DNA of 37,361 nt, taken from positions 1 through 37,361 of the IMG/VR virus record IMGVR_UViG_3300012211_000006; one strand, written 5' to 3'. Below, piece after piece: positions 1 to 37,361 of this stretch. Below the pieces are notes generated by a model. It had not been told where the DNA came from. It saw only the letters and a list, made by a program, of their open reading frames with translations, and did not search any database. This DNA comes from a virus. Both the position numbers and the translations under genes were made by a program. The number at the start of each line of letters is the position of its first letter. The first letter of the stretch is position 1.

Positions 1-264
1 GAGAAATTCTTGGGCATTTCTTATCTCATGCTGCCAAAAATAGACAGGATCAAGAGGAATCTCACTCTTGATTCGCATAAGCAAATTCAAATACGCCTCC
101 GCTTCCTTCACCTTTACGTAGCGATCTATCAAACTTGCGACAGCATCGACAAAAAAGACCATTGAATGCAGTATTACATTTCCAGGCTCAGGTCGACTTC
201 CTAGAAAGTAACTGGAAGCGACTCGTTCCGCTAACTCCCGGCTCGTCTCTGGCGAGTTGCTCAT
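1..264 (-). CDS. Hypothetical protein, 3' end cut by window edge
   Basis: The reading frame opens at an ATG that overlaps the stop of the upstream gene (ATGA, positions 261-264) and runs without a stop to the window edge, so the C-terminus is missing. The visible 88 residues start MSNSPETSRELAERV, contain a moderately hydrophobic stretch (VILHSMVFFVDAVASLI) and then a Glu/Lys-rich helical part. I do not recognise the family. The stop-start overlap means it is translationally coupled to the two small coiled-coil-like proteins before it and belongs to the same operon. Confidence 0.7.
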   Translation of the reverse strand, partial: MSNSPETSRELAERVASSYFLGSRPEPGNVILHSMVFFVDAVASLIDRYVKVKEAEAYLNLLMRIKSEIPLDPVYFWQHEIRNAQEFL

Positions 265-548
265 TTTTCTGACACCAGGGGAGAATTCCGTTTCATCATA
301 CTCTCAATCTCTTGCTTGTCTTTCTCTTCAATCGCTTGTTCTAAGAATTGAGTGAACACCGTTTCTGCTATCGGGTTAGCTCTGAGCCACTCAACGTTGA
401 GTGTAAGCTTCGCTACTTTTTCTTGACAGGCTGCCAATTCCGCCCGCGCTTGGATTAGCAAACGCGTTTCTTTTTCAAGCAGAGTCTCGGCCCGCTTTAC
501 CGAAGCAGGTTCTTGCTGCTTCGCTGGTGCTGTTGCTTGCTGTGCCAT
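261..548 (-). CDS. Small helical (coiled-coil-like) hypothetical protein
   Basis: About 95 residues starting MAQQATAPAKQQEP. The start is fixed by an AAAGGAG ribosome site about 6 bases upstream of this ATG; a longer frame reaches 581 but has no such site. After a Gln/Ala-rich N-terminus the protein is charged and helical (KRAETLLEKETRLLIQARAE), as in coiled coils. No catalytic motif or membrane segment is visible and I do not recognise the family. It sits between a similar-sized helical protein and the gene running off the left edge, with stop-start overlap to the latter. Confidence 0.75.
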   Translation of the reverse strand: MAQQATAPAKQQEPASVKRAETLLEKETRLLIQARAELAACQEKVAKLTLNVEWLRANPIAETVFTQFLEQAIEEKDKQEIESMMKRNSPLVSEK

Positions 549-581
549 ACCGGTCTCCTTTCTGCATTTGTGGAACCACAT

Positions 582-932
582 TCATGGCTTCCAATTCTTG
601 ACCGTCTCTTTCGCCACGACTGGGTCAATCTCCATTCCGAGATCGGTGGATTTGAAGCCGGGGAATTTTTGCTCATACTGTTTGCTCAAGTGTTCCGCCT
701 CGTCGATCAGTTGCTTTTGGAATTCCTCTCGCGTAAAAATTTGTTTATCGAGCAGGAGTTTCGTAAAGACGTTTATCTCCGCTCTCATCAAGATCGTCAC
801 TTCGCGATGATCGCGGACGGCTTGAGATTCCGGGTCCTCGATTGAACGGGTTCCAAGCTGCCATCCAGCAAACGTACTGCGCCACTTCGTTAGACGGTTC
901 AGTGTGGCTAGAAGTTTCTCTTCGAGGTTCAT
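582..932 (-). CDS. Conserved hypothetical protein, helical
   Basis: 116 residues, starting MNLEEKLLATLNRLTKWRS. The protein is mostly amphipathic helix, with features that look conserved (FAGWQLGTRSIEDP, ILMRAEINVFTKLLL, FTREEFQKQL, KFPGFKSTDLGMEID). The FPGF/TDLG segment resembles a small conserved family in bacterial and phage genomes, remembered rather than verified. No catalytic residues are evident. The ribosome site GGAG lies inside a 12-codon mini-ORF that links this gene to the one upstream. It is co-transcribed with the accessory block. Confidence 0.75.
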   Translation of the reverse strand: MNLEEKLLATLNRLTKWRSTFAGWQLGTRSIEDPESQAVRDHREVTILMRAEINVFTKLLLDKQIFTREEFQKQLIDEAEHLSKQYEQKFPGFKSTDLGMEIDPVVAKETVKNWKP

Positions 933-967
933 ATCTTAGGCTCCGATGCCTCTGTAGGCTTGGTCAT
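929..967 (-). CDS. Possible 12-codon coupling mini-ORF
   Basis: A frame reading MTKPTEASEPKI then stop bridges two genes. Its ATG overlaps the stop of the 1398-964 gene (ATGA) and its own stop overlaps the start of the 932-582 gene (ATGA). Double overlap is what a translational-coupling leader would show, but chance cannot be excluded for so short a frame. Confidence 0.25.
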   Translation of the reverse strand: MTKPTEASEPKI

Positions 968-1398
968 TTTATTTCCGCCAAGCTAACTTTGAAATTCATT
1001 TTGTTCCACCGTTTTGCAAATCGAGTTTTGGACATTTCCACCATTTCTTCGAACGTGAAAGTACCCTCGGCAAAATAGGTGCTGTTGCAAGCGCCGCGCG
1101 TATCGACCGAACGGTCCCAAAATGACAGGCACGTCCAACCGTTTTTGTGATGCAGTAGCGCCTCGCCTTCGACTTCACGCCCGTGCTCCCAGTGACCTCG
1201 CTTGTCATAACAACGGGGTTGCAACTTGCCGTCAATCTCCCAATCTTTCCACGGAAGGCTGTTTTCGACTTCACGGGTAACACGACCACCGTGTTCAGAC
1301 CAAAAGAAATGTCCAGCCTGATCCCAAGGTCCGAAGTAAAACATCCGCGGATTTACTTTGTTCATCAGCTCACCATAACAATAGGCAGAGGCTGCCAT
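964..1398 (-). CDS. Hypothetical protein rich in Trp/His/Gly; 5' end from a duplicated segment
   Basis: About 144 residues from the ATG at 1398 (MAASAYCYGELMNKVNPRMF); the frame also has a TTG start at 1413. The body has many aromatic and His residues (FYFGPWDQAGHFFWSEHGG, HHKNGWTCLSFWDRSVD) and looks like a small folded beta domain. I do not recognise it. The first residues are encoded by a 45 bp segment that is a near copy of the 3' end of the 2998-2213 gene. There the copy ends in TAA after MAASA; here the stop has become TAT and the frame continues. The true start is therefore uncertain. Confidence 0.7.
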   Translation of the reverse strand: MAASAYCYGELMNKVNPRMFYFGPWDQAGHFFWSEHGGRVTREVENSLPWKDWEIDGKLQPRCYDKRGHWEHGREVEGEALLHHKNGWTCLSFWDRSVDTRGACNSTYFAEGTFTFEEMVEMSKTRFAKRWNKMNFKVSLAEIK

Positions 1399-1426
1399 AG
1401 CTTTTTCTTTCAATGGTTTGAAAATG
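1382..1426. repeat. 45 bp direct repeat, copy 1
   Basis: Near-identical to 2214-2258 (about five mismatches over 45 bp), same orientation. On the minus strand it encodes FKPLKEKAMAASA. In copy 2 the same peptide, FKPLEEKAMAASA, ends the upstream protein. It suggests a past duplication that created the start region of the 1398-964 gene. Confidence 0.9.
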
Positions 1427-1431
1427 TGGAA

Positions 1432-1460
1432 GGCCAGCCCTCATTCCCGAGGTACTGGCC
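1432..1460 (-). terminator. Strong hairpin without U-run
   Basis: On the minus strand GGCCAG pairs with CTGGCC, and an inner CCTC pairs with GAGG around a GGGAAT loop. It lies in the non-coding 1414-1795 region just before the 1398-964 gene. No T-run follows, so it may be an RNA processing or structural element, or part of an intron-like fold, rather than an intrinsic terminator. Confidence 0.5.
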
Positions 1461-1530
1461 CCCACGAAATATCATCTATCTTTGAGAATAGATAATGTTC
1501 GAAGGCTTCACGCTAGGCGAAATCATCTCC

Positions 1531-1661
1531 CGATGGCTGTAACTCTAATCCCGACGCTCTACCACTGAGCTACCCGCGATCAAAACAGTCACCCTTCCCA
1601 ATTGACCGCTTTGATCGCGGGGCAGGATTTGAACCTGCGCCTTCGGTTTTATAAGCCAACG
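1531..1661 (-). tRNA. Candidate circularly permuted tRNA (3' half encoded before 5' half)
   Basis: On the minus strand the 3' half comes first: anticodon-stem 3' side ACCGA (1647-1643), short variable loop AGGC, T arm GCAGG-TTCAAAT-CCTGC (1638-1622), acceptor 3' strand CCCGCGA (1621-1615). After 35 nt comes the 5' half: acceptor TCGCGGG (1579-1573), TA, D arm GCTC-AGTGGTA-GAGC (1570-1556), G, then TCGGG (1554-1550). The acceptor halves match over 7 bp, extended to 12 bp by flanking TTTGA/TCAAA. The anticodon stem pairs TCGG with CCGA. Beyond the stem, leader CGTTGGC (1661-1655) pairs with trailer GCCATCG (1537-1531) with one mismatch. All segment lengths are canonical. No linear tRNA can be drawn from either half. 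The anticodon depends on an unknown join; U33 is available. No CCA is encoded. Confidence 0.55.
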
Positions 1662-1795
1662 TAGTGACCCAACCCATGCTCCTCCTAAAATCTTTGGGCG
1701 AAATCAATCTGAATTCTGTAAAGCTAAGTCCATCAATCTCATTACTACTGAATCTGGGCAACTTCGGTTCGTCACCGAAGAGCGCCCAAACTTGT

Positions 1796-2200
1796 TCAGG
1801 CCATCACCAGCTCCAAAGCTTGTACCCCATTCGCCTTCTTAACCCTGTCTCTCCTCCTGATTTCTGCTAAAAGGATCGGAATCAGAATTCTAAGTCGTTG
1901 CCCATCCGAGGTATCACCTAAATTTCTATAGGCCTTTTCCGCTACTCTTGCTCCCGGCAGCTGCTTAGCCAATAAGTAATGAGGCTCTCCCATCACATCA
2001 TACGTGGGATCTCTCACCACAATGCCTCGTGGAGCATGGCCGGCGCACTTAATCGTAGCCATGCCTACTAAACAACAGCAACTATGAAACGACAGCTTGC
2101 CCGATTGCGCATGAGCCAAAGTCATTGTCAACTCCTCGTCCCCCATGCTCCAAACGAGGAAGTTTCTGATATCCTGCTTTCCCTCTTGTGTACGTGTCAT
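1796..2200 (-). CDS. Hypothetical protein
   Basis: 134 residues with a strong AAGGAGAAG ribosome site 4 bases before the ATG. The N-terminal half contains a Cys-rich patch (HSCCCLVGMATIKCAGHAP) and the C-terminal half is helical (LRILIPILLAEIRRRDRVKK). The spacing of Cys and His could bind metal, but no known zinc motif fits. I do not recognise the family. It lies 12 bases after the 2998-2213 gene and is the last gene before the structured 1414-1795 region. Confidence 0.75.
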   Translation of the reverse strand: MTRTQEGKQDIRNFLVWSMGDEELTMTLAHAQSGKLSFHSCCCLVGMATIKCAGHAPRGIVVRDPTYDVMGEPHYLLAKQLPGARVAEKAYRNLGDTSDGQRLRILIPILLAEIRRRDRVKKANGVQALELVMA

Positions 2201-2212
2201 TGTTCTTCTCCT

Positions 2213-2998
2213 TTAGGCAGAAGCTGCCATGGCTTTTTCTTCCAATGGTTTGAAAATATAGCTCAACAGGGCCTCTCCTATCTTCTTCTCCTTCACATCC
2301 ACCTCTTGTTCATTGGCCCTAGCACGAGCTTTCTTGATGGCCCTCGTTAACTTATCCAATCTGTCCAAGACCGCTGCCTTCTTCGCTGGCGTGATCATAG
2401 AGGACCATTCTTGCTCTTGCACCATGCCAACCGAGACATCTTCAAACAGCTTCTCCACTTGCGCCGGATGCTCCTTCGAAGCCGGCACCATCACCACCGG
2501 CTTGAACTCTTTCTTGGTTCTGTGTTTCCGAACCTCTGTCGCCTTGTAATACCCGAAACCTTTCTGTTCATCCGGCAAAAATCCCTTCGCAGGATCGAGC
2601 GTAGGAATAGACGTAATCAAAGTTCTCAACTCATCCATTCTGTGCTCCAGCCTCAGCAGAGACGTTGCTGGCACTTCTTTGAGAATCGTCTCCTCATCTT
2701 CCGTAATGACATCCGCCTTCGCAATCGTATTCGCAACATCTATCTGATGGGAAGCATCCAGCCCTTTTGCCAAGATGGGGCACAGCCAGTCTATTTCTTT
2801 CTTGACTGTAGTCTGAATGTCTGATTGCAATTCTGTCTCTGGAGCCGCCCCATCTGTAATCGGCTTGAATGTCACGATCTTCATCGAGAAAAGATGTTTC
2901 TTGTCGTCAAACGTTTTCTTCAACTCCGTTCTCGTTTTCCCAGCCTGATTTTCATAATTCTTCTCTACGGAAAGCAACTCATGCAACTTCGTAGGCAT
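2213..2998 (-). CDS. Conserved bacterial/phage protein (KLHELL...EVD...EALL family)
   Basis: 261 residues, start fixed by AAAAAGGAGAAG. The protein starts MPTKLHELLSVEKNYENQAG and has a layout I associate with a conserved family of unknown function (possibly DUF7873; recalled, not checked): KTRTELKKTF, SDIQTTVKKEI, PTLDPAKGF, EVRKHRTKKEFKPVV, KEHPAQVEKLFEDV, EWSSMITPAKKAAVLDRLDKL, ARARANEQEVD. It is soluble and highly helical with no nuclease or kinase motif. Its C-terminal 15 codons were duplicated downstream at 1382-1426. It sits in the block with vWA, J-domain/pseudokinase and PurA-like genes, so a shared role is plausible. Confidence 0.8.
   Translation of the reverse strand: MPTKLHELLSVEKNYENQAGKTRTELKKTFDDKKHLFSMKIVTFKPITDGAAPETELQSDIQTTVKKEIDWLCPILAKGLDASHQIDVANTIAKADVITEDEETILKEVPATSLLRLEHRMDELRTLITSIPTLDPAKGFLPDEQKGFGYYKATEVRKHRTKKEFKPVVMVPASKEHPAQVEKLFEDVSVGMVQEQEWSSMITPAKKAAVLDRLDKLTRAIKKARARANEQEVDVKEKKIGEALLSYIFKPLEEKAMAASA
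2214..2258. repeat. 45 bp direct repeat, copy 2
   Basis: Partner of 1382-1426. It covers the last codons and stop of the 2998-2213 gene. This copy is probably the parent, because it is in frame with a long conserved protein. Confidence 0.9.
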
Positions 2999-3030
2999 CT
3001 GTCTTCTCCTTTTTCAGTCTGCTAATAAGT

Positions 3031-3330
3031 CTAAGGCCAAACCTTGTAATTCTGTCTATCATTAAATCTCTTCGGAAATAACTTGCGCCAAAGATACAAC
3101 GTCAGATTCCTCTCCGACACAGGAATCAACTCGTCGTTCCCTTCGTAAAACGTGTACGAGCAGCATATGTCGTCTATAGTCTTACCATCCACTGCCTCAC
3201 CGAAAGGTGTTCTCATCTTTCCAGAAAATAGAGTAGCATTAATCTCCGGAGCCAACCTTTTAACCAAGTCATACGCTCGCTCATTAGCCTCCAGCGATGG
3301 GGCGGAGTAGGAACGTTTCTTCCAAGCCAA
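3031..3330 (-). CDS. Conserved small hypothetical protein, start uncertain
   Basis: The C-terminal part is clear: AYDLVKRLAPEINATLFSG, TIDDICCSYTFYEG and NLTLYLWRKLFPKRFNDR. The NLTLYLWR-LFPK pattern looks like a conserved small protein family, but I cannot name it. The frame stays open up to an ATG at 3441, yet that would overlap the better-supported 3508-3284 gene by about 160 bases. I chose the TTG at 3330 as a compromise; the start may be even closer to 3290. No catalytic motif is visible. Confidence 0.65.
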   Translation of the reverse strand: MAWKKRSYSAPSLEANERAYDLVKRLAPEINATLFSGKMRTPFGEAVDGKTIDDICCSYTFYEGNDELIPVSERNLTLYLWRKLFPKRFNDRQNYKVWP

Positions 3331-3508
3331 GGTCAAATTTTTCCACCGCTTTTGCCCCTTCTGCCGTAGGCGTGACCGCTGCCCAACCTTCTGAAATAGC
3401 TTGATCAAAAAGGCCATGAGCGACCTCCACTTGTTTCTCATCTCCTACCTCCCACTCTGCTACTATCGTATCTCCCCTCGCACTGAAAATCTTAATTTTA
3501 TGTGTCAT
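3284..3508 (-). CDS. Small conserved protein, beta-rich
   Basis: 74 residues with ribosome site GGAGAAG before the ATG. It begins MTHKIKIFSARGDTIVAEWE and ends DLGLEETFLLRPIAGG. The pattern of two N-terminal strands, a helix over the AHGLFDQAISEG region and a C-terminal strand ending in Gly-Gly suggests a small alpha/beta domain. The terminal GG is reminiscent of ubiquitin-like proteins but by itself proves nothing. It is part of the accessory block. No function is assigned. Confidence 0.7.
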   Translation of the reverse strand: MTHKIKIFSARGDTIVAEWEVGDEKQVEVAHGLFDQAISEGWAAVTPTAEGAKAVEKFDLGLEETFLLRPIAGG

Positions 3509-3525
3509 CTTTCTTCTCCTCTCGT

Positions 3526-3969
3526 TTAGACTTCCATCAATTCCACTTCTTCCTGCTTCACTTCTACTACTTTCTCCCGAAAGTTAGGGTCAACGCTATC
3601 CAACCACTCCGCCAATCGTTCCAGGTTCCAATCTCCCCTTGTCATCACATGGTAATTAAACAAATGAACGAGCTCTAAAACTGCACACCCCTCCATATCG
3701 CTACGAAGCCCCCACTGCCCACTATCGCCCATCAACCTTTCTTCTTTGCAATCACAAGGCAATGAAAGCCCACTCTTATCCCACATCCACCAATATTGCG
3801 AAAGTGAACTCCCGTTCACCAAAGAGAAAGAATACAGGGAGAAGTACCTTTCATTATGTGCTGCTGCTATCATCCCCAGAGCACAACCACCACCTCTACC
3901 GTCATTCTGTTTTCCCATTACTGGACGAATTATTGTACTACCCAACAACATCGCTTCACTTGCTCTCAT
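3526..3969 (-). CDS. Conserved hypothetical protein (SEAMLLG...CALG family)
   Basis: 147 residues, ribosome site GAAGGAGGAG before the ATG. It starts MRASEAMLLGSTIIRP, then has a Gly/Cys segment (GRGGGCALGMIAAAH), a Trp/Cys central part (YWWMWDKSGLSLPCDCKEE) and a C-terminal helix ending in WNLERLAEWLDSVDP. The CxC and the earlier CALG resemble a small family of phage and bacterial proteins with a Cys pair and a 'HL...W-ER-A-W' tail, recalled not verified. It overlaps the end of the PurA-like gene by 14 bases, implying coupling. Confidence 0.75.
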   Translation of the reverse strand: MRASEAMLLGSTIIRPVMGKQNDGRGGGCALGMIAAAHNERYFSLYSFSLVNGSSLSQYWWMWDKSGLSLPCDCKEERLMGDSGQWGLRSDMEGCAVLELVHLFNYHVMTRGDWNLERLAEWLDSVDPNFREKVVEVKQEEVELMEV

Positions 3970-5137
3970 AGACTCCTCCTTCTTGAATTTGAACTTCTAC
4001 TCGTTTATCTATCTCTCTGTCTTTTGCTGTCGGTCCAAAGCCATGAATCAAAACAGGCACTTCCTTGAGAAGCTTCTGAGGTGAATCCATATATTTGTCC
4101 AGATGATTCAAAGCTACCGCATCTACACCATCACAGCACCGAAGGGCAAACTGAAAAGCCGCTCTGTCGAAAAAACCGGTTCTAAACTTCCCCTGAAAAC
4201 CGGAGCCACTGTTATGAAACTCTGGAGAAATTCTTAAGAAGTAATCGTCTTCATCTTTCAAAGGGCCATCTCCGTGCCTGGTAAAATAACTCCTAATCAC
4301 TCCGAGCCTACAAACTGAACCAACATATCCACACTCTTTCAACAACGTAAAAGCATTCTCAAACGTAGTATTCGTCCAACTATTAAATCCTTCTTCTCCA
4401 TACTTCTCATCCAGGAGAACTCCCTGTGCTCCCTCGAAGATCGTACAATCCGTTCCTTCTAACAAAGAAGCTAGCTCCAGAGAATCTACTATCGAAACTT
4501 TCTTTGCCCATTTCTGATAACAATCAGCGACCCAATCTATTGCCGCTGGCTCTTCTAGCACTCTCATTTCTTCCCGAATCTTTTCATCTCCTACTATGCC
4601 TTCTACCGCCTTTCTGGAAACTTGTTGCATAAATCTGAGCTTCATTTCCGATAGCCATTCCAGCTTCAAATCTCCTGCAAACAACACCCGCATTCCATAG
4701 CGAATGTGATCTGCCCTCGTCTGCCCCACTCCCTGTCCACAACTTGTATGCACCCCCAAAGCTAGCTGCTCTATACGATTCACCGCTTGTTGGAAGGGAG
4801 TTACGATTAACGCTTCTGCGTCGATTGTAGCCCTCTGGAACGCGTCAGAAACGCCAATTATATGAAGATGTTTCTCTTCCTCCACCATCGAAATTGGATT
4901 CACCAGCATGAATCGTGACAAGTGGGACTTAACACCTGTCACGAACATGCCGCTACCAAACTGAGAGAACGTATGGTGCCTGCCGTCGGAAGTAACTACG
5001 TTGTGAGCTGCTTGTGGTCCACCGTTATAACGAACCACCAGACCAGCTCCTTTCTCCCGAACGAGGAAGTCTACTGTTGCCCCCTTCCCTTCGTCACCAT
5101 ACGCCAAACCTGCTACTACATACACCTGCGTTGTCAC
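3956..5137 (-). CDS. Adenylosuccinate synthetase-like enzyme (PurA/PurZ superfamily)
   Basis: 393 residues from a GTG that overlaps the vWA gene's stop (GTGA). Residues 12-20 (AYGDEGKGA) form the GTP/IMP loop with the general-base Asp15. GGPQAAHNV at 39-47 carries the His equivalent to E. coli His41. FEGAQGVLLDE, a TRHGDGP motif and a late NHLDK are all family features. The family joins aspartate to a purine monophosphate using GTP. The sequence is divergent from housekeeping PurA (PQAAH in place of HNAGH; about 35 residues shorter) and resembles a second bacterial paralogue group. Phage PurZ, which makes the diaminopurine precursor from dGMP, is reported to lack the Asp; here it is kept, so dGMP use is not assured. 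Neither DatZ nor MazZ is in the window. Confidence 0.88.
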   Translation of the reverse strand: MTTQVYVVAGLAYGDEGKGATVDFLVREKGAGLVVRYNGGPQAAHNVVTSDGRHHTFSQFGSGMFVTGVKSHLSRFMLVNPISMVEEEKHLHIIGVSDAFQRATIDAEALIVTPFQQAVNRIEQLALGVHTSCGQGVGQTRADHIRYGMRVLFAGDLKLEWLSEMKLRFMQQVSRKAVEGIVGDEKIREEMRVLEEPAAIDWVADCYQKWAKKVSIVDSLELASLLEGTDCTIFEGAQGVLLDEKYGEEGFNSWTNTTFENAFTLLKECGYVGSVCRLGVIRSYFTRHGDGPLKDEDDYFLRISPEFHNSGSGFQGKFRTGFFDRAAFQFALRCCDGVDAVALNHLDKYMDSPQKLLKEVPVLIHGFGPTAKDREIDKRVEVQIQEGGVYESK

Positions 5138-6117
5138 AGCCGACTAGCTCCTTTTGCTTTCTCTCCTATATCAGGCAATGAACCCGTACCCCTAGCCAAA
5201 TCTCCCAACTTCGCCATTCTCGCCAAAGCTTGAGAGACACTAGAAGCTTCTGACTTCGTACTGCCCACTTCGATCAGGTCTCTCACTATTCCATCCGAAG
5301 ACACTCGCCCCTCATTCAGCCCGATAACTGAACCGATCATCTCACAAATCAAATTGGGATGTTGGAGGGTAAGTACCGATTCCTCTCCAAACAACTTGAC
5401 GTACTGAGCTCGGGCATGCTCGTAACCCCGCTCTGGCCAGATTACAAACGTATGATACTGCCGCTGTACTTCTTCGATAATCTCTGCAATGGGAATAGAC
5501 TCCTGCAAAGATTCTCCGAAGACATCTGATACATGCGAGGGAGTTACTTTCTCGAAGATCGGCTCATCTGCATACATGAAGTAATAGCCCTTCTTCCCTC
5601 TCTTCTCAAAACAGTCAGTAACCGTCTTCCGTGCTGCCGCATAGAGCAAGAGATCGTAGGACTCCCCATCGTTTCCTCCGCCATTTCTCACCAACCAGAT
5701 ATTTCTGATGTGCTCATCGATTCGGTTGTCTGATTCATAGTCGGAAATCTGAATTGCATTCCTTCCGACTACTGTGTAGTCGTCATTGGCTGCCACCAAC
5801 AATTGTGGATCCGTCAGATACTTCCCCAACAGGTCCATCAGATTCGGCAGCTTCTTCTGAGCGTCCACTGCCCGCTCATAGTTAGAGCCCGTAACGTCAA
5901 AAGCCACAAACACGGCATTGGAGTTCGGATGCTCTACGCTATCCCGGCTCTCCAACTTGCCGAAAGGCTTATGATTAATCCGTAGGGGATCCAAATCATC
6001 ATGGATCTTATGTGTCTTGACTGCTGTTGCTGTGTATGCAAAGTCTGCTGTTCCCGTTGAAACTCTTGTTGCTCGATCCGAGTGATACCTAGTGGTATCC
6101 CATTTTCCGCTTCCCAT
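5134..6117 (-). CDS. von Willebrand factor A-domain protein
   Basis: 327 residues, start MGSGKWDTTRYHSD with ribosome site AAAAGGAG. A MIDAS-like metal site DVTGSN is at 74-79 after a hydrophobic strand (AVFVAF). A second segment, NGGGNDGESYDLLLYAAARKT at about 145-165, and YYFMYADEP at 178-185 fit the remaining vWA strands and metal ligands. The MGSG-WD N-terminus and FEKRGKKGYYF segment match a widely distributed bacterial/phage vWA group as I recall it. vWA domains usually act as metal-dependent protein-binding platforms. There is no signal peptide or membrane segment, so it is cytoplasmic. It is directly coupled to the PurA-like gene and follows the pseudokinase, suggesting one functional module. 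Confidence 0.85.
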   Translation of the reverse strand: MGSGKWDTTRYHSDRATRVSTGTADFAYTATAVKTHKIHDDLDPLRINHKPFGKLESRDSVEHPNSNAVFVAFDVTGSNYERAVDAQKKLPNLMDLLGKYLTDPQLLVAANDDYTVVGRNAIQISDYESDNRIDEHIRNIWLVRNGGGNDGESYDLLLYAAARKTVTDCFEKRGKKGYYFMYADEPIFEKVTPSHVSDVFGESLQESIPIAEIIEEVQRQYHTFVIWPERGYEHARAQYVKLFGEESVLTLQHPNLICEMIGSVIGLNEGRVSSDGIVRDLIEVGSTKSEASSVSQALARMAKLGDLARGTGSLPDIGEKAKGASRL

Positions 6118-6183
6118 ATTTTGTTTCTCCTTTTCTTCTTACTAGATTTTACTAACCAATAATTTGAAACTTCGCACTTAACT

Positions 6184-6750
6184 CTACTGTCCGACAGTAA
6201 CTGGATCCAAATCAACTTCTGACAGATCGGGCGAATCGGAGGGCACAAGTCGTTGCAGTTCTCTAAGCTCACGATTTCCTCTCTCTGCTCTCGCTAATCT
6301 ACGTAATTGCATCGAGAGCCTCTTATCTGCAATCAAGGCGTCAATAGCCAAGCAAGCCGCCTCAGCCCGTTCTAGAGGAGTCTTAGCCTGCCGATAAGCG
6401 AACTTAGCCTCCGAAGGCCAATCAGTACAGTGGGAATCAAACAGCCACCTTTCTTTTGAATTCAGACCAAGAATTTTTGCCGCCAAGGCCTCCACGATAA
6501 ACATGGTATTACTTGGCTCCATAACAGAATCAAATTCCCAATCTAAAAGAAGACAATTACTTTCTGGTGCTACATAGCCTTCCATAAGCACAGCGTTGCC
6601 CGCCAAACATCCAGCTGTACCACATAAAGGCTTCTGCTCCATAACGACCGCAGAGCCACTACCATAAATCCAATAATTCTGTCTGTAGGTCGCCCCTTTC
6701 TCAGCAAGAAGGAATCTCTTCAACTTCTCAAGCTTACGTATATTCGCCAT
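6184..6750 (-). CDS. Conserved hypothetical protein with CGTAGCLAG motif
   Basis: 188 residues, ribosome site GAGGAGG before the ATG. The central motif CGTAGCLAGNAVLM (about 42-55) is typical of a small family seen in phages and bacteria in which a Cys-Gly-Thr-Ala-Cys/Gly-Cys loop precedes a helix. The remainder is helical (FIVEALAAKILGL, ERAEAACLAIDALIADKR) with an acidic tail. The two motif cysteines could bind metal or form a thiol centre, but no enzyme is known to me. It lies between the pseudokinase and the vWA gene, with 66 bases before the latter. Confidence 0.75.
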   Translation of the reverse strand: MANIRKLEKLKRFLLAEKGATYRQNYWIYGSGSAVVMEQKPLCGTAGCLAGNAVLMEGYVAPESNCLLLDWEFDSVMEPSNTMFIVEALAAKILGLNSKERWLFDSHCTDWPSEAKFAYRQAKTPLERAEAACLAIDALIADKRLSMQLRRLARAERGNRELRELQRLVPSDSPDLSEVDLDPVTVGQ

Positions 6751-6759
6751 GTAGCCTCC

Positions 6760-7905
6760 TCAAAGGTTGAATTCGTGCCATTTCGGGCTGCCGTAAACTT
6801 TTTCCAACACCTGCTTGAAAGATTCAAAATACTTACCTATCGACTGAGGCCTTTTCGACGCTATCGGTTGCGTACACTGAAACAGGCTCTCTATAATTTC
6901 CTTGGGCAAATGCTTCGGTGGATGCCCACCAGCAGTATTATCCCCCGCCAAATAGAACATCGTCTTCGCACCCATATAAAGATCTGTCCAGGGACCCAAC
7001 TTCTCTTTCGCTAAAACCTCTGGCGCATAAAACTTCTCATAACGGGGAACCCAGGCACTCAATCTTGTTCTCGATTCCAAATCTATGGAGTAACACCAAT
7101 CCACCAACCGAATAGAATGGCAACGTTTATCCCTAGCAGGAGAAGCGTCAGAATCTGGGTAGAACATGACATGTGGAGGCAACACTGCTCCATGTAGATA
7201 ACCTATTTTATTAGTCCATTCCAGCAAGACAAGAAGTCGCTTCCACATCCAAGCCATCGTTCTACCATCCACTCCACCCTTCAACTTCCTCCGAATCTCT
7301 TCTCCATTGTAAAAGCCGCTGAAACAATTTAATACGTTCATCCTCCGCCTCGGGCCAACCCCTTCGTCCAAAAAGAAACTATCCGTAACTATTGGAACAC
7401 AATCTGCCCACGAGTCTTTCGGTAGCCGAAGCCGCAATTTCTCCAACGTAGCCACCTCTGCCCTCAGTAGGTCGTTATCCGCTACGTTTCTCGCTAACTT
7501 CATCACAAAGCCATTTCTAAGCCTGGAGGATTCTAAAGAAGCCACGTGAAGGTCCGCTATGTCCCCTGCACATAACGGACCTTCACTCACATACTTCCCT
7601 TTAATAATCACCAGCTCTCTTCCCGGCAGTGGAATCTTATCCCCATAGGTGCCCTTCTTCAATCTAACTATAGCCACCTTGTGAAATTCTTCCAGCTGCT
7701 GAAACAACGCACTCGCCAATGAAAGAGCAGAAGGATCCGCCACATGCATATCGGGATGAAGAGCTTTTGCCAACTGCCGATAAACCTTCTTCAATCCTTC
7801 CTCCTGCTCTTTCTTGGTTCCCTTCAAACCGTTGCCAAATACGTCTTCCGGGCAGACTGCCCTTTCAAGAAAAGACGCGATCACCTGCAACTCATTCACG
7901 CTCAT
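6760..7905 (-). CDS. J-domain fused to a protein-kinase-like (probably pseudokinase) domain
   Basis: 381 residues. The N-terminus has a J-domain core: a helix EEGLKKVYRQLAKAL followed by HPD at 50-52, the tripeptide that stimulates Hsp70. A kinase fold follows: VMK at 134-136 (ATP lysine), LLRAE at about 146-150 (alpha-C Glu), YLHGAVLPPHVMF at 237-249 where HRD...N should be, LVDW at 267-270 in place of DFG, YAPE at 293-296, WTDLYMGAKT around 306-315 and KRPQS near 351. The catalytic HRD Asp and the Asn are missing (HGAV, H), so catalysis is doubtful while nucleotide binding is possible. The start follows the upstream stop directly (TAAATG). A J-kinase fusion implies recruiting an Hsp70 to a client. 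Confidence 0.8.
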   Translation of the reverse strand: MSVNELQVIASFLERAVCPEDVFGNGLKGTKKEQEEGLKKVYRQLAKALHPDMHVADPSALSLASALFQQLEEFHKVAIVRLKKGTYGDKIPLPGRELVIIKGKYVSEGPLCAGDIADLHVASLESSRLRNGFVMKLARNVADNDLLRAEVATLEKLRLRLPKDSWADCVPIVTDSFFLDEGVGPRRRMNVLNCFSGFYNGEEIRRKLKGGVDGRTMAWMWKRLLVLLEWTNKIGYLHGAVLPPHVMFYPDSDASPARDKRCHSIRLVDWCYSIDLESRTRLSAWVPRYEKFYAPEVLAKEKLGPWTDLYMGAKTMFYLAGDNTAGGHPPKHLPKEIIESLFQCTQPIASKRPQSIGKYFESFKQVLEKVYGSPKWHEFNL

Positions 7906-8922
7906 TTACGATCCTTCTTCTTGCTCCTTGGCTAGCTCATCTTCCACATCCGACAAATCCGGCTCTTCTAAATTCGAGGCAGGAAACACTGCTGACTTGA
8001 GGCCCGTAAATTTGTTCGTGCCTTCGACATCTCCCTCTTGCCCATCTTGCAACCCAAACCAATGACCAGAATACGATTCATGCCCCACCGGCAAGAGCAC
8101 TTTGATGCCCGTGATCTCTTCGAAGACATGAGCATTCACAAGGTATACAGCCAGTGTACCAGAAGGCTTTTCCCTCCACACTTCCAAGCCATGTGGATCT
8201 GGATAAATCTTCTGAATAATCTTTCCACCTTTGCCAACTCCCATTTCCGAAAACTTCGTCGACCTGGACTTCACACTTTGCACACTCAAAGTTCTAGTTG
8301 GAGCAGAAGAACCTTTCAAAAAGCTCCCATCACCTGCATAACTCATAGTCACTGATTCATCTGTCGGATGTGTCCATTTGAAATCGTCTCCATAAGCTGA
8401 GTCTCCATAGCCCTCCATGGGACCATGCTTGATCGCCAACTTCGAAGGATCCTTCGGATCAAACAGAGCAATACCGAGAGCTCCCGTCTTGGACTCTGAG
8501 CCAATCAATTGCTCCGCCACTGAAATCCCTTCTCCTTTCTTATACGGCGTTGCCACAAATTGATAGACAGTCCCATCTTTATCTTTCCAACCGTCCAACC
8601 AGGGCTGTGGAGGAGCTACCAAATAATTATCCTTCTTCAGCTCCGTGCCCAACTTCTCCCCCGTCAGAGCATTCACACCACCTGCTCCCACGAGAAGAGC
8701 CACCGGATGCTCACTTAGAGTAAACGACATCCACATCGCTTCCGTGTCGTGAAGAGACACGAAAAAGCCCTCTACTTCCCAATTCTCTGGGCATTTACCT
8801 TCGTAATCTTTTACTGGATACAACTGCATGTGCCCCAAACTTGGAGGCAGGTTAGAAGGTTGCCTTCCTTCTGCCACTCTCACCGTTCTGTGAAAAGTTA
8901 CTTCCATTGAACCAATTCTCAT
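7906..8922 (-). CDS. Conserved protein (MRIGS...LPPSLG family)
   Basis: About 338 residues from MRIGSMEVTFHRTVRV, start set by AAGGAGGAG. Features in order: RQPSNLPPSLG, a Trp/Met-rich strand EAMWMSFTL, NALTGE, NYLVAPPQPWLDG, VYQFVATPYKKGEGISVAEQL, MGVGKGGKIIQKIYPDPHG, then ITGIKVLLP and a Trp-Phe-x-Leu segment. I recognise the pattern as a conserved family of bacteria and phages with no experimentally known role. It is soluble and beta-rich, perhaps a two-domain fold. The acidic C-terminus (LSDVEDELAKEQEEGS) looks disordered. Adjacency to the J-pseudokinase (TAA-ATG junction) suggests physical or functional partnership. Confidence 0.8.
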   Translation of the reverse strand: MRIGSMEVTFHRTVRVAEGRQPSNLPPSLGHMQLYPVKDYEGKCPENWEVEGFFVSLHDTEAMWMSFTLSEHPVALLVGAGGVNALTGEKLGTELKKDNYLVAPPQPWLDGWKDKDGTVYQFVATPYKKGEGISVAEQLIGSESKTGALGIALFDPKDPSKLAIKHGPMEGYGDSAYGDDFKWTHPTDESVTMSYAGDGSFLKGSSAPTRTLSVQSVKSRSTKFSEMGVGKGGKIIQKIYPDPHGLEVWREKPSGTLAVYLVNAHVFEEITGIKVLLPVGHESYSGHWFGLQDGQEGDVEGTNKFTGLKSAVFPASNLEEPDLSDVEDELAKEQEEGS

Positions 8923-8996
8923 TGTTCTCTCCTCCTTAGAATTTAAGTGGGGCCGTGCCCAGCCATAGGTCAGCCCCACTCTTCTCAGACTTTGAC

Positions 8997-9533
8997 TTAT
9001 ACAGTCTTCCGCCCTTCGAAGTTCGGCTCATCCCAAACATCGAGATAGAAATTGTAACCAAGAACCTGCAAGATCATGAACGGATCCGGATCTATCGCAC
9101 GAGTCCTCTGCCTGTGCAACTCAGAAACTAAAAAAGTTTTCTTGAGACGTGGCATACGACTCGTGAGTGCCTTAGATATTCGCGTAGCCCGATCAAGCGC
9201 AAATTGAGGAATCTCAGCTTTGTATTCTGAGATTTCAACCATGCGCCACGCGAACCGCGCGTTCCATGACCGCCGTGATGCCTTACGGCGCACCTTGGAT
9301 TGATATGCAAGAACCGATTTCTCGTCCAGGGGTGTGATGCCACAGGATTTCAAAATCGACTGCACCTTCACGAGTTGCTCCCGATTCGTGAGCTTCTCAA
9401 TGACTTCCTTATTACGACGCTCACCGAAACGGTAGCCAAGATGCTCTTCTGCCTCTCGAGCCACTTTCTCGTTCAACGTCGCTTCTGTTACTTCCGGAAA
9501 CTGAACTGCTTTGCGAATCAGAGTCGTTGCCAT
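8997..9533 (-). CDS. Hypothetical protein; paralogue of the 14234-13542 product
   Basis: 178 residues from MATTLIRKAVQFPEV, start set by AAGGAGAAGG; a longer frame to 9593 lacks a ribosome site. The C-terminal third has W-R-V-E-I-S-E-Y, IPQFALDRA, then DPFMILQVLG-YNFYLDVWDEP-FEGR. The 230-residue protein at 14234-13542 has the same order (IPEFVLNKA, DPFLVAVLG, FYLEVWNEPKFEGR). The shared domain is about 75 residues and unknown to me. The N-terminal parts differ (basic and helical here, acidic there). No catalytic motif is visible. Confidence 0.75.
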   Translation of the reverse strand: MATTLIRKAVQFPEVTEATLNEKVAREAEEHLGYRFGERRNKEVIEKLTNREQLVKVQSILKSCGITPLDEKSVLAYQSKVRRKASRRSWNARFAWRMVEISEYKAEIPQFALDRATRISKALTSRMPRLKKTFLVSELHRQRTRAIDPDPFMILQVLGYNFYLDVWDEPNFEGRKTV

Positions 9534-9605
9534 CGTCCTTCTCCTTTTTTCTGCATGCTGGATTTTACAGCTACTTCGTCCACCGTCCTTCAAACTTGTG
9601 TTCGT

Positions 9606-9917
9606 CTAATCTAAAAATCCCCAAAACTCCCGACTCGGCTTCAAGAACTCAACTCCCACATGCGTCAGACCACTATACGTTGTCCCAAAGCGAATCACTG
9701 TTGCTTCCACTTCCGCTTGCGACTTTGGGTTCTTAAGAAGAAGCTGTTGCCCAATTTCCACTTTCTCCTTTAACACAATCAAAGCTCCGTGGGCGCTCAC
9801 CGAGATCGTATAGGTCTCTTCTTCAAATTTGTCACCGCCAGGAGACTCTCCCCGAATCACAATCCCAACATCGTGGATGGATCTGTCACTACGTCTACGT
9901 TCCACCGTTTCCGTCAC
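9606..9917 (-). CDS. PilZ-domain protein
   Basis: About 103 residues from a GTG start (VTETVERRRSDR). The start is well supported: GAGGTGG lies just upstream and the GTG shares a base with the upstream stop (TAGTG). RRRSDR near the N-terminus corresponds to the RxxxR arm of PilZ. SVSAHGALIVL matches the (D/N)xSxxG strand with Ser replacing Asp/Asn, and GQQLLLKNP plus HVGVEFLKP complete the barrel. PilZ domains bind cyclic di-GMP; the altered first position of the second motif leaves binding uncertain. In a phage it could interfere with host c-di-GMP signalling or simply serve as a protein-binding barrel. Confidence 0.75.
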   Translation of the reverse strand: MTETVERRRSDRSIHDVGIVIRGESPGGDKFEEETYTISVSAHGALIVLKEKVEIGQQLLLKNPKSQAEVEATVIRFGTTYSGLTHVGVEFLKPSREFWGFLD

Positions 9918-10036
9918 TATTCCACCTCTTTGATTATTTGAAATAAAAGACCCCACTGAGGGCCTGAGTATATTAAAAACCCTATAATCAAGTCAAGAGC
10001 AAAAATAGCCACCACTGTAAGTTCCTCTTCATGCAT
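9917..10036 (-). CDS. Small single-span membrane protein
   Basis: 39 residues: MHEEELTVVAIFALDLIIGF, then a short polar turn and WGLLFQIIKEVE. One hydrophobic span of about 20 residues is clear. The frame overlaps the end of the upstream gene, and its stop overlaps the GTG of the PilZ gene (TAGTG), which argues that it is translated. Alternative starts at GTG 10042 or an upstream ATG exist. Function is unknown. Confidence 0.5.
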   Translation of the reverse strand: MHEEELTVVAIFALDLIIGFLIYSGPQWGLLFQIIKEVE

Positions 10037-10448
10037 ATGCACTCTGCCCGGGAGTCTCCTCATAGATATGCACCCTTGATTCCCCCACTTTCTGCTTTGC
10101 CGGCTCAATCAAAGCCTCAATGATGCCATTCACATTTGGACCTCGAAAAATAAAAAACTCATCTCCTAAATCCTGCAACGTTCTATTCCGCCCCAAAAAC
10201 GCCTGAATGAAAAACGCTCTGGGAATTTCTTCCCCTTCAAACTTAACCCTAACTTCTGCAAAGATGATCTTGTTCTCCATACAAAGTTCCCTGACAATCT
10301 TACCGATGCCCCGATCGCAGCCTGCTGAAACTACATTTAATCTCGTCTTAGAATGTTGACTAACCAAAGCTTTTAATAGTTCCACTATGGTTTCCTTATC
10401 CTGTAGCAATTCTGTTCTCTCCCTAGCCCCCACAATTACACAATTCAT
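10029..10448 (-). CDS. SLOG/Rossmann-like nucleotide-binding protein
   Basis: 139 residues from ATG 10448, with AAAGG upstream; a TTG two codons earlier is possible. It starts MNCVIVGARERTELL (beta strand and Gly-rich turn). It continues with LNVVSAGCDRGIGKIVRE, the second Gly-rich turn typical of SLOG/DUF2493-like proteins, a FLGRNRTLQDLGDEFFIF segment and RGPNVNGIIEAL. SLOG proteins bind nucleotides or ligands at these glycine loops, and phage relatives often act in nucleotide sensing or cleavage. The assignment rests on layout only. It is followed by an overlapping small membrane protein and a PilZ protein, a combination that hints at nucleotide signalling. Confidence 0.55.
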   Translation of the reverse strand: MNCVIVGARERTELLQDKETIVELLKALVSQHSKTRLNVVSAGCDRGIGKIVRELCMENKIIFAEVRVKFEGEEIPRAFFIQAFLGRNRTLQDLGDEFFIFRGPNVNGIIEALIEPAKQKVGESRVHIYEETPGQSAYA

Positions 10449-10518
10449 GTCCAACCTTTCTAGTTTCCATGCGCTACTTTTCTAGCCATGGGTTTCACCA
10501 AGATTATAAACTTCTAAG

Positions 10519-10767
10519 CTAAAACCCAAAATAAGGAACTCCCTTAAACTCTTCCCAATCACTCTCTACACCAAAAGCCTCTATAACAAGTATATCTTGA
10601 GAACCAATTTCTATCTGCAAAGTCTTCTGCACTAATGGACTTACCAAATGTACCCAAGGGCCATGCATTCCATCATCCATAAAATCCAATTTCAAATACG
10701 CTTCCGGTAGCCAATCAGGTAACCTAACCCTCTCTATTCTTTTTTCTACTACTTCATCTATCGTCAT
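10519..10767 (-). CDS. Small hypothetical protein
   Basis: 82 residues overlapping the end of the SbcDC gene by 14 bases, with GAGGATGACAG upstream of the ATG. The sequence has an N-terminal helix (IDEVVEKRIERVRLPDWLPE), then beta-type segments (AYLKLDFMDDGMHGPWVHLV, LQIEIGSQDILVIEAFG). I do not recognise it. Coupling to sbcDC suggests a recombination-related or merely co-expressed role. Confidence 0.65.
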   Translation of the reverse strand: MTIDEVVEKRIERVRLPDWLPEAYLKLDFMDDGMHGPWVHLVSPLVQKTLQIEIGSQDILVIEAFGVESDWEEFKGVPYFGF

Positions 10768-13540
10768 CTGTCATCCTCGAAATCCCATTCTCTTTTACAA
10801 TCAAGACTCTTCTGGAATCCTCCAGCTCTGAAAGGATCTCCCCATTATGTGTCACACACAATATACAAGAGAACTTCTTAGTCACTTCTCGCAGCCCTCT
10901 AGCAAACTGCCTTGCGGATACAGGGTCTAGGCCGTCTCCGGGTTCATCCAAAATGAGCAAATTCGTCTTAGGTGCCACACTCCTTACCGCAAATGAAGTA
11001 ATCAAGCTAGCCATCTTCAATTCACCAGCGGACTGATCTTGGATATTTTCACCACCATGAGCATTGATCACTTGAGCATCCAAACTGCCTTCTTCATCCA
11101 CCACAAAATGTACTTGAATTTCTTTCTGGGCAAAAAGCTCTGCGTAGTAGTCCGCCTCTACATTCAACTGAGGCACTAATTGCTGATTTAGAAAAGCCGG
11201 AAGACCACCGCGCGAAAACACTTGTTCTGCGTAAAGCAAAACCCCCAACCAAGTCCTAAGCTTTATCTCCTTCTGCTTCTGCACTTGCATCTGTTCCAAA
11301 ATCCTCTCCCGCTTAACTTTCAACTGAAACAGCAAAGTCTTCTGCTTTTCAAAGTGCTCCAAATGAATCTTCGTTTCTCTCTTATCTTCTCTAGCCGCTG
11401 CAACTTTAGCTTCCAAAAACCGATTTCTACTCCAACGAACCAACTCCGAAGGAAGGTCCTGATCCACACTCGGCTCTTTCTTCTTTAGATCTTTCAGCTT
11501 CTCTTCTAACTGTTCTATAGATTTAATCAATTTCTGTCGCTCTCTCTTGACATGATCCCCTGTAATTTCCTGGCGGCAGACTGGGCAAATCCCCTTTAAC
11601 GAACTAAAGTCATCCAAACTATCTCGTAGCTGTACAAGCTGATTATGATAAGAAATCTTCTCAATCTCCCAATTCTTATGCCCCGCTCTCTGCTCTTCCA
11701 GCTGCTGCTCTATTTCAGTTCTACGTTTTTCTGCTTTTATCTCCCACTGCTTAAGTTCCTCCTCTGCCCGCTGTAAAACCGTAGCTGACGCCCTATAGGA
11801 TTTCTCAGGATTCGCTCCTACACCCAACGTTTTCTGAGCCTGAAGGAAAAGGAACTGAAGATTCTCTTTTTCGCTATAAAGCCTCTGTAGCGTCTCCTGT
11901 ACGGATGCTAATGAGCCTTCCAGAGACGTTTTCTCCTCTTTTACAAGTTTTCCAGCTCGCTCGAACCTTTCATTGTTCTGAAGCCGATTCAGAAAAGTCT
12001 TCCGCTCCGATTCTGTTCCCGTCAACATTAAATGTGTGCGCCCCTGATCTACGTAGATTGCATTGGATAAAGTCTCCCACGTGTAACCTACTGACTGCTC
12101 AATCAGCCGCTGTGTTGCTTCTGGTCTGTTCCCACTCTCAACCGGATCTCCATTGATAAAAAGCCGCAACTTCCTAGGCTGCCTACTCCTTTTGACAAAA
12201 ACTTTTCTTCCCTGCCCATCCTCCAGCCAAACCCCTACAAAGGATTTCTCATTCTTCTTGGTTCCTCTCCGTATCCAATGGTCATGTTTCTGCCCCTTAA
12301 ACGTTGTACCAAATAAAGCTACTGCTATAACGGCCAAGCTGCCCGATTTACCTGCGCCGTTTGATCTATTCCAGTCTTTATTTCTTCCTGCTACCACGCA
12401 AAGACCGGGGGTGAGTTCCCAGTCCAACTTCTTGAAACTCAAAAAGTTTTCTGCTGAATACTTTCTAAACCGTAACTCCCCACCCTCTCTAACCAGCCCA
12501 CCTGCTTGCTTCACTTGCTCCACTAGGTAACCCAAAACTCTTTTCTTATGAGGCTGCAACTCTCCGGGAAGCGTCCTCTTCAAATAGATTGCCAGCTTCT
12601 TCTGATCTGGATATTCCGCTTTTATCCCATCACTACTGAGTTCCCTTTCCATGATTTCTGGAATAACCAAAATCTCTGCACCAACGTACTTCTTCTCCGC
12701 CTTTTCTTTTGCTAAACGGAGAGCCCCCCCTATGTGCTTAGCATCTGCACATGGCACTTTTATTCTAATTCTAGCTCCTTCCCAAGTCTCCGGGGCCGAC
12801 TCCTCAAATCCTGGCCATGCAGGATCGTACCAACCTGGAATCTTTGATCTTATCTGCTGCAGCTTCTCTGTTTTCGTATCAAAGAGCAAATATCCTTTTC
12901 GCTGATTTGCTTCGCCCCAATCCGTAGCAAATGGGCTACCTACGTACCAGACGTTCTTTCCGACTCTATGCTGCAAGTGAATATGGCCTCCGATGCAGAT
13001 TCTGTATCTCTCGCAATATAAATCTTCAATAGATAGCTTCGAATCTGACTTTGCATGCACATTGTACTGTGCTCGTTTGACATCGCTATGAAAGACAAGA
13101 ATTGTCTTCTCACCTCTCCCAATTCTTGCCAAATCATACGCTTCCCTTCGCAGTAGGGTTTCACTAGCTCTAAAAGGCAACACTCTAAGGCTCCATCCAT
13201 CCGCCAACAAAATTCTAGCTGGGTCATCATAGGCTTCCGCTCCCGCTTTTCTCAGCACTGGAAACCAATTTTGTTTATCCACGTACATCCCCGTTCTGTC
13301 ATGATTTCCAAGGCAGATCACTACTTTGAGACCACCCTCTCTCAACTGGTCAATCGCTCTCAACGCGAAATTTGTTACCCTCACATCCACCGGATTATAA
13401 ACTTGCTTGACATCTCCACAGTGCACTAACAGCTGAAATCCCAGCTTTTTCTTCAAAGCCAGGATCTCAGCTATTACTTTTTGGCAGATCGGAATATTCT
13501 CCAACTCTATCTGCCAATCCGATGAGAACAAGAGACGCAT
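10754..13540 (-). CDS. Fused SbcD-SbcC (Mre11-Rad50) nuclease-ATPase
   Basis: 928 residues from MRLLFSSDWQIE, start chosen because the ATG lies next to the upstream stop at 13542; a longer frame to 13672 would overlap the upstream gene. The first ~300 residues are Mre11/SbcD: SSDWQ (the usual His after Asp is missing), HCGDV at 40-44, GNHD at 78-81, VFHSD and GGHIHLQ. The rest is SbcC/Rad50: a degenerate Walker A region with NGAGKSG, long coiled coils around one CPVC zinc hook, a QSAGELKMASL signature, Walker B LLILDEPGDGLD and a switch His (CVTHNGE). T4 encodes the two as gp47 and gp46. Here one chain carries both, fixing 1:1 stoichiometry. The role is end resection in recombination-dependent replication. 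Confidence 0.93.
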   Translation of the reverse strand: MRLLFSSDWQIELENIPICQKVIAEILALKKKLGFQLLVHCGDVKQVYNPVDVRVTNFALRAIDQLREGGLKVVICLGNHDRTGMYVDKQNWFPVLRKAGAEAYDDPARILLADGWSLRVLPFRASETLLRREAYDLARIGRGEKTILVFHSDVKRAQYNVHAKSDSKLSIEDLYCERYRICIGGHIHLQHRVGKNVWYVGSPFATDWGEANQRKGYLLFDTKTEKLQQIRSKIPGWYDPAWPGFEESAPETWEGARIRIKVPCADAKHIGGALRLAKEKAEKKYVGAEILVIPEIMERELSSDGIKAEYPDQKKLAIYLKRTLPGELQPHKKRVLGYLVEQVKQAGGLVREGGELRFRKYSAENFLSFKKLDWELTPGLCVVAGRNKDWNRSNGAGKSGSLAVIAVALFGTTFKGQKHDHWIRRGTKKNEKSFVGVWLEDGQGRKVFVKRSRQPRKLRLFINGDPVESGNRPEATQRLIEQSVGYTWETLSNAIYVDQGRTHLMLTGTESERKTFLNRLQNNERFERAGKLVKEEKTSLEGSLASVQETLQRLYSEKENLQFLFLQAQKTLGVGANPEKSYRASATVLQRAEEELKQWEIKAEKRRTEIEQQLEEQRAGHKNWEIEKISYHNQLVQLRDSLDDFSSLKGICPVCRQEITGDHVKRERQKLIKSIEQLEEKLKDLKKKEPSVDQDLPSELVRWSRNRFLEAKVAAAREDKRETKIHLEHFEKQKTLLFQLKVKRERILEQMQVQKQKEIKLRTWLGVLLYAEQVFSRGGLPAFLNQQLVPQLNVEADYYAELFAQKEIQVHFVVDEEGSLDAQVINAHGGENIQDQSAGELKMASLITSFAVRSVAPKTNLLILDEPGDGLDPVSARQFARGLREVTKKFSCILCVTHNGEILSELEDSRRVLIVKENGISRMTDDDR

Positions 13541-13541
13541 G

Positions 13542-14234
13542 CTATCCCAGCTTCTCCATCTTCCTTCGTACCGTATAAAACATTTTTCTCTTTTCTTCTT
13601 TGGTGATTCGCCCTTCAAACTTAGGCTCGTTCCAAACCTCCAGATAGAACCTTTCCTTGCCAAGCACTGCAACCAGAAACGGATCTCTCAGAGGCACCTT
13701 TTTCACTTCCTCTATAAACAACTCAACCATGGGAATCTCTCTCTTCAACGTAACCGCCTTATTCAAAACAAACTCGGGAATTGGCTTCTCATATCTACCA
13801 ATCTGTGTCCAACCCCACTCGACTCTTACAGGACTTAGAGATCTTTTCTTTGGGGACTCGACATCTTCACCATCCTCGTAAGCATCCTTGACCTTCTTCG
13901 GCCTATCGTCATCATCCTCTTCATCGTCATCCTCTTCGTCCTCGTCATCCATCATAACTCTAGCTGCCCTACCATCTCCTTCCAAAATTACCTCCCTCTG
14001 CAACTTCTCTTCCAACACCTGCCTCTGATATCTTCTAATCTCATCCTCATCCAAAGTTTCCATCTGCAGCTTTGTCAGAGCTTCCCGCAAAGGCATACCC
14101 AACATCTGCTCTGCCAAGAGAGTATAACCCAAAACTGATTTCGCATCTCTCGCTAGCAACATCAGATCTTTCTGCATACTCAGCTCTTCCCCTGCTGGAA
14201 CTGCTCTTGCCAACGTGTCTATCGTTAACTTCAT
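13542..14234 (-). CDS. Acidic-linker protein; paralogue of the 9533-8997 product
   Basis: 230 residues, ribosome site AAAGGAGATACACT. The N-terminal ~100 residues are helical, followed by a strongly acidic stretch of Asp/Glu (about 110-125), a basic/Ser patch (PKKRSLSPVRVEW) and a C-terminal domain (IPEFVLNKAVTL, DPFLVAVLGKERFYLEVW, NEPKFEGR) shared with the 9533-8997 protein. It lies between the clamp loader and SbcDC genes, overlapping the former by 4 bases. An acidic linker plus a small folded domain would suit a replication accessory protein. Function is unknown. Confidence 0.75.
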   Translation of the reverse strand: MKLTIDTLARAVPAGEELSMQKDLMLLARDAKSVLGYTLLAEQMLGMPLREALTKLQMETLDEDEIRRYQRQVLEEKLQREVILEGDGRAARVMMDDEDEEDDDEEDDDDRPKKVKDAYEDGEDVESPKKRSLSPVRVEWGWTQIGRYEKPIPEFVLNKAVTLKREIPMVELFIEEVKKVPLRDPFLVAVLGKERFYLEVWNEPKFEGRITKEEKRKMFYTVRRKMEKLG

Positions 14235-15262
14235 AGTGTATCTCCTTTATCGTATAGGTCATCCCTATCTTCCTCAGGCCCTTTGAAAAGATGACATAAG
14301 TTATACAACGCTGCCACCGTAGCTGGACCCTGAGTTACATCCGTGCAGCTATCTACTCTCGAAACCATTTCTATTGCTGAAGCCATTTCCTTTGCTCTCG
14401 GCCCCGGTATCATACTAATTAAAGCCCCCTTGAGATAACCTGCCACCGACGCCCTGATACCTCTCAAATCATCCGACGTCGCCTCTTTCACCTCATCCCG
14501 AATCGTACTCCAGTCCCCCTTTTCCAAAGCCCTACAAATCGCCGTCGCATCCAAGCTCGTAGTCAAATTTTTTACCGCTTCTTTTGACTTCATGCCCGCC
14601 TGATAGTTCTCCACTGCATTGAGAATAAGCGCCGGCGATTGAATCTTTGCCGCCCAAAGTGCCTGCACCAAAGGCTTCGCTATCTTCTTCGACTTTACTT
14701 CCGCAAGACCCTTCATAACTAACTGCTCAATTTCTTTCGCCTGCAGAAGCTTCAACTCCAAGACAGCGCATCTTCTTCTAAGCGTTTCCAGAATCTTAAA
14801 TTGCTCCGTTGTGCAGATAATCCAAACTGTAGTCTTCGCCGCATCCTCAAAATACTTTAGCAAAAGATTCTGTGACGAAGGTGAGAGCCTCTGTGCCTCA
14901 TCCAGGATAAACACCGAGCGTTTAGATGGAGGCGCTGGCAAATACACAGAGGCTTGCGCTACTGCTCCTATCTCCTCCACTCCAGAAACTTCCGAAGCAT
15001 TAATCTCTCGAATGGAAAAAGATGATCTAGCCGCCAAGCACTCATCACACGGCTCCCCAAATTGCTTCTGGTGTTTACACTGCAAACTGACTGCTATAAT
15101 CCTTGCTACCGTTGTCTTACCCGTGCCTGTCGGACCCGTAAACATCCAGGCTGCCGGGTCCCTCGTCTCCTGCTTCTTACGAATTACTTCTACGAGAGTC
15201 TCCTGCCCAATCAACTCCGACAGCCTCCTAGGCCGCATGCTAACTGCCAAAGGCCTCGACAT
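14231..15262 (-). CDS. DnaX-like clamp loader ATPase
   Basis: 343 residues. RPRRLSELIGQ opens the AAA+ module, Walker A is GPTGTGKT (43-50), a zinc-type cluster has C62 and C72-x2-C75, Walker B is ILDEAQ (119-124), a sensor follows (IICTTEQ) and TLRRRC matches the SRC region. The C-terminal part is the helical collar. Length and domains match the gamma/tau family core (DNA polymerase III, replication factor C small subunit). No delta or delta' gene is visible, so the loader may be a homomer or use host subunits. It probably loads the clamp-like protein encoded at 22761-21664. Confidence 0.9.
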   Translation of the reverse strand: MSRPLAVSMRPRRLSELIGQETLVEVIRKKQETRDPAAWMFTGPTGTGKTTVARIIAVSLQCKHQKQFGEPCDECLAARSSFSIREINASEVSGVEEIGAVAQASVYLPAPPSKRSVFILDEAQRLSPSSQNLLLKYFEDAAKTTVWIICTTEQFKILETLRRRCAVLELKLLQAKEIEQLVMKGLAEVKSKKIAKPLVQALWAAKIQSPALILNAVENYQAGMKSKEAVKNLTTSLDATAICRALEKGDWSTIRDEVKEATSDDLRGIRASVAGYLKGALISMIPGPRAKEMASAIEMVSRVDSCTDVTQGPATVAALYNLCHLFKGPEEDRDDLYDKGDTL

Positions 15263-15529
15263 CTATTGACCTGCCGCCATCACTGTCATCTCTTGAGTAA
15301 ACGCTTCCGCAATGGACATCAACCTCCTAGCTCGTGGAACTGCCTCCCTCTTCCAGGCCTCCAAGTCCTCTGCTGACAAACCGGAAACATGCTTTCGCAA
15401 GATTGCCACTGCCTCCGCCAAAGTTAGCCTATCATCTCCTACTGCTCTCACCATGTCATATAACGGATCTGCAACTGACTGTTCCGAGCGATCTAATGAC
15501 TCATCTTGCTTCGCCTGTGCCTTAGCCAT
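15263..15529 (-). CDS. Small helical hypothetical protein
   Basis: 88 residues, ribosome site GGAGGTG before the ATG; it abuts both the recA and the clamp loader gene. The composition is helical and charged (LTLAEAVAILRKHVSGL, EDLEAWKREAVPRARRLM). I do not recognise it. The position between RecA and DnaX suggests a role in the same machinery, perhaps as a mediator, but there is no motif evidence. Confidence 0.7.
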   Translation of the reverse strand: MAKAQAKQDESLDRSEQSVADPLYDMVRAVGDDRLTLAEAVAILRKHVSGLSAEDLEAWKREAVPRARRLMSIAEAFTQEMTVMAAGQ

Positions 15530-15531
15530 AG

Positions 15532-16449
15532 CTACACCTCCACTTTCTCTGATTTAATTTCATTCTCAGACACATACTTGAACCGACCATCATAAAAGAA
15601 TTTGAAGCCACACTTTCCATGTTCTCTAGAACCCTCTCCCGCTTTATTCTTCCAATTCTGCAGTACCCCTTTGAAGCCAATCTCTTTCCCATCTTTCAAG
15701 ATCGGCCCACCTTTTCTTCTCATCTTCACTCTAACTGCACAGAAAAATCTGATTGCATTTCCACCCATCGTGTATTCCGGATTACCATATCTACCAGGAG
15801 CCACACGAATCTGGTTCACCAACATCATCAAAACGTTATAGTTCGCCGCTCTCTGCTGCCAACGAGGGAGCAACCAACTCAAAAACGTTGCTACAGAAAC
15901 GCGTGTCCTCATGTTCTGCTCCAGTCCGGCTTCCTCCGCTTCTCTTGGAACCAGCCCAGCTATGGAATCTATACCAAGAAATAACCGACCATGAGGATTT
16001 CTTTTGTGATGCAACCGCATCCACATCTCAATCTCTTCACACTGCTCTTCTGCTGTAATCATTCTCTTCTGCTTCTCTGTGCCAAATTGACCAATGACTG
16101 GCTGGAAGACCACAACTTTGCTCGGATCCAAACCAAGCTTACTAGCCCAACTCTGATCCCAAGTAAGCTCCAAATCCCACACGCCAACAGAAGCCCCATC
16201 TCGCTGAGCCAAGCTAGCAAGTGAATACATTTGCGCTGTCTTTCCATGGGATTCATACCCACTCACCTCTATTATTTTCCCATAAGGGAGACCATTGGAT
16301 TCTGAGCCAAACACTGCATTCAATAACTTACTACCAGTGCCGAGCCAGTAGTCAATCGTCTCCTTCGTGGGATGCTGCAGCCTTTTCTTTATCATGGCCA
16401 GCTCAGCCTCCGCCGTTAGAGAAAGCTGAGCTTTTACTTTATTTCCCAC
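15532..16449 (-). CDS. recA-like: RecA/UvsX-type recombinase
   Basis: 305 residues from a GTG with AAGGAGATACT upstream. Walker A is GYESHGKT (64-71), Walker B is RLFLGIDSIAGL, and a DNA-binding loop region contains QNMRTRV. MMLVNQIRVAPGRYGNPEYTMGGNA contains the loop-2 signature (MGG-A) and the Gln switch. It is shorter than bacterial RecA (about 350) and lacks most of the C-terminal domain. The role is strand exchange in recombination-dependent replication and repair, in line with neighbouring ssDNA-binding protein and SbcDC genes. Confidence 0.93.
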   Translation of the reverse strand: MGNKVKAQLSLTAEAELAMIKKRLQHPTKETIDYWLGTGSKLLNAVFGSESNGLPYGKIIEVSGYESHGKTAQMYSLASLAQRDGASVGVWDLELTWDQSWASKLGLDPSKVVVFQPVIGQFGTEKQKRMITAEEQCEEIEMWMRLHHKRNPHGRLFLGIDSIAGLVPREAEEAGLEQNMRTRVSVATFLSWLLPRWQQRAANYNVLMMLVNQIRVAPGRYGNPEYTMGGNAIRFFCAVRVKMRRKGGPILKDGKEIGFKGVLQNWKNKAGEGSREHGKCGFKFFYDGRFKYVSENEIKSEKVEV

Positions 16450-16478
16450 AGTATCTCCTTCTACGTCAAAGGCAGAAA

Positions 16479-17522
16479 CTAAAGATCATCCTCATCTTCA
16501 TCCTTGGGCTTTTTCTTACTCTTCGGTTTCTCTTCCTCTTCTTCGTCTTCCTCTACTTCTTCTTCCTCCTTTACTTTCTTCTTACCCTTTGGTTTTTCTT
16601 CCTCCTCTTCGTCTAAATCCGGGAAGCTATCATCCTCTTCTTCGTCTTCCTCTACTTCTTCTTCCTCCTTTACTTTCTTCTTACCCTTTGGTTTTTCTTC
16701 CTCCTCTTCGTCAATCTCTTCCTCTTCGTCCTCTACAACTTTGGACTTCTTTTTCCCTTTCGGCTTCTCTTCCTCTTCTTCAGACTCCTCTACTTCTTCC
16801 TCCTCATCCTTTGACTTCTTTTTCTTGGGAGTCTCTTCTTCCGTATCCAACTCTTCTTCCTCTTCTGTCTCTACAGCTGCCTCCTCTTCGTCTTCTTGCT
16901 CATGCCCATAATACGCGGCTTTCATCTGAGATTCATCGTACTTCCTAACTACTTCTGAAAATGGACGAAGCCTCTTGAGGATTTCCTCTGGAGCTTTAGA
17001 CCTATCTTCATCTCGTTCCAAGCTACCATAACGCGTGTCTCTCATGCCCGTTCCGCTACGAGTTATCGTAAGATTGTAGCCTTTCTTAATGTCCACTATG
17101 TCATGTCTGCTTATAATTCCAAGCAGACCGTTTGCTAAGCTCTGAGGCATCTCCCAAAGAGCTGGACCCAACCATTTCTCGGAGTCCTCTTCTTTGTAAG
17201 CAATTTGGATTGCAAACACATCTCTACGAGCCATTCGTTCCGCTGCTTGCCTACGGATCGACTTACCAGATTTCTCCAACTTGGGAATTATGGTATCACA
17301 AAGGAAGCATTCTCCAGACCCATTCTTCTTTTTTCCACAGCGAAGATAGGCTTTCTTAGGACCCACCTCACTGTGCATTCCGTAGTCAATGTAGTCTGGC
17401 CTGTCTTCACCAGCTGGATTCGGGAGAAGCCGAAATGTCGTAACCCCTTCTGATAATTTAAACCGCTTACGTGAGGTCCTCTCTTTCAACAATTCTTTTG
17501 CAGCAGCCTTCTTGTCTACCAT
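16479..17522 (-). CDS. Single-stranded DNA-binding protein with long acidic/basic repeat tail
   Basis: 347 residues, ribosome site AGGAAGG. The N-terminal ~210 residues are a gp32-like core: FKLSEGVTTFRLLP, PDYIDYGMHSEVG, a probable zinc site using C82, C92 and C95 (LRCGKKKNGSGECFLC), and GYNLTITRSGTG. The remaining ~130 residues alternate Glu runs with KPKGKKKVK blocks. Two blocks come from a perfect 73 bp DNA repeat 99 bp apart, so each repeat is 33 codons. In phage SSBs an acidic tail recruits polymerase, recombinase and helicase; here several basic patches interrupt it, which is unusual. Adjacent to recA. Confidence 0.82.
   Translation of the reverse strand: MVDKKAAAKELLKERTSRKRFKLSEGVTTFRLLPNPAGEDRPDYIDYGMHSEVGPKKAYLRCGKKKNGSGECFLCDTIIPKLEKSGKSIRRQAAERMARRDVFAIQIAYKEEDSEKWLGPALWEMPQSLANGLLGIISRHDIVDIKKGYNLTITRSGTGMRDTRYGSLERDEDRSKAPEEILKRLRPFSEVVRKYDESQMKAAYYGHEQEDEEEAAVETEEEEELDTEEETPKKKKSKDEEEEVEESEEEEEKPKGKKKSKVVEDEEEEIDEEEEEKPKGKKKVKEEEEVEEDEEEDDSFPDLDEEEEEKPKGKKKVKEEEEVEEDEEEEEKPKSKKKPKDEDEDDL
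16541..16613. repeat. 73 bp perfect direct repeat, copy 1
   Basis: Identical to 16640-16712, offset 99 bp (33 codons), inside the SSB tail. It encodes alternating Glu-rich and KPKGKKKVK segments. The offset is a multiple of three, so unequal exchange would change the tail length without a frameshift. Confidence 0.9.
16640..16712. repeat. 73 bp perfect direct repeat, copy 2
   Basis: Partner of 16541-16613 in the SSB tail. Confidence 0.9.
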
Positions 17523-17608
17523 TTCCGTACCACCTTCCTAATCTAGTTTGGTGGTATGTGGCCTTCATCCAAGTGACCTTCATGCTAGCGATCTTCATGC
17601 TATCCACG

Positions 17609-17803
17609 CTAATGGTAAACAGAACTTGTTAAAGCAGAACCTTTTTCATACTTCTCTTCCAGCTCCTTTATAAACTCCCTCTTATCCGTCAAGTACTGTC
17701 GCAAAACATCTCTAATCACTTGCTTCGTCATGCCAAGGGCAAATCCAAACAGAAATAAGCCCCACGTTGACCAAGCCACTACTGCCAACAAATGGGAAAA
17801 CAT
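17609..17803 (-). CDS. Small membrane-anchored protein
   Basis: 64 residues with GGAGGATTGAGAT before the ATG. MFSHLLAVVAWSTWGLFLFG forms one hydrophobic span, followed by a charged helix (DVLRQYLTDKREFIKELEEK). It looks like a cytoplasm-facing coiled-coil tail on an inner-membrane anchor. Such proteins can tether replication complexes to the membrane or be superinfection factors; the sequence does not decide. It lies between the 168-residue coiled-coil gene and the SSB gene. Confidence 0.7.
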   Translation of the reverse strand: MFSHLLAVVAWSTWGLFLFGFALGMTKQVIRDVLRQYLTDKREFIKELEEKYEKGSALTSSVYH

Positions 17804-17806
17804 ATC

Positions 17807-18313
17807 TCAATCCTCCTCCACCTCATTGTAGGGAAGACTACGTTCCAAACGGTCTTTTTTCTTTTTCATCTTCTCCACCTCTCCACCCGTAGCAGAAAAA
17901 TTCTCTTCTATGTATGCAAACTGAGCCATCACTCTCAATGATCCCCTTCTGTGCTCATAAGCTTCTAACAACAGCTTTGCCCACTCCTCCAATCTCTTAG
18001 CTTTAGACAACTTTTCTTTTGCCGCTCTCAGCTTGGGAGAGCTGTCCACCAAAGCATTTAGGTACTTCTCCGTAGCCCCTTTCTTTCCCATATTTCTAGC
18101 TCTCACTTGCAAAGAGAGATCTACTTCCAAATTATCTACTTCCGCTTCTGCTTCCTGTCTATCCTTCATCCTCTTAATTCTATAGGAAGCTGCCGCCATA
18201 AACAGCTTCGCCTGTTCCAAAGCTGCCACAGGAGTTCCTTCCTCCGAGAAGGCCAACCTATCTAGCAACTCTTGGAGTGAAGTCTCTCCTACGATGATCT
18301 TTTTTTCTACCAT
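17807..18313 (-). CDS. Coiled-coil protein
   Basis: 168 residues, almost entirely helical and charged (KDRQEAEAEVDNLEVDL, KLRAAKEKLSKAKRLEEWAK, MKKKKDRLERSL). No zinc, nuclease or ATPase motif is visible. The ribosome site is weak and the gene starts 23 bases after the polymerase C-terminal gene. It may be a structural or scaffold component of the replication complex. Unrecognised. Confidence 0.7.
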   Translation of the reverse strand: MVEKKIIVGETSLQELLDRLAFSEEGTPVAALEQAKLFMAAASYRIKRMKDRQEAEAEVDNLEVDLSLQVRARNMGKKGATEKYLNALVDSSPKLRAAKEKLSKAKRLEEWAKLLLEAYEHRRGSLRVMAQFAYIEENFSATGGEVEKMKKKKDRLERSLPYNEVEED

Positions 18314-18336
18314 GACATATTATACAGTTCTGCCAT

Positions 18337-19230
18337 TCAAACTGCATCTGCCGCCATCTGTACTTTCAAACTCTTCTCAAACTTTCTATTCTCAGCGCAC
18401 CAATTTTCCAGAAACTCATCCGGAGACTCTCCCATATAATCCTTCACCAACGTACCCATTCTAAAGCCAGCTTTACCTTCCGCTTTGAGTGGAATCTTCC
18501 AATCCAACTTGGGCCAATGCTTCTTTACATAGAGTAACGTATCCTTCTCAAGAATCTGAACTCCTTGCTTAAAAGCTTCCGGCAAATTCTTCAAAGCTAC
18601 AAACGCTGCCAGAGAGTCATGGATTTCCATGCACATGCGCTGCCACAGATGATACGTTACTTTCTTCAACTCCATTACTGCCAACGAAATCAACAGCAAC
18701 TGATGTGCTGTCCCCTGAATTGGGCTATTCACAGATTGATTGCGCCAAAAAGTCGTTCTATCTTCCTCCACCGCCTGAGAAATTTCTCGCCTGAATCCGA
18801 ACAAAGTCTCCACATATCCGTTCGTCTGTGCGAATTCTACCTGAGCGTCTAACCATTTCTTCACGCCAGAAAACCTAGCGAAATAACGATTGTAGAGTCT
18901 CTCCACATCTTCCATTGTCATCGTAAACTTTTCGTGCCGCTCTGCTGCCTCTGTCTTCAACTTCGCATAGAGAGTCTTCGGTACCAATCCATAGATAATT
19001 CCAAAATGCAAACCCTTGACCGCTGTTCTCGTCTCTCTATCCGTCTTAATCTTAGCCAAGGATATATTCGTTAACTCGTGCCCAACCGCCGCATGTAAAT
19101 CTTCCCCCGATAGGATCAGCTCCGTCAAGAGCTTATCTCCAGACATCTGAGCCAAAACCCGTATCTCCAACTGTGCGTGATCTAAGGACAAAAACACATC
19201 CGCGTCAGCGTATTTTTCTGCCAAGGTCAT
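18337..19230 (-). CDS. Family A DNA polymerase, C-terminal part (palm and fingers)
   Basis: 297 residues starting MTLAEKYADADVFLSLDH. Motif A is VFLSLDHAQLEIRVLAQMSGD (residues ~12-32; catalytic Asp in SLD). The O-helix motif B is RTAVKGLHFGIIYG, with the usual Arg, Lys, Phe and Tyr-Gly. Motif C is CMEIHDSL, with HDS in place of the common HDE. It lacks the exonuclease and thumb, which are encoded by the separate gene at 21287-19380. The two must associate to give a polymerase. The break falls between the TGRLRS/NLQN region and motif A, with a 66-codon frame occupying the gap. This is either a genuine split polymerase or a recent disruption. Confidence 0.92.
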   Translation of the reverse strand: MTLAEKYADADVFLSLDHAQLEIRVLAQMSGDKLLTELILSGEDLHAAVGHELTNISLAKIKTDRETRTAVKGLHFGIIYGLVPKTLYAKLKTEAAERHEKFTMTMEDVERLYNRYFARFSGVKKWLDAQVEFAQTNGYVETLFGFRREISQAVEEDRTTFWRNQSVNSPIQGTAHQLLLISLAVMELKKVTYHLWQRMCMEIHDSLAAFVALKNLPEAFKQGVQILEKDTLLYVKKHWPKLDWKIPLKAEGKAGFRMGTLVKDYMGESPDEFLENWCAENRKFEKSLKVQMAADAV

Positions 19231-19405
19231 CTGCTTTCATCTCCGAATAAATATCAAATTTTAGTTGCACTAGAGCATCCGATGCCCCTTTGCAAGCGGT
19301 AGCCATTACTGTCACCCACTGCAGATAGATATCCAGCGACCTTAGAAGCAATAGCAAATTCCTATCCCAGTCTTTCTTCTTAGTTTTCTTTTTCTTTTTC
19401 GGCAT
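19205..19405 (-). CDS. 66-residue basic ORF bridging the split polymerase
   Basis: The product starts MPKKKKKTKKKDWDRNLLLL and continues with a hydrophobic/helical segment and an amphipathic tail. It overlaps the end of the polymerase N-terminal gene and the start of the C-terminal gene, so all three frames are interlocked. The Lys-rich start could bind DNA. It may be an insertion that split an ancestral polymerase gene or a linker subunit. It could also be non-coding; coding evidence is only its overlap pattern and length. Confidence 0.5.
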   Translation of the reverse strand: MPKKKKKTKKKDWDRNLLLLLRSLDIYLQWVTVMATACKGASDALVQLKFDIYSEMKADDLGRKIR

Positions 19406-21287
19406 TCTTTTTCCTCTCCAACCAATCTCTATAAATGCTTCTCCAACGAAGATCTGAAACGAGTAGATTTTCTATTGCCGGATCTCCATGAACGTTCTGC
19501 AAGTTCACTATACCGCGTGTTTTGTCCCTCGATCCACCAGAGCGAAGCCTACCCGTAATCGTCCCGGTTAGCCACCAAGACGTTTTCAATCTGCCTTCAT
19601 GCAACTCTGCTGATTTCCTAAATCCCTTCATATAGGTCGACTCTTTCTTCGATAGCTTTCTGAACACATCAACCAAACCAGGAAACGGATGGTAGGAGCT
19701 CAGCATTTGCATCGTATCATGATTGGTAGTTCTTTGCCCATGTTCCTTCCTCCACCATTCATCCAAATGCTCTCCCAACTGTAACTTATCATAGACCATC
19801 TCCGCTACCTGTCCCGGAGCGTTGGGATTGAACTTCGGATTCCCTGCCATCTCCTTCAGTTTATTCTTCAGTTTTTCCAGCTTTACCGGAATCCATTTCT
19901 GCAAGAGTTCATCGTGCTTGGAGTCAAACAGTGGACCATTGTTCTCCATCCTAGCCAAAGGGTATGCCGCTCGGATGAACACCTGCAACAGCTCCCAATT
20001 CACCTTACCAGCATTATCCATTTCAATCCTCTTGGTCAGATCGCAATCCGCCCCGTTATACCGAACTATAATCTCAGGAGGCACTTTCAGAAATGAAGCC
20101 AAACCCGTTTTCTTATCTCGGTACGGTTCTAAAATCTCCTTATATCCAGCAAACTCCCTAAACCGTACATCCGCTATCGCCTCCAAACCAAACGCTTTTC
20201 TCCCAGAGAATCTCAGATACTCAGAATATTGAGTATCATGATCATATCCTCTGACTTTGATCCCAAGCAGCTGCTCCAACTTACTCACATCGTAAGAGCC
20301 ATGCTGAAATGCTTTTTTGATTGAGCCATCTTCCAAGATCTTCTTCAGCAAAGCCAATTTTATCTTCACTGCCTCTTTCGACTGCTTGATAGCCGAATGC
20401 TCCAAAAACACTCCTCTAGCTTCCCCAACTTTCCAAGAGAATCCAACATAGACGATTACATTTCTATCCCCGTCCCAATCGTCTTCAATATCTACTACGA
20501 TTCTCTCTCCTTTCGAAGCCGCCGCTAGAAGAGGCTCCGTTATCTCCACATCGAGTTGCTTAGCCGTAACTGATTTATAATCCCGTGCCTCTATATAGGC
20601 AAACTTCCCCCCATCTTCCTTCGCTTTTTTTACCACGATTTCCAAGGCTTCTCGAAATTCTGCCAATTTTGACTTCGGACCACCTCTCAAGAAATAGCTA
20701 GGATGATACGTGCAAACCACCCAAGCATTCAGCCGCTTGGAGTAAAAAGTCTTCTGATCTTTGCGATACTCTCCTTTCAGAAGGGCTTTCATCGCCACTT
20801 TACCCAACACCAAGTGCACTTTTGCCTTACCTTGATTTATTTTGATTGCTTCTTCTGTATAAATAGAACAGCAGTGAATCTCCTCTTTACTAGGCTCTCT
20901 TGGAATCAGCTGATCCAACTCATTCACATCTACCGTCCAACATCTTACAACGTTCTGCAAACCACAATCCTCCCGTTTCAAGCCAACCTTTGCTGCCTCC
21001 GCCCACAATAACTTTCCCGCTGGGCCAACTAGCTCCATTCTTTTTATGTTCTCCAACTCCCCCGGATTCTGAGCCCATATCATAATTTTCTTCCCAACTA
21101 CCTTTTCCAAGTTCATAACCTTATGAAGGCCATGAACTTTGTTTAACGGACAGAACTCACAGCCGCGACCTTTCTTTGGCTTCGCCGAAGCTATCCGCTG
21201 CCTTTTCTCCCTTGGCTTTCCTACTTTAGCAGGGGAAATCTTATCTACCGACTGACCAAAATCTAAAGCTGAGCCAAACTTAATCAT
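19380..21287 (-). CDS. Family A DNA polymerase N-terminal part with Fe-S uracil-DNA-glycosylase-like and 3'-5' exonuclease domains
   Basis: 635 residues; ATGA overlap with the cupin gene. Residues ~40-210 resemble family 4 uracil-DNA glycosylases: C43-x2-C46, NPGELE, VGPAGKLLW, NVVRCW (C116), C139/140 and TYHPSYFLRG. The four cysteine positions match the 4Fe-4S ligands. Residues ~245-420 are a DEDD 3'-5' exonuclease (VVDIED, FQHGSYDVSKL, YNGADCDLTKR). The end has the thumb and TGTITGRLRSGG...NLQN motif and then stops, before motif A. SPO1-type phage polymerases are also reported to carry a UDG-like domain. Here the catalytic palm is encoded separately at 19230-18337. The UDG domain could recognise uracil ahead of the fork or be structural. 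Confidence 0.9.
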   Translation of the reverse strand: MIKFGSALDFGQSVDKISPAKVGKPREKRQRIASAKPKKGRGCEFCPLNKVHGLHKVMNLEKVVGKKIMIWAQNPGELENIKRMELVGPAGKLLWAEAAKVGLKREDCGLQNVVRCWTVDVNELDQLIPREPSKEEIHCCSIYTEEAIKINQGKAKVHLVLGKVAMKALLKGEYRKDQKTFYSKRLNAWVVCTYHPSYFLRGGPKSKLAEFREALEIVVKKAKEDGGKFAYIEARDYKSVTAKQLDVEITEPLLAAASKGERIVVDIEDDWDGDRNVIVYVGFSWKVGEARGVFLEHSAIKQSKEAVKIKLALLKKILEDGSIKKAFQHGSYDVSKLEQLLGIKVRGYDHDTQYSEYLRFSGRKAFGLEAIADVRFREFAGYKEILEPYRDKKTGLASFLKVPPEIIVRYNGADCDLTKRIEMDNAGKVNWELLQVFIRAAYPLARMENNGPLFDSKHDELLQKWIPVKLEKLKNKLKEMAGNPKFNPNAPGQVAEMVYDKLQLGEHLDEWWRKEHGQRTTNHDTMQMLSSYHPFPGLVDVFRKLSKKESTYMKGFRKSAELHEGRLKTSWWLTGTITGRLRSGGSRDKTRGIVNLQNVHGDPAIENLLVSDLRWRSIYRDWLERKKNAEKEKEN

Positions 21288-21661
21288 AGTTGCCTGCTAA
21301 CTTCTAACCTTATCGTGTCATCATCCGAATGATGAGTAGACACTTCATAAATTACACAGGGTGCTTCCGCCTCTTTCTCCAACCAAAACCGGTGAGGCTG
21401 TCCCGGCAGGATTGTGATCCTATCTCCTTCATTTAGTCTATAAGTGCAATCCTTATCTCTCTTTTTCACCCACAGAAAACATTGACCACTTCGAACAATA
21501 AACGTTTCTTTCTTTATCCTGTGGTAATGCTCTGACGCTGTAAAACCAGGATGAAGAGTCATCACTTTGAAGCAATACTCTAATTCATTCAGCCAAATTT
21601 CTTCCCGTCCCCACAACTTCGAAACTACTTCTATCGGACCATATTCCATAACACCCTCCAC
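21284..21661 (-). CDS. Cupin protein, sugar-phosphate-isomerase-like
   Basis: 125 residues from GTG 21661 (or ATG 21649, which has GGAGGGTG upstream). The cupin pattern is clear: GFTASEHYHRIKKETFIVRSG (metal His-x-His and Glu), KRDKDCTYRLNEGD, LPGQPHRFW, then CVIYEVSTHHSDDDTIRLE. It resembles mannose-6-phosphate isomerase type II C-terminal domains and single-domain sugar isomerases. The substrate is unknown. Its position between the clamp and the polymerase genes, with overlaps on both sides, is odd for a sugar enzyme. A role in nucleotide-sugar or modified-base metabolism is possible. Confidence 0.75.
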   Translation of the reverse strand: MEGVMEYGPIEVVSKLWGREEIWLNELEYCFKVMTLHPGFTASEHYHRIKKETFIVRSGQCFLWVKKRDKDCTYRLNEGDRITILPGQPHRFWLEKEAEAPCVIYEVSTHHSDDDTIRLEVSRQL

Positions 21662-21663
21662 AT

Positions 21664-22761
21664 TTACTCTCTCCTTCCAACAATAAGGTCTACACCCGCC
21701 CCACTAATCAAATATGGGGTTTTCTTCTCTTCGTCTACCCGCACTTTTACCGATTCCGCATTCTCCCCCATGTACTCCAACACTGGCTGCACCAGTTCCA
21801 GAGGCCACTCAAAAGACGCTTCTTTCTTCAGCCCCTCTACTGTCATCTTCTCCTCAAAAATCCCTTGCCTAATTCTAACCAAAGCTCTCAACTTACTGTC
21901 TTCTAATTCCAAACGCAAAACCCAGTCTTCCCTTTTCATTCCAACGAGATAATTCGCCAGCCTCGTCATCATCTTCGTGAGTCTGACTGCCGGAATCTTA
22001 GCTATAAGAGGCCAATTCCGTCCTCTCTTTACTTGCTCGAAGATTTTTCTTTTCGGAAAGTCTTTCTCCGCTATAGCCGAAACCGTGCCCTGGATGTAAC
22101 CGCATCCACAATCCAGCGTCACCAAATTGCCTTCTATACTCACCGCCTTTACCAAACCCTCTCCCAACAATGGAATCACGCCCACTGGAAAAGGGATTCT
22201 GATCTTACTTTCGTTCTTACTTACACCCATAAAGAGAACTGTATGATTTGTCGCTAACACAACTCGACCACCAATGTATACGCAGTTCAGATGCTGCATG
22301 GAAGGATCGGCTGTTGAGCAGTGATTCGAAGCTATCAACAACTTCCTTAACTCTTCCGTCAGCTTTAGCTCCTTCAAATCCACTAAGTCTCTCCACTGCC
22401 CATAGCCATCCACTGGATCAGTTCGCAAACCAAGCTCCGCCCGTCTGCTTCCTTGTTTCAGTCGAATCTGTGTTTCTTCTAACTCCAGATTGAAATTTCC
22501 TTTCCACTTATCACCCATTAGAACAAATGGAGTCAACAGTCTTCTGTCGATATAGAAGGCGCCACCCTCTTTCTGACTTTGAGCTTTCCAAGGAACCCTA
22601 ACTACGGCACTCACTGACGAAGCCATGGCCAACTCCATATGCTTCTTCGTGGGAATTACCCTTATATAATCGGACGTAGGTGTACCCGATCTCATCGGCA
22701 CCAGTTCCAAAATCTTGATCGCCTTAATCAGATCTTCTTTTTCTATCTCAATCCAATTCAT
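21664..22761 (-). CDS. dnaN-like: DNA polymerase sliding clamp (beta-like)
   Basis: 365 residues, the usual length of bacterial DnaN. The start has AGGAAGG upstream. Although sequence identity looks low, the layout matches three DnaN domains: an N-terminal helix/strand (EDLIKAIKILELVP), repeated strand patterns (GGAFYIDRRLLTPFV, LRKLLIASNHCSTADPSMQHLNCVYI), a third-domain LRALVRI region, a typical late segment (NAESVKVRVDEEKKTPYLI) and a C-terminus near SGAGVDLIVGRRE. The phage also has a DnaX-like loader, which supports the call. It overlaps the upstream small zinc protein gene by 14 bases. Confidence 0.8.
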   Translation of the reverse strand: MNWIEIEKEDLIKAIKILELVPMRSGTPTSDYIRVIPTKKHMELAMASSVSAVVRVPWKAQSQKEGGAFYIDRRLLTPFVLMGDKWKGNFNLELEETQIRLKQGSRRAELGLRTDPVDGYGQWRDLVDLKELKLTEELRKLLIASNHCSTADPSMQHLNCVYIGGRVVLATNHTVLFMGVSKNESKIRIPFPVGVIPLLGEGLVKAVSIEGNLVTLDCGCGYIQGTVSAIAEKDFPKRKIFEQVKRGRNWPLIAKIPAVRLTKMMTRLANYLVGMKREDWVLRLELEDSKLRALVRIRQGIFEEKMTVEGLKKEASFEWPLELVQPVLEYMGENAESVKVRVDEEKKTPYLISGAGVDLIVGRRE

Positions 22762-22975
22762 CTGTATTCCTTCCTGCTAAATCGTTGCAACGGCACACCG
22801 AACTAAGCAAAGAATTTCCTCTGTCTTTCAACTTATCTTCACAAGTTCTGTCTTTCTGGCAGTGTGGGCACTCCCCCAACTTATACCAGCCACAGTAGCA
22901 ACGAAGTCGTGGAGCTATCGCTTCCATTTCTTTTCTGTAATCTCGCTGGTATTCATTCAAATAATCATTGAACAT
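22748..22975 (-). CDS. Small Cys-rich (zinc-ribbon-like) protein
   Basis: 75 residues from MFNDYLNEYQRDYR. The start is fixed by TAGGAGGAAAGAA; a longer frame to 23020 is less likely. Cysteines occur as CYC, then CPHC, CEDKL, and later CRC, enough for one or two zinc sites. Family unknown. It is encoded between GTP cyclohydrolase I and the sliding clamp. Confidence 0.7.
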   Translation of the reverse strand: MFNDYLNEYQRDYRKEMEAIAPRLRCYCGWYKLGECPHCQKDRTCEDKLKDRGNSLLSSVCRCNDLAGRNTDELD

Positions 22976-22985
22976 TTCTTTCCTC

Positions 22986-23645
22986 CTACCAATCCGTTCT
23001 AGGCACATCTGCCCTAACACTAGCTAAAAATTCTTCTCGCACCGAGGGCCTAAAAAATACGCCACGAAGAGCCGTTGTCGTCGTAACCGCTGCTTTCTTG
23101 ACTCCTCTCATTTCCATACACAGATGCCGACCACGAATTAAGCACGCTACTCCCCTCGGATATAAGCCATTCTGCAGCGCTTCTGCTATCTCGGCTGTAG
23201 TATCTTCTTGAAGAGCTGGTTTCTTCGCTAGCAATTCCGCCAATCTAGCCAACTTGGACAAACCCAACACTTTTTTCTTGGGAACGTAAGCTAACCACAC
23301 TTGCATCTTCAACGGTAAAAAATGGTGCGGACAAACAGACCAAGCCTCGATTGGGCCCACTGTAATCATCTCCGAGGACTTAGCTGGAAACGTCTTGGCT
23401 AAAATCTCTTTCACCTGCTCTCCATTGGCCATCAAGCCAGAGAAAATTTCACAATAAGCTCTAGCTACACGCTCTGGAGTCTCTCTAAAATTAGGCCCTA
23501 ATTCATCCAAACCAAATTCTCGACCCATAGAACCCAAAATCTCGCGCATGCACTGAGCTACTATAACCTCAAATCTATGCTTCTTTGCCGCCAAAGCCGT
23601 AAACGGATCTTCCTGCTTCGAAACGAACTTCTTGATTGCAGTCAC
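22986..23645 (-). CDS. folE: GTP cyclohydrolase I
   Basis: Converts GTP to 7,8-dihydroneopterin triphosphate, the first step of both folate and 7-deazaguanine (queuosine/preQ0) synthesis. The motifs are complete: FRETPERVARAYCEIFSG, AWSVCPHHFLPL (zinc Cys and His), GLSKLARL, QEDTTAEIAEAL and RGRHLCMEMRGVKK followed by TTTTALRGVF, with the second zinc Cys. About 219 residues from the GTG 5 bases after the dpdA-like stop, which has GAGG overlapping that stop; a TTG at 23669 is also open. Its direct coupling to the DpdA-like gene indicates supply of preQ0-type precursors for DNA modification. QueC, QueD and QueE are not in this window. Confidence 0.95.
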   Translation of the reverse strand: MTAIKKFVSKQEDPFTALAAKKHRFEVIVAQCMREILGSMGREFGLDELGPNFRETPERVARAYCEIFSGLMANGEQVKEILAKTFPAKSSEMITVGPIEAWSVCPHHFLPLKMQVWLAYVPKKKVLGLSKLARLAELLAKKPALQEDTTAEIAEALQNGLYPRGVACLIRGRHLCMEMRGVKKAAVTTTTALRGVFFRPSVREEFLASVRADVPRTDW

Positions 23646-23650
23646 TTTCC

Positions 23651-24703
23651 TCAAAGAGCTGACCCCCAACTAACGTGGGTACTTTTCTCCATTCTAGGTT
23701 TATACCAGTCATTCATATGGCTAAATATCCAGCCATTGAAAATGAAACGATACGCCAATGATCTTCTCAGCAAATCAAAGTCCCAACCCAATTTTTCTAC
23801 GTAACTTTGCACTGACTTCAAAGCTTCTGGAGCTAACGTAGTGATTGAATTCTTACTTGTACTTTGCTTCAATCCTCCTGTTAATGAAACGTGAATCGTG
23901 CCCAGAGATCCTCTATCCGGATCCATCGAGATAATCGCTCCGTAACTTGCTGTCCGTGACCATGAACTGCTATCAACGCTATACCAAGGGTACGCATATG
24001 TCAGAGCTATCGAAGTAAGACCAAAGCCGTGCATTTTCACATGATAGCCTTCTATGGCCCTAAAAACTTCGTCCAAGCACCTTCTCGCCCCTTTGTACGT
24101 CATCCTCTTACCTACACCAGGAGACATACCTATTCTCTTGTAACCAAGATCCAGATATTTCTTCAGCCAATCTATCGAAGCATCGCCATGATAAATTGGC
24201 ACTGGATTCAACCCTTTTTCTCTTAACACTTTCGTCATCTTCCAAACTATCTCTGCCTTCGGAGCGTAATCGAAGGTGACGTAGAAATCCCAATCCTTTT
24301 TTCTTTTCTTGCAGAAGTGAACATACTTGTCCACCGTATCTAGCCTCAACTTATCTATATCTGTCACATCTTTCCGCTTCACCAGAAATTGCTGAAACGA
24401 AAAAGCTCCGGAATCCATCATAATATGATTACAGTGCTCCACATCCACTTCATAAGCTTCTAAGGCTCTAGGAGACCAATAAATTGCCTCTGGGTCTAAG
24501 TATACATAAGAAAAACACCTATATCTCACTCCGCTACATTTCAGAAACTCTTCTTCCAACTCTCTCGTATGAACAACCGTATGAGACAAATAGATCCTCG
24601 GACTAGCATCTGCTTGAGGGGCAATCTTTGGAACTATCCCTTCGGCTAGCTTCAGCTTTTCTGTTTTTCTTGCCTTCCACCGGCCAGATGCACTACCTAG
24701 CAT
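23651..24703 (-). CDS. dpdA-like: DpdA-like DNA transglycosylase (TGT family)
   Basis: 350 residues, ribosome site TTGGAGAAGAA. MMDSGAFSFQQFL at 95-107 carries the DSGAFS active-site motif of DpdA/TGT enzymes; WDFYVTFDYAPKAEIVWK and IGMSPGVGKRMTYKGARR are barrel segments. HGFGLTSIALTYAYPWYSVDSSSW matches a DpdA-typical region with a likely catalytic or binding Asp. DpdA exchanges guanine in DNA for a 7-deazaguanine such as preQ0. Phages with it are resistant to many restriction enzymes. The folE gene follows within 6 bases, supporting the pathway. It could alternatively act on tRNA, but the sequence is closer to DNA-modifying DpdA as I recall it. Confidence 0.85.
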   Translation of the reverse strand: MLGSASGRWKARKTEKLKLAEGIVPKIAPQADASPRIYLSHTVVHTRELEEEFLKCSGVRYRCFSYVYLDPEAIYWSPRALEAYEVDVEHCNHIMMDSGAFSFQQFLVKRKDVTDIDKLRLDTVDKYVHFCKKRKKDWDFYVTFDYAPKAEIVWKMTKVLREKGLNPVPIYHGDASIDWLKKYLDLGYKRIGMSPGVGKRMTYKGARRCLDEVFRAIEGYHVKMHGFGLTSIALTYAYPWYSVDSSSWSRTASYGAIISMDPDRGSLGTIHVSLTGGLKQSTSKNSITTLAPEALKSVQSYVEKLGWDFDLLRRSLAYRFIFNGWIFSHMNDWYKPRMEKSTHVSWGSAL

Positions 24704-24894
24704 TTCTTCTCCAAAACAATGTAATGCTCTCCGTAGCCATCTGAAAGTTCTACTTTCCCCTCTACTTTTGTGGGAATGCTGCTGCCCAAGTAATCATCTA
24801 TGATTCTACTCTCCTCCACCGACTCCACTATCAGAAGCAGCATTCTCTTCTCTTCCGGTTTACCCAAGGAAAACACTCTCGGTTCTAAGCGCAT
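24697..24894 (-). CDS. Small protein resembling the first TOPRIM beta-alpha unit of topoisomerase I
   Basis: 65 residues. From residue 18, MLLLIVESVEESRIIDDYLG is close to the LVIVESPAKAKTI-KYLG start of TopA's TOPRIM domain, including the Glu. The rest of TOPRIM (DxD) is absent. It may be a degenerate TOPRIM remnant or an unrelated protein with a chance match. The start follows the previous stop (TAAATG) and the 3' end overlaps the dpdA-like gene by 7 bases. Confidence 0.55.
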   Translation of the reverse strand: MRLEPRVFSLGKPEEKRMLLLIVESVEESRIIDDYLGSSIPTKVEGKVELSDGYGEHYIVLEKKC

Positions 24895-25200
24895 TTATTC
24901 CCCCAAAGTAACTTTTCTCAACTGGATCTTTCCGTCCGCTGTCTCATCCAACAACCAAAAGGATTCCCCATCCAAAATCCCTCTTCTAAACTTTCTCAAC
25001 AGACCCGGAGCTCGGGTAAGACCTTCTTTCTCCGCTAATTGTTTGAGCTGATTCATGGTTCTTGGTTTCTGTAAAAACAGAAAAGCCTTCTCTATTACAG
25101 ATCCTCTCCTAAAGGGAGTCTTTCTTGCCAGTCTTTTCAACAAAGAATTTGCACACTTTCCGGTCAGAGCAAAACTCTGAACACTCAATTTCTGATTCAT
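24895..25200 (-). CDS. Basic, possibly winged-helix DNA-binding protein
   Basis: About 101 residues from ATG 25200; TTG 25209, with GGAAGAAGG upstream, is an alternative. The region after residue 30 is basic (LKRLARKTPFRRG) and then helix-turn-helix-like (AFLFLQKPRTMNQLKQLAEKEGL). It ends in a beta hairpin (SFWLLDETADGKIQLRKV), as a winged helix would. It overlaps the upstream zinc protein gene by about 90 bases in another frame, which leaves the start uncertain. Confidence 0.55.
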   Translation of the reverse strand: MNQKLSVQSFALTGKCANSLLKRLARKTPFRRGSVIEKAFLFLQKPRTMNQLKQLAEKEGLTRAPGLLRKFRRGILDGESFWLLDETADGKIQLRKVTLGE

Positions 25201-25399
25201 CGAATCCAAGCCTTCTTCCTTTCGTCTTTTTCCCAAAGCAGATATCTGAGTTTCTCTGCCTCAGCTTATAGCAAGTAGCACAAATACCAGTTTCCACAAA
25301 GTACTTTCCGTTTATAGCTTCCTGAACGCTGAACTTCTCGTTACATTCCAAACATAATAGAAGCTGCTTCTCAAGCAACTTTCCCGTAAGTCTAGTCAA
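25109..25399 (-). CDS. Cys-rich zinc-binding protein
   Basis: 96 residues from a TTG with GGGAG 6 bases upstream, overlapping the sigma gene's stop. CLECNEKFSVQEAINGKYF, then CATCYKLRQRN and later CSEFCSDRKVCKFF give several CxxC/CxxxC pairs, consistent with two zinc sites. Basic residues surround them. It may be a DNA- or RNA polymerase-binding factor acting with the sigma factor encoded just upstream. No close family is recognised. Confidence 0.65.
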   Translation of the reverse strand: MTRLTGKLLEKQLLLCLECNEKFSVQEAINGKYFVETGICATCYKLRQRNSDICFGKKTKGRRLGFDESEIECSEFCSDRKVCKFFVEKTGKKDSL

Positions 25400-25955
25400 T
25401 CCAAACTCCCTTGCCCATTAACTGTCTGCAGTCATCTGCTGTAAGTCTGTATCTAGTTGTCAAGGATTTAAACTCTGAGCAGAGAGGCAAAACTTTTCCT
25501 GGTCGTCCGTGCTTAGGACTGCCAGGACCAAACCAACGCTTCATCTGTTCTTTCAACTCTTGAGAAGCCTCCCGATAAATTCTATTCAAAGCATCTTCCG
25601 CCTCCAAACGAGCCAATCTTCGATCGGGCAGAGCCATCGCTTTGATATCTTCCAAAGGGAGCCTATATCCGAATCTTTTTTTGGTCTGCTGTGAGAGTGT
25701 GAAGTTCAAAAGTATGCTATTGATACCACACCATAGATAGGTGCTTTGCGCACCTCTTTGTGGATTCCATGCTCTTTTTCCAACGCGGGTCAGGATGTAA
25801 ATGTAAGCATCTTCTATAAGGTCGTCTGGGTCGACCCAAATCTTCGTATACGCTGGTAAAGTCCTCCAATATCTCCAAGCCAGCTGGAGAACCAATCCTC
25901 TGTATCTCTGAATTACAAGCAGATCCCTTTCTTCATTTCCAGACGGACGGAACAT
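25392..25955 (-). CDS. Phage sigma-70-family factor
   Basis: 187 residues, ribosome site AAAGGAG. Region 2 is visible: VLQLAWRYWRTLP, WVDPDDLIEDAYIYILTRVGKRAWNPQRGAQSTYLWCGINSILLNF, equivalent to the core-binding (DLIQE) and -10 binding helices. The C-terminal part (LEAEDALNRIYREASQELKEQM ... YRLTADDCRQLMGKGV) resembles a reduced region 4. It probably redirects host RNA polymerase to phage promoters at a later stage. This may explain why I see no clear host-type -35/-10 pairs in the window. Confidence 0.75.
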   Translation of the reverse strand: MFRPSGNEERDLLVIQRYRGLVLQLAWRYWRTLPAYTKIWVDPDDLIEDAYIYILTRVGKRAWNPQRGAQSTYLWCGINSILLNFTLSQQTKKRFGYRLPLEDIKAMALPDRRLARLEAEDALNRIYREASQELKEQMKRWFGPGSPKHGRPGKVLPLCSEFKSLTTRYRLTADDCRQLMGKGVWID

Positions 25956-26029
25956 CCGCTTGCTCCTTTCCTCTCCCAGTAAATCCGCTTTCTTTTCTGG
26001 TCTAAGTCCGAGACGTCGTGCTGGGCTGG

Positions 26030-26959
26030 TTATTTAATTTTCCAAAACGTAGCTCGTTCTTCAAACAACTCTGACAACTCATACCGACCCAAGAAATGAT
26101 AGAGAGTCTTCTCCATCTTCTCTGAATGCTGCCACCTCCTCTCTGGGTACTCCACAACTAGATCCAGCACCTTTTTCAGCTCCGTCTGCTGCTTTTCCGT
26201 CCAGACTTCTGACTCTATATCTGTAACAATCGTAGCCATTCTGTATTCTTGTTGAATCCTAGCCCAATCGTTCCTGTACTTCGCCAACAAAGTCTGAATC
26301 ATCATCGGCTGCTTGAACCAATTTTTGTCTGGGCTAGCTCCTGCTGCAAATAAATCTCTGGCCTTAATCGGCCCGACTTTCCAAAGCCCTTTAAGGTTAT
26401 TATGCCCACCTGCCATTGCTTCTACTTTGACCCAGTCCCTCGGTGCTACTCCCTCTTTTCGCTCTACGTCTGCAGCTGTGATGAAATTCTTATCCCAATT
26501 CTCCCAAACTTCTACCCCCTTCATCGTCAACAGCTGATACAAGTCTGAATCCATAGAATGCAATCTAACTTTGCAATTCTTTTCCACCAGCCCCTTAGCC
26601 AAAATGCCCATCAAGTCATCACACTCAACTCCCGATATTTTGATCGTATGGAAACCAAGAGCTTCCAGGAGAGGCTCCAAAACTGCCAACTGCTTCTGCA
26701 TTCTAGGAAATTCTGGGTTGACTTTCCTGTTCGCCTTATACTCCTTCTGCATCAAATGTCGCCACGTAGGACTGTCTGCATCCCAGCAGAACACAAACCT
26801 CGCTTCCGGTTCGGCTTTATGAAGTCGCAGCAAGTTATACAAGAAACCGTGAAGCATGCCCGTTGGAAAACCTTCTTTTGTTTGCAAAGCCACATGGGCG
26901 AAATGTTGCCGGTACGAAATATTTTTCCCATCGACCAGCACCACTAGCTTTTCCATCAT
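26030..26959 (-). CDS. 5'-3' exonuclease (Pol I N-terminal/FEN-like)
   Basis: 309 residues. LVVLVDGKNISYRQHFAH contains the first metal Asp, RFVFCWDADSPTWRHLMQKEYKANR the second and the arch basic residues, and GVECDDLMGILAK and SMDSDLYQLL the Asp clusters. DWVKVEAMAGGHNNLKGLWKVGPIKA is the helix-hairpin-helix. It is the free-standing nuclease of the family A polymerase set, used for RNA primer removal. Its start overlaps the primase stop (ATGATGG). Confidence 0.9.
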   Translation of the reverse strand: MMEKLVVLVDGKNISYRQHFAHVALQTKEGFPTGMLHGFLYNLLRLHKAEPEARFVFCWDADSPTWRHLMQKEYKANRKVNPEFPRMQKQLAVLEPLLEALGFHTIKISGVECDDLMGILAKGLVEKNCKVRLHSMDSDLYQLLTMKGVEVWENWDKNFITAADVERKEGVAPRDWVKVEAMAGGHNNLKGLWKVGPIKARDLFAAGASPDKNWFKQPMMIQTLLAKYRNDWARIQQEYRMATIVTDIESEVWTEKQQTELKKVLDLVVEYPERRWQHSEKMEKTLYHFLGRYELSELFEERATFWKIK

Positions 26960-27906
26960 CTACTTCTCAATTCCAACCTCATCTGGATATCTAAGAGAGG
27001 CGAATAGACTCGGCGATTCAGAATCGCAACTCTAATCTCTGCTGGTATCATTTCATCTGCTTGTTTAACCGGCCAGGGAAACGCCACTGAAACTTTCATG
27101 TGAGAAACCAGGTAACTAGCCACTCCCAAGAATCCTCTTACGCCTGCCCGATCCGGATCTGGAAATAAAATCACTTCCTTGAAATCCGAGATCTCTGCCC
27201 ACTGCGTATTCGTAGCACCACTGCCCAATAGGGCCGCTGAACAGATTTTACCATGCGTCGCCCTCTCTATTGCCAAGGACTTGAAAATTCCCTCTGAAAG
27301 CACGATCCAACCACTCTTATATTTCTTCGAATTTGCATTATACACGAACTTGAGGCCCTGAGAATTGAGGTATTTTGGCTTCCTTTTCCCCGTGTAGTCC
27401 CTACCTACAAAACCCAATAGTTTCCCTTCTGAATCTCTCACTGGAAAAATGATTCTATCCCGAAATCTATAATCGTAGGGAGCAATCCCAATCTCATATT
27501 TCTCCAACTGCTCCTCCGTGATGCCCCTTTCTCTCACATAGTCCCAAGCCTCTCGAGCTAACCTCTCTCTTTTCAACTTCCAGAGAAGCTCAAACCCGTC
27601 TGGAAGTTCTACTTTCGCTGATCGTCTTCTTGTCTCCCGTGTAAAGGAAGTCTGCTGTACTTGCTCCAAGTCAAAATCTGAAGCTCCCAACTTCCTGACT
27701 ATTTCTAATATCGCTTTTCTTGAACTCCAATTGCAGTTGAAGCAGTGTCCCAATCCCGAGCTAATATTGAAACCGCATCTAAACTTCTCATCTGGAGATT
27801 CCCCCATATCTGTGCAAAATAAACAGCAAATTCTGTATTCATTGTCATCGGCAGAACTCTGCCTTACTTCTAACCCCCTACTCATCAAAAGATCAAAGAC
27901 ATTCAT
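26956..27906 (-). CDS. DnaG-like primase (zinc finger + TOPRIM)
   Basis: 316 residues. A CHC2-type zinc finger lies at the N-terminus: C28-x2-C31 and H54-C55-x2-C58. In the core, YDYRFRDRIIFPV, LGFVGRDYTG and KYLNS are typical primase segments, followed by TOPRIM residues (WIVLSEGIFKSLAIE with Glu, VILFPDPDRAG with DxD). The C-terminal helicase-binding domain is short or absent. It lies next to the DnaB helicase gene, giving a T7-like primase-helicase pair on separate chains. Confidence 0.92.
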   Translation of the reverse strand: MNVFDLLMSRGLEVRQSSADDNEYRICCLFCTDMGESPDEKFRCGFNISSGLGHCFNCNWSSRKAILEIVRKLGASDFDLEQVQQTSFTRETRRRSAKVELPDGFELLWKLKRERLAREAWDYVRERGITEEQLEKYEIGIAPYDYRFRDRIIFPVRDSEGKLLGFVGRDYTGKRKPKYLNSQGLKFVYNANSKKYKSGWIVLSEGIFKSLAIERATHGKICSAALLGSGATNTQWAEISDFKEVILFPDPDRAGVRGFLGVASYLVSHMKVSVAFPWPVKQADEMIPAEIRVAILNRRVYSPLLDIQMRLELRSR

Positions 27907-27933
27907 TTCTTATAGCACCCACTTTGCCTATTC

Positions 27934-29304
27934 TTAAGATACACCCGCTTTCCTCTCCAACTCCAGCTTTTCACGGCGAAGAGTAGCGTCCCTATCATAG
28001 AAAAGCATTCTGTCCTTATCATTGAGAATATTTGCTCCTACGTGCTGAATATCATTTCTGTGCTTTTCTATCCATACGAACATGGAATCTTCTCCCCACT
28101 CTCCCTGCCCCAAGGAAAGGACAAACGTTGCTTTTCTCATCTTGGATATATCTTCTGCTATGTGCTTACCACGGATGATCTTCAGCTCCGCCGATTGTCT
28201 GTCTGTCTGAGAAGCTGTCCAACCGATCAAACTGTGCCTAGCCAACACTGCCCGGAAGTCTCTATAGATATCCGCAAACTCCATTCGCCTTTCTTGCTGC
28301 TTCCTCTGAGGTCTAATCTCATCATCGTAATCCACAATGACTACATCCGCCATGAACCCTTTGTTTCTTTGCTGCTCCCAAATATTCTCTACCGCTCCTA
28401 TTGTAATGGCCCCATCCGTGCCATCCACAACTTTAAGTCTCGACCTGAGTAACTTCTTGTATCTGTGAAACTTTTCCCGGACCCGTTCCGGCATCTCTGA
28501 AAGTCTCGATAGGGGTAAGGACGTAATCGCAGCATCGAACCTGTCTTCTATGTCCTCTCTCGGATCTTCCAACGTAAAGTGTAGTACGTTGAGGCCTTGC
28601 AGAGTATAAGCCAAAGCTAGCCAAATAAAAAAGAGGGTCTTTCCCCTCCCATAGGGAGCCATAATCAACCCCAAGTGCTTCCGAGCGATGATCCTGACCA
28701 ATCTGTCTATCGGATCTATCAAGAGCACCGGGAACCTCTGCCTTCTCCTCTGCAGAATCCTTCTCGCAATCCTTTGCTCCAACTCCCGGTCATTGAAAAT
28801 ATCGACTGGCTCTCCCGCTTCTTTTCCCAATTGCTCCACTGCTTTCCGAGCCACTTCCAGAAACTTATCCGGAGTCAAAGCCCCCGCCTCTACCAACGTC
28901 GTCATTTGATGGATAGCCAAAGCCAAACTGTGCTCTATCTTGTACGTCCTCACTTTCTCCAATATCGCATCTGCCGCCACTCTCTTGTGCCCATTCGTTA
29001 GCAAGGCACCGTAATCCAGGATTCTTTTCTGTGTTTCCTCTTTCCAACCCGACTTCTGGCATCTGTCTAACAACTCGACCCGGAGCATCTTTCCCAAGGG
29101 CTCTCTGTATCTGGACCAAAAGTTCAAAGCCATTTCTGCCACCAAGGTCCGCTCCATCCCTTCATGGGCATTCATCTTCTTAAAGTCTTCCACCGTCAGA
29201 AGATGACTTGCCACCTTGAGAAAGTCTCTGTCATGTACGAGAAAACCAATCAATTGATCTTGAAAATGAGCATCCTCCCAAAATGAAACTTCTTTTTCCG
29301 CCAT
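27934..29304 (-). CDS. dnaB-like: Replicative DNA helicase (DnaB family)
   Basis: 456 residues from MAEKEVSFWEDAHFQDQL; start chosen for GGGGGAG upstream (the frame opens 10 codons earlier). N-terminal helical domain, then RecA-like core: Walker A APYGRGKT, FTLEDPREDIEDRFDAAI (H1a-like), Walker B DVVIVDYDDEIRPQ, WTASQTDRQS (sensor/H3) and RKATFVLSLGQGE. The usual linker is present. It unwinds DNA ahead of the polymerase. It pairs with the primase 27 bases downstream. A 243 bp gap with no convincing gene lies upstream. Confidence 0.92.
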   Translation of the reverse strand: MAEKEVSFWEDAHFQDQLIGFLVHDRDFLKVASHLLTVEDFKKMNAHEGMERTLVAEMALNFWSRYREPLGKMLRVELLDRCQKSGWKEETQKRILDYGALLTNGHKRVAADAILEKVRTYKIEHSLALAIHQMTTLVEAGALTPDKFLEVARKAVEQLGKEAGEPVDIFNDRELEQRIARRILQRRRQRFPVLLIDPIDRLVRIIARKHLGLIMAPYGRGKTLFFIWLALAYTLQGLNVLHFTLEDPREDIEDRFDAAITSLPLSRLSEMPERVREKFHRYKKLLRSRLKVVDGTDGAITIGAVENIWEQQRNKGFMADVVIVDYDDEIRPQRKQQERRMEFADIYRDFRAVLARHSLIGWTASQTDRQSAELKIIRGKHIAEDISKMRKATFVLSLGQGEWGEDSMFVWIEKHRNDIQHVGANILNDKDRMLFYDRDATLRREKLELERKAGVS

Positions 29305-29547
29305 TATTGCACTCCCCCAAAGCCGTTCTTTCAAACCCTGTTCGGCATACTAATCATAAATTTCTACTTCTCTCTGGATTCTTTTTCCAATTCCATGAAA
29401 ATCCTCCTCTATCCCATCCACCAGAACCTATCTACTGCCTCTACAACGGTCTACAACTAATCATTTCCATGGAGAATGGGAATTTATACCACCTTTTCCA
29501 AAAAACCGTTAAAAACGACTACAAAGCCCTTCCAAACACTCTTCGCT

Positions 29548-29739
29548 TCAAGGAAGCTTGTAGTAAATCTTTTCCAGGTGCTCCACCTGTAAATTCGACA
29601 GATCTCCCTTCCTCTCATACTGATCGTGCAAAGACGCAACAAACTCCTTCTCCCAATCCGACAATCTTTCCGTGTAATCAAAGCAAGCCATGAGCATCTG
29701 ATGAATCTGAGAACCTCTATCTTGCTTTGGATCTAACAT
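29548..29739 (-). CDS. Small hypothetical protein
   Basis: 63 residues with AGGAGAGATCCGG before the ATG. It is helical and acidic/aromatic (WEKEFVASLHDQYERKGDLS). The pattern W-EF--S---Q----G-LS--Q is familiar from small phage proteins linked to replication genes, but no name can be given. It sits just upstream of the helicase gap. Confidence 0.65.
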   Translation of the reverse strand: MLDPKQDRGSQIHQMLMACFDYTERLSDWEKEFVASLHDQYERKGDLSNLQVEHLEKIYYKLP

Positions 29740-29760
29740 CCGGATCTCTCCTCTTAACTT

Positions 29761-30276
29761 CTACTGCTTCCTCTTACCTCTTTTCTGCCGGGAGGTCGCA
29801 GATCTGATCATCCTCCTACTTCTAACTCTCACCACCTCCCGGACCGCTCCCACTTCTACCATCAGCCTATCTACCTCTTCTTCCAAGCCGAGTACTATCG
29901 CTACCCCCTTAGCTCTAGCCAGGATATCCGCTACTCTCTGAAATTCCGACAGCAACACTTCCATGGACTGTTCTGAGTCTGACCTGATCTTACTGACATG
30001 CCAATATCCTTGCTCCTGTCCAGGAATATGCACATAGGCCACCGTCTCTACTTCCTTTTCCTCTACGATGCTAATGACCCGTACGCTGCGGATGATTTCC
30101 CGAGCTGTTTCCAACCAATGCTGCTCCGCTGCTTTTCGCACATCCCATTCAAACTGATCATGGAGTGGGCTGGTGGGATTCTTTGCATCTTCTATTACCA
30201 AGTTCGGAGTCAGAAGCCCATGCTGCTGATACAGATCGTTCACTCTTTGTCTAATTGCCGGTGTCTCTCTGATCAT
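29761..30276 (-). CDS. Conserved phage protein (SPLH-FEWD motif)
   Basis: 171 residues, ribosome site AAAGGAGAG. It has the pattern common to a phage family of unknown function: VIEDAKNPTSPLHDQFEWDVRKAAEQHWLETAREIIRSV, then YVHIPGQEQGYWHV and a helical, Val-rich and finally very basic C-terminus (RSRRMIRSATSRQKRGKRKQ). The basic tail suggests nucleic-acid binding. It is the first gene after array A, and its ribosome site begins about 20 bases beyond the array edge. Confidence 0.75.
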   Translation of the reverse strand: MIRETPAIRQRVNDLYQQHGLLTPNLVIEDAKNPTSPLHDQFEWDVRKAAEQHWLETAREIIRSVRVISIVEEKEVETVAYVHIPGQEQGYWHVSKIRSDSEQSMEVLLSEFQRVADILARAKGVAIVLGLEEEVDRLMVEVGAVREVVRVRSRRMIRSATSRQKRGKRKQ

Positions 30277-30309
30277 CGTTCTCTCTCCTTTATTCTCATA
30301 GCTAACCGC

Positions 30310-30725
30310 AGCTCATCCTAGCAAAACGAACCGCTCCGGTCCTCTTCTCATCTGCCTAAACGAACCAGATCTCATCTGACCTATTCATTCCGTAACCCAC
30401 CACATCTGCCACACTAGATCCCAGCTAAACATTTCTTAGGCCAACAACCCGAACCATATCTGCCTAACCAAACCAGATTGTATCTGAGCCCTTCAGAGCT
30501 CTGCTGAACGCTGCGTCCGTTTCAAACCCGACGTGATCTGCCGAGCCGCTGCGAAGCCAACCGCTACTAGCGCTGAGCACCGGAGCTAATCTGCCCGAGT
30601 AGACCAGAGCCGAACACATCATAGCCAAACATCTCCGTGCACCCGAGACCGCAACTCATCTGCCATTTCTTTCCGAACCTTAGCCCCTCCAACCATGAAA
30701 AAGCACAACGCATCTGCCAAATCAA
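30310..30725 (-). repeat. Pentamer-coded array A (7 ATCTGCC punctuations)
   Basis: There is no gene here. On the plus strand the sequence falls into pentamers N-C-N-N-A/T for long stretches; for example nine of nine pentamers after the anchor at 30350 have C at position 2 and A/T at position 5. Exact ATCTGCC anchors start at 30350, 30404, 30458, 30536, 30589, 30658 and 30712 (spacings 54, 54, 78, 53, 69, 54). On the transcript strand this reads A/T-N-N-G-N with GGCAGAT punctuation. The array ends about 30 bases before the 30276 gene. About 60 bases at its other side, next to the 30786 stop, are not clearly in phase. See array B and findings. Confidence 0.85.
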
Positions 30726-30785
30726 AACCAGATCTGAGGGACCTTCTTATCGAAGAACCCCCAGATCCGTCAAACGCGCTCCTTA

Positions 30786-31640
30786 CTAAGCCAACTGACT
30801 CTCTGAACTCTCCTCTACTTCTTGCCCGTTCGGCTTGGTGGTCGACGCTTCCTGGGTCCCCATCTGGAGAGTCTTGGTGAAACCTCTCCGAACCATTTCT
30901 TTGTTGTACCAGTGATACAACTCCTCTGTTTCCGCATTGTAGAATGTCGGACTCAGCATCGCTGCTTCCTGCGCCTTTCTTCCACCGGTCTTGAGAATTT
31001 CCAACAACTCTGGATCATTGGCCGACACCGGCTTAAACTGCCCGTAGTTCGCCAACCCCTTCTCCGAACGGAAGTCCCCGACGCCGATGTAAATCCCTCC
31101 AGCCTGAAGCAAGCCCATGATCACCTTGTCCTGAATCAATGGAACCACATAGGAAATCGACAACTTGGCTGCCCATTTGGGAAGGATCGGTCTACTTCGT
31201 ATATCTGGCGTTCTGTTGATATCAGAGTTTCTCACCACGGACATGAGCAACTGGGGAATCCCATAAATCGAAACCATCTCCCCTTCCACGTAAGTCAGTC
31301 TGCCGATGACCGCCTTCTTGGTTCCGGGCAGATCCAACGCGGCATTTCTCAACGCCCCCTTGAAACACATCGAAGGCAGCGCCAACAAAGTAGGTCCCGT
31401 TTGCAACATGTGTGCAGCCGCTCTGAACTCTTCCAGAACCATATGCTTGGGAGAAGAGCTTTTGTCCGCCTGATTCTTCTTCGGAGGAGGCTGCAACAAC
31501 TGCTGCTTCGCTTTCTCCGCCATGCGATTGACAATCATGGGTTCTGTGCCCAAAATGTAAGCTATGAGCCTCCCTTTCTTGACCTGTGGCAATGAAATCT
31601 CCAACGGAATTTCTTGCTCCTCTACATTCTTTTTTCTCAT
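30786..31640 (-). CDS. RAMP/Cas7-like protein flanked by pentamer arrays
   Basis: 284 residues, ribosome site AAAAGGAGAAG. After a first strand (GRLIAYILGTEPMIVNRM) come LLALPSMCFKGALRNAALDLPG and later GGIYIGVGDFRSEKGLANYGQF. These resemble the N-terminal strand, the 'P-S-KG-LR' helix start and the glycine-rich loop of RAMP (Cas7-type) RNA-binding proteins. RNRTPDI-R-ILP and the WYNKEMVRRGF tail look conserved in related phage proteins as I recall. No nuclease motif is evident, and the C-terminal tail is polar and disordered. Lying between two arrays with 5-nt periodicity, it is the obvious candidate to bind their transcripts. The RAMP assignment is by eye and could be wrong. Confidence 0.6.
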   Translation of the reverse strand: MRKKNVEEQEIPLEISLPQVKKGRLIAYILGTEPMIVNRMAEKAKQQLLQPPPKKNQADKSSSPKHMVLEEFRAAAHMLQTGPTLLALPSMCFKGALRNAALDLPGTKKAVIGRLTYVEGEMVSIYGIPQLLMSVVRNSDINRTPDIRSRPILPKWAAKLSISYVVPLIQDKVIMGLLQAGGIYIGVGDFRSEKGLANYGQFKPVSANDPELLEILKTGGRKAQEAAMLSPTFYNAETEELYHWYNKEMVRRGFTKTLQMGTQEASTTKPNGQEVEESSESQLA

Positions 31641-31689
31641 CGTTCTTCTCCTTTTATTTTAGTTGCCTTACCGTTCCATTCCATAGCTC

Positions 31690-32810
31690 CGCTCTCTGAC
31701 CGTATCGCAACTAAGCCAACCATTTCTGCCAAACCAACTGCTAACGACCCTAAGCACAGCCTAACTAAGCCAAACCACTTCTGCCTTAGCTTTCGCATCG
31801 GAGCATAACGGAGCTGCACTTATCCGAGCCCATCGCAACCCAACTGCCGAACTTTCCCAACCATTTCTCAGCTAAGCTCGCCTTTTCAGAGCCACCACTA
31901 CCGCAACGCCTCTGCCTGTCCTAAACTGACCAGAGCTCAACAAATCCCAATATACCTTATCCCATCTGCCATAGCTCTTCTTAACCGAGCTATCCGGAAC
32001 GATCCTTTGCCGAAGAAACCAAATCTAATCTGCCACACCATAGCGGAGCCAACTGTGCCTCCTCTCTTCTTACCGCATCGAAACTGAGCAAGTCGCAACT
32101 CATCTGCCAGACCGTACTCACCAGAACTATGCTTGTCAAAGCACTACGTAACCTGCCACCGCTAACCGTAACTGCCTAAGGCAAGCCAACCATAGCCTAG
32201 ACCAACCTATCCGAGCTATCCACATCCGATCTGCCATAGCACCACCGACCATAACATCCCCTACGCCACCACTACAACGCTGACCATGCCTAATCTGCCA
32301 CATCGGACCACTCCTCTACTCACCACTAACTTCCTCTTCATCTCATAGCCGAGCTCTCCAGATCTGCCACGGTATACCAATCCACACTGCGTCCAAGCCC
32401 AACTTATCTTATCTGCCTCACCAGAGCTAAGTCTTCCAATTCGCAACAGAGCCAAACCCAACTTACCCGATCTGCCGGGCCAGAGTATAGCCAAGCTGAA
32501 ACCACCATAACTACCTGAGCAAACTATATCTGCCACTCCATATCCAAACGAAGTCTGAGCTTACCTCTTCAGAGAATATCGAAACAGCTCGTTCCGTAAC
32601 ACATCTGCCTAACCACTTCTCAGCTCAGCACATCCAAGCCCAGCAAGGCACTTCATATCTCAACCAACCTCATCTGCCACATCAAAACTTTTCTAAGCTA
32701 AGCCAACTCACCCAACCACATCTGCCAGATCGCAACGCAGCTCCACTCATCGCTGCAAAACTCATTACCTCGAAGGCTAAACAGATCTGCCATACCGAAT
32801 CTAAACGTAG
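31690..32810 (-). repeat. Pentamer-coded array B (about 19 punctuations, 13 exact)
   Basis: A 1.1 kb stretch with no gene. Exact ATCTGCC starts: 31964, 32028, 32102, 32229, 32293, 32362, 32411, 32470, 32528, 32603, 32672, 32720 and 32785. Variants (TTCTGCC, AACTGCC, CTCTGCC, ACCTGCC) are at 31724, 31779, 31842, 31910, 32151 and 32170. Spacings are 48-75 (one 19), most of them 5n+4 (49, 54, 59, 64, 69, 74). Between anchors C recurs every fifth base and A/T three bases later: 11 of 12 pentamers in the unit at 31964, 13 of 14 in the unit at 32028, 11 of 12 at 32293. The sequences otherwise differ from unit to unit. The plus strand is C-rich and G-poor. Confidence 0.9.
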
Positions 32811-32873
32811 GCGTTTTATCTCTTCGAAGCTAACCAGACCGTTACTTCGAAACAGTTATACAAGAATCGAATT

Positions 32874-32907
32874 GAGAGAAATCAGTGAATCGTTTCTGAT
32901 TTCTCTC
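32874..32907 (-). terminator. 12 bp perfect hairpin overlapping a stop codon
   Basis: GAGAGAAATCAG pairs perfectly with CTGATTTCTCTC around a 10-base loop. The stop of the 33085-32882 gene lies in the stem. No T-run follows. It marks the upstream edge of array B and may be a processing site or a factor-dependent terminator separating upstream mRNA from the array RNA. Confidence 0.7.
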
Positions 32908-33085
32908 TCCTCATCTTTCTCTCATATAAAACCCCTAAAGCCATGCCAATTCCGATGCTCAAAAAGGGAGAGGCTTCTATTGAGAACTTTCCCAATTCCC
33001 CTGGGTCCAATTCCAACGATTGGCAAATCTGGATAAAGTCTATCTTCTGAATATCGATTTCCTTGAACAGCTCTGATAAGGTCAT
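32882..33085 (-). CDS. Small protein with one hydrophobic segment
   Basis: 67 residues, GGGAG upstream of the ATG and 3 bases after the preceding gene. An N-terminal acidic helix (MTLSELFKEIDIQKIDFI) is followed by a weakly hydrophobic segment (FLSIGIGMALGVLYERK) and a basic tail. This may be a membrane-associated small protein. Unrecognised. A strong hairpin covers its stop codon. Confidence 0.65.
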   Translation of the reverse strand: MTLSELFKEIDIQKIDFIQICQSLELDPGELGKFSIEASPFLSIGIGMALGVLYERKMRREKSETIH

Positions 33086-33088
33086 TGT

Positions 33089-33628
33089 TTATACTCCCTG
33101 AAATGAAATCCAAGGATTATTTCTGTATCTTCTCCTCTTCCTTCTTCTCACCCAAGATTTCCTTTCTCTTCTCTCCCGATTCATGCCTCTCTGATACTGG
33201 AGAATGACTTCGTGGGGGTGCTCCCAATTTTCCACCTTTGGTTCTCTATCCCAAGCTAAGCTCCACTGCCTCGCTTGCTCCTTAGTTCTCCACCTCGTTA
33301 AATGCTCCCGATCCGGAAACTGCTCCGCTATTCTCTGTTGCAGCATCTGCTCCGATTTCTTTCCCACCAGGGTGGCTATTCTGAATCCCAAGCCACTACC
33401 TTTTTGGTATCTGGCGAATCTGCCTCTCCAAAAGGGAACCAGCTGCTTCAACATCCAAGCTATGCTGATCTTGAATTTTTCCTCCCACCCTGTCAACACC
33501 AACAATCTCAATTGATCCTCTAAACTGGGCTTAAACCAGCTTACTCCCAAATCCCTCTTCAACACTTCTTCCACTATCGCTGTCACTCTCAACATTCTCA
33601 TCTGCAACACTGCTTCTACTTTTTCCAC
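33089..33628 (-). CDS. Basic hypothetical protein
   Basis: 179 residues from a GTG with AAGGAG 8 bases upstream. The N-terminal helical part (AVLQMRMLRVTAIVEEVLKRDLGVSW) is followed by Trp/Arg-rich segments and a strongly basic C-terminus (NRERRERKSWVRRRKRRRYR). Probably nucleic-acid binding. No known family. It lies downstream of the UvsW-like helicase after a 112-base gap. Confidence 0.7.
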   Translation of the reverse strand: MEKVEAVLQMRMLRVTAIVEEVLKRDLGVSWFKPSLEDQLRLLVLTGWEEKFKISIAWMLKQLVPFWRGRFARYQKGSGLGFRIATLVGKKSEQMLQQRIAEQFPDREHLTRWRTKEQARQWSLAWDREPKVENWEHPHEVILQYQRGMNRERRERKSWVRRRKRRRYRNNPWISFQGV

Positions 33629-33726
33629 TGCAACAACTCCTTCTGCAACAACTATTACTCTTCAACATCTATGACATTAACCAACTCTGTATCCATATAT
33701 GTATTACAGGGATACTGTTTCAGAAT

Positions 33727-33745
33727 CCTAAGAGAAACTCTTAGG
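33727..33745 (-). terminator. 8 bp perfect hairpin at a stop codon
   Basis: CCTAAGAG pairs with CTCTTAGG around a 3-base loop; the TAA of the SF2 helicase gene is in the stem. A second weaker hairpin (GTATCC/GGATAC) follows at about 33690-33716. There is no T-run. Like 32874-32907 it is a stop-embedded hairpin. Confidence 0.55.
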
Positions 33746-35279
33746 CATCGTTCTCCCTCTCCTTTTGAACCAAGTCCAGGAGTCGTTTCTCCGCTAATTC
33801 CAGGATTTTCTGGGCTCCTATCTCACTATCCGCTTTGAAAACTGGAATACCAATGTTTTTTAAAGCTAGTCTCCTGCTCTTCGCCGCTTTTTCAAATCTG
33901 TTCCCAACATCTGCAATATCCACATACACTAACCCTTTTTTCTGGTCACAAAGTCTCACCCCTCTACCATACTTCTGAATCGCATCATTCCTGGACTTCA
34001 TTCCAGCTGCGTCTATAATTACATCCACTCGTTTGATATCTACTCCCTTCTTAAATACTTTATTGGTCAGTAGCACCCTAACTTCCCCTGCTTCAAATCT
34101 CCTCTTCGACTCAATCCGCTGGGAAGCCTGCTTCTCACCGAACACCAAATCATGTGGAATGTCTAGAGTATTACTTAAGCCTTTCAGGTGTGCAATCCGC
34201 TCCAGCAACACAATCACATACTTTCCCTTCTTATGTGCTGCCAGGATCAGTTTTTTAATCAGGGTATTTCTCTTCTTAGACTCGGCAATGATCTTGACGT
34301 ATTCCTCTCGATAGAGATTCCGATAAAACTGCACTCTCTGAAAGTAACTCCAGCCTCTAAAAGCTACTTTCTCAACATCATTTCTTAACTGGACAGAGAC
34401 CGCTACCCCTTTGGAGAGAAAACCATCTCTCACCCCTGTCTGTAAGGGGTACTCAAACACAATGGGACCTGCTAGGTCATAGGCTCGATAGGCTACATGT
34501 CGTTTCTTGAGTTCCAATGTGGCTGTAAGACCAAAAATTACTGGCGGCTTAATTGCCGCTACTGTCTGGAAGTTTCTTCTGTTGAGGGCTAAATGAATTT
34601 CGTCTATAAACATTGCCTGAAGGGTCTTGATCCAAGGAAGGAAGCCACGGTCAAACCTGTGCAAATGAACTGTCTGAATAGTTGCTACTGTAATTCTCTT
34701 CGGATTGAATTTCTGATTACCAATATTTCCAACCGGCTCACCTAACACTGCTTCTAGTTCCTTCTGAGCTTGGTCCAGTAACGTCAACTCATCTACAAAG
34801 AAAACTCCCGCTCCCACTAAAGCCTTAAAATAGAGGCCAGATTGCAGCGTCTTCCCTGAGCCTGTAGCCTGTAGAATAAGGCCACCCGTTTTACTTGCCT
34901 TCAACATTTCTTGGAAGCACTGCTGCTGATAATCTCTGGCTTTCTCTGGCAGGTCGTACTGTTTTAATTCTGGAGGCTTCCTTTCGTCTTCCACTAGAAA
35001 CTTAATTCCAGCTTCTGCTTCCAACTTCTCTCTGAGGGCTAAAAAAATTCCTGTGCCCACTGAATCATATCTCAAAAGATGTATAAAGCCATCCCACCCC
35101 GGTGTATTCCCATTCTCATCTACAATCTTAGCTGCTTTATTTTTTATATAGGCCTTACCGCCCGGGCTGTACTCCCAACCAGGTTTCCGATACTTGAGGA
35201 TTTCGTTGAAAACTTCGTACGGATAGGGACGGAGGAACATGGTTTTTCGATTCAAAAGCTGTACCGGTATCTTTTGCAT
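33741..35279 (-). CDS. UvsW-like SF2 DNA/RNA helicase
   Basis: 512 residues. The N-terminal ~110 residues carry a small accessory domain; ARDYQQQCFQEML is the Q-like motif. Walker A is ATGSGKT, motif Ia region FVDELTLLDQA, motif Ib ATIQTVH, DEAH-box variant IDEIH, motif III GLTAT, motif V VLLTNKVFKKGVDI and motif VI QKYGRGVR. T4 UvsW remodels recombination intermediates and R-loops and controls the switch to recombination-dependent replication; the RecA and SbcDC genes here fit that. The ribosome site is weak; Met14 is an alternative start. A 106-base gap precedes it. Confidence 0.9.
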   Translation of the reverse strand: MQKIPVQLLNRKTMFLRPYPYEVFNEILKYRKPGWEYSPGGKAYIKNKAAKIVDENGNTPGWDGFIHLLRYDSVGTGIFLALREKLEAEAGIKFLVEDERKPPELKQYDLPEKARDYQQQCFQEMLKASKTGGLILQATGSGKTLQSGLYFKALVGAGVFFVDELTLLDQAQKELEAVLGEPVGNIGNQKFNPKRITVATIQTVHLHRFDRGFLPWIKTLQAMFIDEIHLALNRRNFQTVAAIKPPVIFGLTATLELKKRHVAYRAYDLAGPIVFEYPLQTGVRDGFLSKGVAVSVQLRNDVEKVAFRGWSYFQRVQFYRNLYREEYVKIIAESKKRNTLIKKLILAAHKKGKYVIVLLERIAHLKGLSNTLDIPHDLVFGEKQASQRIESKRRFEAGEVRVLLTNKVFKKGVDIKRVDVIIDAAGMKSRNDAIQKYGRGVRLCDQKKGLVYVDIADVGNRFEKAAKSRRLALKNIGIPVFKADSEIGAQKILELAEKRLLDLVQKERENDA

Positions 35280-35385
35280 GGGGGCTTAATTCTCTACAAC
35301 GGAAGTAATTCTAAAGTAAAAAGGAGGACGTGGGTAGAAAACTTTTCCAGAGGGCTGTGAATATCCTTTTGAAATGTGGAAATCT

Positions 35386-37361
35386 CTAAATGGGGTTTGC
35401 TCCCTCTCCGTAAAAGCCGCTGAACCCTTGACGTCCTCTATTCTGATATATCTTCTGCATTAGATCTTCTAACGTCACATTTGCTCCAGAGCTAGTCTTC
35501 CCATATAAATCCTGCCAAGCCTGAAGCCTCTTCATATCCGCTTGAATTTCTACCATCTTCAAATTTACTAACACTGTCTCACTCTGTACTCTCGCGTTCA
35601 CCATATCTGTTATCTGCTTCTCTACATCTAAATTTTGATTCGACACTTGCAGCTGACTAGCCAGAACTGCCTGCTGCGCTCCAACAATTGCTGTCGTACT
35701 CGCTGCAAGGGAAGAAGAGGCCGCTGCTGTCCTACCAGTCGTAGGAGAGGGAGCCAAAACGACACCAGTCGGAGTGCCAGTATTGATCGTAGGCGTAGGT
35801 GTTCCTAAAGGAAGCTGGCCAGTAGGATTTGGATAAGGTGTTCCCCCCAACGTAACTCCCATTCCAGATGAGCCTGCAATCGGAGCAGAACCAGAGACTG
35901 GAGGAGCTGCTACTGTCGTTGCATTAGCGCCCGTTGTCCCACCAGCGCTAGTTGGTGGAGCACTGGAGGCTTTCACTTTATTCATGCAATCTGTCCACGT
36001 AGCCAAATCATCCCTGTAGTCTTGTGCCGTATCATAATCACTTCTCTTGGGCCGAGGGCCACAGTCTGATGCCGTCACGATGGGAGCTGCCGGACCCGTA
36101 TACGTACCACCAACTGTTGAAGAGCTACCACCCGGAGCCGAAGGTGAAGTCGTGGGCAAATAACTTACTGGCATACTATTCTGGGCGTTCCAATAAGCCA
36201 ACGCCTGTTGATACTCTGCTTGATTCTGAGCGTCTACAACATCATTACCCGTCTTAACTGGGGGTGTCGGCCTGGATGCTGGGTCCCCCGTCCACGGGGT
36301 GTAAGCCTGCCCCAAACCAAGTTGTTCCAAAGCGGAGAGCATCGTTGTTGGTACTGCCCCCTGAAATGCCGTAACGAGCTGTGCCAAGGCCCGAATCCTC
36401 TGCATATCCTTATCTGTCTGTGCATTCTGCAGAACGACCAACTGAGATTCCAAACCAACTCTCGTCGTAGCTAAATTGAAAATCTGCTGCTCTGCATCCA
36501 GCTTATGCTTCGAGACTGCTATCTCTTCATCCAGTTTAGCCAACTGCTGAGCACTCTGCTGCTGAAGCTGCTGCAACTGAGAAGCCTTCGCCATCCACTG
36601 AGGCATCTGTCTCTGCGCAACTCCACCACTCATAATCTGCTGAATCTGCATTGCCGTATTGTTGATTAGATCTTGTCTTTGCAACAGCAGATCATTATAC
36701 TGTAGAGCATTGTTGATCGCATCTTGTTCACTTTGGTTCAAATCATTTAAGCCAGACGTTACCAAATTCTGGAAGGATCTTTGCAGAAACTCATTGGCGT
36801 TTGTAATACTACCACCAGCATCTACATACTGCCGATACTTCGCAATGATCTGATCTACCGAGCCCAGCACCTGCTGATAAGCTTCCGGGGCGTTCAAAAT
36901 CGTTAGCTGCTGGTCGAAGTTCTTCAAGATCTGCTGCTGTTGTTGCTGCAACTGAGCCAGCTGCTGTTCCATATTTGGTAGAATCGCATTCAAATCATCT
37001 CGGCCACCTTTTCTACCCGACAACGTACTGATAGCATTCTGGATTGCCTGCAACTGTAAAGAAATACCAGAACCCAACGTCACCGTACCCGCCTGAATCC
37101 CCGACATCACAGCATTGAACGTTGCACTGATATGCTTCGCTAATTCATCTGTCTTGGCTCTAGCTGCCCCCGTAAAAATTCCAACAATGCCACCAATGGC
37201 CGCACCAATGATTGCTCCACCAGGAATCGGAAGCATTCCACCTATCTGTGATCCTGCCTGAGCACCTCCTATTGCAGAAGCCGCTACACCACCTTTCCCA
37301 GAGAGCACTGAGCCAACGCTCCCAACTAGCTGCATCGTTTCGTTAATGCTCTTTGAGAAAC
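35386..37361 (-). CDS. Tape-measure/tail-like protein, 5' end outside window
   Basis: The frame is open to the window edge, so at least 658 residues of a longer protein are seen. It starts with a Gly/Ala-rich hydrophobic segment (GGAIIGAAIGGIVGIFTGAA), typical of the C-terminal region of tape-measure proteins. Gln-rich coiled coil follows (LAQLQQQQQQILKNF), then a Pro/Thr/Ser/Gly-rich linker (about residues 385-535 counted from Met at 37335) and a final coiled coil. Two segments with the pattern LDxEQQI/LDVEKQI ... RVxxExxLVxL ... DMxR repeat inside the protein. The C-terminus ends GRQGFSGFYGEGANPI. A tail-fibre or internal virion protein is the alternative. Confidence 0.6.
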   Translation of the reverse strand, partial: FSKSINETMQLVGSVGSVLSGKGGVAASAIGGAQAGSQIGGMLPIPGGAIIGAAIGGIVGIFTGAARAKTDELAKHISATFNAVMSGIQAGTVTLGSGISLQLQAIQNAISTLSGRKGGRDDLNAILPNMEQQLAQLQQQQQQILKNFDQQLTILNAPEAYQQVLGSVDQIIAKYRQYVDAGGSITNANEFLQRSFQNLVTSGLNDLNQSEQDAINNALQYNDLLLQRQDLINNTAMQIQQIMSGGVAQRQMPQWMAKASQLQQLQQQSAQQLAKLDEEIAVSKHKLDAEQQIFNLATTRVGLESQLVVLQNAQTDKDMQRIRALAQLVTAFQGAVPTTMLSALEQLGLGQAYTPWTGDPASRPTPPVKTGNDVVDAQNQAEYQQALAYWNAQNSMPVSYLPTTSPSAPGGSSSTVGGTYTGPAAPIVTASDCGPRPKRSDYDTAQDYRDDLATWTDCMNKVKASSAPPTSAGGTTGANATTVAAPPVSGSAPIAGSSGMGVTLGGTPYPNPTGQLPLGTPTPTINTGTPTGVVLAPSPTTGRTAAASSSLAASTTAIVGAQQAVLASQLQVSNQNLDVEKQITDMVNARVQSETVLVNLKMVEIQADMKRLQAWQDLYGKTSSGANVTLEDLMQKIYQNRGRQGFSGFYGEGANPI

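What the first reader, a model, noticed from the sequence alone, without database searches (positions are those of the whole stretch)
1531..1661. Candidate circularly permuted tRNA gene in a phage
The 3' half (T arm, acceptor 3' strand) is encoded upstream of the 5' half (acceptor 5' strand, D arm) with 35 nt between. The acceptor strands pair over 7 bp (12 with flanks), the anticodon stem joins the halves through TCGG/CCGA, and the outer ends can pair further (CGTTGGC with GCCATCG). Permuted tRNAs are known from a few algae and archaea, which process them with splicing endonuclease that bacteria lack. A phage example would need another route, for example a permuted self-splicing intron whose halves lie in the structured flanks, or use as a nicked or circular RNA.
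Basis: partly seen in the sequence, partly recalled or inferred. Interest (0 to 1): 0.88.

Follow-up and report, generated by a model that had tools for sequence, protein, structure and literature searches.

The report
Phage RNA shaped like scrambled tRNA
This phage carries a gene for a non-coding RNA that folds like a transfer RNA with its halves swapped, and the same kind of RNA sits directly beside one uncharacterised protein gene (DUF7873) in nearly every phage and bacterium examined that has that gene, which points to an overlooked RNA-protein machine related in design to the Ro60/Y RNA system.

Summary
On the minus strand, 1531-1661, a T arm and acceptor 3' strand precede an acceptor 5' strand and D arm, and the halves pair at the anticodon position. 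It is not a tRNA awaiting splicing. The 35-nt spacer extends the acceptor into a 19-bp closed hairpin, no CCA is encoded, and no bulge-helix-bulge splice motif is present. Rfam's weak best match is YrlA, the bacterial Y RNA that mimics a circularly permuted tRNA (38.4 bits, cut-off 69).

The window RNA belongs to a large family defined by its neighbour, DUF7873 (PF25283), here at 2213-2998. A permuted tRNA-like RNA lies just downstream of DUF7873, on the same strand, in 79 of 80 viral and 78 of 80 bacterial loci fetched by protein alone, and in all 14 DUF7873-positive genomes of a blind sample of 197 actinomycetes. The anticodon stem, not used for selection, covaries strongly. Most viral copies encode NCCA at the exact tRNA 3' end. 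YUNAR motifs recur every 6 nt. Most of these phage records encode no Ro60.

I propose a Y-RNA-like ribonucleoprotein with DUF7873 as partner. Binding and function are inferred, not shown. No DUF7873 paper was found in the library searched.

The parts
2213..2998 (-). DUF7873 (PF25283) gene, 261 aa, proposed protein partner of the RNA
   Evidence: Pfam E 1.1e-65; always next to the RNA family
1690..1795 (-). upstream RNA domain, aligned with relatives (closing strands TTTGGG...CGCCCAA, YUNAR-type motifs); ends approximate
   Evidence: alignment A6; motif map
1655..1661 (-). outer stem, 5' strand (CGTTGGC)
   Evidence: sequence; outer duplex test
1647..1654 (-). internal loop, left side (TTATAAAA)
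1643..1646 (-). anticodon-stem 3' strand (CCGA)
   Evidence: covariation at this stem
1622..1638 (-). T arm
1615..1621 (-). acceptor stem, 3' strand (CCCGCGA)
1580..1614 (-). spacer that extends the acceptor by 12 pairs into a closed hairpin; no CCA
1573..1579 (-). acceptor stem, 5' strand (TCGCGGG)
1556..1570 (-). D arm
1551..1554 (-). anticodon-stem 5' strand (TCGG)
1538..1550 (-). internal loop, right side, conserved motif (GATTAGAGTTACA)
1531..1537 (-). outer stem, 3' strand (GCCATCG)
1524..1670 (-). whole tRNA-like core as modelled
   Evidence: RF02553 match 1530-1659; R1 match (a training sequence of R1)
1382..1425 (.). direct repeat copy of the 3' end of DUF7873 (other copy 2214-2257)

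Best explanation
The feature is the core of a non-coding RNA gene. The RNA folds into a tRNA-like module with circularly permuted strand order, closed at the anticodon end by an asymmetric internal loop and a long basal stem. It belongs to a family encoded next to, and most likely bound by, the protein DUF7873. I propose that it works like a bacterial Y RNA. The tRNA-like head (canonical T and D arms, acceptor stem, often with CCA) would be recognised by general tRNA-binding or tRNA-processing factors. The basal stem, internal loop and hexamer-phased YUNAR motifs would hold DUF7873, perhaps several copies. The result would be an RNP that tethers or diverts enzymes acting on tRNA. Shown by computation: the RNA structure (covariation), the fixed genomic pairing with DUF7873 across phages and several bacterial phyla, the CCA encoding in most phage copies, the 6-nt phasing, and the absence of Ro60 from most records. 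Inferred: transcription, DUF7873 binding, the client enzymes, and the benefit to the phage.
For: DUF7873 loci were fetched by protein alone, and a permuted tRNA-like RNA lies downstream on the same strand in 79/80 viral and 78/80 bacterial loci. Sample of 197 actinomycete genomes: 14 have DUF7873 and all 14 have the RNA adjacent. Cultured phages of Rhizobium, Klebsiella, Arthrobacter, Gordonia, Vibrio and Pseudanabaena have it. Covariation score 0.892 against 0.226 shuffled and at most 0.18 slid. In viral copies, halves of one locus match each other better than halves of other loci: anticodon stem 3.81 against 1.96 pairs, outer duplex -18.8 against -10.8 kcal/mol. 184 of 185 copies have no overlapping ordinary tRNA. 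NCCA in 57 of 68 distinct viral copies. YUNAR spacing of 6 nt: 89 observed against 13.3 shuffled (viral), 67 against 4.7 (bacterial). In Herpetosiphon aurantiacus the RNA pair lies 1.8 Mb from DUF7873, so it is not merely a cis element of that mRNA. Closest Rfam family YrlA.
Against: No expression, binding or phenotype data. DUF7873 has no recognised fold (best Foldseek E about 0.01-0.05 with TM 0.1-0.2), so RNA binding is inferred from linkage only. The window copy lacks CCA and has a closed acceptor, so whatever CCA does is not essential in every member. Adjacency could reflect co-inheritance of two functionally separate genes. The first tandem copy in bacteria does not show the anticodon-stem pairing in my fixed register (1.93 against 1.87). 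The window has few 6-nt-phased motifs itself.
Confidence: 0.72

Rival explanations
1. A genuine circularly permuted tRNA gene: the halves are rejoined at the anticodon loop by some ligase, then the spacer is removed, giving an ordinary decoding tRNA.
For: Order of halves and paired acceptor and anticodon stems; NCCA in most viral relatives; in some copies joining ..AUYAR to AA.. would make a plausible 7-nt anticodon loop.
Against: No BHB motif; the junction motif is shared by bodies with unrelated acceptor stems; RtcB in only 6 of 53 phage records; the window spacer is a stable hairpin without CCA.
Confidence: 0.07
2. A divergent YrlA that is simply a Ro60-binding Y RNA; DUF7873 is an unrelated neighbour.
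For: Permuted tRNA-like head and full-length RF02553 match; Ro60-linked RNAs are also found by model R1.
Against: Below the Rfam cut-off; no TROVE in 47 of 53 phage records or 8 of 13 bacterial genomes; near-constant pairing with DUF7873, not Ro60; in Lentzea (G002) a Ro60-linked RNA and a DUF7873-linked RNA coexist at separate loci.
Confidence: 0.12
3. A cis-acting 3' element of the DUF7873 mRNA (autoregulation or transcript protection), not a separate RNA.
For: Short, same-strand spacing downstream of the gene.
Against: Unlinked in Herpetosiphon aurantiacus; an unrelated-looking ORF lies between gene and RNA in the window; elaborate tRNA-like fold with CCA.
Confidence: 0.08
4. Chance remnants of tandem or degraded tRNA genes.
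For: Tandem identical tRNAs do match the models.
Against: 184 of 185 copies overlap no tRNA; covariation of the anticodon stem; constant gene context.
Confidence: 0.01

Closest known systems
YrlA, bacterial Y RNA (Rfam RF02553; PDB 6CU1)
   Same: tRNA-like module in circularly permuted order (T arm before D arm), with a basal stem at the anticodon end; weak but full-length Rfam match
   Different: Linked to DUF7873 instead of Ro60; below the Rfam cut-off; NCCA at the acceptor end in most phage copies; extra upstream domain with hexamer-phased motifs; often two copies in bacteria
Circularly permuted tRNA genes of algae and archaea (PMC3978253)
   Same: 3' half encoded before 5' half with a short intervening sequence
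   Different: No BHB motif at the junction; conserved non-anticodon motif; no evidence of rejoining
Permuted (two-piece) tmRNA (RF04321)
   Same: T arm and CCA upstream of the acceptor 5' strand; spacer between the acceptor strands
   Different: Canonical D arm with a paired D stem and GG in the loop; G3-U70 in only 7 of 84; no tmRNA match for the window
Ro60/Rsr (TROVE, PF05731) ribonucleoproteins
   Same: A protein gene paired with a permuted tRNA-like RNA
   Different: DUF7873 gave no Pfam TROVE match and no TROVE chain appeared in the structure searches; absence from those lists is not proof of a different fold

Membership tests
YrlA / bacterial Y RNA | tRNA-like module with permuted strand order | tested here: met
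YrlA / bacterial Y RNA | reaches the Rfam RF02553 gathering score (69 bits) | tested here: not met
   38.4 bits for the window; 27-39 bits for relatives
YrlA / bacterial Y RNA | encoded with a Ro60/Rsr (TROVE) gene | tested here: inconclusive
   none in the 37-kb window record, which may be a fragment; none in 47 of 53 related phage records, including 4 of 5 complete named genomes
YrlA / bacterial Y RNA | basal stem binds Ro60 | not testable with these tools
   needs a binding assay
circularly permuted tRNA gene | 3' half encoded upstream of 5' half; acceptor and anticodon stems pair | tested here: met
circularly permuted tRNA gene | BHB splice motif at the junction | tested here: not met
   window negative; 1 of 69 viral, 0 of 36 bacterial second copies
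circularly permuted tRNA gene | joined, aminoacylated tRNA product | not testable with these tools
   needs RNA sequencing
permuted tmRNA | G3-U70 alanine identity | tested here: not met
   7 of 84 sequences; the window has G3-C70
permuted tmRNA | match to RF04321 or other tmRNA models | tested here: not met
   no match at E<=10 in the window region
permuted group I intron-exon | group I intron core in the flanks | tested here: inconclusive
   no Rfam match, but a split, permuted core could be missed; the flanks align with the upstream domain of DUF7873-linked RNAs instead
TROVE / Ro60 protein (for DUF7873) | Ro60 HEAT-repeat and vWA fold | tested here: inconclusive
   no match in Pfam or structure searches

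The most novel reading that the evidence does not exclude
The CCA-encoding members are cut between the acceptor strands by RNase P and tRNA 3' processing into two-piece, CCA-ended tRNA mimics, and DUF7873 assembles on the 6-nt-phased YUNAR repeats at about 6 nt per subunit. Together they would form a third class of natural tRNA-mimic RNP, beside tmRNA-SmpB and Y RNA-Ro60, shared by phages and bacteria.
Probability: 0.25. Interest if true: 0.93.

Novelty: new variant of a known kind. Interest (0 to 1): 0.8.

Why it matters
It proposes a partner for a widespread protein of unknown function and describes an unannotated RNA family that occurs in phages, Actinomycetota, Cyanobacteriota, Myxococcota, Planctomycetota, Chloroflexota and others. 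Bacterial permuted tRNA mimics are known as partners of Ro60; here the same RNA architecture recurs beside a different protein, often in genomes without Ro60. Cultured phages (Gordonia GodonK and Ronaldo, Arthrobacter Mimi, Rhizobium TM16) and tractable bacteria carry the pair, so what a tRNA mimic is for becomes directly testable. It also corrects annotations: these RNAs are now unlabelled, overlapped by small predicted ORFs, or called suppressor tRNA.

Tried and rejected
Ordinary tRNA, tmRNA and Rfam at curated thresholds: no hits. Chance tandem tRNAs: rejected, though both RF02553 and my model R1 give false positives on tandem identical tRNAs. DNA similarity: only tRNA-like short matches or nothing. 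Single-sequence protein search of viral contigs: nothing; the alignment query worked. DUF7873 in NCBIfam, PADLOC and PDB sequences: nothing useful. Foldseek and VIA-align: no significant match; Cas7 chains top one list at E 0.012 with TM 0.12, and Pur-alpha and 3kdq appear for the second model; I treat these as noise. A conserved operon partner other than the RNA: none seen, RtcB in 1 and Band_7 in 2 of 101 neighbouring proteins. RtcB as a general ligase: 6 of 53 phage records. BHB motif: rejected. Promoter and terminator scan of the window: promoters no better than shuffles. Literature on DUF7873: none in the held library; the primary 2014 YrlA survey was not held, so some of these RNAs may already be in its lists.

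Full report
Observation. The described elements are all present, on the minus strand. In RNA order they are an outer strand CGUUGGC, an anticodon-stem strand CCGA, a T arm, the acceptor 3' strand CCCGCGA, a 35-nt spacer, the acceptor 5' strand UCGCGGG, U8, a canonical D arm, UCGG and GCCAUCG. The spacer pairs with itself for 12 further pairs, so the acceptor of this copy is a 19-bp hairpin. The 147-nt core folds with z -4.8. ARAGORN and Rfam at curated cut-offs find nothing.

First identification. With relaxed thresholds Rfam matches the whole core to YrlA, the bacterial Y RNA (38.4 bits, E 1.2e-6, cut-off 69). A bacterial Y RNA is published as a circularly permuted mimic of tRNA (PMC11472068; PMC8394870). 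The match is weak, and the model also rings in control genomes such as E. coli and B. subtilis, where tandem tRNA genes are the likely cause, so I looked for relatives by another route.

The neighbour. A gene 0.55 kb upstream encodes DUF7873 (PF25283, E 1.1e-65). In Rhizobium, Klebsiella and Arthrobacter phages found through that protein, the gap downstream of DUF7873 holds the same arrangement. I then fetched 80 viral and 80 bacterial loci by the protein alone. A strict scanner finds the permuted module downstream on the same strand in 62 and 68 of them, against 8 and 10 hits elsewhere on the plus strand and 2 and 11 on the minus strand. A covariance model built from 84 copies recovers all but three of the rest. 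Of these three, one contig ends about 100 nt after the gene (L067), and two are Herpetosiphon; in H. aurantiacus the RNA pair lies 1.8 Mb away from DUF7873. One recovered viral hit, L072, is weak (21.7 bits). In a sample of 197 actinomycete genomes drawn by the tool, 14 have DUF7873 and all 14 have the RNA beside it; one of the 14 is the centre genome, already known to me. Gordonia, Vibrio and Pseudanabaena phages that were not used to build the model also have it.

Structure. On 84 aligned copies, 94.3% of cells form standard pairs, with a covariation score of 0.892 against 0.226 in shuffles and at most 0.18 in slid versions. The acceptor, T and D stems were selection criteria, so the fair test is the anticodon stem: 78% paired, with two-sided changes at all five pairs. 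In viral copies, halves of one locus match each other better than re-matched halves, for the anticodon stem (3.81 against 1.96 pairs) and the outer duplex (-18.8 against -10.8 kcal/mol). In bacteria a second copy often follows about 145 nt downstream; the first of the two does not pass the anticodon-stem test in this register. 184 of 185 copies overlap no ordinary tRNA gene.

Acceptor end. 57 of 68 distinct viral copies encode NCCA exactly after the seventh acceptor base, where about 1 in 64 is expected by chance. Position 1-72 is G-C in 155 of 193 copies. Bacterial copies encode CCA less often; the few ordinary tRNA genes sampled from the same actinomycete loci also mostly lack it (3 of 12 have it), a small sample. 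A few copies, the window among them, instead close the acceptor into a long hairpin without CCA.

Anticodon position and flanks. The two halves meet at an asymmetric internal loop whose right side reads roughly AUYARNYURA in copies with unrelated bodies, so it does not behave like an identity-matched anticodon. There is no BHB motif. Around and upstream of the module, YUNAR motifs recur at 6-nt spacing far above shuffles (89 against 13.3 viral, 67 against 4.7 bacterial). The window shares the upstream domain of its relatives, though with few phased motifs of its own.

Relation to Ro60. Ro60-linked permuted RNAs are also found by the model and sit beside TROVE genes in the same or other genomes. 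Eight of 13 DUF7873 bacterial genomes and 47 of 53 DUF7873 phage records lack a TROVE match, with the caution that virus records may be fragments. DUF7873 is predicted with high confidence (pLDDT 92.7 and 93.2) but matches no solved fold significantly.

Conclusion. This is a DUF7873-linked, Y-RNA-like tRNA mimic. Structure and linkage are shown by computation. Transcription, binding, stoichiometry and function are inference. The likely role is a scaffold or decoy acting on tRNA-binding or RNA-processing enzymes, by analogy with Ro60/YrlA, where the tRNA-like head is reported to bind PNPase and to be modified by DusA and TruB (PMC8394870), and where a competitive inhibitor of a tRNA nuclease has been suggested (PMC7790460). 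I score the family as a new variant of a known kind because the head architecture is YrlA-like while the partner gene, CCA end and flanking domain differ. Novelty is limited by what I could search: the held literature has no paper on DUF7873, but the main YrlA survey was not available.

Noticed in passing
window 1382-1425 and 2214-2257: 44-nt direct repeat (93%) of the 3' end of DUF7873 flanks the segment with the 134-aa ORF and the RNA, suggesting a past insertion or recombination.
   Followed up: partly
L004 4042-4121 (Klebsiella phage FBKp24): A deposited tRNA-Sup-TTA overlaps a permuted tRNA-like RNA and is probably a misannotation; a second permuted copy with a Leu-type D arm lies at 4209-4268.
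   Followed up: partly
L007 2301-2606 (Xanthomonas phage Rb1): Unannotated permuted tmRNA in a phage, 103.4 bits to RF04321.
   Followed up: no
L173 2210-2485 and L151: Herpetosiphon aurantiacus keeps the RNA pair 1.8 Mb away from its DUF7873 gene.
   Followed up: partly
L169 2090-2210: Myxococcus has a further permuted tRNA-like RNA (64.9 bits) away from DUF7873, in a genome with no TROVE match; partner unknown.
   Followed up: no
L095: A Lokiarchaeota MAG contig carries DUF7873 and the RNA; could be a phage or a binning error.
   Followed up: no
window 3956-5137 and 23651-24703: The phage encodes a PurZ-like adenylosuccinate synthetase and a queuine tRNA-ribosyltransferase-like protein, two possible routes to modified DNA bases.
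   Followed up: no
window 10754-13672: SbcD-like and SbcC-like regions in one 972-aa ORF.
   Followed up: no
window 18337-21287: DNA polymerase A split over two ORFs, the first fused to a uracil-DNA glycosylase-like domain.
   Followed up: no
Rfam RF02553 model; L170, L171, L174: The YrlA model rings on tandem identical tRNA genes, so its hits need a tRNA check.
   Followed up: yes

What the first reader, a model, noticed from the sequence alone, without database searches (positions are those of the whole stretch)
30310..32810. Two pentamer-coded, punctuated non-coding arrays flanking a RAMP-like gene
Seen directly: arrays A and B are not coding and obey a 5-base rule. On the plus strand pentamers read N-C-N-N-A/T with 80-100% agreement at position 2 in the units I checked. 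They are interrupted by the heptamer ATCTGCC (GGCAGAT on the transcript strand), about 26 copies in total. Anchor spacings are mostly 5n+4, meaning 9-14 pentamers per unit plus one 4-mer. Three positions of each pentamer vary freely, so each unit carries different sequence under a fixed scaffold. This is not a CRISPR layout. Precedents for regular short-period RNA binding are Cas7 filaments (6 nt, five plus one flipped) and TRAP rings (triplets every 5 nt, 11 per ring); unit lengths of 9-14 pentamers recall the latter. A RAMP-like protein encoded between the arrays may coat the transcripts. Inference: a new phage ribonucleoprotein system using variable 50-75 nt RNAs, either guides or decoys.
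Basis: partly seen in the sequence, partly recalled or inferred. Interest (0 to 1): 0.95.

Follow-up and report, generated by a model that had tools for sequence, protein, structure and literature searches.

The report
Phage VIPR guide-RNA arrays, variant scaffold
This virus fragment carries a VIPR system, the recently described phage-borne relative of CRISPR that reads DNA through pairs of bases spaced along a five-base RNA scaffold, in a variant with a looser scaffold and long, punctuated, many-guide arrays.

Summary
Two non-coding arrays flank a gene, and on the transcribed (minus) strand they follow a strict five-base rule, NN-G-N-T/A. G-periodicity stands 8.5 and 15.7 SD above dinucleotide shuffles. 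A heptamer GGCAG(A/T)N punctuates them 26 times, 20 as GGCAGAT. The system is no longer unknown: it is a VIPR locus (Viral Interference Programmable Repeat; preprint PMC13142463, April 2026). The window protein and the published SUSP1 Vipr belong to one family (phrog_4652), and a profile of the window's relatives hits the solved SUSP1 Vipr structure. In IMG/VR, 61 of 66 homologous loci carry adjacent pentamer arrays; 60 also carry the same accessory gene. Three points I did not find in the preprint's main text (supplements unreadable here): (1) across this clade, units of about 10 pentamers are separated by a conserved one-base-short pentamer, G(G/T)C-n-G, in the window GGC-A-GAT; (2) the window scaffold is relaxed to G-N-W; (3) the variable dinucleotides match codon-position-1-2 usage in the sense frame (r = 0.89), as expected for guides that skip wobble bases. 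No target was identified for the window units.

The parts
31655..32848 (-). Array B: leader of vipr, about 16-17 punctuated units of NN-G-N-W pentamers (predicted vrRNA precursor)
   Evidence: HMM and Viterbi decoding; z = 15.7
30786..31640 (-). vipr: 284-aa RAMP (Cas7/Csm3 fold), phrog_4652, G-rich loop GVGDFRSEKG
   Evidence: PHROG E 1.8e-11; profile hits PDB 36pp SUSP1 Vipr E 1.7e-5; Foldseek Csm3/RAMP
30300..30718 (-). Array A: between vipr and vap, 7 punctuated units (predicted vrRNA precursor)
   Evidence: z = 8.5
29761..30276 (-). vap: VIPR accessory gene homologue, phrog_15946, 171 aa, function unknown
   Evidence: E 1.2e-14; homologue found in 60 of the 66 related loci, next to vipr; alignment A2
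32785..32791 (-). First (5'-most) exact GGCAGAT punctuator of array B; 12 further exact copies down to 31964
30712..30718 (-). First (5'-most) exact GGCAGAT punctuator of array A; 6 further exact copies down to 30350

Best explanation
A phage VIPR locus. One minus-strand transcript carries array B, vipr, array A and vap. The arrays are precursors of about 22 guide RNAs (vrRNAs), each about 10 pentamers. Vipr, a single-RRM Cas7-like RAMP, coats the RNA one subunit per pentamer, holding the fixed G-N-W and exposing the variable dinucleotide NN. The NN pairs read double-stranded DNA as NNx, NNx, ... (one base skipped, usually the codon wobble base) and silence genes of competing phages or satellites. 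The GGC-A-GAT punctuator, a pentamer with one variable base instead of two, marks unit boundaries, probably where the precursor is cut or the filament ends. Shown here: periodicity, punctuation, gene family, fold, conservation, codon-like NN usage. Inferred from the published SUSP1 work: RNA binding, 1-nt-skip DNA recognition, silencing. Inferred here without test: one subunit per pentamer, processing at the punctuator, and operon transcription.
For: Same PHROG family as the published SUSP1 Vipr; profile of 45 relatives hits PDB 36pp 'SUSP1 Vipr protein' at E 1.7e-5; AF2 model (pLDDT 79) matches Csm3/Cas7-type RAMPs, E 7e-6. Arrays sit beside vipr in SUSP1, Saal, ODay, Ecliptus and 61 of 66 IMG/VR or MAG loci, almost all on the same strand; of the five without, four are cut at or just after vipr by contig ends. 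vap found in 60 of 66. Units of about 10 pentamers against 9-16 published. NN usage of 3,939 pairs tracks codon positions 1-2 in sense: r = 0.89, against -0.02 antisense and -0.23 to 0.59 for other frames; the residual beyond base composition has r = 0.78, best of 576 label permutations. One unit shared by two viruses (L013_u3 / L026_u1) keeps 22 of 22 NN bases while 8 of 33 scaffold bases differ (p = 0.011).
Against: No target found for five window units in IMG/VR (flanking pairs were checked for the first four) or in 42 related records for the one window unit tried. The window's own NN usage fits codon positions 1-2 less well (r = 0.61, 239 pairs) and is not better than a fitted independent model or a uniform one. 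Position 4 is free, unlike the published GGY, and its correlation with position 2 is unexplained. No transcript data.
Confidence: 0.9

Rival explanations
1. VIPR-type ribonucleoprotein, but the guides of this variant are read differently: base 4 is also read, so three bases per pentamer pair with a contiguous target.
For: Position 4 is free only in the window; three free positions per pentamer equal three target bases per step.
Against: Position 4 does not behave as a third codon base (all z < 1.2); in about 60 relatives position 4 is fixed or restricted while NN stays codon-like.
Confidence: 0.08
2. The arrays are protein-binding decoys or attenuators (TRAP-like): Vipr coats the leaders of vipr and vap to autoregulate, with no base-pairing role for the variable bases.
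For: In the window each array ends at the ribosome-binding site of the next gene.
Against: Order is vipr-vap-array in 46 related loci, so arrays are usually not leaders; NN usage is codon-like; one shared unit conserves NN while the scaffold drifts; SUSP1 vrRNAs are DNA guides (PMC13142463).
Confidence: 0.05
3. DNA-level element (centromere, origin or packaging site) with phased bases, unrelated to RNA.
For: Long non-coding repeats near replication genes.
Against: Strand follows the vipr gene in nearly all relatives and arrays are tied to vipr; five-base phase is broken every unit; no fixed repeat sequence.
Confidence: 0.02
4. Simple or degenerate satellite DNA produced by replication slippage, without function.
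For: Pentamer periodicity and low sequence complexity of the scaffold.
Against: Tandem Repeats Finder finds no array there; NN positions are diverse and codon-like; punctuators and gene order are conserved across dozens of viruses.
Confidence: 0.01

Closest known systems
VIPR, Escherichia phage SUSP1 and P. fulva prophage (type II; PMC13142463)
   Same: RAMP of phrog_4652, pentamer vrRNAs with hypervariable NN alternating with a fixed G-led triplet, adjacent accessory gene, arrays beside vipr, units of 9-16 pentamers
   Different: Scaffold G-N-W instead of GGY; continuous punctuated arrays of about 22 units instead of 4 separate vrRNAs with structured 3' tails; vap is phrog_15946, not phrog_5926
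VIPR-like loci of actinophages Saal (Mycobacterium), ODay and Ecliptus (Gordonia)
   Same: phrog_4652 plus phrog_15946, and the same one-base-short punctuator GGC-A-GGC
   Different: Strict GGY scaffold, 3-5 units, about 27% Vipr identity
Class 1 CRISPR Cas7/Csm3 filaments
   Same: RAMP fold, glycine-rich loop, Foldseek E 7e-6
   Different: No palindromic repeats, contiguous spacers or cas genes; 5-nt instead of 6-nt repeat; non-contiguous code
TRAP/trp leader
   Same: Regular 5-nt spacing of a G-containing motif (own knowledge)
   Different: No TRAP homologue; long variable arrays; variable bases carry codon-like information

Membership tests
VIPR | Vipr: RAMP homologue of the SUSP1 Vipr lineage | tested here: met
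   phrog_4652 for window and SUSP1; profile hit to PDB 36pp SUSP1 Vipr E 1.7e-5; Csm3/Cas7 fold
VIPR | vrRNA: tandem pentamers, hypervariable NN alternating with GGY 'or a related consensus' | tested here: met
   NN-G-N-W in the window, NNGGY or NNGTT etc. in relatives; strict GGY is not met in the window, which fits only the 'related consensus' wording
VIPR | 9-16 pentamers per vrRNA | tested here: met
   Median 10, most full units 9-14
VIPR | Minimal locus: vipr, vap, long intergenic arrays, in phage genomes | tested here: met
   no cas genes or CRISPR seen
VIPR | 1-nt-skip (NNx) DNA targets | tested here: inconclusive
   No window target found; indirect support from codon-position usage
VIPR | Invariant structured 3' tail on each vrRNA (seen in SUSP1/P. 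fulva type II) | tested here: not met
   Units abut through GGC-A-GAT with no tail. The preprint says array architectures vary by type, so this argues against type II, not against VIPR
VIPR | Expression and Vipr binding of vrRNAs | not testable with these tools
   Needs small-RNA sequencing and pull-down
CRISPR-Cas class 1 | Palindromic direct repeats with contiguous spacers and cas operon | tested here: not met
   No tandem repeat called in the arrays; no cas gene among the window ORFs scanned
TRAP-bound leader | (G/U)AG triplets bound by a TRAP ring | tested here: not met
   Base before the invariant G is free; the adjacent protein is a RAMP, not TRAP

The most novel reading that the evidence does not exclude
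An undescribed VIPR subtype in which guides are stored as long continuous arrays (about 22 units in the window, about 45 in L033) cut at a clade-wide one-base-short pentamer, G(G/T)C-n-G, and in which, in the window lineage, the scaffold has relaxed to G-N-W so that the fourth base is free and co-varies with the guide base two before it.
Probability: 0.4. Interest if true: 0.75.

Novelty: new variant of a known kind. Interest (0 to 1): 0.6.

Why it matters
VIPR is proposed as an ancestor of CRISPR. The window plus about 65 related loci extend it to uncultivated phages with much larger guide arrays, show that only one scaffold base (G) is truly fixed, expose a clade-wide punctuation mark that should define guide boundaries, and give target-free evidence that guides read codon positions 1-2. 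These give concrete rules for decoding guides and finding targets in metagenomes, and they tell an experimenter which scaffold bases can be changed.

Tried and rejected
Global Fourier analysis (no peak because of phase resets). Blastn of the region against phages (no match). Relatives by the window DnaB (none). Target search of 391 units in about 1.4 Mb of fetched DNA (both strands) at skip 0, 1 and 2: real equals shuffled; the skip-3 matches are the arrays matching themselves. Five exact NNx scans of IMG/VR: 10, 13, 12, 1 and 2 hits. For the first four units the flanking pairs did not match beyond chance; best were 19/20 for u21 in L087/L095 (an antisense overlap) and 22/26 for u8 in L103. 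The two hits of the fifth unit (u18) were not followed. Unit 8 decodes as EWEIVFGWVDDVY and hits IVFGWVDD-type motifs, three of them in terminase large subunits: a lead only. Position 4 as a third read base: no support. Rfam ribozymes (hammerhead arrays are reported in VIPR): none in window or 11 relatives. Promoter/terminator scan at chance level.

Full report
OBSERVATION. Arrays A and B exist at the stated places and obey a five-base rule on the minus strand. A cyclic HMM with five states explains them far better than shuffled sequence, and periods 4, 6 and 7 do not. The mean fraction of G at five-base spacing is 8.5 (A) and 15.7 (B) SD above dinucleotide shuffles, and the top windows of the whole record all fall on these arrays. 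The scaffold read on the transcript is N-N-G-N-T/A. The heptamer GGCAGAT is present 20 times in the arrays with six one- or two-base variants, 26 in total; the record as a whole has 31 where 6.1 are expected. A plain Fourier test fails because every unit shifts the phase by one base.

PUNCTUATION. Viterbi decoding shows what the heptamer is: the triplet GGC of one pentamer, one variable base (A) where two are expected, and the triplet GAT of the next. The same one-base-short pentamer punctuates the arrays of relatives: GGC-A-GGC in most, GGC-T-GGC in L022, GGC-T-GAC in L002, GGC-G-GTC in L033, GTC-G-GTT in the NNGTT group, and GGC-A-GGY in phages Saal, ODay and Ecliptus. In the window and the NNGTT group the base before the single base is C in 62% and 76% of cases, against 5% and 3% inside units, so it is a sequence signal and not only a lost base. 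Units between marks have a median of 10 pentamers. SUSP1 does not show this mark; its vrRNAs are separate and carry tails (and PMC13142463).

IDENTITY. The 284-aa protein belongs to phrog_4652. [quoted passage not shown] A profile of 45 relatives of the window protein hits one chain in the whole PDB, 36pp 'SUSP1 Vipr protein', E 1.7e-5. The AlphaFold model (pLDDT 79) matches Csm3/Cas7-type chains of type III and VII complexes and gRAMP/Cas7-11 at the top of the PDB search. The downstream gene (29761-30276) is phrog_15946; its homologue was found in 60 of the 66 related loci, mostly in the order vipr, vap, array. My scan, run on the published SUSP1 record as a control, finds pentamer arrays only beside its vipr locus in 50 kb.

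RELATIVES. A scan of IMG/VR with an alignment of the window protein and L002 gave 65 loci, plus one MAG. Of these 66, 61 have a five-periodic array within 2.5 kb, on the strand of vipr; of the five without, four (L043, L054, L065, L066) are cut at or just after vipr by the contig end, and L063 is not. Some of the 66 are near-identical copies of one virus; duplicates were left out of the unit statistics. Scaffolds range from NNGGC/T through NNG(G/A)(C/T) to NNGTT; the window, NNGNW, is the only one in which position 4 is free.

HOW THE GUIDES ARE READ. The preprint reports that NN pairs match targets with one base skipped, usually the codon wobble base. Without any target I tested the corollary: NN usage should look like codon positions 1-2. 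Over 3,939 pairs in 358 units it does: r = 0.89 with sense codon positions 1-2 of ORFs on the same contigs, -0.02 antisense, -0.23 to 0.59 for other frames. After removing base composition the correlation is still 0.78, the best of 576 label permutations. ORFs of the same contigs stand in for the unknown targets, so this supports coding DNA as the source of guides but does not name it. A unit shared by two viruses (L013, L026) keeps all 22 NN bases while 8 of 33 scaffold bases differ (p = 0.011; the pair was chosen for NN similarity, so the p-value is optimistic). In the window alone the fit is weaker (r = 0.61).

TARGETS. None found. Five window units were searched as NNx patterns in IMG/VR, one in 42 related records, and all units in the DNA then fetched. 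Unit 8 spells EWEIVFGWVDDVY and its partial hits include terminase large subunits, which is a lead and not a result.

MECHANISM. Most likely the operon array B - vipr - array A - vap is transcribed as one RNA; Vipr coats the pentamers; the precursor is cut, or the filament ends, at the one-base-short pentamer; and each guide of about 10 pentamers (about 20 specifying bases) lets Vipr sit on rival phage DNA and block transcription. Array boundaries, family, fold and conservation are shown here; RNA binding, DNA recognition and silencing are taken from the SUSP1 experiments; processing and operon transcription are inferred.

NOVELTY. The kind is known since April 2026. This is a new member and, by scaffold and array architecture, a variant. 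The supplements of the preprint could not be opened, so I cannot say whether this clade is one of its seven types or its 'staggered arrays'.

Noticed in passing
window 3956-5137 (-): Adenylosuccinate synthetase of the phage PurZ type (phrog_1211, 2-aminoadenylosuccinate synthetase; Pfam Adenylsucc_synt E 9e-45): the phage may make 2-aminoadenine (Z) DNA.
   Followed up: no
window 23651-24703 and 22986-23669 (-): Queuine tRNA-ribosyltransferase-like protein (DpdA-like, phrog_887) next to GTP cyclohydrolase I: a 7-deazaguanine DNA modification is likely. With a PurZ-like gene, both purines might be modified in one genome.
   Followed up: no
window 18337-19230 and 19380-21287 (-): DNA polymerase A appears split over two ORFs; the upstream ORF joins a uracil-DNA-glycosylase domain, a 3'-5' exonuclease and the first part of the polymerase.
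   Followed up: no
window 10754-13672 (-): One 972-aa ORF carries both SbcD-like phosphoesterase and SbcC-like ATPase regions, apparently a fused SbcDC.
   Followed up: no
window 30300-32848: In the window arrays base 4 of the pentamer depends on base 2 (T2 with G4; A2 or G2 with C4; C2 almost never with C4; mutual information z = 8); not explained.
   Followed up: partly
L033 7400-9891 (same array in L034): A VIPR-type array of about 2.5 kb with about 45 punctuated units (GGC-G-GTC), far longer than the published examples in the main text.
   Followed up: partly
window 32874-32907: Perfect 12-bp inverted repeat (GAGAGAAATCAG) just upstream of array B on its transcript strand, read by eye from the sequence; possibly a transcript boundary.
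   Followed up: no
window 16534-16712: Exact 99-bp tandem repeat in the 3' part of the single-strand-binding-protein-like gene, encoding an acidic tail.
   Followed up: no
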